A DNA stretch of 64,000 bases, taken from the NCBI GenBank assembly GCA_025558075.1, contig JAHLKF010000001.1, forward strand, positions 1,612,001 through 1,676,000, read 5' to 3'. This document shows, in pieces, positions 1-64,000 of this stretch (position 1 is its first letter; each line of letters opens with the position of its first letter). Source of the DNA: Gaertneriomyces semiglobifer. Lineage: Eukaryota; Chytridiomycota; Chytridiomycetes; Spizellomycetales; Spizellomycetaceae. Under the pieces are notes generated by a model that saw nothing but the letters and a program-made list of their open reading frames with translations, was not told the origin of the DNA and searched no databases. The position numbers and the translations under genes were made by a program.

Positions 1-162
1 AGTCTGGAGTGCTTGGCTGCGTTTTGCTTTCAATGTTTTGCCCTGGAATTTGTTGCTATTGTCTTCGGCCTTGGCCAAGCATGTCTCAAGTTCCCTGAAC
101 GCAACAGCGGCCTCTCCCGCCGAGTGCTTCTGGTGTTTCAAGAAGTTTCGGTACGTGATCAT
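1..162 (-). CDS. partial unidentified gene running off the left edge
   Basis: An open frame on the minus strand starts at an ATG at 162-160 and is still open at base 1 (54 codons). The translation begins MITYRNFLKHQKHS and continues as a charged, helical stretch rich in Lys, Ala and Glu, unlike random sequence. The frame is also open upstream to a possible intron acceptor (catatcag, about 190), so the true start could lie in an upstream exon. I recognise no family. The composition looks coding, but only the N-terminal part is visible, and I cannot exclude a chance frame. Confidence 0.35.
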   Translation of the reverse strand, partial: MITYRNFLKHQKHSAGEAAVAFRELETCLAKAEDNSNKFQGKTLKAKRSQALQT

Positions 163-725
163 TTGCAGTGCCAACGGAAGCAAAGCCTGATATGAATATG
201 ATTACACTGTTGATCATACATACCGTGAGACATTGATGCCATGCCTTTATATTTAACACATAGCTGTCTTCAAGCACATAAAATTCAAGATCAGGAATGG
301 AATGGCAGCCGTCGCGAACCTCCAACAACTAACCCTAACCCACTTCACGTGATCTCATTACGTACGCATATTGCAAGCAACTACTGTAAGGCAACGCCAC
401 CCAAATCGAGTGCACAAAGTGGCATGCGATGCCAGTTTAATCGATATGCAAAGGGGCGTTATTGATTGTTGGTCAGGAAAGGTGCGGACGCAAAGGCAAG
501 TCGCTCGGGGCGTGTGGCAAATTGGAGGGGGCAAATTGAAGGAGGCAAACGGGAGGTGGCAAATAGGTGGCAAATCTCAGAGAGGAGAAGGAAGGATTAT
601 TCTCATCCTCATGTAGATCAGAGGGAATCAAGCAGTAAGGCAGTAGTAGGCAGTTAGGAGCAGGCAGTCAAAAGGCAGGAGTAGGAAATTCAGAGCAAGC
701 GAGAGAGAGAGACCGCTGCCCAGCC
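163..725. other. intergenic region, divergent promoter
   Basis: This region lies between the minus-strand partial gene and the plus-strand membrane-protein gene. Short frames here (for example 358-573 on the minus strand) are repeats read as protein and look non-coding. The notable content is the GGCAAA array at 516-574, listed separately. Just before the ATG at 726 there is an AG-rich stretch (about 630-715) typical of a 5' leader. Confidence 0.6.
516..574 (+). promoter_or_regulatory. tandem array of five GGCAAA boxes, two of them exact PACE elements
   Basis: GGCAAA occurs at 516, 530, 544, 558 and 569, so the spacing is 14, 14, 14 and 11 bases. The last two copies extend to GGTGGCAAA (555-563 and 566-574). 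That is the proteasome-associated control element recognised by the zinc-finger factor Rpn4 in budding yeast. The array ends about 150 bases upstream of the ATG at 726, a plausible promoter distance. Whether this organism has an Rpn4-type regulator is unknown, so the functional reading is inferred while the repeats are read directly. Confidence 0.5.
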
Positions 726-2144
726 ATGTGGCCCTCGGCATCATCATCTTGTTCATCTTCTCTTTCCTCGATCCTGCTACTCCTCTCCCTTTCACTCGCA
801 CCCACCCATGCGCAAACCATCTCAGCATCCCTCATCACCACCACAGTCACCACCACTAGTACTAGCAGCATCTTTCTCATTCCACCCATCCCAGCACCTT
901 CATTATCAGTATCAACACATCCTGGCGAAGCGCCGCAAATAGAAGAACCAACACAACCGCCGTTGAGTCCGCCTCGACCATCTACACCACCTCCTCCACC
1001 GGCATCCCTCACTATACCAATAGCATCCGTTCCCTCCTCAACTGGAACGCCATCACCGGATCCAAGTGTGTCGGAATCACCTACACAAATTATCTCATTA
1101 CCCACAAATGTGCAGCAAACGACGTCCGTAACAATCATAACAACGAGCACACCATCACCGAATCCCGCACCATCAGAAGACGTTGGAGGGTCGGCCCCTA
1201 TCTCGTTGATCTTCCCGATATCGCCGGTACCCGGCCCCGCAGAAACGAATAACCTCATCGCAGGCCCTGCGCTAAGTCCTCAGCCTCCTATCAACCCCAT
1301 CAATCCCGGCAACAATGGAGGCGATCTTGACGCCAACTCACCCGCAAACGGCGACAACGCCCCGAACGTCATCATTCCCAACCCAAACTTTCCCGATTAC
1401 CCCCGGGTGCCCACTCAGTCATCGCCGTCCCAAGCATCTGGCTCCCAAACCCTCACATTCTCTCTCCTCATTGGTGGTCTCGCCTCTGGAGCACTGGTGC
1501 TCACCGTCGCCTACAAAAAGCGTCACGCTATCAACATCAGTATTCCCACTCCTCTCGGATTCAAAAAGCAACCATCTAAGAACATTCCGAGCATACTTCG
1601 AGACGGCGGTTATCCGCCCCTGGCGTTTATCTCGTTACATAAGAGTGTCAAACCGCCACCGGAGGATGTGGAAGAGACGTTCCTTGAAGTTCACGATGTG
1701 GTGATGGATATGAGCGGGAGCGAACATTTAGGTGTTGACAGACGGGATAGCATTGGGAGCGATATGACAACTCTAACAATGAATGACGCCATGTCCAGTC
1801 GCGCCTCCTCAAGGTTAAGCACCTTCTCTACGGCTTCCACCTCAAGTGCTTCCACCGCCTCATCCTTGGCATCGTTCACCTCCTTGACGGTGCCCACGCT
1901 CTCACACGTCCACGATTCGCAAACGGGATCGTTGTCACAGCAACGGTCTACACCAGACTTCGCTTCTACAGGACCGGGCTCCATGGGGACGCGGAGATCT
2001 TCGTTTCCTTTTGTCGAACGACAGAGGACGTCATCACAGACGTTGCGTACCACTTTGAACAGACAGGGGCGACACAGCCGCACGATGTCAGTTCTAAGCG
2101 TGTCGAGTGGGGGCAGCGAAGAGAGCTTGAGTCGGTATCTATAA
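726..2144 (+). CDS. Pro/Ser/Thr-rich single-pass membrane protein
   Basis: This is a single-exon frame of 472 residues. The first 30 or so residues form a clear signal peptide: a Ser-rich start, a hydrophobic SILLLLSLSLA core and an APTHAQ cleavage-type end. Residues 31-240 are very rich in Pro, Ser and Thr and would be heavily O-glycosylated outside the cell. A transmembrane helix lies near residues 243-262, followed by a basic stop-transfer YKKRH. The cytosolic tail of about 200 residues is Ser/Thr-rich. The layout resembles fungal wall-stress sensors of the WSC/MID2 type, but no Cys-rich WSC domain is present and no family is recognised. It is probably a cell-surface sensor or mucin-like protein (inferred). 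It is preceded by the GGCAAA array. Confidence 0.7.
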   Translation: MWPSASSSCSSSLSSILLLLSLSLAPTHAQTISASLITTTVTTTSTSSIFLIPPIPAPSLSVSTHPGEAPQIEEPTQPPLSPPRPSTPPPPPASLTIPIASVPSSTGTPSPDPSVSESPTQIISLPTNVQQTTSVTIITTSTPSPNPAPSEDVGGSAPISLIFPISPVPGPAETNNLIAGPALSPQPPINPINPGNNGGDLDANSPANGDNAPNVIIPNPNFPDYPRVPTQSSPSQASGSQTLTFSLLIGGLASGALVLTVAYKKRHAINISIPTPLGFKKQPSKNIPSILRDGGYPPLAFISLHKSVKPPPEDVEETFLEVHDVVMDMSGSEHLGVDRRDSIGSDMTTLTMNDAMSSRASSRLSTFSTASTSSASTASSLASFTSLTVPTLSHVHDSQTGSLSQQRSTPDFASTGPGSMGTRRSSFPFVERQRTSSQTLRTTLNRQGRHSRTMSVLSVSSGGSEESLSRYL

Positions 2145-2978
2145 ACCCCCGGCTTTCATCTTTCCGTGCGGACACAACTCGTCCGCTTAGCTTGATGATC
2201 CTGCTGGAACGTCGCTTTCTTTTGTTTTGTTTTTATTCTTCATGCAGATATACTTTTGGATCCTGAGAGGAAGGATTTTTGTTGTTGCGTATTTATGTTG
2301 GGGGACTTTGGTGTTTGGATCAACCTCTTCTTTCCTGGGAAAACGCCTTGGTGAAAGATATTTTCCGAAGGAACAACAGGCTTGTCGAGTTTACGCCCGG
2401 GAGGAGTATGGTAGCGTTTTTCATGTATTTTCTTTTTCTCGTTCTGTTTTCATTAGTTTAGCCATGGGGTTTCCCAATTATTTTGTGACTTTTGGGACTT
2501 TATAGTTTGGGCTCTTCTTTCTATTACGGTTCATGAGTTCTGTAGCGTGGAGCGATTAGTAGGCGACATAGCGCTGTAGTTTGTGTTTAGGATACATATA
2601 GCCCTACAATGAAGTACTGCTTTGTCGCATTTTTTCATGGGCAAATGTGGTTGGTCATTCGGCGCTTTCTTTGACAGAGGGTTCTCTTTTATGTTAACGA
2701 GAGGAATCATATGGTTGGTTGCAACGGGAATCAGAACATGGCGGTTAGATCAGTCAAGTATGCGGCGAATCACCAGAACCGACAAACGTTCCCATTCCAA
2801 ATACAATGTACAAGAAGAATACTAGCGCAGCTCCCTCAGCTCGCATCCCATTCACAAATTCTGATCTCTTTCTCACAACGACATTCCACCATCATAGTGT
2901 CATCGTCCCTGCAGTATTGGTCCTCGCAAAAAAAAATCTTCAGAACCTCCTCAGAACCACAGAGCCCCGTTTTCCAAC
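2145..2978. other. convergent intergenic region
   Basis: These 834 bases lie between two converging genes and should hold both 3' ends. Frames such as 2227-2505 on the plus strand have no recognisable content or coding composition. T-rich stretches near 2215-2300 could serve in transcript end formation. I see no gene or repeat. Confidence 0.6.
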
Positions 2979-3925
2979 TTAATACCTCCTACGATAAGGA
3001 CTCGGACTACGTCTAGACGCATACCTACGATCCCTATCATACCCTCCTCTCCGATCATCAAAGCTCCCACGTCGGTCATACCCCCTATCATACCCCTGTC
3101 GGGCATCATACCCGTTTCGTCCCGGAGACGAAGGCCTGCGTCGATCATATCCACTCATCTTTCTCTGCGGCTTTTCCATTGCCCAGACAGCGGCTACCGT
3201 CATCCCGTCAATTTCTCCACCATCCATGGCCTCTAATGCCCGTTTGGCGTCTTCACGCGTTGAGAACTCGACGAACCCGTGGCCGCGGTGTGAAGTGGTG
3301 CCGGAGATCGTGTAGCGGCCTGGGATTTTGGCAGAGGGGATGTCGACGTCAGTGACCTGGCCGAAATTGCCAAAGATCTCTTTGAGGTGATCCGGTGTGA
3401 CGTTTTGTGTCAGAGTGCGAATGAACAATCTGTGTTTTTTTAAAAAAAAAAGGAACACACAGATTAGAAAAACGAACAAGACGTGTCTTTTCCTCATCCA
3501 GAGTTAAGATTATTTGACTCGCTCTCCACACGAAAAAAAGCCCGGAACAACAAACACGCACTCTTGAAAAATACTCCAAACCTCCAAATCGCTCCAAAGT
3601 TAAAAAAAACAAACACGAACCTTTTATTCTCCTCACTCCGCTCCTTATCTCTTCTCACACTCCTACTTCTCTCTCTCCTCCCTCCACGATCCCTTCTCGG
3701 ACTCCGACTCCTGCTTCGACTATACGACCTCGACCGACTGCGACTGGAACTATAACTCCTGCTGCTGTAACTGGAATACGAGCTGCGGCTGTAGCTTTGG
3801 CTACTGGGGGTATAACTTCTGCTTCGGCTGCGTGAGGACGAAAGGGATCTGGATCGTGAGCGGGAGGTGCGAGCGGGTGCCCGGCCTCGGCGTGGAGACG
3901 GGGAACGGGTTCGTGATTTGGTCAT
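2979..3925 (-). CDS. RNPS1: RNPS1-like SR protein with one RRM
   Basis: Two exons on the minus strand (3925-3621 and 3429-2979) give 251 residues. The intron starts GTTCGT and ends CACAG, and the phase-2 join restores an Arg. Residues 1-100 are an RS domain of Arg-Ser dipeptides. An RRM follows from about 102 to 185, beginning RLFIRTL, with the RNP1-type motif GHGFVEF. The tail is rich in GYDRR repeats. RNPS1 is a peripheral exon-junction-complex protein of the ASAP/PSAP complexes that promotes splicing and couples it to mRNA quality control in the nucleus. The domain order (SR, RRM, Arg-rich tail) fits RNPS1 better than two-RRM SR proteins. A U2AF or SRSF relative is the alternative. Confidence 0.85.
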
Positions 3926-4565
3926 TTGTGGAGATGGCCTCGGAAATACTCTTCCAGTTTTTGTGGGGTGTTGCTGTCTGTCCTTCCTTTGTTTTCTCTA
4001 TTGTTTTCCGTTCGACTGTTGCAGCGCTGGATCTGTGGTTGGCTTGTCAATCTTGAGTATCGCTCCGCCTGGTGGACACAGATTCTCACAGCAAGTTCAA
4101 AGGGTTGTCCGACAGGTCGTTGGCATAGCAACAAGGGGCCAGTGTATTTGAGTATCGATAAGTAGATTGTGGCACGCGACAGGGTTGATCAACTTGAAAG
4201 CTCAAGGCCCACAGGCGAATTAAAGGTAATTAAAATGCTCCAGCATGCTTCGACCTGCCATAGCCGCTCGATCCTGAAAGGGGTTTCCGCTGAGAACCTT
4301 TAAGCGCAGAAACGCGGGAATTTTTCCCACTCAGTGCAACTATATCGCTGTGTAAGTGTCGCTGGAGACCAACTAATTTCAGAAGGAAGATCCGTAAAGT
4401 CCGTTTTCCTGACAAAAAGGCCATGTAGTGTAAAGGATTGATGTATATAATCATTACCATGGAAAACTACAAATCGATTCCGTTACTACTGGTAAATTCT
4501 CCAACTCGCGCATTACAGTATTCCCACGCAGACTTCTCACCGCCCGTCCGACGGATTATATTCCA
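3926..4565. other. intergenic region, RNPS1 promoter
   Basis: This holds the upstream region of the minus-strand RNPS1 gene and the 3' flank of the Sec14-like gene. Both genes point left. Only short frames occur and none has a recognisable product. No repeats or RNA genes were seen. Confidence 0.55.
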
Positions 4566-6000
4566 TCAATCAGCTCGTGCCTCTGGTTCGGTTGAAACCA
4601 CCACACCAATTTTCACCTTCTTCTCTGTCAAATAACTAAACCCATTTCCTAGCATCAGGACAAACACCCTCGCCCGAGACTCGCCTTCGCGTTCCTTGCC
4701 CTTCCGCTCATCTGTCACGGTACCTCGGTGTACCTCCACTCGCTGCGGCGCATTCATATGCGCGACTAGCGTTTCGGCATCTGCAACTTCAAATACCGTC
4801 ATAGTACCAGAGATCGAGCGAGAGTTCGATTGGGCAGGTAACGCGTCCGTGTCCATAAACCCAACGGAAACCTCGACGTCCAACTCACAGGTTGTGACAA
4901 AATACCTGACTGTCGTCGACATTGCGTTCGGTAACGCAACACTTAAAACACGCATCTTTCGTGCTGGGACTGCTATCTCTGTCATTTCGTCAGGTTTCAA
5001 CGAATGTGGAACTCCGCCATATCGTTCTTCCAGTTGTCGGATATCGATGTGCTCTAATAAAGCACCCCGCGTTTTCTCGCTCGTCACCAAACAGAATCGG
5101 TCTCGAGTGCGTTTACTGACCAGCATGGAAAACGTGTTGAAGAGAAACGTCATCAGTTTTGGTACACCGATGAAATACTTGCGCTCGAGAAATTCCGGGT
5201 AATGGTTTTGAAAGATCTTGGTGATTTCTTTGATCGTCGGCTTCAGTTCCTTGTTTCGAGTCATCGAGAACATGCCGACATCCGTGTAATCATGAATCTG
5301 CGTGACGGTTTCAATGCCCCGGTGGAAGGCGAGGGTGGCGATGGCGCGCTCCATGAGCTGGATCCTCCAGCGAAGAAAAGTCGGATAAGAGTCATTAGGT
5401 AAGGAGCCGAGTTCTGTGTAATAGTTATAGGTGATCGGGGTGTTATTAAGTGATACGCCGGAAATGGCGCCGAGGGAATTGATGTTATCCGGAAACGATT
5501 CAGTCAGGAGTGAAGGCATGTTGATATCTTTGCGCCACTAGCCATGAGAAGTAGATGTGAGTACCAAAGAACTGTGAGAGAAATGACAAGAAGACTGACT
5601 TTGAGTGTATCAATTAGCATCGTCACAGCAGCTTCAACGTTCCATTCACGAGCGCGTAGGAATTTGAGGAGAATCACCGTGCGGGATCGGACGGGTTTCA
5701 CATTTTCGTCTTCAACCTTGGCGTTATCGTATATGTCAGCTCCAACGTCACCATCTTTTTGTATTTCTTTCACCGACGAGCCCCATAATTCCAACTATCC
5801 CAAATGACAAGAAAAACAATAAACAACACGTCAGTGTGGTCCTGGCAAGCCCACATGTCATAAGCAACCAATTCACATACATGCTCATCCTCAAACCCAA
5901 GCTTGGCAATTTCCTCTCCAGCTCTCTTTCTGAACTCTGCCAGAGTTGTTTTCTGGGCATCGGTGAGTGTATCAATGTACCCTGATTCCTTTTGTGACAT
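4566..6000 (-). CDS. CRAL-TRIO (Sec14-like) lipid-transfer protein with GOLD-like C-terminus
   Basis: Three exons (6000-5881, 5794-5600, 5537-4566) give 428 residues. The joins are phase 0 with donors GTATGT and GTCAGT and acceptors gatag and ctag. The N-terminal CRAL-TRIO helix block contains ILLKFLRAREW and continues across the second intron as DTLKWRKDIN, which matches the family exactly. The lipid-binding CRAL-TRIO domain covers about residues 130-290 (IFQNHYPEFLERKYFI, LEERYGGVP). Residues 300-428 form a beta-rich GOLD-like domain. This arrangement is seen in patellins and SEC14L proteins, which move phosphoinositides or other lipids between membranes. The ligand cannot be told from the sequence. 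The GTCAGT donor is weaker than usual. Confidence 0.85.
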
Positions 6001-6351
6001 GTTTGTTGCACGAGTACCGATGAGGCAACTGAATATCCAACAACACACAAAGTAGACAGAGAGCGCTACTCTGCTTCTTTAAACGCTGCTGCGGTCACCA
6101 GCCTGTGCCAATCAAGCCCCCGACAGATCGCTGCTTCCTTCACACAAGCGGAAATCTACGCATCTTTTCACACTTGTTCACTCACGCGTTCTGACTGGAC
6201 GGCACAGTCACGTTCACGACGGCTAAACGATCAACCCGCCGTCACCAGCGTCAACTTATTGTCGTCTTGGCGGGTTAAGAAGTGTTCTGCATTTCCACTC
6301 CGGATCCTGCTTTCTCTGAGGAGTGTACATCTTGGTAGACTACGCACGCAC
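6001..6351. promoter_or_regulatory. divergent promoter between the Sec14-like gene and PEX5
   Basis: These 351 bases separate two divergently read start codons (6000 on minus, 6352 on plus). The plus-strand frame is open upstream from 6259, but PEX5 family alignment supports the ATG at 6352. No TATA box or obvious operator was found. Confidence 0.5.
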
Positions 6352-8241
6352 ATGGACGCACTCATTAGCGGAGCGTCATGCTCCACAGGCAATTCGCTCT
6401 CTACTTTTGTAAAGCAGGTGGACCGACAACAAGCCTTTGAGCAAGACTTGGTGCGTACCGGAAACGGGGATGTTCTCTCTCACGAAGCTCACTTACGAGA
6501 GAGGGGTCGGCGTCCCGAGTTCGATGATGCTTTTGTGAACGAATTCTTGAGTGGGCCGCCTCCGCCGCAAGCAGTTCAAGATGCCTTTTTTGGATCAGGA
6601 GCAGGTCCTTCCGAGTTGACCCAAGCGCTAGAATCACAAATTCATCCTTCTGGCGACTGGACCTCTGAGTTCTCCAATTTTGAGTTTCGACCCGATCACG
6701 CGCTTGAGCACCCCGATTTCGAAGCGGCCTTTGAGCGTGCCCAACTAAACGATGGCGGGAGAGAATGGGGAAGTGAGTTTCTACGAAACGATGCGATAGG
6801 CCGGGTGGATGTGAAAGAGTTTGGAAGCGAGTTGGAAGATGCATTTACGAGGGAGTTTGCATTGATCGCCGAATCGCTAGTCAAAGAAGCGCAGCCAAAG
6901 GGGAAGGAATACATCAACTTTGAGGAGTTCAAAAACTTTGACCTTGAAACCAAGACTGTCAAAGCAGACGGACAAGAGGAGGAGGTGATTTCGTGGAGCA
7001 ACGAGTTTGCCAAAGATTTCAACGGATCTGATGAAGATCTTCAACGATTAGATTCCCTTTTTAAGAATTTCAATCTGGAAGGAGTGGACACAGTCAAAGA
7101 TTGGGAGGCCGAATATGAAGATTACAGCACGGGACGGGACGATGATGGCGGAGTACTCGAACCGGACCCTGTCATTGCTCCCTGTGCGCCCTACACATTT
7201 GAAGTCGTCAACCCATACCTTTCGCATCCCTCACCACTCGAAGAAGGCCTCAAGCTTCTTCGTGAGGACGGTAACCTCACCTCCGCCGCTTTAGCATTGG
7301 AAGCAGCCGTGCAACGTGCTCCAGACGATTCGGAAGCTTGGGCACTCCTCGGTATCGCGCAAGCGGAAAACGAGAAGGAGATTCCAGCCATTGCCGCGCT
7401 ACAGCACAGCGTGCAAGCTAACCCAGGAAATTTGAACGCATTGATGGCGTTGGCTGTGAGCTATACCAATGAATCACGGGAAGTCGAGGCCTACGCCACT
7501 CTGAAGCGATGGCTGGAAACTCAGTATCCGGATGTCGCTTCGATGAACGGCAATGGCAATTTGAACGCAACGATGGATACCACGGAGCTGCATGCACACG
7601 TCACCTCCATGTACCTATCCGCAGCGCGAATGGGCGCTTCGCATGCGTTGCACGCCCCGTCGTCGTCGACATCTTCTCCGGAGTCGATTGATCCCGATGT
7701 GCAAACTGGGTTGGGGATCCTGTTCTACAACTCCCTCGACTACGCTAAAGCTATTGATTGCTTCACGTCGGCTCTCAGCGCGCGTCCGGATTCGTACCAA
7801 CTGTGGAACCGATTGGGAGCGACACTGGCAAACAGCGGGCGCTCGGAAGAAGCCATTGACGCGTATTACAAAGCGCTCGAGATCCGACCGGGATACGTCC
7901 GAGCACGGTACAATCTGGGAGTGAGCTGTGTGAATGTGGGATGTTATAAAGAGGCAGCGGAGCATCTTTTGGCGGCTGTTGAAATGAGTCGAGGGGTGGG
8001 TGCTGCTGGTCAGAATGCGAGTGGGAATGAGGCCACTAGTGGTGAGGTGAATGTGAGCCGAAATTTGTGGGAGACGTTGAGGAGAACATTTATTTTGGTA
8101 CGTTGTTGTCCGTGCGATTCTTTAATAGAGTTTCTTTTACTGACACGCATTTTGTTTTTGTAGATGGATCGTCGCGACTTGGCCGACCAAGCTGTTCCGG
8201 GCCAGGATCTGAGTACGTTCAAGAACGAGTTTGAATTTTGA
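6352..8241 (+). CDS. PEX5: peroxisomal PTS1 receptor PEX5
   Basis: Two exons (6352-8097 and 8164-8241) give 607 residues. The start is chosen because the protein then opens with the conserved Cys segment SGASCSTGN, whose Cys10 corresponds to the receptor-recycling ubiquitination site. Four pentapeptides that bind PEX13/PEX14 are visible: WTSEF at 103, WGSEF at 139, WSNEF at 215 and the divergent WEAEY at 251. From about residue 300 come tetratricopeptide repeats (ALLGIAQAENE, LWNRLGATLANSGR, ARYNLGVSCVNVG) that bind C-terminal SKL signals. The last exon of 25 codons completes the C-terminal helix. PEX5 carries folded enzymes from cytosol to peroxisome. Two genes in this window encode proteins ending in SKL. 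Confidence 0.95.
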
Positions 8242-8818
8242 ACACTGAGAATGTAGCTCTGAATCTTGATATTTCCGCGTGTGTATTTGGATTTACCTGT
8301 AAATATGAAGTCTTTCATCTTGAGCATTCGGCAGAGTGACAGTATTGAATATCGATAATAAAATCTAACACCCCGCGCAGTTATCGACTATACATTAAAG
8401 TCGGCCGCATTTCCATCGCGCGGTTTGGTAGTTGCCTTTTTCCAAGTGCAAGACGAATTGAAGGTGGTCTTTCTTCAGTGCCGACACAGTACGGCAACTC
8501 CACTCACGGTCTCCGTCAGAGTTAGAGCTCAGTGGCTTCTCTCTCTCTCTCCTTTCTACGCCACTTTTTTCTCTCTGTCTTTCATGATGATGAGGTTACA
8601 CGTCTCATAGTTTTCCCTGTTATGTGTCGTGAATGTCACTAGTAGCGCTAGATAGTAGTTAGTAATATCAAGTAGAAAGTGAACGCAGAAGGAACGTGAA
8701 CCGTATAACTGGCGAAGCTGCATGGTGAGAGTCATAACGCATGTTTGTGAATGCATTCTGAGAGGCTAACGGAACGGATGACCGACTACCTGTAGAGTAT
8801 ATTAATATTAACAGGTAC
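8242..8818. other. intergenic region, PEX5 3' flank and promoter of the IQ/CH/DH gene
   Basis: This contains the 3' flank of PEX5 with AT-rich polyadenylation-type sequence (aataaaatc near 8357) and the upstream region of the next gene. It holds a CT-rich run (ctctctctctc, about 8540) and no convincing gene. Confidence 0.55.
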
Positions 8819-11800
8819 ATGCCCTCAATAACAATGACGACGAGCACGCCGCCCACCAAGTTGCTGTCTCAGCACAATGCAGAACACTATGCTGCCACCA
8901 TCATACAACGTGCTTACAGAGCATACAGAGAACGCACTCATGGCCATTTACTCATCCACTTGCAGAATATCTCCAAGGCCTACCAACGAGTCCTCATTGA
9001 GACCAGTGCGGATGGTGCAAGCGACGTAAAGGGAAAAGAAGGCCGGCCACCAGGTGCATCCCGGGCAGAAGTAGCTTTCCTCAGCCTCCTCAACAGCGAC
9101 TCCACGTTTCGGGTCGGCGCCTACCTCGCTTCAACATCCTCCTTTCCATCTACGGCCTCATCTCTATTATCTTACCACAACTATGATTCGGACTCTCACC
9201 AAACCGCCCAGGTGGACCCGAGGTTCTCCATCCTCCCGCAAAAAGACTCTTCCACTTATGCGCTCTACGTTCCACGCATCCACTCCTGGCTGCACACCCT
9301 TCTCCCCGCGCTTGTTCCACCTTACAACCCCAACACACCCTATCTGCTGCCGTATCTCCTGCGCACGGGTGACATCCTGTGCGAACTAGCGGTCGTCCTC
9401 TTCCCGCGCACCCAATGCGCGCTGCTACATAAAGGCCCTGAATTCACTGTCCATAAAGCCGTGTTCTTCTTGGAACTATGCAAAGCCGTAGGAGTCAAAC
9501 AGAAATATCTTTTTACCGTCAAAGACCTCTTATATCCTGATCCCAACGCCGAGAGCGAGGCTTCTATGAACGCAACGGATCCAACTACCGAAGATCAATC
9601 ACCCTCTCTCCTTCTCCTTCGCACGCTTGTGGCCCTGGAACGTCAGTCCCGTAAATCCGGGTTCGGAGGACCGTTCCTCTCCCTGAAACATAAACATGGT
9701 CGTCGATCCACACTCACGACGTTTGTTCCTACATCTCACTCTTCGATGTCGTTCACCATTCATCACCCAACGAACAGGACGAATTCGTTCTATGGACAGA
9801 TTATGGATGTGGAGGATGTTGTCGGTGGTGATATTGATGCGGCGCGGAAGTTGAGTGCGAGATACAGTAGGGAGAGTCTGTACAGTATCTATGCGAGTAT
9901 GCCGACAGAGAGTGGGGCAAGTGGGGGTCACAGAAACAGTACGATGATGGGTGGTAGTGGAGGTGGTGGGAGGAGACGAAGTAGCAGCAGGATGAGTGGG
10001 CAACTACGCCCGGTGTCGGGGTTCGGTCCCGTGAGTGCAAGTGTTTCCGACAAGTTAAGAAGTCTGCGCACGGAGGCTGTGAAAGAACAGGATCAACGAT
10101 TGGAGCAGGAGAAGGCTGATTTCGCAGATGATGAACATGATCAGGAGCACGAGATTGACCATGAACCGTCTGTCAGTGTTAAAAGCGAATATGAAGATGA
10201 GAGTGAGCATTCTGGGAGCGAACATGCTGATCATGGACATGGCGCGGTGCTTCAACGATCAAGACTGGAACCACAGCCGTCGGACACATCTCTCCAGACG
10301 ACATATCAGCGTCATATGAGTGTGATGTCGGTGGATGTACCTTTCAACATGAAGCAACATATCCATGCAGAGGATAGTTCGTCTTACGAAGATGAGGGGG
10401 AGCCGATTATTGATTTGAAGGCGATCGCGCAGGCTGAGTTTGGCTTTGGCGAGAAAACATTGGCAAACGGGACGAGCGAGGATACGTTAAAAGACAAATA
10501 CATGAAGCATGAGAGTGTGATGAGTCACGCTCCGAGCCAAGATAGTGAAAGTGAGAATGAGCATGGTACACTCCAACCGAGACGTGACCGGATGCAAGAG
10601 TCTTCACCGCCATTGTCAGCCTCCTCCTTTGATTCTGGAAATGAGAACGGAACCGTGACGCGGCGATGGAATAGGGAGGACGAGAGGGCAGGGACAGCGT
10701 GTGAGGAAACGCCGGGAAACACGTGGGAACATTCGTCCTCCGAGTCCGACAGGGCGCGGTCCAGATCGCTGGCGAGGTCCGTGTCGACTTCCACGTCCAG
10801 GTCACACTCGATGTCTCGCTCGGACGCGGATACGGAGATCGTGACGTTACAACGTATGAACACGTATTCCACTATTCCCGATGATGGAACGAACACGGAT
10901 TTCTCCTCGCCTGTTTCCCCTCCACCAGGCAGTGCCACGCTTCAGTCGGCGTCGCATGCACAGCAGCAAGCATCCTTGGATTTCCTAGAGTTACCCGAAT
11001 TACCGGCCCCTGTGCCGGCTACGAATATGGGGATACTAACAGACCGATTTGACATACTAGATGATAACGCGTTTGGATACGATGGGTTTGAGTATGATGA
11101 TGATATGTTGGATGTACCAAGACTGAGTATCCCACCGCCGCCGAGTCGAAGTCCACCATTCAAAAAGAGTGTAGGAGAAAAGGGAAGCAAAGCGAAGAAG
11201 CCGAGGGGCAAGCCACTCCCACCTGTGACCGGGACACCGAGTGAGGCGAGCGAGCCGACATCACCTACGTCCAAAGATACACCGACGTTACCAGTTCAGT
11301 CTGCTCGGACGCAGTCGCCACCAAAGCAACCATTGAAACTGGTTGTTCCGACACAACCGCCGACTGCACCACTACCGAGTCTTCTCCTCTCACCACCGCC
11401 ACAACAACAGTCCGCTCAACCGCTTCAATTACCCCTGTTTGATTTCGCAAAGCTGAATTCCAAACTGGACTCGAGTTTGAGTTCTTCGACACCGACCTCG
11501 AGTCTGCATTTTGGGTTGGGTGGGTTTGGATTTGGTGTGCGAGACGCGAGCGAGCCGCCTAGGAGTCCGTTACCGCCTACACCTCCCGCCAACGAAGGCA
11601 ACGGCGTGATGGGTGCGAGTTTTGGACGTGGTGGCAGCATGAGCACGAGTACGACGTTTTCGTTGGAGGATACGACGTTTGAGAGGAACTTGAAGAGTAT
11701 GGCGTTCCCGTATAAGTTTGAGAGGGAGAGTTCTGATTTCGGGGGTGGAGTGGGGACGGAGAGTGTGGTGAGTGGTGTCAGTGGTGCGACGTTTGGTGGT

Positions 11801-12580
11801 GTGATGAATTCTACAACTGTTGCGAATGGGAGTGTGGGAGCGGCACCTGTTGTACCCTTACCGACACCCGGGAGCGAAGTGGATGAGAGGAAATATCAGG
11901 ACGCAAAGAGTGAGGAGTCATCGACTAAAATCATGGCGACGACAAAGACAAGAGACCTATCGAGAGTCATTGAAATCCTCGTCACCTCTGAGCAGACGTA
12001 TATTGGACGTCTTGAAACATGTGTGGATGCCTTGGAAGAAGTGGTGAAAACATGGGAATCAGAAAACTCTTATGAGACCGATCATGACATTGAGATCATG
12101 AATGCTTCCATGAGGGAGGACACGACGCCCGAAAACACGACTGGCGATCGTGCCGAGATCCTCCGTGAATTTGGGACGTACAGTCCTAACCCATACACGC
12201 CTCTGTTGTCCATCCATACTTTACTGCTTGAATCCCATCAATCGTTTTTGGATGCGATACGACAACTTCAGTCGACAGGGAAAGCAAGCGTGGGAAAAGA
12301 GGCAAGAGGGTTGGCACAACAGCTCAAACAGCACATTTTACGGATTCTGAACCCCGTGGTACGCTACATCGTGATACGGACTCGTGAACCCGACACTCTG
12401 AGTGACATCTATAATGCTGATTCGAATGACAGTGGTACGCGGTTGTGTTTGAGGAATGAGATGGATCGGGTTGTGAACATTTATGAGGGTGTGGCGGATC
12501 ACATTGACGATGGACAAATCATACGGGAGCTGTGTAAGAGGGTGCGGGGTGTTGTTGGGGTGACGGTAGACACAGCGTAA
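8819..12580 (+). CDS. large IQ / calponin-homology / DH-like (RhoGEF) protein
   Basis: A single uninterrupted exon encodes 1253 residues. An IQ motif opens the protein (IIQRAYRAYRER, about 23-34) and would bind calmodulin or a light chain. A calponin-homology-like region covers about 140-245 (VFFLELCKAVGV, LFTVKDLLY). Residues 330-1030 are low-complexity, rich in Ser, Pro, Glu and His and presumably disordered. From about residue 1042 to the end there is a DH-like domain (SRVIEILVTSEQTYIGRLE), the catalytic module of Rho/Cdc42 exchange factors. CH plus DH recalls Cdc24, but no PH or PB1 domain follows: the frame stops right after the DH-like helices. It probably links actin or polarity to calcium signalling (inferred). 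Whether the DH is complete is uncertain. Confidence 0.75.
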   Translation: MPSITMTTSTPPTKLLSQHNAEHYAATIIQRAYRAYRERTHGHLLIHLQNISKAYQRVLIETSADGASDVKGKEGRPPGASRAEVAFLSLLNSDSTFRVGAYLASTSSFPSTASSLLSYHNYDSDSHQTAQVDPRFSILPQKDSSTYALYVPRIHSWLHTLLPALVPPYNPNTPYLLPYLLRTGDILCELAVVLFPRTQCALLHKGPEFTVHKAVFFLELCKAVGVKQKYLFTVKDLLYPDPNAESEASMNATDPTTEDQSPSLLLLRTLVALERQSRKSGFGGPFLSLKHKHGRRSTLTTFVPTSHSSMSFTIHHPTNRTNSFYGQIMDVEDVVGGDIDAARKLSARYSRESLYSIYASMPTESGASGGHRNSTMMGGSGGGGRRRSSSRMSGQLRPVSGFGPVSASVSDKLRSLRTEAVKEQDQRLEQEKADFADDEHDQEHEIDHEPSVSVKSEYEDESEHSGSEHADHGHGAVLQRSRLEPQPSDTSLQTTYQRHMSVMSVDVPFNMKQHIHAEDSSSYEDEGEPIIDLKAIAQAEFGFGEKTLANGTSEDTLKDKYMKHESVMSHAPSQDSESENEHGTLQPRRDRMQESSPPLSASSFDSGNENGTVTRRWNREDERAGTACEETPGNTWEHSSSESDRARSRSLARSVSTSTSRSHSMSRSDADTEIVTLQRMNTYSTIPDDGTNTDFSSPVSPPPGSATLQSASHAQQQASLDFLELPELPAPVPATNMGILTDRFDILDDNAFGYDGFEYDDDMLDVPRLSIPPPPSRSPPFKKSVGEKGSKAKKPRGKPLPPVTGTPSEASEPTSPTSKDTPTLPVQSARTQSPPKQPLKLVVPTQPPTAPLPSLLLSPPPQQQSAQPLQLPLFDFAKLNSKLDSSLSSSTPTSSLHFGLGGFGFGVRDASEPPRSPLPPTPPANEGNGVMGASFGRGGSMSTSTTFSLEDTTFERNLKSMAFPYKFERESSDFGGGVGTESVVSGVSGATFGGVMNSTTVANGSVGAAPVVPLPTPGSEVDERKYQDAKSEESSTKIMATTKTRDLSRVIEILVTSEQTYIGRLETCVDALEEVVKTWESENSYETDHDIEIMNASMREDTTPENTTGDRAEILREFGTYSPNPYTPLLSIHTLLLESHQSFLDAIRQLQSTGKASVGKEARGLAQQLKQHILRILNPVVRYIVIRTREPDTLSDIYNADSNDSGTRLCLRNEMDRVVNIYEGVADHIDDGQIIRELCKRVRGVVGVTVDTA

Positions 12581-13027
12581 ATGTTGCAAGTTCTAGAGTA
12601 CATAGATTATTAGATTTCGTTTTTTTTTTCAACTTTGATTGATGGTTGTGGTATTTTCGTGATATCCTTCAAAGAACACACCCTCACAGCATAGCCCAGT
12701 TGCAGTGAGGTCGTGTTCACAAATTGGTGAACCAACGTGCGGGTACATAAATGCCGTGATCTTATCACTATCTATACATACTGGTCTCTTTCCGAAATGA
12801 AACTGCTACATAAACATGTTCAAGATAACCCCACAGCAAAAGAGGCCCCCGGGAAAATACTACAGAATACTTCAATATGTTAGCAAGGGCATTCACTGCA
12901 GAATCATTCCGAACATTTCCTCCAGGAACTCCACGTTGCAGTCAGCTCGCAACCATCCTTGGATGTGAAAGGATGGATGCGTGTGTTGCAATAAAAGCTC
13001 CGGTAAGAGAAAAACGGACACTTACCT
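12581..13027. other. intergenic 3' flank
   Basis: This is the 3' flank of the IQ/CH/DH gene, with a T-rich run near 12618. It contains no supported gene. A strong donor-like GTAAGT lies on the minus strand at about 13021, just left of the doubtful frame at 13028-13423, so an unseen spliced minus-strand transcript is possible. Confidence 0.45.
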
Positions 13028-13423
13028 TCACATAAACTTTAACAGCTCTTCCATGAGCTCTTTGCCCACAATATTGATTGCAGCGTACCCTGCTAAGAGT
13101 TTGTCCTCGTCTGCGTCTGGGCGCGCGCGCTTGACTTGGCTGGTGCGGCCGGCAGGAAATGCTCTTGATCTTGCCGGGTCCAGTACCGCGACAACGTCCA
13201 TGACCCTTGACGACAGCACCCATGCGGTACTGGACGCGGCAAGAGCAGTTGGGGCCGTGCAGTGTCTTGCTGGCACAGCCGGCAGGTCCGACAACCAAGG
13301 CGAAGCTCCGAAAAAGAGATCGTATACCCCGAAACCCTTTTTTCGGGAGACCTTTTCAAGGAATTCCGCTGCAGTGGTGTGTGATGACCGCGCTAAAAGA
13401 GTTCTATTAGATCTAGAATACAT
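13028..13423 (-). CDS. doubtful small gene of unknown function
   Basis: A minus-strand frame of 131 residues runs from an ATG at 13423 to a stop at 13028. The C-terminal part (GYAAINIVGKELMEELLKF) has a convincing amphipathic-helix look. The rest is Ala/Ser/Arg-rich without a recognisable domain. The region also holds a strong inverted repeat (13170-13243) and other open frames on both strands, and a donor-like GTAAGT follows in another frame. It could be a real small gene, part of a spliced gene in another frame, or a structured RNA. No function can be assigned. Confidence 0.25.
   Translation of the reverse strand: MYSRSNRTLLARSSHTTAAEFLEKVSRKKGFGVYDLFFGASPWLSDLPAVPARHCTAPTALAASSTAWVLSSRVMDVVAVLDPARSRAFPAGRTSQVKRARPDADEDKLLAGYAAINIVGKELMEELLKFM
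13170..13243. repeat. inverted repeat with 20-base arms
   Basis: The left arm at 13170-13189 is CTTGCCGGGTCCAGTACCGC. The right arm at 13224-13243 is its reverse complement with one mismatch, separated by a 34-base loop. The loop itself contains CGTC and GACG, which could pair. Nearby GCTCTT (13161) and AAGAGC (13241) offer an alternative, longer register. The sequence would fold into a strong hairpin as RNA or as a cruciform in DNA. Confidence 0.7.
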
Positions 13424-16271
13424 GCAATAATCCTTTTCAATTGATCTTACCGATGCTTGATGGGGCCTGACATTTGCGCCCTGCCAGTAATGCTTACGCC
13501 CAAGGGTGTGGGCTGGCCTCCCTTGGCTAGGTACGTAGCGATCCAGAGTCATTGCAATTACTTCATCATCGCAATTACCAGCGACGGCCGCCTCTATGCA
13601 ACCATTATTTAAAACGTCTGGATCTGGAGATCAGAGGGGGAAGGCGTGCGCGCTAGGCATTTGCGACCGGGCACACAGGAGTTCCTACATATATACACGA
13701 TACTGCTTCGCATGGCAGTGCACAGGGGCCTTTGTCGGAACAGCAACAGGGTTGACAGCTCGCGTTAGATCTTGCAAGCTCGTTCTAAATGAGGGGGCAC
13801 TACTGAATAATCACACGACGTGCTCACGTGCTGTCATGCGTATCACATGATTTTCGCGAGAGCTTTGGTTCAGAACTTCACATCCGGACATGGCCCTTAT
13901 TCCTTGGTTATGACGCAATTCATTAATCCGCCGTCCCATGGGTTCCAAGAGAAGCTTTGACAGTCGACACAAGGGGGGGGGGAGATGAGTTTAAGGAGAT
14001 GTCAAGTGACTTTTATCGAGATATGAAGTTGGGGAGTTGACTTGTGACGCGCAAGTTTTTTTTAGGTTAAATTTTCCTTTTGTGACAGTTGGGTTTTGTG
14101 TTTCTGTGTGACGGGTGCGATTAATAATTGTGCCGAGGGGTGTATCTGAGGATAATTATGGGTGAATAAGTTGACGCGGAGGAATTGGGAGGAGGCCGAG
14201 GGAAGGGAGGGAGATCGAGAGGTTGGTTACGAGGAGGAGATCAGACAGAGCAAGCGCAAGCAGGTGAAAGAGGAAGTTGTTGGGGGAATTTCAATGAATG
14301 GTGATTGTTCATGTTTTGGGTTTGGCATGCAACTTGCCGATATCATATTATGCACATGCACTGCGCATGCTGCGTGTTTCCAAAAAAGTTTTCACTGAAT
14401 TTGAAGCTGCTGATGGCGGCGAAAAAAAGTATGCTGCCATCTCCTCACTTTGGGTTTCACGCATAACAATATTCGGCAGGCCCCGCAGGATGTTGTGGTC
14501 GTTACGAGACATTGATGAGACATCGAGACGTCCATACATGCCGCAACAGACATGCACAACAGTGTTAACAGGTTAAAAAATGATTTTAATGTAGATCGTT
14601 TCCAGTTCCTGACAACTTTTTCTATTCGTCTGCGCGGAAAAGCGAGCGAGGCGACCGCGGATTCCCCCCGGTCGAGAAGATTATTCGTTCCTCTGCCTGC
14701 CTTTGAACGCCCGCTGCGTTACGCCCGCCTTCCACACACACACACACAATCTTCGCGCCGCCAATTCTGCGCTTTGTTTGGGCCCTCTGGATGTCATCAT
14801 TCCCATATCATGAATATGATGACTTGCTGCATGTGCATTACCTTGTGAAAGATTAACTTCCGAACGAGACTCGAGAGACCGGGAAGCGTTTCTTTGAGAG
14901 TAAGGAACAACCAACCGAACCGGCTTCGGGTGTGCCGTTGGTTTGCAACGTCCGGATTTCACACCTCCCGAGTGCGAAATTCACATGAGCGATACGCATC
15001 CCCCCCAACCTGATACTTTCCAGTGTGTAGATACCATACACACAGGACTGCCATATATATTCTTATTAGATATCATATTAATACCGGCTGCTTTCCTGCC
15101 ATTCCCCGCCGCCCTTCCCCGCCGCATCCTGGTGGCATCATTACTATACGTATAGATTATCACTTGCAGTGTAAAGAGTTGGACGGGTGTATATCTGCAG
15201 GACAGAGCTATAACCCCGCACAAAAGGAGCATCCACCAGGAACGGGAGGGTGATCGTTGAGAGCACTTGCTCATTTCTTATCGTCCCGCGATCAGCTTGT
15301 GGTTGGGGTTGACGCCCCTGTCATCTCAACAACACAAAACAACCACCTTCTTTTATTAGTGAGGAAGGGAGAGAGAGATATTGGGAATTCTACGATTCAC
15401 CGGGCTACAACACCAGTGGTCACTTTGTTGGACATATTGACCCGCCTCTTTGGGTCCATCCCTAGTTTTTTTGGGAGGTTTGGGAAACTTGGTCCTGAAC
15501 AAAGAACACACAAGAGGTGCAACACGATAATAACGTCAAGGGTCCCTTCCCTCCCCCGCCCCGGTTGTCGGATTGTCCGAATCGAGCCGGCCCATTGATC
15601 CTGCCAATCAAAATCAGGACCAGCTTGCCCTCGAACGAACCTCGGCCCCCCCAACCTCCTTCGGACTTTGTTCGTACAAAGACATGTCCCATCGGTAGAT
15701 TCGTTAACCGAGCAACACACACTCCTTGAACGATATCCCCGTCTGGAACTTTTCACTACTTTAGTGACGACTGCTTCCTCTCTCTCTCTCTATTCCATTT
15801 CGACACTTATTGTACCCGGTGTACACACGGTGCAGCTCACAGCACTGTTCGAATCCACGCGTTGTGTGTGGGCCAGCAACCCCCACCCACCCAACAAAGT
15901 TCACACACATTCGTTAGTGGGTGGATTTTTTACATTTACCGGGGAACTGTTTTCAGGAGCATCTGTTAGATTACCAAGGGCGACATCGAAATCAAACGGG
16001 CACCCACTCGGGTGGTGAGACCGACGGCACACGGACTTCATCTTTGCAATCAGTGCGTGAAGCAAAAGCCATTCACGGGATAACGAGATCTCGTTAAAGA
16101 AACGATTGAAAAGAAGGCCTAATAGGCTGTGACGGACAAAGCAGAGAGCCCTGCTGTACGTCAGCAACTTTGAAGGAACATTGGGCCATTCGCATCACAC
16201 CTTCGCGTTTTTCTGTTCACACAGTCCAGAAACTGGAGTTAGAGTGAATGTGTGCTGTCGTGAACGACACC
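13424..16271. other. 2.8 kb without a supported gene; upstream region of the zinc-binding protein gene
   Basis: Short frames occur on both strands but none has coding composition or a recognisable domain. The stretch contains a G run at about 13973-13982, a CACGTG box in tgctcacgtgctgtc (about 13825), a CA repeat near 14740 and a pyrimidine run near 15775-15790. It is probably a long promoter plus 5' leader of the gene at 16272. An unrecognised ncRNA is possible. Confidence 0.45.
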
Positions 16272-19200
16272 ATGTCCTATCAGTTCCCGCCGCCGACCTC
16301 ACGTCAGCATTCTGGCCAAAATCCTTCACAGATGGGAATGCGACCCCCACCACCACCGCCACACGATGGGCAGGATGGGCATCATCTAAATGGACAACGA
16401 CCGTTGAGCGGAGGAAAGATGTCGAGTGCCTCGTATGATGGAGGAGGGTATCTTCCGCCGCCACATTATGGTGGAGTCAGTCATGGACATGGGCCTCATG
16501 GCCCACCCCAACAGGTAAGCTTGAATGTCACAGACATGTTTTGCTGGTCTAAAAGTGCTCGAGTTCACTGATATGTTGGTCAAATTGCTTCTGAACAGTT
16601 ACCTCCTCTCCATATCCCCTACTCCTACTCAAGCTATCCGCCGCATCCGTCGCCATCAAATTACCATTCCCAACAAGCCATGTCCGTGCATCATGGGCAT
16701 GGCCCACCACCACCGCAAACGCATTCGGCTCACGGACACGCACATAGCAATAGCGACGGAGGGCAAGGCGGCCATGGCGGATCAGGATCCAGCCTTGGTC
16801 CTGGAGGATACCCATACAAGCAAGAATTCCCGCAACGGTGGATGTCTCCACCCCCACTCCACCAGTCTTCACACTCGCAACAATCACATTCATCCCATCA
16901 CCATCACCTGCCACCGCATCTACCTCCGCCGATTTCCACACACACACTACCACCACCTCAACAGCAATCTTCGCAGCACGGTTTGCCTCACCCGCGATCG
17001 GCGCCTGTCGAGTTCCCACCACCAGACGCAGGATTTTTTGAACCGATGGATTCATACAATGGTGCTGGCTACCAGCGTATGTCTGACTATCGTGACTACG
17101 ACGACATGAATATGAGTAGATCTTATCCAAGCCATCCATCCTATGCACCAGGCATGACGCGATCAAGTTCGTACAGCGGTTACGGAACTTCACTGCCGCC
17201 TCCACATAGCGGAAGCTCGAACGGTGCCGGTGCAGGCCGCAACCAGGACACATATGGTGGATATTCATTATCCGCGGCATCTGGTTCTTCCATGCCTTAT
17301 TCTGGTACGTCGAATCCCCCGAGTCATCAGCACGCCTCGCACCCGCCGCCCCCGCCACTGAATATACCTTTACCGCCAGCTGCAGAGGAGATGGCGTATT
17401 CGCCTGCTGTTGAGAAAGAAGCGGGCTACTTTGGACGGCAGTTGGGTAATGTCAACAGAGATATTATGTATTCGCCGAGCACACCCACCACGCCGTTGGG
17501 TTCATTAAGTCTGGGGAGTTATCCGCCGTTTCCCGATATGAAAGGTGTCTCGGGGTCGACTGCCACTGGCAATTCGTCGGGGCAGAATGGATCGTATGCT
17601 CACCCAAGCGGGTCCATATCGATTGTACCGAATGCTGCGGGTACTGCAGCACGCAAGGGCGCGGTTCCCCGGCGCAAGAAAACGACGCTGACGGAGCTTG
17701 CCCATTGCACGCGATGTAATTCCACGATTGCGACGTTGATCTTGCATGGTACGCCTGAGACGCTCTCCCAGCCACATGTGATTGATATGCGATGTCTGGC
17801 GTGCGAGTTCGGGATGGACGTGGCGATGGAGACGCGAGTGGCGCCGCCACCACGGCGGAGAAGAAAGAGGGTGCAAGTGTATGGTCCTGGAGCAGAGTTG
17901 GATTGTGATGTGTGTATGAGACGGATTGGGAGTGGTGGTGTGAGACGCGTGCAGGAGTATGGGTATGAAGGTTATAATGGGCAGAATGCGTCGTATTATG
18001 ACCAGCATCATCAACATTCGCCTTCGAATGGTGGTGGTGGTTTTGCGCAATCCGCTGGGTTGTATGGGGGCAATGGTGCGGCCGGAGGTACAGGTGGAGA
18101 AATGTCGGGATCTGGATCAGGGAGTGGTGGTGGTCATCATCGGTCGTCACAGGAATGGGTTGAACCGCAGTTTGAAGTGGAGGTGATATGTGTTTCATGT
18201 CATAGCAAGTACGCGCTATGTACGGAATGCGGAGGTGGAGGCACGTTTCGCACGGGCAAGTGGCGACCGAGGGAGTTGTTCCCCAAAGGCCGCAAGACGT
18301 GTAGTTTGAGCCATTTGCGGGTAGGGTCGAATGCGAAAATGGAGATCTATGTGTGGAAGTTGATTGAGGAGGTGTGCATGCCGATCGAGGAACCTCCGCG
18401 GGAAAAGATTTCGTTTGTGGATCAGACGGGACAGTGGGATCGACGATGGACGCCTACTGCGGCTGGGAGCGCATCTGGTCCTGGGTCTGGATCTCAACAG
18501 CAAGGACAGCAGGGACACTCTTCGCCTGACCAACCGGCTCAGCGGTACGTGTATGGGACTCAGGCGTTACCACTTCTCCTTCGCGAGTTACGCGAAGTGT
18601 ACGAAGACGGTTTCATGACGAATCTTGCAGTGCCGACCGTCATGGAGTCTTTACCGATGGTTTCCACATGGGAAAAAATCACGGGGAGATTCGAACGTGC
18701 TTGGCACGAGTTTATGGGTGCGTTGACGCGGCCGCGCGAAGGCGTACGGATCATGATGGCTGTAGCGTGGATGAAAATCGACAATGACGGACGACGGTAT
18801 GGGAAGAAAGGCAAAACCGCCCATCATGGTGTTGGGTTACGGGTTGCGAAATCAGGGTTCGCGTCTTTACAGTCTTCGGGTGTCTCCGGTGCTGCGGGCG
18901 ATCCGATTGGGAGTAGCAATGGTCATGGGAACCGCAATGCAATGATTGATTGGGAATCCATGCATCGCACGCCCCCAGGTGTCAGCGGGGCGTCGGAATA
19001 CCGGACTCGGCTTTTGGTGTCGTTCTTGACGGTGATGTGGCGCATGGAAGATGGGATCATTCTGCTGATCCCCAGCGCTGATCGAGGAACCGATCCGACA
19101 CCCAATGGGATCACTGCAGAGCTATTGCGTCGCGTCATTGGTCGAACGCGGGCTGACGCTGCTCTGGAAGGGTTGCCTGACGTGAAACACTTGTGGTGTT

Positions 19201-19547
19201 ATATGCGCAACCCGTCTGCGACTGCCCTGCAGCAGCACAGCACGCTGCATCAGACGACCACCGATTCCCCGCCACCGCCTCCGACAGCGTTACCAGGTGG
19301 GTCGGGTGGGTCGAGTGGAACCTGGCGGGCTGCAGGGATATTAGGCCGGTTAGGCATGGTGCCTGTTGAACAGTATGTTGCGAGTCTTGCCAAAGAGTTC
19401 ATTAACCAAACGGAACGGATGCCGGATCCGAGAGTGTTTGATGATGAGTTTCCGGCAGAGATTCGTGAGTATTATAGAGTTTATGGGACGGGGATTGCGG
19501 ATGTGGAGAGGGTGTTGCAGAGGGGTCGCCGAATTGTTGAAGGGTAG
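16272..19547 (+). CDS. large Cys-rich (probable zinc-binding) protein of unknown function
   Basis: Two exons (16272-16514 and 16599-19547; donor GTAAGC, acceptor gaacag, phase 0) give 1063 residues. The first 380 or so residues are a low-complexity region of Pro, His, Gly, Ser and Tyr that opens MSYQFPPPTS. The middle carries paired cysteines: CTRC at 451, CLAC at 480, CDVC at 517, CVSC at 612 and CTEC at 622-625. These could form two or three zinc sites. After the last pair comes a striking block, FRTGKWRPRELFPKGRKTC, then a folded, well-conserved-looking region to the end with helices and a SFLTVMWRMEDGIILLIPS core. I recognise no named family. Nuclear regulation or RNA work is a guess only. 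Confidence 0.8.
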
Positions 19548-20293
19548 GAAGAGCGGGAGGGCGGCGTGCTATGTTCCTTATTGGGAAGCGAAATGCACTT
19601 ATTTGGCGTTTTTATTAATAGTTATATCCGACTGTGTGGGTGGAGGGTGGAGAATGGAAGAGAGGAGGTTGAACCGGGAAAATCATATATAGAGAAACCA
19701 TTTTTTATTTGGACGCGGAGTCTCTTTGAGTGCTGAGGTTTTTTTTTTATTTCTCATAATCGTGGATGAATTACTGCGTGGGGAGGTGATGGGAACCGGT
19801 GGATTAGACAGAGAAAATTAGATAATATCTTGTCGTCGTGTGAATGTGTGTGTGGGCGTATTGACGAAATTATTGGGATGTTGGGATGGGGAGTTAGAGA
19901 AGATAAAAAGTAGAAGTTGGGTGGTGTGTACCTGTGTATTTGTTCATCTTGTTCATCGTAAAGAGCATTTGTAAATCCTTATGCGTCTTTTCGAAAAATA
20001 TGATGCTTCTGAACCAGAACCTGCATACATGCATTACCGATGAACATTTTCACCTACTCGGCATCGGTGAGAACCTCGGTGTCGAGATGCATATGTAGAT
20101 CTTGGTTTTGGCGGAAGCGGTAGAACGTTCAAGTAAGTGAGCTCGTGCTGTCTGGCTGGGTGTGTTTCTCGCGTACATATTGTTATTGATTACCAGATAA
20201 TGTCGGCGCTTCAAAGCTTGCCTTCCATTTGAACATGGGAGAAGTGACGGAAGAGAGGACGAGAACACTGCAAGGGTTTTTCGCTAAACAAGG
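19548..20293. other. intergenic region
   Basis: This is the 3' flank of the Cys-rich protein gene, with T-rich runs (19698-19750), followed by the promoter of the small acidic protein gene. No gene, repeat or RNA could be supported. Confidence 0.55.
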
Positions 20294-20803
20294 ATGTCTG
20301 CGAAGAGGGATTTTGGAAGTGACAGTGAGAATGGTGAGCATACGAATGCTTCTTTGTTGTGACCCAACATTGGAAGTAGTTTGTTATTCCAAAGGCATTC
20401 TACCACAACCGTCCTTTCATCATTTTACAACACCTTGGTTGCTCACACTTTATCGTTTCTTTCTTACAGAGGAAATGGACTACGACATGCACGCATCCAG
20501 CTCAACCCATTCGATCGACACACCCCCACATAGTCAGAACCCAGCTGCGATGACGTACGGAACGTCCTTTGAGGATGCGATGGCTGTGACGTTGGGGAAG
20601 AAGGAGAAGGAGAAGGAGGAGAGTTTGGTGGATGTGGAGTTTTTTAATGGTGAGTTTGTGTTTCTCTGGGGTTTTTTTTTTGCGTGCTGTGAGGGAGAAT
20701 GGCAAAAGTGCATTGGATGTTGAGTAATGGGGTTTTCTTTTTTTTGGGTGCTTGTTGTTTTGTAGCGTTTGATGATGATTGTGATGAGACGAGGTATGTG
20801 TGA
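20294..20803 (+). CDS. 85-residue acidic protein, COPS9/CSNAP-like candidate
   Basis: Three small exons (20294-20333, 20470-20649, 20766-20803) were assembled by matching phase-1 joins: donors GTGAGC and GTGAGT, acceptors ttacag and tgtag. The protein starts MSAKRDFGSDSENEE. It is disordered and acidic, with a Lys/Glu run (KKEKEKEE), and ends VDVEFFNAFDDDCDETRYV. That end resembles the Phe/Asp-rich C-terminus of COPS9 (CSNAP), the small ninth subunit of the COP9 signalosome that removes NEDD8 from cullins, and of plant SMAP1. The match is short and the family is poorly constrained, so this is a candidate only. It is invisible in a simple frame scan because no exon is long. Confidence 0.5.
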
Positions 20804-21307
20804 GATGATGGAGGTTGGGACCGATGTGTGGATATGATGGACGGTGGTCGGTTGAGCTGGCAGGACGTAATGGCGCTCAAGTCCTTTCCCCACTTCATCA
20901 ATATCACCACACAGACTGTGGTGCACTGTACACACACCCCAGACAACAGACCATGTTCCTCCCTTTACCTCTCTGAACGTACATATCTCCAAATTCAATC
21001 CCCCCCTTCGCAAATGCCAACAATTGTTTGTTGTCCGAACTGAAGTGTTCCACACGCGACGCGGAGGTGACATAAAATAAATCGCGGGGAACAGCCTTCG
21101 GCCAAAGCATTTTCCCAGTTCCTTGTTATATAATCTGCTCCCACAGGAAGCATAAATAGGTTTTCGCACTGAAAACTGCCCGCACAGTTTGTAGTCGTCG
21201 AGAGTAGCTCTAAAACCTCATCTTCATCAACTATCATCAGTTACACTCTGTTGATACCCTCCAGTAATCCTTTCGTCTCATCTTGAACCAAGAATCAAAA
21301 CCACACA
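20804..21307. promoter_or_regulatory. promoter region of the SDR gene
   Basis: This 504-base interval carries a TATA-like TTATATAA at 21126-21133 and a CATAAATAG at about 21151. Both lie 155-180 bases before the SDR start codon. Frames on the minus strand across it (20534-21169) overlap the spliced small gene and look fortuitous. Confidence 0.45.
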
Positions 21308-22404
<1,097 letters not shown>

Positions 22405-22761
22405 GCCCTTTCTGTTGAGGCAACGATGCTCACGCTGTTATTATGTACATGCCGTTCTGAAATCCTCCAAAATAACAATCTCATACTGTATACGTACGTT
22501 CACAATTGCACGCACTTTGTTTCTAACATCCGTATCATGTACCATGGCACGTCTACGCATCTACTAGACTTCTACAGACCTACTGATTGTTTATCACTTC
22601 ATACTTTATTTGGACCGTATCCTGCCTTCCCAAGCATGCCATTCTTCATCTGCCGCCAGATGGCGATAAAATGCATCCCTGGGACCCGAACAGCTCAAAT
22701 GTAGATCCGGAACCGCATAATGCGAACCAGGTGCGTGACCATCCGCCGGAACAGAACCAAC
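22405..22761. other. convergent intergenic region
   Basis: This interval separates the SDR gene (plus) from the dolichyl-diphosphatase gene (minus) and holds both 3' ends. AT-rich sequence with tattatg and aataac motifs is present, but no gene. Confidence 0.55.
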
Positions 22762-23595
22762 CTACAACCGCTTCCCCTTCTTCTGCGTCTTCATTTGTCC
22801 ACTCGGGCTCAACGCTCTTACGCGTTCATACTCCCATCTCACCACGTTCTCCACACATCGGTAGTCTCTCAGCAACAGCATTCTAGCAAGTTTCGAATCG
22901 AGATTGACATTGGGTCTGACAACGTATTCAGTAAACAGGAACCATACAATCGCATACGCTGCTCCACAGAGGAGTCCGACCATGACTTGGTGAGGGGTGT
23001 GGTAATTGAGGTGGATGCGCGAGTAGCCCACCAAGAGGGCGGACGCGAGGGCAAGCAGGGAGAGAACGGGTTTGTAAAGTTTGTGACGGAAAGTCAACCT
23101 AAAAAGATAGACGGCATCAAATGGGTGAGTTTTTTGTTGAGCATCAGAGCCAATAAAAGGAGGGAACGACCGATAGCAGTTTGTGAATGTGTTGGAAAGG
23201 TGTGTGTATACGTACCGATAGGCTCCATACACCATCACCCATACCGCAAAGTACCCCACAAACTGTGAATGGCTACTGGGCATACCGTATCCCTTCCCCA
23301 GGTACTCTGTCGGTCTGGCCTGTCTGACGATCTTTTTTGCAGCAAAGTTTACGGCTTCGTTGGTGAGTTGTCCCACGAACATGAGGATGGTGGTGAGGTC
23401 TCGTCGGAAGAGGATGAGTGTGACGTAGGCGACGATGAGTGTGAGGGGGAATAGGGAGATGTAGGCCATGAGGATGTTCACGGGGTTGGAGGGCGAGTAT
23501 TGGACGTGCGTGAGGGAGAGGGAGGCTAGTGGTTCAAAGGCGGGAGAGTTGGAGGAGAGGGGATCCGAGGGCATGGGGGGTTGAGAGGACTGCAT
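22762..23595 (-). CDS. CAX4: dolichyl-diphosphatase (PAP2 family)
   Basis: The whole frame is open, but a 117-base, in-frame intron (23215-23099, donor GTACGT, acceptor tttttag) is removed, giving 238 residues, the length typical of DOLPP1. PAP2 phosphatase motifs are visible: KKIVRQARP, the PSSHS histidine motif and SRIHLNYHTPHQ. Four or so transmembrane segments surround them (YISLFPLTLIVAYVTLILF and others). The enzyme cleaves dolichyl diphosphate in the ER lumen to recycle the lipid carrier for N-glycosylation. If the intron is retained, the 39 extra residues would not break the frame. Confidence 0.92.
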   Translation of the reverse strand: MQSSQPPMPSDPLSSNSPAFEPLASLSLTHVQYSPSNPVNILMAYISLFPLTLIVAYVTLILFRRDLTTILMFVGQLTNEAVNFAAKKIVRQARPTEYLGKGYGMPSSHSQFVGYFAVWVMVYGAYRYVYTHLSNTFTNCYRSFPPFIGSDAQQKTHPFDAVYLFRLTFRHKLYKPVLSLLALASALLVGYSRIHLNYHTPHQVMVGLLCGAAYAIVWFLFTEYVVRPNVNLDSKLARMLLLRDYRCVENVVRWEYERVRALSPSGQMKTQKKGKRL

Positions 23596-23998
23596 TTTTG
23601 TGGAGGTGGCGGTTGGTGAGTGCGACTTGAAAGGGGGTGTTGTTTAAAGCTTCTGGTGTTCGTCGTCGGGAAGAGCTGGATCTTGGTCAGTACTTCAAGT
23701 GCCGATGTGACGTCCGCAAACCCCGTTCAAAAGCAACTCAAAAAATGCAGGATCCAAACTGCCTTTTCATATCATATCTTACCAAAAGATCATCACATGT
23801 ACAGAGTACGAATTAAGCTAAGAACAACTATATAAACGGGGGCGGTAAGCAGGCGTCGTTCTAATCTAAACCTACAATCCATCAATGTCTCAAAGCATCA
23901 ACAGCACCGACCAGCGGGTTCGTATCCCGACAGGAGTGCACAAAAAGCGTATATATATATACAAGAACCAGGACGTTGGCCTTTGTTTGAAGGGGGTA
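23596..23998. other. intergenic region between two minus-strand genes
   Basis: This is the promoter of the dolichyl-diphosphatase gene and the 3' flank of the next gene. A (TA)n run (tatatatata, about 23951-23960) is present. A GGGTTCGTATCCC segment at 23916 mimics a tRNA T-arm but has no tRNA around it. Confidence 0.55.
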
Positions 23999-24454
23999 TC
24001 AGTAGGGAGAGTACAGTGGCGGCGGTGGTAACGGAACCGCTCGCGGCAATAGAGAGGAAACAGATACCCGATTAGCCGCAGCAGCAGCAGCCGTTGAGGG
24101 CTGCTCCTCGACGACTACGATCGTATTCGCTGATTCCACCGTATCGATATCCGTCACAGTGTCGCCATTCACCGTCGTCGTCGAGCTTTCCGGTGGTGTA
24201 TATTTCGGCAGATAATCCACTTCCGTACTGTCCGGGGTACCGTCACGCACCCCTATGACATACCATCTCAACGGGTACGGCGATTCCTCTGCTAAATCAG
24301 CAGCGTCGCGGCGTTGCCGTCGTTGCAGGACGTAATAACGGTTGGTGAAAAAGCAGGCGACAAGCAGGAGGAAAGCACAAGGGACGACGATAGCGATGAT
24401 GGTCATGATGCTGCCGGCTTGGCTTGCGGGGCCGAAGGATCCGGGACTGTCCAT
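23999..24454 (-). CDS. small single-pass membrane protein, unknown
   Basis: An uninterrupted frame of 151 residues. A short N-terminal segment is followed by a strong transmembrane helix at residues 17-37 (IMTIIAIVVPCAFLLLVACF), then a basic stop-transfer RRQRRD. The cytosolic part contains YLPKYTPPES, an LPxYxPP-type motif common in fungal single-span membrane proteins. It ends in a Thr/Val/Ala-rich tail and a Pro-rich terminus (PLPPPPLYSPY). No named family is recognised. It may recruit WW- or SH3-type partners through its PY-like segments (inferred). Confidence 0.6.
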   Translation of the reverse strand: MDSPGSFGPASQAGSIMTIIAIVVPCAFLLLVACFFTNRYYVLQRRQRRDAADLAEESPYPLRWYVIGVRDGTPDSTEVDYLPKYTPPESSTTTVNGDTVTDIDTVESANTIVVVEEQPSTAAAAAANRVSVSSLLPRAVPLPPPPLYSPY

Positions 24455-25128
24455 GGCGAGGAAGCCGCCGCAACGGGCAAGTGGAGGAAGGCGGTGTGCG
24501 TATTCAGCCGTTCAATTTGGACTGCCTTGATTTTTGGATTGGATGGGTAGGTAAGGTAATGTTACGGGGGGCGACGAAATGAGGCGGTCATCAACGTTTC
24601 CAAAACAGGCTTTTGAGCTGCCCCCATACAACGGTTTCCTTCAAAAACCAAACCTCCATCGTCGACGTCGTGCCTACTTTCTCTGCGCGACCTCAGAATC
24701 AAAAATGCAGACCTCAAAAAGTCAAATTGGCGCACAGCAATTTGCGAGACGTTGGGGGCTTTTCGTGCGGCACAGTCATGAAGTTGCATGGCACAGTCAT
24801 TCAAAGATCGTACCCCCTCGGACTGGACCAGAAAGATAAGTTCCCTATCATCGCCGTTTGTCGCAGAGGACAGTACAATTGGCGGTGGGGAATAGGGTGT
24901 TATATAACATGTTCGCCACACAGGGCACTTCCCGACGGAATGGGCTATCTGCTAATGAATATATATCGGCCATTGTTTAGGCGCTGGCATCGCTGAGGTG
25001 GATCGGTTCATCACAGTGACATTGCCGAGAAGAACTTGTAAATGGATCATGAAAATATATTTTACTATCATAAAATGCCTCGACAAAGTGGTATTCCTTC
25101 TATTCTACACGTTTCTAAATGAGGTCGT
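24455..25128. other. intergenic region
   Basis: This lies between two minus-strand genes and holds the promoter of the small membrane protein and the 3' flank of RGS-DUF4395. Frames at 24562-24996 on both strands lack recognisable content. An AT-rich ttatataacatg occurs near 24900. Confidence 0.5.
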
Positions 25129-26661
25129 CTATACCATCGCACTGGGTTCCTGACGCTTCGCAGGTGCCCCAGGTATGGCAGGTACAGCGGGGACCAGGGC
25201 AATCGTCGATTGTCTCGAAGTCCCCGTAACCGTCCCATCATCATGTGACGGGCGTCTTGCCTGCGACGGTCTCCCGCCAAAGAGCGACTTGCGACTGGTC
25301 TTGCCATCAAAACTGCTCCTTCGTCGCTTGGGTTCGTCGACAGGCTGACAGTACTCGATGGTGCAGTCCTCACAAAACTCCTTGGGCAACCATCCGAACC
25401 GCACAAAGATGTAGATGAGCTCGCAGGCAAGGCAAAAGTTGAGGACTCCGGCAGCGAAGGCAGCTGCACAGAGAAAGCCGTACACTACGTAGGCTGCAAC
25501 TGCGTAGTCGAGGAAAATCAAAACAAGGCCGGTGAGCGAGAAACAGAATCCGACCATTTGGGCGAAGTGTTTGGGCACGCCGGATGTGAACTTGGGCTTG
25601 ACGTTGAACAACCAAGCGATTGTGGGGGAGATTACGAATAATACCATGAACTGTGAAATATTGATATGTGAGTGATGGGATCGACAGACAACATCCGAGA
25701 AAAGCAAATACTCACAGCTTGAGGATCTACGCGTGGCCCACACAACATACGAGCTGTGAAGCCGTACAGAAGGTACACCAAGATCCAGCGACCCCACGTA
25801 TACCCATGTGCATACAGGAGAACTCCGGTCAGCACGAGAATCATGCAGCACAAGTTATGGCACCGGGCCTCGTTCTCATTGATGGGGTTGGGGAAGCTGA
25901 AGAACTTGCGGAGTGTGAGGTCCTTCAAGTTCAAGAACCATAGCGCCTCTTGACGGGAAAGCGCGAGACGGCGGCGGAGAGTGACCGAGTTGAGGAACTT
26001 TGGACTAAACAAAGGCAAGGATGCAATCAGGACCTATATCGAAGGCTGCAAATAAACCAAAGAATGTGACTTACTAGACGTCTGACAACATCAGCTTGTA
26101 GATATCGTTTTTGATGGTGTCGAAGATTGCCCGATTGTAGACTTTCGAAGCCTTGCACTCCCGGACAAGCGCCTCGGCTTCTTTCCGCGGCCTGACATCA
26201 ATATTGATCTGTCGCGGGGCCGTTTCCAGAATGAATTCCGATAACAACCAATCCACCTCTTCTTCATAATGGCTCTCATCAGTGCATGCCTGAAACGCCT
26301 CCACAGCCAGGTAGAACTCGGGAAGTTCTCGACAAAGCGTGTCGTCACAGTGAGAAAGCAGAGCCTGCAAGTCGAACGGATGCTCGGACTTGCTGTGGAG
26401 GATCATCAACATCGACGGGGCGTCCCCAACGATAACAAGCTTCTGCCCCTTGATGGCTTTAGGTTTTCCGGTTGGAAGGCTTGTGACGTGGGCGAAATGC
26501 GGGCATGATGGGACTTGACGCTGTACGTCGCGGCGACCTGATTTGAGTGGATTTACAGACTGACGCTTGGTGGGAGAGTACGGGCCCGGGATGTCGATGG
26601 CATGGTCCGGTATGGTGACTTGAAGGCGAGGGCTAACTTGACCGTTGTTGAAGGCAGCCAT
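25129..26661 (-). CDS. RGS domain fused to a DUF4395-type membrane domain
   Basis: Three exons (26661-26075, 26004-25716, 25650-25129) give 465 residues. Donors are GTAAGT and GTGAGT; the phase-2 join rebuilds DVYPKFLNS, a proper end of an RGS fold. After a 60-residue basic leader, an RGS domain spans about 75-215 (DTLCRELPEFYLAVEAFQ, DIYKLML). Residues 225-390 contain four transmembrane segments with the DUF4395 signature: a His-Asn near the first helix, GPRVDPQAF, and Cys residues in NFCLACELIYIF. The tail is Arg/Ser-rich. RGS domains speed GTP hydrolysis by G-alpha subunits. Joining one to this integral-membrane domain suggests a receptor or anchored regulator (inferred). The function of DUF4395 is unknown. 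Confidence 0.85.
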
Positions 26662-27525
26662 TTGACTCGTTCAATGAACAAACGATATCGAGACAAGCTG
26701 GACTGACTGGTTCAAATGCGAATGCGAAAGGCGAGAGGAGGTCTGCGGACATGATGGACATGCTTATATCCGGATGGGAGAAAGGGCCCATCTTCCAGCT
26801 TAAGCGGCAGAAACTCATCCCGCCGTGAATAGGTGCTACCACAACCTTTGCTCTCTGTATAGCGGCGTCAATCGTCACTCGTCACCAAACTTAGTCTGTT
26901 TATAATACAAGTCCTGTGAGAACCTCACCCCGCTCTATTTTTGTACACTCTGCAAATGGAATACTCACCATGGCCGCTACAGTTTCAGTCAATGGATGAT
27001 GGGCACGCCACTATCAGGAACCCAGAGGCCTTTAACGCGTGCGTGTTTGTATTTTTGGTCGCAGCTCCAATTCCGGACGGCGCTTGTCGGCCTTGTTCCA
27101 GTTATCAACACAACGGGGGGAACACAGAACATCGCTACGGGGGTCGAGATATGGGAATGACGTTCAGTCCGACGGTGATGCACATTGTTTTGGTAGACAA
27201 CTCCGCGGATGTGATGACATGGTTTAATAATTGAAAATCAACGAAGGCTCCATAGTTCGTCGTCATCGCGAAATGACAGGCTGCATTTTTGAAAGATGTC
27301 CGACTTGCGCTTTTTTAGGTTCCCTTTGAAGCCGCACTCCCATCGTTTACTAAGAATCGTTACTAAGAACGGATAAGCCTTTGGGTTCCAGTCCAAGTGG
27401 TAGAAACAGGCGCGGATCATGACTGTGCCGCCATGAAATGTCACACTTCAACGGAATGGAACACTTCCAGTTCTGTATGATTTACTGACGTTTGCAACAA
27501 AGGGGATCTTGCAACTAGTCCTCCA
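26662..27525. promoter_or_regulatory. divergent promoter region, RGS-DUF4395 and ASPSCR1-like genes
   Basis: 864 bases separate the start codons at 26661 (minus) and 27526 (plus). Small frames occur (26941-27234 plus, 27238-27444 minus) but none has a recognisable product. No TATA box was identified and no repeats were seen. Confidence 0.5.
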
Positions 27526-29505
27526 ATGTCTTCAAACGTAACGGTCACCCTTGAATCGGAACCCTACCGCAAGGTAGTGGTGAAGACCACACCAGCCATG
27601 ACCCTGAAAAGTATCACGGATAGCGCGGTCCAACAGATGAAGCTGTCAGGGACAGGGTGGGGTCTCAAATATGGCAAGAATGTAATGGATCTATCTCTGT
27701 CTGTTCGGTTTGCCAATCTCGCTGCCGGTGCCAAGCTGACTTTAGTAAAGACCAAGGGGTCAGCAGGTATTTCTACACGATCCCATGTGTTTATCCGTAG
27801 CCATCATCGCAAACTAACGCCGCGGGCTTTTTGGTTAGGAAATCTCGTCGCAATCGCCCTTCAATTAGATGGCAATGAACGGCTCGTTGACAAGTTCCTG
27901 TCGGATTCTACGACGCTATGGAAGATTTTGCAGCACTTTGAGAAGCTGAGGAGGTGCGAACACCCTTCGCTAGTTGTTACCCAAAAGCTCGGGTTCACTC
28001 ATGCGGCGCTTCCATTCAGTGATCTCAATCTTACCCGACGAACAGCGAGTACTGGATATCTCATGCCTGTGTGCCTGTTGATGAACAGAGAGGTACGCCG
28101 TCTCTCTGATGTACGGTGTTGCGGGAACCAATATCTCACTGAAATAGCCAGTTCAATACTCTTGAAATGCTCATGAGCACGACTTTAAAAGATGTGGGCC
28201 TCGTGTCTGGGAACGGAGTGATACGGCTGTCACATCGGGGATGTGGCATGTCGCTGGATGATGCGATGCGAGAGGTGGAACGACTCGAGGCGACAGCGCC
28301 TGCTCCTGTTGACAACAAATCAACGATGGCGCCTGTGTCACAACGAGTTTCAAGGCCTTCATTGGCATCCGAGACTAGTTCGCCCAGCACCGAACCTGTT
28401 CAGCCGTCCCAGAACGAGGTGATGGCACCCCGAGAAGTACCTACGGCTCAGCGTGTGCTGGCTCCACAAATGCCGGAGACTCGTCCACTCGAGCAAGATG
28501 GGGCAAGTCAACGTGATGAAAGGACAGTTGCAGAAGACGCGCATGAGACGTCTGGGGAGGGTGATGAGGTGAATAGCATGGCTGACAATGTAGTTTTGGA
28601 TGAGCCGGGCTAAAAGATGGTTGTTCTCACCAGCAGAGCTATGACCGCGAGATCAAAATATACCGACCTCCGGTGGATTCGCGAGGCCCCACGCAAAGTG
28701 AGTTACTCCTGGACACAAGAAACCTTTGTGGATCCACAATGACATGTGATTGTTCGTCCCAGTCGAACTACCGGATTCGTTCTTTGAGCTGACTTCAGCA
28801 GAACTGAAGTTTCTCATCCAGTCCTCTAAATCCCGCGCACAAGCCAACGACAACGCTCCGCTCATGACGAAAGCCATGCGTGACAGAGAGCAAGCCGCCC
28901 GGCAGAAAAAGTACCCTAAAACAATGATCCGGGTTCGGTTTCGCGATCGATGGGTTTTGCAAGCCCAGTTTCTCAGCAATGAGGAAGGTGAGCACACCCA
29001 ACGCCAAAGCACTTCATGTTCGCTGAGCGTTTTAATGATGCGTGATTGCTTTACCCTATCAGTATCGAATCTCTACGATGTCGTCCGATCAGTGCTTGAC
29101 CGCAGTGATCGATCATTTGTTTTGTACACAACCCCGCCGTACCAGGTCATTGATGCGGCCGTGACGTTTTGGCAGGCAGGACTCGCACCAGCGACGGTGG
29201 TGTACTGTAAATGGACCGATGAAGCAGCTCCGGATGGTCCAGAGCTGAGTTCGGAGTGGCGAGCAAGGGCTCAGGACCATCCGGGGGTACCAACCGACAT
29301 CCCATCGTCTGCGGTGTTGCCGGGGGCCGGTACCTCTGCCGCGACGGAGCAAGGACATGGGACTTTGGGAGCAGGACACAGACTGACAGACGAAGCTGGG
29401 CCGAGCAGACCACTCGAAAAATCGTCGAGGGAAGGCTCAAGCCGGCCGTCTACTGGAAATGGCAAGCCAACGATGCCCAAGTGGTTCAAGATAGGGCGTA
29501 AATAA
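27526..29505 (+). CDS. ASPSCR1/TUG-like UBX-domain protein (CDC48 adaptor)
   Basis: Six exons (27526-27766, 27839-28092, 28152-28568, 28634-28697, 28763-28987, 29063-29505) give 547 residues with consistent phases. Residues 5-80 are the TUG-UBL1 ubiquitin-like domain (TLKSITDSAVQQMKL, WGLKYGK). A second ubiquitin-like/RBD region follows (VAIALQLDGNERLVDKF). Next comes a disordered stretch of about 110 residues, then the segment QSYDREIKIYRPP, an LPDSFFELTSAELK motif and a C-terminal UBX domain (FRDRWVLQAQFLSNEE, then VSNLYDVV). Proteins of this family bind the CDC48/p97 ATPase and disassemble its hexamers or tether membranes. CDC48 itself is encoded in this window. The intron at 28569-28633 is placed by phase and family pattern and is the least certain. 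Confidence 0.85.
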
Positions 29506-30069
29506 TGATGAAACCGCTGAAAGCTGCAATGTATGTGTAGTCTGTAGATATTGACGGATGCAATACAAGTCAAGGTGCGCTTGTACAGAATGAGAGTTGC
29601 AACAGCTTTTGTGCATAGGTCGCACACCTGATAGACGACCTTTTGCTGAATTCTTCAGTGTGCGATGTTTATTCGTAATTTTTCTGAAGGGCATTGAGCC
29701 CTTGATCTTGATGTGGACACCATTTTGAATCCTGACTTCGGGCCGTTCTTAAGCACTGTCCGTTACTTGTCTGCTAGTCTCGCACCACATATCCTTCCGA
29801 TCCTTCGATTCCGCCCAAATATCAAGTTCCGGATTTGGATGGCTGACAGCAACAGCATGGTCCGAAAACAAGAAAAAATCGTACCAAGTTGGTGCGGGGC
29901 TGTCACCGAGTGTCGCAGTGCGCCGACTCAACGCTTTGCCTTGTGTCCTCGTCAGTCAGCGCAGTGCGACACTACGAGCTTTCCACTTCTTTCAAAACCG
30001 TGAGCCCCCGCACGCATGCGACTACTCTCTACCACATCTGTTCTAATGGGGAGGTGAACGTGGGGGACT
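29506..30069. other. intergenic region
   Basis: This is the 3' flank of the UBX gene and the presumed promoter of the microprotein gene at 30070. The frames in it lack coding character. No repeat or RNA gene was seen. Confidence 0.5.
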
Positions 30070-30291
30070 ATGGCAGACCGAACAATCTCGGGCAGTCACT
30101 CTTTACCTTCCGCAAACGCATCACCGCGCGGCGATGATCAGACCCTTGCCAACGTACCAGCGGCGGGTAAGCTTCCACCCACCAATCCGACTGTCAGTCG
30201 TAAGAGTCAGCAACCAGCGAGAGATGTAACAATTCCAGCATTTGCAATGTGCGTCGCACTCGTCGGGATATATATATCAAAGGCAGTTTAG
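30070..30291 (+). CDS. 73-residue putative tail-anchored microprotein
   Basis: The frame begins MADRTISGSHSLPSANASP and has a polar, Ser/Pro-rich N-terminal part. It ends with a hydrophobic segment (VTIPAFAMCVALVGIYISKAV, about residues 53-73) that would be a tail anchor with only a few residues after it. A GTAAGC donor-like site lies inside at about 30169, so a spliced form could exist. The size and layout fit small membrane subunits of the ER or mitochondrial outer membrane, but no family is recognised. Being this short, the frame could also be fortuitous. Confidence 0.4.
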   Translation: MADRTISGSHSLPSANASPRGDDQTLANVPAAGKLPPTNPTVSRKSQQPARDVTIPAFAMCVALVGIYISKAV

Positions 30292-30983
30292 CTGACGGGA
30301 GTCCCCTTAACGTTTATCACAGATGGAACATCGCCCTGTCAATTATCCATGCAAATTCACATTCCAAGAGTAAAAATTACATGATAAGGGAAATCTTATC
30401 AAGATTTTAGGCAGTCGAACCCTGCCGCGCAAGCTACATACGAAGTCTGCCTGCAATGGCGTGCTGCTCGACGGGGATCGCAGGACATGGCCTACTAGTA
30501 CGGTATGCGGTTAGCTAACAAGTTACATATACAATATGAACAGTATCTCTGATAATGCAGAGTCCGAACGCAGGTGTGACGCCCAAAACAAAGGCCGCCA
30601 AACCGCTTTCGCGTCACAGGTCAAAAAATGTTCACACGGGTGTGAGAAAATTATTGGCAGCGAAACCCAGTATTATTATAGTAGGCTAGGGCAGCAGCGA
30701 ATGAGTGTTAGGCAAGCGTAGTGACTGGTAGTCTATCTAGTGAGTGAGTGGAAGGTTAGGCCATTCTTTGCAAGCAAAGCAAAAGGGTTCTTGTGGCTTT
30801 TTGGCATGTTAAATTCCCCTTGTTCCAATTAATCGGTTTTAATATCAGTGCGTTCTGGAGAGGCCTTCCGCATACGTGAGAAAGGGGGAAGGTTTATTAG
30901 TACAGCTCAGGGTAGACGGAGGACACTCATTTCAGTCTTGCTATTACTCACCCTTCCAAAAGTAGTTCAGTATCAGTAGTATC
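30292..30983. other. intergenic region, promoter of the repeat-protein gene
   Basis: 692 bases upstream of the repeat protein. A segment at 30407-30423 (GGCAG, 7-base spacer, CTGCC) forms a small hairpin resembling a tRNA T-arm. The rest of a tRNA is absent. No gene could be supported. Confidence 0.5.
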
Positions 30984-32108
30984 ATGGCTACAGAGATTCA
31001 CAAGATTTGCGATAACTTTACAACAGGAGAGCTTTTGACGGCTGCTCGTCAATTGGGGATCAACCCTTGTGGAGACGACAAGTACGACGTTGCAGTGTCG
31101 CTTTGGTCGAGAGAGGTTTCTATCGACCGTATCCAACACTTGATTCAAACGCTCACCATCAACATGCATGCCGAGAGCGCCGGTGGCTCACCGCCCTCAC
31201 CGGCACCCTATGAGGACATCATTGCCTCTTACAACTTTGACAGTTGCAGAACCACGACGGAGAAGCCAGCGCCGGTCGTTCGCCCAGTCGGTGGCTTGCC
31301 TTCCTCGTTTTACGAACAGTTGGATGAGCTGTTGATGAACATGTCGGGAAAGCCTGCTCGAAACGATAACAGAAAGCCTTACCGTCGCCCGCTTCGCAAA
31401 ACCGGAAAGCGTGTGGGCGGCTATCCCACGTCTTTCTACGACCAACTCAACCAAGTCATGGCGACCATTTCTGGCGGAGAATCATCAAGTAGGCCACAGA
31501 AAGAGCACGAGTCTTGCCGAAGCCGCCCGCCTGCACGGGTCAGTGAGCGTGCGGTAGGAAACCTTCCAGCAGAGTTCTATAACCGGTTGAGCCAAGTGTT
31601 GATCGGCATGCCAGTCGTGAAAACGGTGATGGCGGAAAAGATGAGTCAGCCGCCCAAACGCCGAACCGACCGGCGCGTTGGAAACCTTCCCGTCGCATTC
31701 TACGCTCAACTGAATGCAGTGGTGATGAGCAATATTTCCAACGAAGCGCCTGTTCTGGTGACTGCTGGTGAATTGGAAGCTGAAGAGAAGCGCACTCGGA
31801 CGACGCCTAAGCCACGGAGTGCAAGTCTACCGTCCGGGTTCCCTGCTCAGTTAGAGCTTTTGATGACTAGAGGAGCAGCGCCTGCGCCTCTCACTGAGAC
31901 GGAAGCTCCGATCCAACCCTCCAAGTCGACCATTCCGATCCCACCACCAAGACCTGCGGTCAACATGCCGGGAACTGTGCGGTCTGTGGGAAAGCTGGAC
32001 CCTAGTTTCTACAACCATCTAAGCGAAGTGCTCAAGAACATTTCTGCTGGTGCTGTTCCTTTGAGTTTGGAGAGAGATGAGGTTGACGGTGAATGGATAC
32101 TTGTTTAA
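30984..32108 (+). CDS. novel repeat protein with six F-Y-x-Q-L units and a C-terminal LIR-like WILV
   Basis: A single exon encodes 374 residues. The first 60 residues are helical and loosely SAP-like (TTGELLTAARQLGINPCG). Six copies of a unit of about 22 residues follow, at 100, 143, 189, 231, 278 and 333: VGGLPSSFYEQLDELL, VGGYPTSFYDQLNQVM, VGNLPAEFYNRLSQVL, VGNLPVAFYAQLNAVV, a divergent SASLPSGFPAQLELLM and VGKLDPSFYNHLSEVL. The consensus is R-x-V-G-x-L-P-x-x-F-Y-x-Q-L-x-x-V-L-x-x-I-S. Disordered basic or Pro-rich linkers of about 20-33 residues separate them. The last residues are acidic followed by GEWILV, which fits the WxxL/I/V Atg8-interacting pattern. I know no family with this repeat. 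It may be a multivalent scaffold (inferred). Confidence 0.75.
   Translation: MATEIHKICDNFTTGELLTAARQLGINPCGDDKYDVAVSLWSREVSIDRIQHLIQTLTINMHAESAGGSPPSPAPYEDIIASYNFDSCRTTTEKPAPVVRPVGGLPSSFYEQLDELLMNMSGKPARNDNRKPYRRPLRKTGKRVGGYPTSFYDQLNQVMATISGGESSSRPQKEHESCRSRPPARVSERAVGNLPAEFYNRLSQVLIGMPVVKTVMAEKMSQPPKRRTDRRVGNLPVAFYAQLNAVVMSNISNEAPVLVTAGELEAEEKRTRTTPKPRSASLPSGFPAQLELLMTRGAAPAPLTETEAPIQPSKSTIPIPPPRPAVNMPGTVRSVGKLDPSFYNHLSEVLKNISAGAVPLSLERDEVDGEWILV
31281..32045 (+). repeat. six degenerate repeats inside the protein-coding region
   Basis: The six repeated units occupy protein residues 100-121, 143-164, 189-210, 231-252, 278-297 and 333-354. DNA identity between units is low while the protein pattern (Gly, Leu-Pro, Phe-Tyr, Gln-Leu) is kept. 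This points to old duplication maintained by selection rather than a recent tandem expansion. Unit 5 is degenerate: it lacks the Val-Gly pair and the Tyr. Confidence 0.75.
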
Positions 32109-33732
<1,624 letters not shown>

Positions 33733-34103
33733 ACGGTATAACATATAGAAAGTGCTTCATGTATCTATCTGTAATTGAGTGGTCATCCAAACCAGTCGGC
33801 TGTCCTCTTGTTGAAACTGTTGCACGAAGTCAACTGTATCGTGCAAACTCATCTCGGCCTCATTTGTTGTGATGCTGATTGGCTCAACACTAGCTGAATA
33901 TCATATTAAAGTTTACCATTGCCTTGCTTTCCCAATTCATAGGCGAGAATCTAACGGCGCTGGATATATTCGCCGTCGCGATGTTTCCTTCAACAAGATT
34001 TATTCCAGCAAAAACCCCTCACTTTGTTAACCAACTCGTCTTTTTACCATCTGTCTCTGTCAATTAAGGACTTCCACATATTTCCAAGATATCCAAATAG
34101 CAA
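33733..34103. other. intergenic region
   Basis: This is the 3' flank of the nitronate monooxygenase and the promoter of the small gene at 34104. AT-rich stretches are present near 33900. Nothing else is supported. Confidence 0.5.
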
Positions 34104-34513
34104 ATGCCTTCAATAGCACGATCCGCCATCGCACGAGCGACAGCGGCCGCAACAAGGCCTTGTCTCCGCTCGACGCCTCGCCGTCCCAACCTCAGGTCAA
34201 CAACCCCCAGAAGCGACGGATCATCCACGTTTTCCACCTTCACAACACCCTCCATACCATCTACACCCGAAACGCCGAGACGAATGACGTCCATCACCAC
34301 CGCACACCTCGCAGATGCAGTACGTTACCCTCTGTTTCAACCGCACGAGTCTCTGTGATCGCCTATTTTTTTTCTAATGGTCATTAATGTGTGCTACTTG
34401 CATTTTTTTTTGTTTGTTCATTTTAGATACCGACGATTTGGGCAGAGAGTTTGTCGACAACTGCAAGGCTTGTGAATACCCTTGGAAGCGTAGAGTTCAT
34501 GGACGATGCATAA
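34104..34513 (+). CDS. 100-residue protein with mitochondrial-type presequence
   Basis: Two exons (34104-34319 and 34427-34513) join in phase 0 (donor GTACGT, acceptor ttttag). The N-terminus MPSIARSAIARATAAATRP is rich in Arg, Ala and Ser with no acidic residues, typical of a matrix-targeting presequence, and Arg/Thr/Ser-rich sequence continues to about residue 60. The second exon encodes IPTIWAESLSTTARLVNTLG and ends EFMDDA, which looks like the helical end of a real protein. Other frames of exon 2 are longer but do not fit the splice phase. No family is recognised. A small mitochondrial accessory factor is the likely reading. Confidence 0.5.
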
Positions 34514-34832
34514 TATGGCTGAGGTGTTTTTTCCATATTGGTGTGATAATCTATTTCGTGCGTGTGTATTTGAGATCCTTTCTGGCCTCTTTGCTGGCCT
34601 GTCCCTGTCATTCTTTCTGAAACGGATTTATCAACATGCAAATCGAGGAGTTCTACATGTACAATGTGCTTCTGTGAACACTATAAATAAGACCAGAGGT
34701 GTCAAGCATGAGCATAACAGCGCGCGTAAAAAGCGATCCTGGTTAGAAAAAGCGTTGCGATACCAATGCGGAAGCCAAAAGCCATGAATTGCAGGTGAAA
34801 TGAAATGCGCCTCGAAAGGTAGATCCGTATAT
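34514..34832. other. convergent intergenic region
   Basis: Two 3' ends meet in these 319 bases, the small mitochondrial-type gene from the left and VPS72 from the right. No gene is supported. Confidence 0.5.
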
Positions 34833-37082
34833 TCACTGTGACTCTGTCTGTCCGGCTGTATCGCTATCAACAGGTTTCTCACCAGTGCTATCATTCTGCG
34901 CGGGTTGGGCATGCGTGGCCAATGCCGCCGTCAATTGAGCCACAGCCGTCGACTGCTGTGGAGGCTGTCGGACGACCGTTGGAGTAAGCGTCTGTCGTGC
35001 TGACTGTCCCGTGAAGGCGCTAAGCAGCTGTTCCCGTTGACTGGCGGTCATTTCCGCGAGGACAGCCAGCTGAGCCGGTGTGATGGATGATGCTGGGAGC
35101 ATGGACGGTGCAGGGATCCACGGTGCAGCGGACATCATCAGTGGAGTTGTCAGAGTGGACGGGGCGGAAGGTAAGGGTGTTGCGGGGGTTCCTGGTACGG
35201 TCGGAAACGCGACCATTTGGGGTCGGCCGACCGTTGCAGCAGGGAGGGGAGCTGTCCATTTGGCAGTTGTAAGACTGGCCTGATAGTTGGCAGGTAGCAT
35301 TCGAGTCACACTTCCGGGTGATGGCAACCCACCGGCATCGTTCGGTGGCCGGAAGTAAGGGGTTAGCGAAGAGATGGCGGTTGCGGTAAGCGGGGACGAT
35401 GGAGAGTACAGACCAGGGATGGAGGACAGTTGGGCCGCGAGGTATGGGTTCGGCGGCAGGTTCTGGAGTACCGTTTGCGCAATGAATGAGCGTGTTGAAG
35501 CGACAGACGCTGTTGAGGTAGAAGGCGCCAGGTAGGGGTTAGCAACGGGGTGAGGTGCGCCGGATGATGCGTTCGGGAATGGCAAAGCACCGTTTAGTAA
35601 GAGCGATACGTGATTGTCTTGAAGTGCCGTTTGGGGTGAAGCGCCGGCAGAACGATTTTTAGGCTTAGGTTTAGTTTTCGGAGGTGGTCGCGCTTTCTTG
35701 GCTCCCTGTTCGTGGGCGGACGCCTTCTTTGATGAAGCAGTTTTAGAGGCTGTTTGTGACGGCTGCTTTCCAACACTGTCCTTGTGCGGTAAGTCACTTG
35801 TAGATGGCGTTCCCGTTGCTGCAATACCACTCGAATTCTTATCTTCCACAGTCCCAGGTTGTTGAGCTTTTCTTCCCTCGTCATCGTCGCTCTCATCCGC
35901 CACATTCACCGCCTCTTTCTTTTCTTCCTCTGGCAAGGGACGCCCAACACAAGCTTCTTCCCAATGCTCCGGCACTCCTTCCACTGTTTCGGTGAAACTC
36001 TGGATAAATGTGCCAAGGATGGGCGACCAAGCGTACTCGTTTCGCTGTAGTTGCTGTATCGTCAAGAATGCCTCTTTGTTGGCATATGGAATCTGGGTGG
36101 TCGGATCACGGAAGCGAGCTGGAAGCCCCGTTATGGGACATTTTGCCTTCTTTGGTCGTTCCGCTGGTTGTGACCATTCTTTCAGAGGATCCACTTCAAA
36201 ATTCTCAAAAATCAGGTAGTTACGAGCTACGAAATTGGGGCCCTGAGTTGGTGCCATTTGCTCGTCTTTGCTAATATTGCTGTCGGGAGGACTCGCTCGG
36301 GAATCATCTTCTGGTGGAGAAATAAGATCTGGCGGAGCAGAGGCATCTATCTCCTTGACACTCCTCCATCGTATCACAGGACCTGTCAGTCCTTCCCGCT
36401 TGACATTCTTTTTACGCCTGTTCTCCTCCTCTATCGCAAGAATGTTCTGCAAACTCTCCAGATTCATACGCTCGGTTTCTTGCGCTTCCTCTAATCGCTC
36501 CTCTTGTGTTATTTCCACTTCTGCGGTTCTGTGCCGCTGTGGCAACATAGCTTTCCGTTGTTCTGTCAGTGAGAGCTTTTCCTGAAGAGCAAGTTTGGAT
36601 TGTAGCGCTTGCGGTCGGGATGACTGGCGGACCCCATGATGAAATGACGGACCCAATGCATCCATTCGCTTCCGCTTAGTGCCGGCGGCTACTGACTTGG
36701 TAACTTCGACTGGTTTTGAAGAAGATCGTCTAGTTCTCCCTGTTGTCGCAGAGACCTCTGAGCGACCTGGTTTGGACACAGATGTGCTCTTCGGTTTGGC
36801 TGTTGGTAAGATCTGGGTGGTCTTTCGCCTCGCTCGCCGCTTCTCGGCCTTTTCAGCTCGCAATAATTGCGCCTCCTCGTCAGCCGGCTCATCGTCCTCA
36901 TCTGTGGTTCCGAAATCGTCTTCAAAGACATCCTGTTCTTCCTCGCCCACGTTAAAGTCTTCTACGTCGTCCAGCACATCTTCGTCAAAAATGTTTTCCT
37001 GATTGTGTTGCTGCAGGAGGAGAGACTGCATGCGGTTGCCCGCATTCGATCGCCGAGACCTCGTTGTGGATATGAAAGCCAT
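34833..37082 (-). CDS. VPS72: YL1/VPS72 (Swc2) subunit of the SWR1 chromatin remodeller
   Basis: An intron-free frame of 749 residues. The N-terminus TTRSRRSNAGNRMQSLL is the YL1 signature. Acidic stretches follow (DEDVLDDVEDFNVGEEEQD, FGTTDEDDEPADEE), which bind the H2A.Z-H2B dimer. A coiled, charged middle contains EITQEERLEEAQETERMN. The YL1_C domain lies around residue 320 (CPITGLPARFRDPTTQIPYA). The C-terminal 350 residues are low-complexity Ala/Pro/Thr-rich and make the protein longer than metazoan YL1. It delivers H2A.Z to nucleosomes as part of SWR1/SRCAP in the nucleus. It shares a divergent promoter with the nucleotide-sugar transporter. Confidence 0.93.
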   Translation of the reverse strand: MAFISTTRSRRSNAGNRMQSLLLQQHNQENIFDEDVLDDVEDFNVGEEEQDVFEDDFGTTDEDDEPADEEAQLLRAEKAEKRRARRKTTQILPTAKPKSTSVSKPGRSEVSATTGRTRRSSSKPVEVTKSVAAGTKRKRMDALGPSFHHGVRQSSRPQALQSKLALQEKLSLTEQRKAMLPQRHRTAEVEITQEERLEEAQETERMNLESLQNILAIEEENRRKKNVKREGLTGPVIRWRSVKEIDASAPPDLISPPEDDSRASPPDSNISKDEQMAPTQGPNFVARNYLIFENFEVDPLKEWSQPAERPKKAKCPITGLPARFRDPTTQIPYANKEAFLTIQQLQRNEYAWSPILGTFIQSFTETVEGVPEHWEEACVGRPLPEEEKKEAVNVADESDDDEGRKAQQPGTVEDKNSSGIAATGTPSTSDLPHKDSVGKQPSQTASKTASSKKASAHEQGAKKARPPPKTKPKPKNRSAGASPQTALQDNHVSLLLNGALPFPNASSGAPHPVANPYLAPSTSTASVASTRSFIAQTVLQNLPPNPYLAAQLSSIPGLYSPSSPLTATAISSLTPYFRPPNDAGGLPSPGSVTRMLPANYQASLTTAKWTAPLPAATVGRPQMVAFPTVPGTPATPLPSAPSTLTTPLMMSAAPWIPAPSMLPASSITPAQLAVLAEMTASQREQLLSAFTGQSARQTLTPTVVRQPPQQSTAVAQLTAALATHAQPAQNDSTGEKPVDSDTAGQTESQ

Positions 37083-37387
37083 GGCTTGCTAGATGGATCC
37101 TTTCATTCCTCGCTGATGCCCGCCTCTTAAACGTTCCATATAGATGCTTTGCTTAGCCAAGTCGCTGCAAAACGTTCGACGCGCTGCCGAGTTTTCAAAA
37201 GTTTAGCGGCGTCAGAAACCGTTCGCAAGTTTGGCATTTTGGAAACGGGCGACGATATAGATAGATAGAGAAGAAGGGCTGGGCTGGATAAAGCGTTGGT
37301 GAAGTGTGGATAGGGATTGACGGAGCTGGCCACTGTTCCCCCCGCCAGAGACGAGGCATCCTGTCTGTGACGCTGCTGCATCCTCCA
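37083..37387. promoter_or_regulatory. divergent promoter, VPS72 and SLC35A-like transporter
   Basis: 305 bases lie between the VPS72 start (37082, minus) and the chosen transporter start (37388, plus). The plus-strand frame remains open from 37304, so an N-terminal extension of 28 residues is possible but lacks family support. Confidence 0.5.
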
Positions 37388-38428
37388 ATGGGGCTCGCCA
37401 AGCACAAGTATGAGCTCTTACCAACGGCAACGGTACCGGCGAGCGGCAGATATGTGTTCCCACCGGAATCCAAGGATACAAAGCGGCTCATTAAGATCAC
37501 AAGCTTGCTGATACTAGTTGTACAAAACAGCACCTTAGTTCTCCTACTACGATACTCGAGAGTTGTTCGAAAGCCTGGGGAGTTGATGTACTCCCCTGCA
37601 CTGGCCGTTCTCTTGATGGAGCTTATCAAATTCGCGTGCTGTATGGTTGCGCTGATGGTGGAAGCCCAGTCACTTTCTGAAGCTGTGAGAACATTCAGAT
37701 CGTCGATAATACGAGCGGACACACTGAAAATGGCGATACCCTCTGGAATCTATGCTATTCAAAACAACCTGCTGTACACGGCTCTCTCCAATCTTGACGC
37801 CGCCACGTTCCAAGTTACGTATCAAATCAAGCTACTGACGACAGCGGTGTTCGCCGTTATCCTACTGGGAAAGCAGCTCACCCGGGTCAAGTGGCTGTCT
37901 CTGATCGTGCTACTCATAGGAGTAGTCCTAGTACAGTTGTGCACAGAAGTCAACACCGGACCGAATCAAGCCTCTGCGGCGTCAACCCATCACCAACGAT
38001 ATTGGATCGGCATGATTGCCCTGCTTACGTCGGCCGTCTCTTCGGGATTTGCGGGTTGTTACTTTGAAGGAATGATGAAGCAGTCGCATACGAGCCTGTG
38101 GATGCGCAATATGCAACTTGGCGCCTTCGCCATACCATTCTCACTGATGGCCCTCCTCGCGACGGATTTTGGTGTCATCCTGAATGGCAATCCATTAAAT
38201 GGATTCAACACTGTGACATGGTGTGTGGTGTTGAATCAAGCCCTTGGTGGTCTGCTCGTCAGCATTGTGGTGAAATACGCAGATAGCGTATTGAAAGGTT
38301 TTGCCACGTCAATATCCATCGTCCTCTCGAGTGCGATATCGGCCGTGCTATTCGAGTTCACTCCATCTGGACAATTTTTGGTAGGGACAATGCTTGTGAT
38401 AGGTTCTGTGGTGTTGTACTCGATGTAA
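37388..38428 (+). CDS. nucleotide-sugar transporter, SLC35A family
   Basis: The frame gives 346 residues from the ATG at 37388 (MGLAKHKYELLP). The upstream in-frame ATG at 37304 is less likely. About ten hydrophobic helices are visible. The family hallmarks are SRVVRKPGELMYSPALAVLLMELIK in pieces (LAVLLMELIKF), YAIQNNLLYTALSNLDAATF, TYQIKLLTTAVFAV and, near the end, VLKGFATSISIVLSSAISA. This is the pattern of Golgi UDP-galactose, UDP-GlcNAc and CMP-sialic acid antiporters. In fungi the substrate is most often UDP-galactose or UDP-GlcNAc. The exact sugar cannot be decided from sequence. It acts in the Golgi or ER membrane. Confidence 0.9.
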   Translation: MGLAKHKYELLPTATVPASGRYVFPPESKDTKRLIKITSLLILVVQNSTLVLLLRYSRVVRKPGELMYSPALAVLLMELIKFACCMVALMVEAQSLSEAVRTFRSSIIRADTLKMAIPSGIYAIQNNLLYTALSNLDAATFQVTYQIKLLTTAVFAVILLGKQLTRVKWLSLIVLLIGVVLVQLCTEVNTGPNQASAASTHHQRYWIGMIALLTSAVSSGFAGCYFEGMMKQSHTSLWMRNMQLGAFAIPFSLMALLATDFGVILNGNPLNGFNTVTWCVVLNQALGGLLVSIVVKYADSVLKGFATSISIVLSSAISAVLFEFTPSGQFLVGTMLVIGSVVLYSM

Positions 38429-39855
38429 AGACGTTTTGGGAAAGGCAAGACTAAATTATTACTTAATACATATCCATTATTCAATCATCGGGTGCAAGAG
38501 AGGATCAGTTTTTGGATGTTGTCGTTCTCCACCACGCATACGGTCTCTGCGACCTCATGAACAACGCTCGGTCGTCATAAACCTGTCGAGCAGCTCGGTA
38601 GCCGACGCTTTCTCAGCATGGGACATGGTTGGTAGGCGTGCATTGCAAATCTAGCATCCCTGACGAACACTTGCGACACACTGTCCTCGAATTACGAAGG
38701 TGAACGCAACCTCCAAGTGGAACTTCCACGTTTCAGTGCGTGGGGTATCCTGTAACGGCGCTATTCGGAAAAAGATGTCGTCGGCACTGGCCGTGTGCAT
38801 CGCAGGATCTTGCGTAGGGTGGCCGATAGTTGGTAGAAAGCGATACGCACCGTGTCGTGCGTTCGTCTCTCATCGCTTTGCTGGCTGCATGCGTGTGGCC
38901 ATCTGTGCAACTCTTAGCTGGCAGGCAGGTTTCAACAGTGCAGGTCCTGCTCAAGGTGAATCGGATGATCTAGCGGATGCGAGAGCAGCCGAGTGCCTCA
39001 AAAGCAGTCTTCGCAAAGCTTCGCTCCGCTCTTCAGCACCGCAGTCCCAGTATTAGAGTCGTAGGCCAAGTTCTCGAGGTCATTCTCGCCGGGCATCATG
39101 GCGGGTCTCGCGGCTTCCTGACAGCGTTACACTTCCCACGTGGGTATTCCAGATAGTTGCCATCGGCAATCCGGCGCTGCGAGGTGCACTGCCGCCTTTT
39201 TCTCGCACGGCCGATTGGCAGAAGCGTATAATGCTTGACCAATTGAGTTCCACATCCATGCATGGATGTTACCATTGTGTCGTAGCCGGTATGTTCGAAT
39301 AGCACATGCAATTACGTTCTTTCCGTCATGGTCTTTTTGGGCAAGCGCCTGCGGTCGACGGTTTTCGTTCACGAGACCGACAAGTTTTTCCTATGCGCAT
39401 CCTTGTTCCTGTTAAGTAAGATAAGCATCCGTTTGCGGGCAAACCGTGGACTTCCTGCGGAAATTGTCACCTGAAAGCAACTTTTTGCGAGATGGACTTT
39501 TGAAAGGACGGAAACACCCACGACACACAGGCCACAGTGAAATTCAGAAAGAGTTTTGCCGTTGACGAGGGTTTTCATCCATCATTGTTGGCCTCAAACT
39601 GCGTAGATCGAGAATAAAAGTAAATCGTCCTTCGGTTGCTGGATCCTGTCCACCCCCGCGACGCAATCTCGAGCGGCTTATAATACATAGCATACACAAG
39701 GATATCCAGCCACTTCTAGTGGTAAGATAGTGGAAAGAAGGCTCATACAAACATGGGTAAGGATTCGCAAAGTTTGGTTTCGGGGTATGTGTATTTGCCA
39801 GTTAGCGGTATGACCGAACCATGCAGGCTAAAGAGCGACGGGCTTTTCCAGACCA
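38429..39855. other. 1.4 kb without a supported gene, upstream of acyl-CoA oxidase
   Basis: Frames up to 118 residues occur (38700-39056 plus) but have the irregular Cys/Arg/Ser-rich composition of translated non-coding sequence. An ATGGGTAAGG at 39752 looks like a start codon followed by a donor site, yet splicing it to the known acyl-CoA oxidase exon does not hold frame. The region could be an eroded gene or a long promoter. Confidence 0.4.
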
Positions 39856-42219
39856 ATGGCGAGCCTCGCCGAAGAGAGAGAGACGCCAGCCTTCCCTGTG
39901 CGAGAAATGACATATTTCCTCGATGGCGGCGAAAAACAAACCCTGTTGAAAGAGAGGATAATGCTGCAGTTTGAACGCGACCCGGTGTGGCAGGTGGATA
40001 ACCAACACGACCTGTCCCTCCAAGAGATCCGCGAGCGGACCATGGCAAAGGGTACGTGGGTGGACACTCCCGACATGTGCAATTGAGAATAGGAAGCTCA
40101 CGCGCAGATTGTCGCACTCTCATAGTACGGCGAGCTGCCTATCACGTCGCGAATGAACCTGTTGAAGTCTTCAAGACCCGAATGGAACTGATTAGTGTGC
40201 TGGACCCTGGAACATGGACTCGTATTGGTGTTCACTACGGTGAGGACGACGGCTACGGAATGAACGAGCGGTGGTTGTCGTTATGTGCTTACTCCTTTGG
40301 TCATCATTAGGCTTGTTTTTTGGCGCCCTCACCGGATCAGCCAACCCCGAACAGCTTTCTTACTGGGTACAGAGGGGCGCACTCTCGCTAAACGGTGTCA
40401 TAGGTTGTTTTGCCATGACCGAGTTGGGGCACGGGTCCAACGTGGCCGGCTTGGAAACGACGGCAACCTTTGACGAAGCCTCAGATGAATTTATCATACA
40501 TACGCCAACGCTCACTGCAACCAAATGGTGGATTGGTGGTGCGGCTCAGACCGCGACGCATAGTGTTGTATTTGCAAGACTTATAGTGAAAGGAAAGGAC
40601 TATGGCGTAAAGAACTTTGTTGTCCCACTTCGCAACCCTGAAACATTCGAACTGAAGCCTGGAATCGTCATTGGAGACATTGGTGCGAAAATGGGACGGC
40701 ATGGAGTCGACAATGGATGGATCCAATTTACCCACGTGCGCATTCCGCGCTCGTACATGCTAATGAAGCACGCCAAAGTAAACCGTAACGGCGATGTGAC
40801 GGAACCACCCCTGCAGCAGCTCGCGTACGGGGCGCTCATTCAAGGACGTGTTTCTATGGTTGTCGACTCTGCTGCAGTAGCGAAAAAGGCTTTGACGATT
40901 GCTCTACGTTATGCCGCCATTCGTCGTCAATTTGGTGGCAAACCGGGAGAGCAAGAGACAAAGATTTTGGATTACGGGATTCATCAGTACCGTCTCATGC
41001 CACTTCTCGCTCAAACGTTTGCATTGCATTTTACGGGCTTGGAAGTCGCTCGGATGTACGAGGAGCTCATGGACTCGATGGCGACACTCAGTCCCGACTC
41101 CAAGGAACTCGGTGACGTTCTTGAGAAGCTGAAGGAAATGCACGGGACATCCGCAGGTCTCAAGGCGTTTTCGACTTGGTCCACCCTCAGCATCATCAAC
41201 GAGTGCCGGCAGTCGTGTGGAGGCCACGGATACTCGGCATACACGGGACTGGCCGCGTTGTACTCTGATTTTGCCGTCCATTGCACTTGGGAAGGCGATA
41301 ACACCATTCTGACAATGCAGGGCGGGAGATACTTGATCTCGTGCTACAAAGAGGCCAAGGCCGGGAAGAAGCAAGCGGGCGGTGTCGCGTACTTGAACGA
41401 CCTGGCGTCCGTGTTGGGTAAAACCTGTGCCGCCAAAACATTGGCAGAAGTGGAAAACCTCGCAGTGATTGAGGAGTCATTTTGGGTTGTTGCAGGAAAC
41501 GTGGTGCGTAGGGCTGGAGAGGACTTTGAGGCAGCTTTGAAAAGTGGATTGAAAGAAGATGACGCTTTTGAGGAATGCTGTGAGTATTTATCTCTCCCGC
41601 CCCGATGGTGGTCCCTCCTTTACGTCCGAATCACTGAACGCTCACCTCGTTTACATGTTGTTAGCACAAGCACGTCTCAACGCCGCCAAGATCCATTCAA
41701 CGGCATACCTCTTCCACAGATTCAAGTCCGGTATACAACGCGCCCCACCTCAACTCTACCCCATCCTTGAAAAGCTATGTCTGCTGTACGGCTTGTACCA
41801 AATTTCAGAACATTCCGGCCCGTTCTTGCAGTGCGGCTATTTCACGCCGAAGCAGGTAAGAAAGAAAAGACAAAGAACAAGCAATCAAGTATTCTACGAG
41901 TACCACCTTTTTATCATTTCTAAAATACTATTTTTTTTTTTCTTTGAAGATTGACTGGATCCGGACATCCACCTCCCGTCTCTGCCGCGACATCCGACAC
42001 CACGCCATCCCCCTCACCGACAGCTTCAACTACTCTGACTTTATCCTCAACTCACCTCTCGGTCGATACGACGGCAACATCTACGAAGCCTATTTCGGAA
42101 AAGTACGCAGCGCACATCCGGCCGCGGCTGTGCCAGAATACTTTTACCGTCAGATTCATCCAGTGTTGAACCGGAAAATGGAGGTGGAGGATGAGTTGGA
42201 GCTGGAAGAGGAGGAATAG
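39856..42219 (+). CDS. acyl-CoA oxidase
   Basis: Five exons (39856-40051, 40108-40239, 40311-41579, 41665-41855, 41950-42219) give 685 residues, the normal length. The start MASLAEERETPAF aligns with family N-termini. The join at VHYG/LFFGAL is the conserved VHYGLF. FAD/substrate residues are seen in CFAMTELGHGSNVAGLETTA; the catalytic Glu region is HCTWEGDNTILTMQ. The enzyme makes the trans-2-enoyl-CoA and hydrogen peroxide in the first step of peroxisomal beta-oxidation. The C-terminus is acidic (DELELEEEE) and has no SKL, and no PTS2 is visible near the N-terminus. Yeast acyl-CoA oxidases also lack PTS1 and enter with PEX5 through another contact. Confidence 0.93.
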
Positions 42220-42707
42220 GTTGTGTGTGTGTGTCTGTTTTTATAGGTTTGTTTTTTTAGACACGATGAAAGGGATGGTGGATATGGGGGTCTCCGTCTC
42301 TTTTTGTTAGCTCCCTCCTGACTTTTTACTACTACGCCCCCTGAGACTAGTCTTTGTTAGTTGTCGTTTGAGTAGATCTCGCACTCGCTGCTTCTATACG
42401 GTTATCCTTGTTCATGTTTGCTTTTCTTTAATGGCATGCGGTATGACTCGTGAATGAGGGAGGAACCAGTTGCTCAAAATTACACAATTGCAACGGTGAC
42501 ATGTATCTCCACGCGCAGAAAGAGATCGGCAAAGGGAGGTACAAATATGGGCCGCTGCCCATCCACGTAAAGACGAATGGGAACTCTTATTACGGTATAT
42601 AGTCGGTGTGTAATCTTTTTCACCAACTCACAAATTTCCAAAGTATAACAATCCTTCAAACAGCCCTAAAACGAGGTGGAACGCAACGCAACACCCGCGC
42701 ACACGCT
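42220..42707. other. convergent intergenic region
   Basis: This is the 3' flanks of acyl-CoA oxidase (plus) and CDC48 (minus). A GT repeat (42221-42235) follows the acyl-CoA oxidase stop, and T-rich stretches may direct 3' processing. No gene was seen. Confidence 0.55.
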
Positions 42708-45434
<2,727 letters not shown>

Positions 45435-46107
45435 TATGGTAGATACTGCTTGTTCAAGTGGGGTTTACGATATGAATAGGTGGTAGGATATGTGCAGAGA
45501 GTTAAACGCTGTATGGATATATATGTTCGCCTGTTGTTGGTGTGTTGTCTGCCTGTTAGTGTCTGAGTGTTGCAATGCGACATTAACTTGCAATCAAGAA
45601 ACAGTAGTCGCGCCGTCCGAACGCTTGGTGACTAATTTTTAACCCAATAGTTAAATGGTACCAGGCGTTTGGATCATCATAATGATCTTATTATCATTTC
45701 ACAACATAGAACACTAACACAGAATAGACTCGCTTTCACTGTTCATGAATGGCCTATTTGCTTATCAGACTCAACACTTATAAAGACTTGCTTTAATTTT
45801 AAGGCCATGGCATATGGATTTGAAGTTCACTGCGCGTTATTGCTAAATCGCTCACATGAGAGATAACGTGCACTCACGTGACAGCGTGGCTGCACGTGCC
45901 AATGGTATTAGGGCTTGACTCACTCGTTAAATGCATTGACACGCCACGGGGGTTGTCGAGTTGAGAGAACTTGCTGGACGATTTCCCGAGGCGAGATTAG
46001 AAAACACACTGCACACTCAACTCATACGCACAAACCATCTCTGGTTTTCCTGGTTCAACCCAACAACTCTGACACTACTACCCAACTCTTCGTTGACCCC
46101 TTTAGAA
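45435..46107. promoter_or_regulatory. divergent promoter of CDC48 and MIX17
   Basis: 673 bases separate the CDC48 start (45434, minus) and MIX17 start (46108, plus). Two CACGTG E-boxes sit at 45875-45880 and 45893-45898, 18 bases apart, about 210 bases before MIX17. CACGTG is bound by Cbf1/bHLH-type factors in fungi. No PACE (GGTGGCAAA) box was found here. Confidence 0.5.
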
Positions 46108-46879
46108 ATGGCTCGCCAAACAAGACGCTCTACTACCTCCAGCAGGCCTGCTGCCCCTCAGCACACTCAGACTCGTCCCGCAACAACCGCCGCCCACCCT
46201 CCTGCCCCCGTCGCCCCCGCGCCACCTGCGCCTATGGCCCATGCTCCTGCTCCTCAGCAGCCAGGTCTCTTTGCTCAGATGGCCTCCACCGCCGCTGGTG
46301 TTGCCGGTAAGTGTGCGCTCAACGAATGATTGGCCGGGTAAATTCCAGAGAATAGAGGTGAACTTGTGTGGGCATTGTTGATTTGGGAATGGAAATGATT
46401 GGATTGGATCTTGTCCTCTTGTCGTGGAATGTGCGGCTACCAGGATGGAATCGAGACAATTAGATCAAACGGGCTAAAGATCTCACATGAAAGATGGCGT
46501 TCTAAATTCACCTTTTCATATTAGTCGGTTCTGCCGTCGGTCACACTCTTGGTGCCGGTATCAGTGGTCTTTTCTCCGGCGGCAGCTCTGCTCCTGCCCC
46601 TGAGGTCCACGCGCCTCCTCAACAGTACCAGCAACCCCAACAGTTTGCCCAACAGCAGACTCAGCCGAACCTTGCTTGCGAGCCGGATCAAAGGGCTTTC
46701 ATGCGTTGCTTGGACCAGAACTCCAATGATATTACTGCTTGGTAGGTTTCCTTTGCAGAGTACCCGTGTTGTACGTGCCGAGATCGTGCTTACTCATGTA
46801 TCTTTTCCGTCCACTCAGCCAATTTTACCTGGACATGTTGAAGCAGTGCCAATCTGCTCAGACCAGCACTCTCCACTAA
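46108..46879 (+). CDS. MIX17: CHCH-domain protein MIX17/CHCHD2
   Basis: Three exons (46108-46306, 46525-46741, 46819-46879) give 158 residues. The N-terminus MARQTRRSTTSSRPAAP is basic and presequence-like, followed by a Pro/Ala-rich linker. A glycine-rich segment VGSAVGHTLGAGISGLFSGG is typical of CHCHD2/CHCHD10. The C-terminal CHCH domain has two CX9C motifs: CEPDQRAFMRC, and CQFYLDMLKQC, the second created exactly by the last splice join. These proteins are oxidised by MIA40 in the mitochondrial intermembrane space and affect respiration and cristae. The identity is strong from the twin CX9C and layout. Confidence 0.92.
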
Positions 46880-47171
46880 GCCTAAGGCTGTAAAGCACGC
46901 ACACACACTATGACGGCGTATGTGCTGGTAAATGATAGGAAAACAGGCAGAGAGTTTCAGTTGTATAGGCAGATACAGATGCATAGATCAGGTAGATTTA
47001 CAATAATTATTGATTGGACCTTTTGATTCCTTTCTTGCTGTAAAAACAGTTGGCGCTGGTGTTGTCCTTCGTTGCAAATTGCTTTGGTTGACGGTCTCAA
47101 AGCGCCCAAATCGCGACTTGCATGTTGCTGTTTGCATTAGATACTTCTACTTTGCAAACTAATCCACCAAC

Positions 47172-47843
47172 ATGGTAAGGCTAAATACCGTAATCAGGCA
47201 TTGGGATGTATCCTCTAACTGCTCATGGGTTTTGCTCGTAGGCTAAAACATCAGCAAAAAAGATCTCGCAACAAAACACCAAAACGCTAGCCGATCTACG
47301 AATATGGCACGCAGGCGTCATGGTAGTGTATTTCCTATGGCGAATCGTCTTCTACTGGTCCAGCTTCAGCAAGAAGCATATGGTTGCAGTTGCAGCGGTG
47401 AACGGCGTGTTCTTTTGGCTGTATCGCCAACTGAGCTCAGCCGCTACACCCACCCATGCTGCTGATGGATCGCTGGTGGACGCCGGTCTGGATCTTGCCG
47501 GAAAAGGACTCGTGTCGTATTCTTTTGATATCATTTACATCAGCTGGGGGGTTCTTATGACGACGGCGTTTATTTCGGACAGTGCGTATAATTATGCATG
47601 TGTGATGGCTAGACGAGCCCTTTGTTTCATTGGAATGCTAAACCAACGCACTCGTCTTTTTTCCGCCTTGTAGAGTTTTGGTGGCTCTACCTGCTCATCC
47701 CGGTCTTTGCTTCTTACAAACTCTATACCAAGGTTGGACCGTTGTTGAGGGGTTTCATGAGCTCGGGATCCCAGGAACAACCCGCGGCAGGACAGGCCGC
47801 GAAGCAGAAGAAGCCAAAGGCCAAAGTTATGCACGCGCGATAG
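47172..47843 (+). CDS. SND2: TMEM208/SND2, SRP-independent ER targeting protein
   Basis: Three exons (47172-47174, 47242-47581, 47674-47843) give 170 residues. The first coding exon is only the ATG, followed at once by a GTAAGG donor, and the next exon begins AKTSAKKIS. Hydrophobic segments are IWHAGVMVVYFLWRIVFYW, VAAVNGVFFWLYRQ and FDIIYISWGVLMTTAF, then FWWLYLLIPVFASYKLY; the tail is Lys-rich (KQKKPKAK). Length and helix order match TMEM208/SND2, an ER membrane protein of the SND pathway that inserts proteins with central or C-terminal transmembrane segments. It converges with RRP8 (59 bases apart). Confidence 0.88.
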
Positions 47844-47902
47844 GAAGTAATGCAGTGCTTCACCAAATATGCTTTAAATTAATGTCAATGGGCGAATCAT
47901 AT

Positions 47903-49198
47903 CTATCGTCGTTTGTATATACAAGGCTTCAGTGTTGCTCCTTTGCTGGCGGGTTCAGATTTGGCGGGTACAACTACTTTCTTTCCTGCCTTCTTAGCCC
48001 CTGCGTCACTCTTCTTCAACCCTTGCTTCGGTTCGCCACCCTTTTTCCCAGGTTTGTTCGTGTTACTATCAGCCGCCGAATCAGTCGCAGGTTCGACTTT
48101 GACAAAATCGAACAAGATGAACATCTTGTTCCCATCATCTCTCTTCACCACCCTCCACCCTACACTCTGCAACTCCACCAAAAACCCTTCTACATCAGGA
48201 AAGCGGCTTTTGACTTCTGCGACTTTCATCGTTCCACCACGTTTGGTAATGCGATATGCCTCGCGGATAAAATCCATGTAATTCACACCCATCAGACTCA
48301 ACGAGAATATAGAGATGTCGACAGACTCAGAGGGCAACGGGGTATTCGCAATATCACAAGCGGTGACAAACGGCGAGGTTGACACGAGATCAAACGAATG
48401 GACTTTAACGTTAGCAGTCATCGCCAAAGTTTGTCCGACTTTTGCGTCGCCGCAACCCAGGTCTGCAATGACAAGATCGCCGTTGCCACTCTGCTTCCCG
48501 CCTTTGTTGTTGCCCTTCTTTCCGCTGGCTCTTGCCAGAGTTTCCTGTATTTCGTCAATGATCTTATCGACGGGGTTCAGACTCCATCCGCGTGTTTGGC
48601 TGCGGAACCCTTCATGGTATATCTGAAAATATTCGGGGGTTTCCTGGAATATGCGGACGGCGTCCTCGGACGGTTTGGTGTAAAGAATCTCATTGATCCA
48701 TCTGAATTTGGAACCAGCTAACTTCTGGGACATCTTTTGTTGAAGCGTCGACAAGGTGGGCTGTGGAGAAGGTTGATGTGGTGGTGGACGAGCGATTTTT
48801 GTTTTTGAAGGAGTGGGTACGTGAGACGCTTCTGGTTGGACTGTTGATGTGGGTGGACGGCCATCTTGCCCCTTTTGGGGATGTCCCGCTGCTCGTTTCG
48901 CAGATTTGGTTGGTGTCGGTGCGTCTGCGGCCGTAGTTGCAACAGGCTTTGCATGGGCACTTGTTGTCGTCTTTGACAGCACCATCCGCAGTTTCCTTAT
49001 CTTGTCATGTTTCTGCTTATCTATTCTGCGCTTCTTGTCATTGTTAACGAGTGGGAGAGCGGCCTTGTCAGTCTTGTTACTGTTAATGATGGGGACTTCA
49101 GGCTCATGTCGAGGTCGCTTGATTGAAGTAGACGTTGAAGCTTGTCCACTGGATGATGTGGCAGCGCCGATGGAGGAATTCGCTTTGCGTTTGACCAT
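47903..49198 (-). CDS. RRP8: RRP8 rRNA (adenine-N1) methyltransferase
   Basis: An intron-free frame of 431 residues. The first 150 are low-complexity and basic (nucleolar type). The conserved part begins LQQKMSQKLAGSKFRWINE, continues with YHEGFRSQTRGWSLNPVD, and has SAM-binding VIADLGCGDAKVG. CDIANTPLPSESVDISIFS and FDFVK follow. The tail is Lys-rich. RRP8 methylates N1 of an adenine in large-subunit rRNA (25S A645 in yeast) during early ribosome assembly in the nucleolus. Its start codon is 186 bases from the divergent RED gene. Confidence 0.95.
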   Translation of the reverse strand: MVKRKANSSIGAATSSSGQASTSTSIKRPRHEPEVPIINSNKTDKAALPLVNNDKKRRIDKQKHDKIRKLRMVLSKTTTSAHAKPVATTAADAPTPTKSAKRAAGHPQKGQDGRPPTSTVQPEASHVPTPSKTKIARPPPHQPSPQPTLSTLQQKMSQKLAGSKFRWINEILYTKPSEDAVRIFQETPEYFQIYHEGFRSQTRGWSLNPVDKIIDEIQETLARASGKKGNNKGGKQSGNGDLVIADLGCGDAKVGQTLAMTANVKVHSFDLVSTSPFVTACDIANTPLPSESVDISIFSLSLMGVNYMDFIREAYRITKRGGTMKVAEVKSRFPDVEGFLVELQSVGWRVVKRDDGNKMFILFDFVKVEPATDSAADSNTNKPGKKGGEPKQGLKKSDAGAKKAGKKVVVPAKSEPASKGATLKPCIYKRR

Positions 49199-49384
49199 TT
49201 CGCAAAGAGTCTATATTGAATTGTGGTAAAACTAGCAGCTGCGAGGCCTCAAACCCAAAAAGTTTGGGTGAATCAAAAAATAGTTAACACGCTTTGGCCA
49301 AACACCCACAATTGCGACAACGACATCCCCAATCTGTTGCTCCTTGGTTTGGTTGGTTGTAAACCCAGACGGACAAGCCAAACT

Positions 49385-51130
49385 ATGAGCGGCACCAACG
49401 GCCTGAGCCAAGATGATTTCCGCAAACTCCTCATGACCCCCCGCCCTTCCTCCGGATCAACTTCAACGATCGAAACACCTCGAAAACGACCACCTCCAAC
49501 CCCCCGCGGCGGCAGCAGCAGCGGTGGGACCAGTCAATCCACAAAGGACAGCGATGGATTCATGGTACCCACCACCCTATCTCGCCCAAAGACCAAGAAG
49601 CTATGGAAGCCCCCATCCTCCAGCGACAACCGAGACCAAACCAACCCGACTTCCTCCTCCTACCGCGATCGTGCCAAAGAACGTCGAGAAGGAGCAAACC
49701 CCGATTACGCCCACGGCGAGCAAATGCTAGAAGTCCTGAAACAGTCGTTGGAGCAACACGGTGCTGCTGGCCCCGGTGGCCCGCTTCTCTCCTCCACAGA
49801 TGTGGATCCCGCCACATTATCATACGAGCAGAGCAAGTACCTTGGTGGAGATGCCGAACATACCCATTTAGTAAAAGGCCTCGACTATGCCCTGCTCGAG
49901 AAAACTCGGAACGAGATACAGAAGCAGGAGCTGGAGTTACAGAAGGAGAAAGAGGCTCAAGCATACGTTGAACAAATGCACGGCGATGGGGCGACGGCAA
50001 AGTTCAATTCCATCCTTGCGGCGAATATTTATGATATTGTGGTCAAGAAAGCCAAGATTGAGTATCCAAAGAGAAACGAAATGTTTGTCCCCGGTCGAAT
50101 GGTATTTCATTGGGACTTGTCTGCGTGGACTGCCGATGGGGAGCCCATTAGTACCTCAGACATCCCGACCACTGTGATTCGGAGTAAGGCCGAGCTGCGA
50201 CCAACTGATCTCGGATTCGTCAGTTCGAATGATTTGGTAATAGACAAAATCACGGCGGTGATGGCAGGGCTAAGGGATGGATCAAGAGGTCATCGTGGGG
50301 GAACGAAGAGCATGAAAAAGAAAAGCAAGCATCACAGTGAGACAGACCACGAGGGACGCCAGCAGGAGGATATAAATGTTCCGGTGCAAACTCAACCGGC
50401 GCCTGCGTCTATCGACGATGATGATGACGATATTTTTGGTGATGCAGGTCGAGATTATGAATTAAACGTTCCTGAAAGAAAGGCGGATCATGTCGCACCA
50501 GCAATCAAGCCGCACCTGTTTGATGCGTCGTTAGATGAGCCTCCAGAAGCCATGGACGTTGATGTCTCCCTCCCCGCTGGAACAATCAGCAGTATAGTAC
50601 AACAGGGCACTGGAGGTTTAGATTCCTTGGAAGGAAACACCGTTGTTCAGGACCTGGGGTACGCTTTGGAGGCCGCACCGAAAGCACCCGCATTTGGAGA
50701 GCGTGTCGCTGTTGAACCTAACGTGCCGAACAAGCGCCGCATCTCGGAAACGCAAGAACCAGCTGCGGACGACTTTGATGCTGACCTCGCTGACTTGGAT
50801 GACTCAGCCCCCTCTGACGCTAGCGGAGCAGCCAACATCCAACCGGATCGTAGCGACAACATCCACCGCAAACAGCGAGTAATGACGCGGTTAGATTTCG
50901 ATACCGACGAGGATTGGCAGCGACACAAAAAATCGTATGCCGCTTTCCAATATGATCTGGAACCCGAGGAAAAAAGCGGGAAGGCTGGTAAACGAGGAAA
51001 CCCAGGAAAGAAAAGCCATGATGCCAAGTTGAATCGTGATTTCCAGCAGCTGAACAAGGTCTACAGCGCAAAGTACGGCGAAACTCTAGGTGACGGGAAG
51101 CAAGGGAAGAAGAAGAAGCAGAAGAGGTAG
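49385..51130 (+). CDS. IK: RED (IK) spliceosomal protein
   Basis: An intron-free frame; the ATG at 49385 (MSGTNGLSQDDFRKLLMTP) is chosen over 49223 because the RED N-terminus starts with this Asp-Phe-Arg motif. 581 residues. The RED_N region has SYRDRAKERREGANPDY, EQSKYLGGDAEHTHLVKGLDYALL and an acidic-coil run. The acidic DDDDDIFGDAGRDYE and basic KKKKQKR tail are also typical. Human RED/IK joins the precatalytic spliceosome (B complex) with SMU1 and is needed for B-complex activation. It is divergent from RRP8 and ends 33 bases from the converging farnesyltransferase alpha gene. Confidence 0.9.
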   Translation: MSGTNGLSQDDFRKLLMTPRPSSGSTSTIETPRKRPPPTPRGGSSSGGTSQSTKDSDGFMVPTTLSRPKTKKLWKPPSSSDNRDQTNPTSSSYRDRAKERREGANPDYAHGEQMLEVLKQSLEQHGAAGPGGPLLSSTDVDPATLSYEQSKYLGGDAEHTHLVKGLDYALLEKTRNEIQKQELELQKEKEAQAYVEQMHGDGATAKFNSILAANIYDIVVKKAKIEYPKRNEMFVPGRMVFHWDLSAWTADGEPISTSDIPTTVIRSKAELRPTDLGFVSSNDLVIDKITAVMAGLRDGSRGHRGGTKSMKKKSKHHSETDHEGRQQEDINVPVQTQPAPASIDDDDDDIFGDAGRDYELNVPERKADHVAPAIKPHLFDASLDEPPEAMDVDVSLPAGTISSIVQQGTGGLDSLEGNTVVQDLGYALEAAPKAPAFGERVAVEPNVPNKRRISETQEPAADDFDADLADLDDSAPSDASGAANIQPDRSDNIHRKQRVMTRLDFDTDEDWQRHKKSYAAFQYDLEPEEKSGKAGKRGNPGKKSHDAKLNRDFQQLNKVYSAKYGETLGDGKQGKKKKQKR

Positions 51131-51163
51131 CCTGGCTGGTAGGGTTATAAGTGTTTTTCCAAC

Positions 51164-52365
51164 TTATGTATTTCTCAATACATCGTCGACATGAGCATTT
51201 GGTTCGGGTTGTGGCAACTGCTTGGCCCGATAGCGCCAGTACTTTTGGCGGATAGGGTCGTAGTCTTCCAATGTGGCACATATCTGTAACCAAGGATGAG
51301 CACATAAGCTGGAGCGGCGAGTAATAATGCTCATCTATCACCTGTCGTGCTTCTTCGAAGTTCTGCCTTTCAATATTGATATCCATCAACATCGCCAGGC
51401 CGTGAGGGAGTGCTTGACCGCGGTCTCGCAGGGTGATGCAGGTTTGCTCAACCATTGGGAAATCAAGGAGGCTCTTGTTTTGCAGCTTGATAATGCTGTT
51501 ACGATATAGTATAAGTATTTCGTTCATGAGCGGACGTCGGTGGAATATAAAATGCAAAACAGACCCTTTCAGATATCTCCATGGGCTCTCATTTCTCGGA
51601 GCGATCAGAACCCTTTCCAAAACATACTGAACTTCCCCTTCCAAATCCTCATCCGTAAATCCTTGCGGCCGGTTTTTGAACACCCAGTATCTCTGGTTCC
51701 AAGCCGAGTTGTTGCGAATGTCATCATCGAGGAGTCTATCCACATCTGGTATTTCTCCATCCCACAAACTGAATGTCGACACGACCCACTGGCGGTACGT
51801 CCAAGCATGATAGTTCTTCGAGTCCTCTTCCAAAGCTCGGTTTATGAACGCAATCTCGTTTGTTGAATCTTGCGTTTTCGCGATAATGGATTGGCGATGG
51901 TGCCAGATTTGGTAGCTCTTGGGATTATCCTCCGCCATGGACTCGATAAAGTCGAGTTCCGCGGTAAAGTCATTGGTGAGTTCCATGAGTGTTTCTAATC
52001 TGTATTGCCTACATAGGAGGCAAGTTTGGTTTATCATGACTGAGAGGGCGAAGCCTGAGAGCGGTCCCTACCAAACGGTATAATGCCCAGGGTTCTTCCT
52101 CACGAGGTATTCTGTCAGCTTCAAAACTCGATCACTCCGTTCCTTACTGCTCAGAACTGCTCGGAAGTAGTTCATCGCATCTGAATCTATCATCGTCGTT
52201 CGTGTTATGGACCTGCATTGAAAGGGGGCATTACCAGCACGGGAACTTACATTCTGGCGCATAAGCGATGGGAACGAGTGGATTCGGGCCATCATCCTGT
52301 GGGATGGGCGTAACATCTGCCCAGTCTGGGCGCTTGCTGAAGAGTGTATCTGTGTCTGCGCTCAT
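51164..52365 (-). CDS. RAM2: protein farnesyltransferase / geranylgeranyltransferase type I alpha subunit
   Basis: Four exons (52365-52251, 52186-52072, 52008-51342, 51283-51164) give 338 residues. PFTA repeats are plain: [40 protein letters not shown] and [10 protein letters not shown]. In intron 1 the nearest AG gives a stop codon; the later gatag acceptor rebuilds [15 protein letters not shown], the expected family sequence. The last exon ends [15 protein letters not shown]. The alpha subunit pairs with a farnesyl or geranylgeranyl beta subunit to prenylate CaaX proteins such as Ras and Rho in the cytosol. It converges with RED with a 33-base gap, so transcripts may overlap. Confidence 0.94.
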
Positions 52366-53006
52366 TGTCAACTGGTGATGAAAACGACCACCTCCGTGAA
52401 AGTTCGGACTGTTGAAATCCGCGTTGGATCTGGCAAATTGGACAGACCTTGAGATATCTTTACTGTTCCTTCGTGTGGCGACAAGACCAAGACCATCGAA
52501 AGGCCCATGTAGCTGCCATGTCTGGCATCCCAAATGTCTTCGAAAGTTGTCTCTCTGGGTGGAGAGATATAACCTTTCAGGCCATTCATACGGCCTATTT
52601 CCGAGGCACTCGTGCTGAAGGGCTCATCGTACTCGCTCTCTGATTGCCATCGTTGATGTTCTATCCTTTTTACGAAGGGCTGGGGGGATCAAGATTCACG
52701 ATTTCATGCAAGGATCTATTATGAGTTTATTCGCGCTTACAGGAATGCAATGCGGGACCTTGTCAAACCGACAATGCTCGTTGCTTCAATGCTTCCCTTC
52801 CCAACATGCCGACAATCACTGCGGCTATAGTCGACTTCTTCCACAACAGGAGCAAACGGTATGACCTGCACATTAGCACCACTACCCTAATTCTGCACAA
52901 TGCAACTTCTCTTCCTAATTAAAGTAGCACCACGATGCTTCACATTTCCAAGACCGACGACTGTAGCACTAAGGCAAAAAGCCAATCCTCAGCCTGTCGT
53001 AGTTGC
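52366..53006. other. intergenic region
   Basis: This is the promoter of the alpha-subunit gene and the 3' flank of pICln, both minus strand. The short frames here lack recognisable sequence. No repeats were seen. Confidence 0.55.
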
Positions 53007-53800
53007 TCATCTTTCCATATCTTCATCGGCATCCCTAAACTGGTCAGGCGAACGCACATTGTGGCCATTCGAAAAATTTGCCATAGGATTCGGGCCGTCA
53101 AAGACAGAGTCCAGATGGTCTAGTGCCGCCTGCTGTAGCTCATTCAATTCCTGAGCATCGTCGGCAGAGTAGATCCACCCGTTTCCTTCCTCATCTTCGT
53201 CATCATCTTCAGCATCTGGGTCGGGGTGCAGAGCTGCACAGTCGGACAGAGCTTGGAAAACCGCATCCACTGCGGTGATGGTCATGAGGGTTAGTGGATC
53301 ATATAGAAAGAACCATAATTTGCACACGGCAGGTACGCACATGATGAGAGATTGTCTGGAATCAACCAGAACTCTGCCGTCGCCTCCTCCTCGTCGTCAT
53401 CTGTGCTTTTTACTTGCGCTGGGCTGTCCAATTGTGCGTAAATACACGGCTTTCCTCCGGTCATAGAGTCGCCATTTCGCGATATCGCATGTATGACGAT
53501 GGACGGGTAATCAATGGAAATCGAGGTAGATGTGGCCGGGTTGAACCAGATCAATTGGCTGTTACAGTCGTATCAGAGTACGTCTCATTTCGTAAAGCGT
53601 AATCACCACCCTTACCTTTCGGACACATAGAGGTCTCCCTTGCCCGGAACTAAACCGCTTGGCAAAGGCGGGTCGAAGATCAAAGTAACATTGGTTTCGA
53701 AATGTCGGACAACCGGAGCAGGATTCTCCCCGTTGGCGTTACTCCATGTTTGATGGGGAGTAACCACTGCCGGGAGCTGATTTGCAATTTGGATGGGCAT
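53007..53800 (-). CDS. pICln methylosome subunit
   Basis: Three exons (53800-53616, 53558-53341, 53269-53007) give 221 residues. The start MPIQIANQLPAVVT is selected by alignment. The PH-like fold is seen in GKGDLYVSESQLIWF, formed exactly by the first splice join, and in SIDYPSIVIHAISR. The second join gives DNLSSLDAVFQALSDCAALH, then an acidic run (DAEDDDEDEEGNGW). pICln holds Sm proteins in an open ring for PRMT5 symmetric dimethylation and hands them to the SMN complex during snRNP assembly in the cytosol. It shares a short divergent promoter with SFI1. Confidence 0.92.
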
Positions 53801-53986
53801 CTGTGATACAGGTTTGGCTCTTCTGGAAATGCTTATCCTATTGCTGCTGTAGATGTGTTTGTGGTACAATTGCAAGTGTCAAAAGCAACAAAAATCAAAC
53901 AGAAGCGCGTCTGTCCGACGAACTGTGAGGGACCAAACCATTTGGCGCCAACCGAACGCTGGAAACTTGGATTGGGGAGGTTCGAG

Positions 53987-56900
53987 ATGATGGGCCTCGG
54001 CAGACGAGGTACCAATTCTCAGAACAAATATGTAGGACTTATACGCGCCGGTCTCACCGGAGAAAACTTGTGGAAGAAAGATAAAACCGACAAAGTGAAC
54101 ACTCCTGGGCACAAACCAGTCAAAGCACAACGCGGGGAAGCGCGCGGGACCAGCCGACTGCCTGTAACGAGTGGGAAACGGCCAAGTATTGATGAGGGTT
54201 CAGCAGCTCAAACTAGGGAACTCTCCCTGGCGGCGATTGTGGTTCGACAATGGCGGAACTTTGTCAGACTTCGCAAAACGACTGCCCTTGCAGATGAGTT
54301 CCTGAGACGGCGTATTTGCAAAGCGACCTTACGACATTGGAAGGTCGCCGTGATTGAAAAGCGGAGACTGTGGAAACTGGGAGTGAAGGCGAACGTGCAC
54401 TTCAAGTACGTGGTTGCCAGCAAGGCATGGCGCGCCTGGACAACATTTGTGGCAAGCCAGCGCGCGCAAGTTCTATTGAAGAGACGAGCGGATCAGTTCG
54501 GTGTGTAGGCTTACAGGACATGTGATTCTCCCACTGCGGCTCATATTCCCTTCGCAGTACGTCGGTCGCAAATCCGAGTGTGGTTAAAAATTTGGCGACG
54601 ACTCCACTCAACATATCGCTCTTGCGTCGATGCAGAGGAGAATGCCGAGCTACTGTACAGAAAGCTGATGGTTAAGCGTACATTTGGCATATGGTTCCGA
54701 GAATATGAAAGGCGCTTGCTACTCTCACAACAGCTACGAGCGGCGAATGATGTGTACGAGCAGCTGCTGCGTCGGAGAACTTTGAAGACTTGGATTAATG
54801 CTCATTGGCATCAAGTGGAACTTATGAAGTTGCATGATCAGGTTGCGGCCCAGAGTGGGCTGCTACTTGTCAGGACATTCCTCGGCGAATGGCGGCGACA
54901 GTTGAAGATAGCACAAGATTGGAAGGCGCGAGAAGGTATGCATGTAAGCCCGTAACATAATGAGCGGTGCACACTGCTAAGGTCATGCATATTAAGCAAG
55001 TGCGGCGGAATACTACGAACGCACTGTGCTTCGATCGCTCTTATTGGCTTGGCAATCCCGCTATCATGAGCACCGCGTCCTCAAAGGCGTCGAGTTACGC
55101 TCCAACGCATTTCGCCGTCGATGGATACTGAGGAGATATTTTTTTGCCTGGAGCCAGTGTAAGAGTGTTTTCTCGCGAGTAATAAAGTTATCTGTGGACT
55201 TACTGTGTTTGTCATTGCAGGCACGATTCAGGCCACTGCGGAACGAAAGAAACTCGAAGTGTCCGACTACTTCCATCGCAACGTACTGAAGGTATGGATG
55301 TCCGGCGGAGCAGCTCATCCATGGCCGATTGCTTACAGGTTATGGCACCCGTAGCGTCAGGTCTTGACATCGCTTAATACGCTTCGAACGTTGAATGATA
55401 TAGCTGTCAAATATCGGGTAAAGCAAGTAAGATCACGTAATGCGAGCCAGGTGTAGGATATGAACGTTTATTGAGCCCACAATCAGGCGATGTCCGCTGC
55501 GTGGCGGTCCTGGTACGCCGCGCTTGAATGCCGTAGGGATTTTCGTGATCAAGAAGAATTGCAACCAGCTGTAGCATTTCGTGACCTCAAAATCAAGCAG
55601 CATGTTATACGTGTTTGGAGAACACGCATAGTAGCTCAAAGGGCGAAGCAGGTGAGGATAGCTAATAGTGGAAATTGAGATGTTGAAACCTAACGTAAAC
55701 TCCCTAGGAACTTGTTCGTATGGCCGACAAGTTCAGACGTCGATATATATTGCGCCGAGCGATGAAGTATTTTCGGCATTTTAAGGTACTTACAATGTTG
55801 CGGAAAAATCAGGACGACCTTGCCACTCTCGCGTTGCAAGCGCGACTTCTACGTGGCTGTTGGCATTCGTGGCATGAGGCACTACAGCGACGTCGACTAT
55901 GCGAACAACAACAGACGGAGGCCGATATATTCCAGGAAGCCTTTGCCGCTCGGCGGATGCTTTTAGCATTGCGGATAAGTTATCGTCGACGGGTAACCGC
56001 TCGGAGAAAACAAGCGTTAGCAGAACAGCACTGGAATCAACTTGTCACGGTGCGCGCAATACGGGCATGGTGGACCTACGTGGACGCGTCTAGCCGACGA
56101 ATGAGCCAATGGCGAGCGGCCGTCAGGATGCAAACTAGGAGAAGAATACGATATTCTTGGGAAATATGGCGCCGTCGAATCAATGATGTTCATGATGAAC
56201 GCGTGAAATGGCGACTTGCCGTAGCGCACTCCGATCGGTTGTGTAAGACCGGGGCGTTTGTCGCATGGGCGGCTTTTGTGAAAGCCAACGGTGCCTTCCG
56301 TGGTGCAGTCAGAGATTTTAAACGGCGTCGAAAACAAGAGTGTCTAAAGGGGTATTTGGCAGTGTGGCGGCAGAAGTTGATGTCAACTCGCCAAATCAAT
56401 GTTATGGCTGATGAAGCAGGCAAGCAATGGGAAAACCGGATTTTGCAGTGCATCTTGTTTTCATGGAAGAATTACGCAGATCTGAGAATTGAGCAGCGGA
56501 CGTTGCAGGAGTCTATTCTAGAAAAAGCGACGGCACGATTATCTCAGCTAAAGGTGGCAGCGATGATGGATCACTGGTTGCTGCGAGCACATTCAAAGCG
56601 ACATTTGCGTGCGTGCGATGAACAGGCTGTAAGCTACTATCAACAGAATATCACCTGCAAAGCTTTTCACTTTTGGAGAGTACTGAGTCTGCATCGGGTT
56701 TGGGAAAAAAGGGCGACTGCCGCTGCAGTGCAATGTTTTGAACGGAATCTGATCGCAGGATATTTCCGAAGGTGGTACGGTCAACGACCGGACTGGGCAG
56801 CCATCTACGATGCGCGAACCCGACAACCCCTTGTATACCGTAGCAAGCACTTGATGCGGGAGATATTGCAACATTGGCACGCTTACGTCGGTCGTAAGAA

Positions 56901-57945
56901 AGCGATGCGCAACCGCATCCAGGATGCAATGGGTTGGCGGCGGGATCATCTTTTGCGCAAGGCAGCCGCACAATGGCTTAGAATTGCCGACGATTTACAT
57001 ACTCAGCAAGTGAAGACAAGGTTGTCACACGGCGCATCGGGAAACATGGGTGAATGCGAAAAGGCCCGGAGATGCGCCTTGCATTGGCGAGCAAAAGTAT
57101 TGGAAGCAAGAGCTCGACGGGGCACCTCTCTGCGTTCATCAGATCCTAGCGTGCTCTTGATGCAAATGTCCACCAAAGCGGTTTTGGAGCGAATTGATTT
57201 ACAGCTGAAACCAGTGAGTCGATTGGAATCACCACAACTCCCGCGCCAGTCAGCACCCGAGCTGCAGCAGGAAGCGGCGACCGCAGAAAACGCTACTGCT
57301 ATGCACAGAATGGCGCGGCGTCGTCCACCACCGCGCGTACCTGATTTTATTGCTAATGCAATTTCAGGCGGCGCTCCTGCTGAGCTATTTAGCTTTCCAT
57401 TACGGGCGACTGAGACACCTACGACATCAACGCTGGTTAGGAGCGATGATGGCGTACTTTCGACTTCATCATCGAGGGGCAACCCTCGAGACACCTTCGT
57501 TCATACCGAAATTAATGAACTGTCAGCTACCGCGCCTAGTGCTGTTAATCCCGATGCGCGAGATGGCGTTAAGAGTAGTAGTGAGCGGGAGAACTCTGAT
57601 CGCAAGGATATAGCACATCCGCCGCCAGTGGAGGCACTCAGATCGCCTTCTGAGATAACTTTGATGGAGACCGAGCTTCGCATGTATCGTGAACTCCGTG
57701 AAGACCATAAGAAACTCGTTGTGGAATTGCAAACGCTGCAGGAAGAACTGGCAAATAGTTTACGCGAGCCAGGCCCTTCGCAGGCGACCATCACTGAACA
57801 GGCGCGCCGGATAGACGCGTTACGGGCACAGATTCGCGAGCTTGAAGAGTCTGAACCTCATCACAAAGTCGTGATGGCTCGAAAGATTGGGACACTGTTA
57901 CGAGAATCGTGCAGCAACGAAGCCGTGAAGAAAATCTTATTCTAG
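53987..57945 (+). CDS. SFI1: SFI1-like centrin-binding repeat protein
   Basis: Seven exons (53987-54500, 54558-54935, 54997-55158, 55221-55291, 55361-55426, 55487-55651, 55708-57945) give about 1197 residues. The start at 53987 (MMGLGRRGTNSQ) is chosen; an in-frame ATG at 53855 would add 44 residues. From about 90 to 820 the protein is a long alpha-helix of repeats with a hydrophobic-x-x-Trp core, such as LRHWKVAV, AWRAWTTFV, VWLKIWRRL, GIWFREYE, LAWQSRY and AAWRSWYAAL. These bind centrin at spindle-pole bodies and centrosomes. The C-terminus has a disordered part and a coiled coil (EITLMETELRMYRELREDHK). Centrin filaments fit a flagellated, centriole-bearing cell. Small internal exons are less certain than the rest. 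Confidence 0.88.
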
Positions 57946-58003
57946 ATACATGGACCATTAAACATTACTCGGAAACGTGGTACCGGGGTATATAATGCAG
58001 AAA

Positions 58004-58980
58004 CTACGTGTTGAGCGGCACAAAATATACCATCACTGTCCACAGGCCGCCCATAATACAAGAACAGAGGATAAAAACAACTGCACGTCTTCTCTGAACT
58101 TCTCGGACACACACCTCCCCGACATTATCCAGTGTATGACTACACGTGGTCTACGCATTACAACGTTCGGTTAGCCAGAGTGAAAACCGCGCACATCCGT
58201 GGAGTGACATACATACCTTGCCGAAAAGCCCTAGAAATACACAAAAGCGAAATATTCGCTGAAATATGCAGATAAACATCAACGTTGCCCATAGTGCTAC
58301 AACGAGGCGCGCAGAGCGAGGATATTGCGGTACTGTCCAGGATACTACGGTAAACAAGGTGTTGATGAAAACTGTCACACCCAGAATTCGTTCGCGTTTC
58401 GAAACACCGCGCTGGTCAATATTCTCGAGAGTAGTTGGGACAAAGCGTGGGAAAGAGTTGTACAGCATGAGCTCAAAACAATGTCGCTGCACGGCACCGA
58501 ATATGAATTCGATGTCGCGTGGGTTCGTATCGCTCTCAACAGCTTTCAAAATCTACAGCGCTACAGTTAATTTTGTGACGGCAATATAGTTAAGCGTTCC
58601 CAGCTGGCACTTACGTGATTCCTGTCCGCACTACTAATATTGAGCTCGCTTGGCGCCCCAACGCGAACGTACTTTTTCACCAACGAGTTCACACCATCCG
58701 TTAGGCGTAAACTTGTCTCATCGGGCGCCAGCGATGCACTCAACGCTTTTAGTTTCTCCACTTCTACCCAAAACTCTAGCGATTCTGCCCCTCGCTCCTT
58801 CTCCAACATGTAAGCTTTGAACTGCTCCAGCGACGCCGGGCTTTTAGTAACGCCAAGTAGAACATCCTTGAGCTCTAGCGACGGCGAAAACAGGCTTGAT
58901 ATCGTCTTATCAGAGCGCGCGGATGAAGAAGTCGGTAATCGTGGAGCCTTTCCAGACTCTATAGCGCTGGGTTTCGACAT
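58004..58980 (-). CDS. RAX1-like RGS protein with three transmembrane helices
   Basis: Three exons (58980-58615, 58552-58217, 58150-58004) give 282 residues. The RGS fold occupies about residues 33-180 (LEQFKAYMLEKERGAESLEFW, ELMLYNSF). It is followed by hydrophobic segments ILGVTVFINTLFTVVSW, LVVALWATLMFICIF and, in the last exon, AVVFILCSCIMGGLWTVMVYF. The third exon is predicted from a GTATGT donor and a gcgtag acceptor, and its meaningful transmembrane helix supports it. RAX1 in yeast marks division sites with RAX2. The RGS part probably does not act as a GAP. It converges with SFI1, 58 bases apart. Confidence 0.78.
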
Positions 58981-61314
58981 GCTGGTTTCGCTGTGTCGTC
59001 AACCAGGCAGAATCCGTACCGGGTCATGTCCTTTTATTCTTTTTGCAATGAGTGGTATTTTTAGACATGGACGAACAATCGACCGTCGTGTCACAGGTTA
59101 TAAGGAGCATCATGCAGCTTGGCGGAGGCGCCGACCGGTGGATCCAACGTGCGGCATTCGTAATGCGAGGTCCTTTGCCTTGGCCTGTCGATGTCAAACC
59201 ATCCTATTGTTGCCGACCTTGAATACAAGTAACACAACCTGTGGGCTGCGCCTTGCGTTGTCGTCTCATCGAAAATTGAAAATCATTGATTGCCTGCTGA
59301 AGGTTTGTGATACAAACCTGCTTCTACGCCATTGGAATCTTCGGAGATGAAAGGTTGTTTGTTATGCGATTGGAATATCCTTGCTCTGCACGTCGTTGTT
59401 TATTTCCCGAAGCGTGACGACAACATATAGATATGGATTACTTCGGCTGTGGTCGCTGGTCATCCAGGGCTTGTTCACCTTGAGCATCTCAATACTTCTT
59501 GAAGAATTGTGCACTGTGCTTCTTGTAACGTGGCTCGAGTTTGGCGGGTAACGCTGACTCCTTCCATGATGGATACCTTTGCAGCAGCATTAAGTGACCG
59601 TTGAGGGCACCAAACAAGTTCGCGCGGCGCTTCTAAGCCCTGCGACTGTGATTGAGACTGTGAATAGTACAGCATGGCATTCTCTCACACCGTAAGTGTG
59701 TGTGCAGGGCGACGTGGCGGACGGCTTCCAGTTTTGAAATTAACATTTTACTTCAATGGACATGCGTAAATTGAGATCGTTTTTGGCTTCGTAAAATCAC
59801 TTGTTTTCTTATTCAGCATTCTATTATGGCGAAGTGGGCATTTTGCAACTGTGGCCGATGCATTACAGCAAGTTACTGCCTGCGTAATGGTGCTAATGGT
59901 TCACCTTGAAGGCAAACAAAACCGCGTGTGGAAATGACGGGCCTTAGGCATCGGTGAAGACTTAAAGAATCCCCGAACGTTTTGGTTAAGGTGGGAAAAG
60001 TCAAGATCCGAAGACGCAGAGAGGTAAGCCCTGAAATATATTTATAGAAACCCCGCACTCGCTGCCAGATGTGTGTGCGATTTGTCTGTCAGAACAAAGT
60101 GGCGAGGAGCCGTCCGTGCGTGGCAGCGACTTGAATGTCGATGATCTGCTAGTGTTTGAAATTGAGGAGAGTGGGAAAAATGGAGGTGGGGCATGCCGGC
60201 ACCAAGCAATGGTGGACTGAGAATCACAGTGTGAGTCCTTCATCCCGGTAATCTTCGGTCAATATCATCCCCATGGTTTATCCCCCAGTAGTAGTGTCCC
60301 ATTTGCCGAATGCGCCACAAAACAAGTGCTGCTGAGCAGGTTTTTGGAGAGGTTTTTGATGCAGAGTTAGTTGCGAGCTTCGACAAATAGCACCAGCAGG
60401 GATCTTCTCCAATTCACAGCACCACCACGACGGGCAGCTCTGTGGGATTTTGGTTGGGACGGTTGCTCACCCGTCCCAAGCACCAAACTCAAGAACAATG
60501 GCAGAGCTATGGGACTTGATGCAACAGCGGCAGCAGCAGATAAATGCCGTCAATTACAGGAAGATCGCTTCGACTGCGGCATGAGCAAAATGATTGTTTT
60601 AATTGCTGTAGAAAACCGCAGCGGTGCGCCGGCTTCAGGTGGAAAGATTGGCCAAACGGTTCAGCATTGGAAACCTACAAGCATCCATTAGTGTTGGAGC
60701 TATCGATAGAAGCGGACATGGCTCCAACAATAGTGCGATCCTGGAAAAGAGCGGAGAAGCGCTGGAAGACGCCGAGTGGGTAGCAGTAGTAGTAACCTAG
60801 AAACTAGTACTGGTCATCGTAGTATCACTGGTCACTGTCAATCCTCATTCCGTTGAGACGACCCAGTTGCATCTGACGAGTTCGTGATTGGTCTCTGTAC
60901 AGTACCTCACCGCTCGCTGGGATGCCAATCTGTGTTTGCAGCGACCGGCGGTTTTTTTGTTTTTGTTTTCTAGTTCGGCGGCAGCACTCGTCCGTGAATA
61001 AATTAGCACGGGTAGTTATATACTGGGCCTTTACAAGCGAACATTGCCGAACAACGGCCTGTTCGATATGTTCTGAAAAAGAACATGAAGGTATCTATCT
61101 CATCAGAGAAGGGACTGACCGACTGACAGTCCTCACGAAGACCTAACGAACTTATCATAATGCAAGTTCGCCTTCAGCTCTGGATCTGTGTCATACGTCC
61201 CTAGTTACCCTGATTCGCCCGCGTCCGGCCTTTATGCCATAGCAGCCATACCACAGTCAAAAGTAATTTTACCACAGCAACCGCCCCATCCAAAAGCCAT
61301 TCATGGCTGTTCCC

Positions 61315-61433
61315 GGGGGTGGTTGTGCGTCACGAAGAACGTGGTAGCAGATGAATGGTCTGCATAATTATACAAGTGGGGGTGGTTGTGGGGGAACCCG
61401 GTTGTGGGGGTGTTGTATATGTGAGTGTGGGGG
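61315..61433 (+). promoter_or_regulatory. cluster of G5 tracts with G-quadruplex potential
   Basis: Runs of five G lie at 61315-61319, 61378-61382, 61390-61394, 61406-61410 and 61429-61433 on the plus strand. Four runs fall within 56 bases with loops of 7, 11 and 18, about 280-335 bases before the protoglobin start. This could form a quadruplex in single-stranded DNA. Confidence 0.4.
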
Positions 61434-61608
61434 ACGCCGGGACGTGGTTTGTGGGGTTGCTCATTCAGGTTCATCATTGGCGCGTAGAATCGAACCTTCT
61501 CAATCAAATCAGCCAGCCTCCGAGGCCATGCATGCATCATGCTGCCATGAAGACGCCTTTTCCACGCTAGTCATTCTCATTGTCTCTGAAGTAGGCACTC
61601 GCAAGGAA

Positions 61609-61616
61609 TATAAAAG
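61609..61616 (+). promoter_or_regulatory. TATA box of the protoglobin gene
   Basis: TATAAAAG lies 106 bases upstream of the start codon at 61715. This is a perfect TATA consensus, and it would put initiation at roughly 61640, giving a short leader. A strong TATA suggests regulated rather than housekeeping expression (inferred). Confidence 0.6.
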
Positions 61617-61714
61617 GGGGGCCACCATGAGCATGCCCCCTTCCCCTCTCGTTCGCAGCCTGTATTGCACACTTGCTATTCTCCACTCATAACGTAATAT
61701 AAGATAACACCATC

Positions 61715-62598
61715 ATGACTACAAAAAGTCCCATCATCAAGCACATTGATCGTAAGTTTCCACTAGCTCCCCTGCAATACACGCTCTTTGGTCCACGCAT
61801 CTTAATACATCCATTGTAGGTCGACGATTATATACTGATGTGCAGTACCGCTTCCAGTATGTCGCATCGTTTGCCAACTTTGGCGAAGAGGACATCAAGT
61901 ACATCAAGGCATCCGCCCCAATCGTGGCTCCTCTGGTGCCTGCTATCGTAGATGCCGTATACGATCAATTGTTCCAGTTTGACATCACAAAAGCGCATTT
62001 CCTCCCGCGTATGGCTGGATTCGAAGGAAAAGTGGAAGGCGATCTGGATCACCTTAATGTAGGGTCCGAGGCCATCAAGTTCCGTAAGGGTATGTTACAC
62101 ACTAGCGTTTTCTCAAAAGTCGTCCCAACAAATACGCAATGATCTAACTTTTTTTCTTTTTCAAATCTAGGTTTCCTGTCCAACTACTTGAAGAAGCTCG
62201 TCACAGGGTCATATGATGAAAACTTTGTCAAGTACCTCGACTGGGTTGGCAAAATCCACATTGACACACCGGACAAAAAATCCAAAATCAATGTCGAGTA
62301 CATCCACTGCAACGCCTTGTTTGCTTGGCTTCACGGCTTCTTGGCCGAGACGTTAGACGCACACCCTGATCTGCAAGCAGATCCTGTGGCCCGGTCAAAG
62401 ACGCTTGCGGCCTTCAGCAAACTTCTGTGGATCCAAAACGATTTGTTTGCGAAATACTATGTGCGTGACGGAGCCGAGTTTACGGGTCTCGGCCAGAAGT
62501 CGTCGTGCTTTTCAAAACAAAACTGGTTAGGTATCGCTGGAGTAGCCAGTCTGTCAGTTGCCGTTGGCTACGGACTCAAGTGCCTGCTAGACCGTTAG
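61715..62598 (+). CDS. protoglobin-domain protein with C-terminal membrane anchor
   Basis: Three exons (61715-61751, 61820-62089, 62171-62598; all phase-1 joins) give 244 residues. The fold opens as in archaeal protoglobins and globin-coupled sensors: VQYRFQYVASFANFGEEDIKYIK and LVPAIVDAVYDQLFQFD. The proximal heme His is probably in VGKIHID, followed by the H-helix sequence VEYIHCNALFAWLHGF. Instead of a signalling domain, the C-terminus carries a hydrophobic segment (WLGIAGVASLSVAVGYGLKCL), so the protein should be tail-anchored. It may sense or detoxify oxygen, NO or CO at a membrane (inferred). Its 37-base first exon is very short. Confidence 0.85.
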
Positions 62599-62650
62599 AA
62601 TTAATATGGACGCACCTATATCATTCAATAAATATACGTTTCACAGTACG

Positions 62651-64000
62651 CTAGTTATCTATCTTTGCCTCTACCCCTGTCGCTTTTGGCCAATCGAGAT
62701 GGATTTCCAAAACATCCAACTCTAAAACCTTGGCCGATTCTACTTTTAACAAGTCCGCAAGGCAAGGCGTTGTCCTGCCATTATCACCGTGTACAAACTC
62801 CTTGACATACGTGCCGGCACTGGTCGTCAAGTCGGCACGGATAACATCCGTGGGTTCCGCTGGGTTAGACTCAGTGGTTGGCGCTGCCGGATATACTCGC
62901 AGTTTCTCAATCACTTTGTCTCGCACAAGGTCCGCTCGCCTGTTCCAATTCAAATCAGATTATCGCGGATTGGCTCTTCTGAAACGCCGCTACTTACCGC
63001 GGTACCCGAGTCGGGTTCCGTTGCTTCACCGCAAGGTCCTTGATTTGCGATATTTCGACCAATTGCTCAGGCGTAACCGGTGAAGATAGTTTAACGAGGG
63101 TACTAAAAAACCCCAAAGAAACAAGTCAGAGAGGAGGCAAAGAAGTCATGAAAGCGCAACGACGCACCTATAACTCTTGGACTTCGTGTCAGCCGCGTCT
63201 TTCAAATGCTTGATGGTGTCCCTATTTGGTACAGCGCATCAGTTCGTCATCAGCCACGAGTTGGCATTGTCGGTAAAAAGAGAGGCATACTTGTCCACGA
63301 TTTGGAGATCACGGGCTTCTATCATCTCGACGGCCGCGGTGTTGATATCTTGCTGTAAAGCGGCAAACTCGGCGGACGTCGCTTCCACGCGACGAGGATT
63401 TATGAGTTCGAGATAGAAGGGACGACCACGGCCGAGCATGAGGACATCGGCGTCTTCTCTGCCGGAAGAGTAAAACTTGTGCTCTACAACAAAAGAAAAA
63501 ACAAAAAAGGCGGCGAACAGTTGAGTGATTTGTTATTTGCAAGCGAACGAAAAACGGTCAGGCACGGGGGTTTTACCGTCATTGCGAAAGAATGCATCGA
63601 CTTTCGTGGCAATCAGTTCTTCCACAGAGTGTTCCGCAAGTCGCTTCCCACCAATGATCCACGGCGAGTTGCTGATGCCTCTTCGGAGCTTCAAGTATCG
63701 GCCTAACATGGAGCAACGCGGTTAAAATAGCGTAATGGCGCTTTGAATCCAGCTGTGAGCGTACCTGCAACATATATGGCTGCATATTGTACAGCCTTTT
63801 CTTCCAACTTGGGGAGGGTCGAGATAGCGGGCGGCGGACACATGCCATGTCTAATGATGCATGAAGGTCAATATACGGCGCATCAGGGAGAAGGGTCATC
63901 TATGTTTGTGAACTAACGCGGTGAAGTGCTGGTACGAAAGTTTGTCGACAGATTTCGCAATCTTTTCAAACGAAGCACCGGAAATGATTTGTCGCCCCTT
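62651..64000 (-). CDS. PUS10: PUS10 tRNA pseudouridine synthase, 3' part
   Basis: Seven visible exons (64000-63918, 63850-63765, 63702-63577, 63483-63291, 63221-63168, 63102-62998, 62939-62651), all phase-consistent; the 5' part lies beyond the right edge. Matching segments: AGRYLKLRRGISNSPWIIGG, EHSVEELIA, the catalytic-Asp block SGREDADVLMLGRGRPF, INPRR, and near the end AGTYVKEFVHGDNGRTTPC with LDVLEIHLDWP. PUS10 makes pseudouridine 54/55 in tRNA in archaea and some eukaryotes and also helps microRNA processing in mammals. Yeasts lost it, so its presence supports an early-diverging fungus. The exon ending at 63918 is the least certain. Confidence 0.9.

Follow-up and report, generated by a model that had tools for sequence, protein, structure and literature searches.

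A chytrid protein with six units of a candidate helical docking motif behind a SAP-like domain

What might a protein do that carries the same short segment six times over, when that segment belongs to no family in the libraries we searched? The question is raised by a gene in Gaertneriomyces semiglobifer, a member of a chytrid genus within the Spizellomycetales, whose assembled genome comprises 20.86 Mb in 66 contigs. The gene lies in a stretch of 64,000 nucleotides, referred to here as the window, and is read from a single frame of 374 codons that runs without interruption to a TAA stop. The surrounding open frame spans 380 aa and thus extends just six codons beyond the ORF, so that its start is well fixed. 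Codon usage did not distinguish this frame from the others, and was left out of the evidence. The features of the gene, all on the forward strand, are as follows.

30984..32108, forward strand: single-ORF gene for the repeat protein (374 aa, coordinates including the stop), supported by the uninterrupted ORF and by a full-length homologue, HDU85_002333, with the same start and end
30984..31178, forward strand: predicted SAP-like four-helix N-terminal domain, residues 1-65 (AlphaFold2 helices 2-11, 14-24, 33-42 and 47-65)
31275..31349, forward strand: unit 1, residues 98-122, VVRPVGGLPSSFYEQLDELLMNMSG; motif match, low-confidence AlphaFold2 helix 107-121
31401..31475, forward strand: unit 2, residues 140-164, TGKRVGGYPTSFYDQLNQVMATISG; motif match, low-confidence AlphaFold2 helix 149-162
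31542..31616, forward strand: unit 3, residues 187-211, SERAVGNLPAEFYNRLSQVLIGMPV, with AEFYNRL as in human SF3A3; motif match, low-confidence AlphaFold2 helix 196-208
31665..31739, forward strand: unit 4, residues 228-252, TDRRVGNLPVAFYAQLNAVVMSNIS; motif match, low-confidence AlphaFold2 helix 237-248
31806..31880, forward strand: unit 5, residues 275-299, PKPRSASLPSGFPAQLELLMTRGAA, degenerate; motif match, no predicted helix
31974..32048, forward strand: unit 6, residues 331-355, TVRSVGKLDPSFYNHLSEVLKNISA; motif match, AlphaFold2 helix 340-354, pLDDT of the block 46-63
32067..32105, forward strand: acidic C-terminus ending W-I-L-V, residues 362-374, a formal match to the Atg8-interacting motif; WILV is identical in the homologue

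An earlier note, made from the sequence alone, had described six recurring units of an F-Y-x-Q-L type, and six are indeed present, far in excess of what shuffled sequences contain. The motif [LY][PD]xxF[YP]x[QRH]Lxx[VLI][LVM], itself derived from these data, occurs six times in the protein and never in 20,000 shuffles. A motif-free test agrees: the top ungapped off-diagonal self-match scores 75, where 200 shuffles reach at most 46, and the ten top self-matches sum to 603, where the shuffles reach at most 294. The units are anchored at F109, F151, F198, F239, F286 and F342, at intervals of 42, 47, 41, 47 and 56 residues, so that the spacing of 42-55 given previously is about right but properly reads 41-56. 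The proposed consensus, R-x-V-G-x-L-P-x-x-F-Y-x-Q-L-x-x-V-L-x-x-I-S, needs some correction: unit 2 reads YP and unit 6 LD in place of LP, and unit 5 (PRSASLPSGFPAQLELLM) is degenerate, lacking both VG and Y. Just two residues, the F and the L that follows four positions later, never vary among the six, and any two units share between 4 and 13 of 25 residues. Where two units do agree in a residue, they mostly use different codons (77 of 116 identical pairs, leaving out M and W), which marks their likeness as old and maintained at the level of the protein.

AlphaFold2 places a helix of 12-15 residues at units 1, 2, 3, 4 and 6, within sequence that is mostly modelled at low confidence; an additional low-confidence helix, residues 210-220, lies outside the units in the linker after unit 3. 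The unit helices carry hydrophobic residues at positions 0, 4, 7 and 11, and in addition a Y at +1 and an L at +8. Their hydrophobic moment is 0.51-0.73 in four of the six and low (0.30) in units 4 and 5, and their net charge runs from -3 to +1. The linkers had been called basic, which holds for linkers 1-3 (K+R to D+E of 8:1, 5:3 and 5:1), but acidic residues prevail in linker 4 (3:5) and the two kinds are equal in number in linker 5 (2:2). Between the N-terminal domain and unit 1 lies a further segment, residues 75-87 (31206-31244, PYEDIIASYNFDS), that is unchanged in the relative described below while the residue preceding it has changed; it may be another short motif.

The N-terminus had been described as helical and SAP-like. 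The first part is borne out by a predicted compact four-helix domain (residues 1-70, mean pLDDT 84, pTM 0.70) that would fold on its own; the second is less secure, as SAP domains appear only among weak, non-significant structural neighbours. These neighbours include the SAP domain of a rice SUMO ligase, PIAS-1, Tho1 and FAN1 464-532, the last three of which we take to be SAP domains. The nearest known domains would be SAP domains, chiefly those of the PIAS/SIZ type with four helices. Unlike known SAP domains, the N-terminal domain has no sequence match to the SAP profile (PF02037), either in the Pfam scan of the protein at E up to 1 or with the first 69 residues at E up to 10, and the gene is not among the nine SAP matches that the genome yields at E up to 1. 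Nucleic-acid-binding SAP domains are not known to be net acidic, unlike this one (5 K+R and 8 D+E in residues 1-62), a composition that argues mildly against nucleic-acid binding here.

The distribution of the protein is narrow. In a collection of 5.8 billion proteins, the sole homologue found is HDU85_002333, a hypothetical protein of 373 aa from Gaertneriomyces sp. JEL0708, which is identical at 353 of 374 positions (94%) with one gap, and has the complete set of six units as well as the terminal WILV. Three queries, namely the whole protein, residues 94-214 and residues 1-70, returned nothing beyond it in that collection. The search scores only those candidates that share exact five-residue words with the query (at least 7991 for the first query, 72 for the second and 44 for the third), and may thus overlook orthologues that have diverged in other Spizellomycetales; failed detection is known to make genes seem lineage-specific (PMC7660931). 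The unit is equally confined within its own genome, where no second gene carrying it was found by exact pattern or by composite query. The exact pattern matched seven times, three times in this gene and four times elsewhere, as often as a reversed control pattern (seven); two of the four outside matches fall in an open frame in register, each as a single occurrence. The composite unit query gave five matches, all within the gene, and a motif scan across 41 loci, many of them overlapping, revealed no other unit array. The repeat protein is a genuine chytrid protein, so far undescribed and restricted to the genus.

Comparison of the two sequences also bears on the history of the array. Each unit matches its own JEL0708 counterpart at 23-25 of 25 residues, and any other unit at no more than 13 of 25; the length and order of the array therefore predate the split of the two species, and no recent homogenisation of the units is seen. 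One explanation of such a gene is that of an orphan evolving fast, in which internal duplication produced the repeats and no binding role is under strong selection. This would sit well with the failure to find homologues outside the genus and with the degeneracy of unit 5, whose Y position is P in one species and R in the other. Neither test for fewer changes within the units was significant: 4 of 144 unit residues differ between the species as compared with 16 of 230 elsewhere, leaving out the gap (Fisher p 0.10), and 2 of 72 do so at the core positions (p 0.28). The lower rate within units is thus suggestive, not significant, and two near-identical sequences would barely test constraint on the protein. 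Against such an orphan, all 12 unit copies retain the F and the L that follows it by four residues, albeit in two nearly identical species, and the mixed codons at shared unit residues speak for retention of the protein sequence. On balance, we regard this explanation as unlikely.

The earlier note knew of no described family with this repeat, and none has come to light, with no significant match in Pfam, NCBIfam or the PDB. The profile search that it had proposed placed the units in no family of these libraries; the top PDB profile match, a CRISPR Cascade subunit at E 0.63, is regarded as chance. The FYxQL motif was not found described in the literature searched, nor was the repeat in the titles and opening lines of abstracts of 10 of 20 papers on SURP domains and linear motifs. 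The repeat itself is therefore absent from the libraries searched, although the underlying principle, a flexible chain strung with several helical docking motifs, is familiar.

The explanation we favour, with somewhat better than even confidence, is that the protein combines a SAP-like four-helix domain with a mostly disordered chain bearing six copies of one helical docking motif, and is multivalent. In each unit, an extended arm, RxVGxL, would lead into an amphipathic helix capped by proline, F-Y-x-Q-L-x-x-V-L-x-x-I, and the unit would fold upon binding to a hydrophobic groove of one folded partner. Several copies of that partner, or several sites of an oligomer, could then be gathered by avidity, at a spacing set by the length of the linkers. 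Avidity for one partner is read from the anatomy, namely six units, a flexible chain and a folded domain, and we likewise infer the disorder of the linkers, folding on binding, a single common partner and the scaffold role. Helical units within mostly low-confidence sequence are compatible with the multivalent scaffold that had been suggested beforehand, although low pLDDT with two sequences would not prove the linkers disordered. Some points count against a docking array: unit 5 is degenerate and has no predicted helix, units 4 and 5 have a low hydrophobic moment, the other unit helices are of low confidence, and helix 210-220 is predicted outside the units. Motifs read by αα-hub domains differ in sequence from the unit described here. 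These hubs are folded domains that bind short helical motifs of disordered proteins (PMC9127584), and the likeness lies in the use of short helical motifs of disordered regions, although for the repeat protein the bound state is only proposed. With its unit order unchanged in two chytrids and no described family found for the repeat, the gene is a clear instance of a protein that is confined to one lineage and probably has a multivalent docking role.

The same helices could instead pair with one another or insert in membranes, in which case the protein would assemble with itself or coat membranes and would not be a docking array. Hydrophobic positions at 0, 4, 7 and 11 do resemble heptads, and the basic linkers 1-3 could touch acidic lipids. 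Yet the unit helices are just 12-15 residues long and are separated by linkers containing Gly and Pro, the low-confidence single-chain model (pTM 0.22) gives no support for helix packing, and the charge range of the helices is unlike that of basic membrane helices. These features leave self-assembly or membrane coating improbable. A further candidate, in which the helices act as nuclear-export signals, was set aside. The export pattern matches the protein five times, at the 99th percentile of 5000 shuffles, and three of the six units fit the class 1a spacing as it is generally understood, but any repeat of amphipathic helices could give such a mild excess.

The docking array would need a partner, for which SURP-domain splicing proteins are the best lead, though they warrant no conclusion. 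The SURP-binding region of SF3a60, SF3a60_bindingd (PF12108), gives the only Pfam signal in the protein at E up to 1 (E 0.0016, 18.8 bits). SF3a60 uses a long amphipathic helix to bind the second SURP domain of SF3a120 (PMC4666396). The units might accordingly mimic this helix of SF3a60 (SF3A3), docked on the second SURP of SF3a120 (SF3A1), such that the protein gathers or titrates SURP splicing factors in the nucleus. Both share the amphipathic pattern F-Y-x-R-L-x-x-[IV], and unit 3 has AEFYNRL followed by x-Q-[VI] in common with human SF3A3 and with the peptide chain 2dt7_A. By a simple BLOSUM score, unit 3 reaches 37 against SF3a60 helices, more than any of 300 shuffles (mean 18.9, maximum 35) and more than the top value from 12 window proteins totalling 5255 aa (24.5). 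The genome encodes SF3a60 and has SURP matches above cut-off, six in number and spread over four places, of which C4 and C3 carry pairs, and a nuclear protein would suit the SAP-like domain and basic linkers 1-3.

These points are offset by several others. The PF12108 score falls below the curated cut-off of 22.3, and no single stretch passes alone; in pieces of the protein, units 1-2 give E 0.068, units 3-4 give E 0.16, units 5-6 do not match, and none of the six single units does. The likeness covers about nine positions, and the remaining five units, at 9.5-25 against SF3a60 helices, do not stand out from the top-scoring stretches of unrelated window proteins. Moreover, SF3a60 was chosen after a scan of the whole of Pfam, so that the local tests are post hoc. 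The architectures also differ, since the SF3a60 of this genome matches the domain model once and continues into a basic/His tail, whereas the repeat protein has six copies, a VGxLP arm and no such tail. Mimicry of the SF3a60 helix is thus, to our minds, an unlikely explanation of the units, and the fuller proposal drawn from these sequence likenesses, of a chytrid-specific multivalent ligand whose six SF3a60-like helices cluster or titrate SURP splicing factors, is one we would rate as very unlikely. We know of no precedent for a regulator with multiple SF3a60-like helices for SURP domains. If the lead were true, an early-diverging fungus would have multiplied a splicing-factor contact into an array, which could serve directly as a multivalent probe of SURP domains; if it fails, the repeat protein becomes another orphan scaffold.

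The C-terminus raises a different prospect, that of a receptor or adaptor for selective autophagy in which WILV would engage Atg8 and the units would capture cargo. The generic Atg8-interacting pattern is [WFY]-x-x-[LIV], or W-x-x-[LIV], with acidic residues nearby. The protein does end as had been described, with acidic residues and then WILV (...ERDEVDGEWILV), exactly at the terminus and likewise in JEL0708, and the genome encodes Atg8. DGEWILV fits the pattern formally, although so exact a C-terminal end has a chance of 0.003 (about 0.3%) at this composition, at which many proteins of a proteome would carry one. Six further generic [WFY]xx[LIV] matches occur in the protein, five of them as Y-x-x-L inside units 1-4 and 6. 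AlphaFold2 draws the C-terminus as a short strand pair (362-364/371-373) at a pLDDT of about 60. The domain plan of Atg19 is not one of repeated units behind a SAP-like domain. Yeast Atg19 does provide a precedent for the position of the motif, its canonical WEEL (residues 412-415) likewise forming the last four residues (PMC5148612). Apart from the weak PF12108 match, Pfam finds no domain in the repeat protein, and its SAP-like domain points elsewhere than autophagy. The link to selective autophagy entertained in the earlier note is therefore not upheld: nothing beyond WILV points to it, its pattern is generic, and conservation of WILV in HDU85_002333 has little power between proteins that are 94% identical. 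We consider an autophagy receptor highly improbable. Separately, Y76-x-x-I79 within residues 75-87 also matches the generic Atg8-motif pattern.

The upstream neighbour of the gene is a split TUG/UBX gene, in which Pfam places PF11470 in frame 27526-28176 and, as a borderline match, PF00789 in 28750-29505. On the far side lies a nitronate monooxygenase gene (PF03060) that occupies two frames, followed by a YL1 gene (PF05764) on the other strand. Elsewhere in the window, three forward-strand frames have no Pfam match at E 0.001: a 1253-aa ORF (8819-12580), a 955-aa open frame (16680-19547) and a 741-aa open frame (55720-57945). The stretch of the second contains the window's top GC skew (0.27, 18001-20000), and overlapping open frames are present there on the other strand as well. 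A RED-like gene (PF07808, PF07807) occupies 49223-51130 on the forward strand, where its frame overlaps the low-coordinate end of an opposite-strand prenyltransferase-alpha frame (50820-52037). On the reverse strand, 25129-25851 encodes a DUF4395 domain (E 1.1e-14) within this fungal genome.
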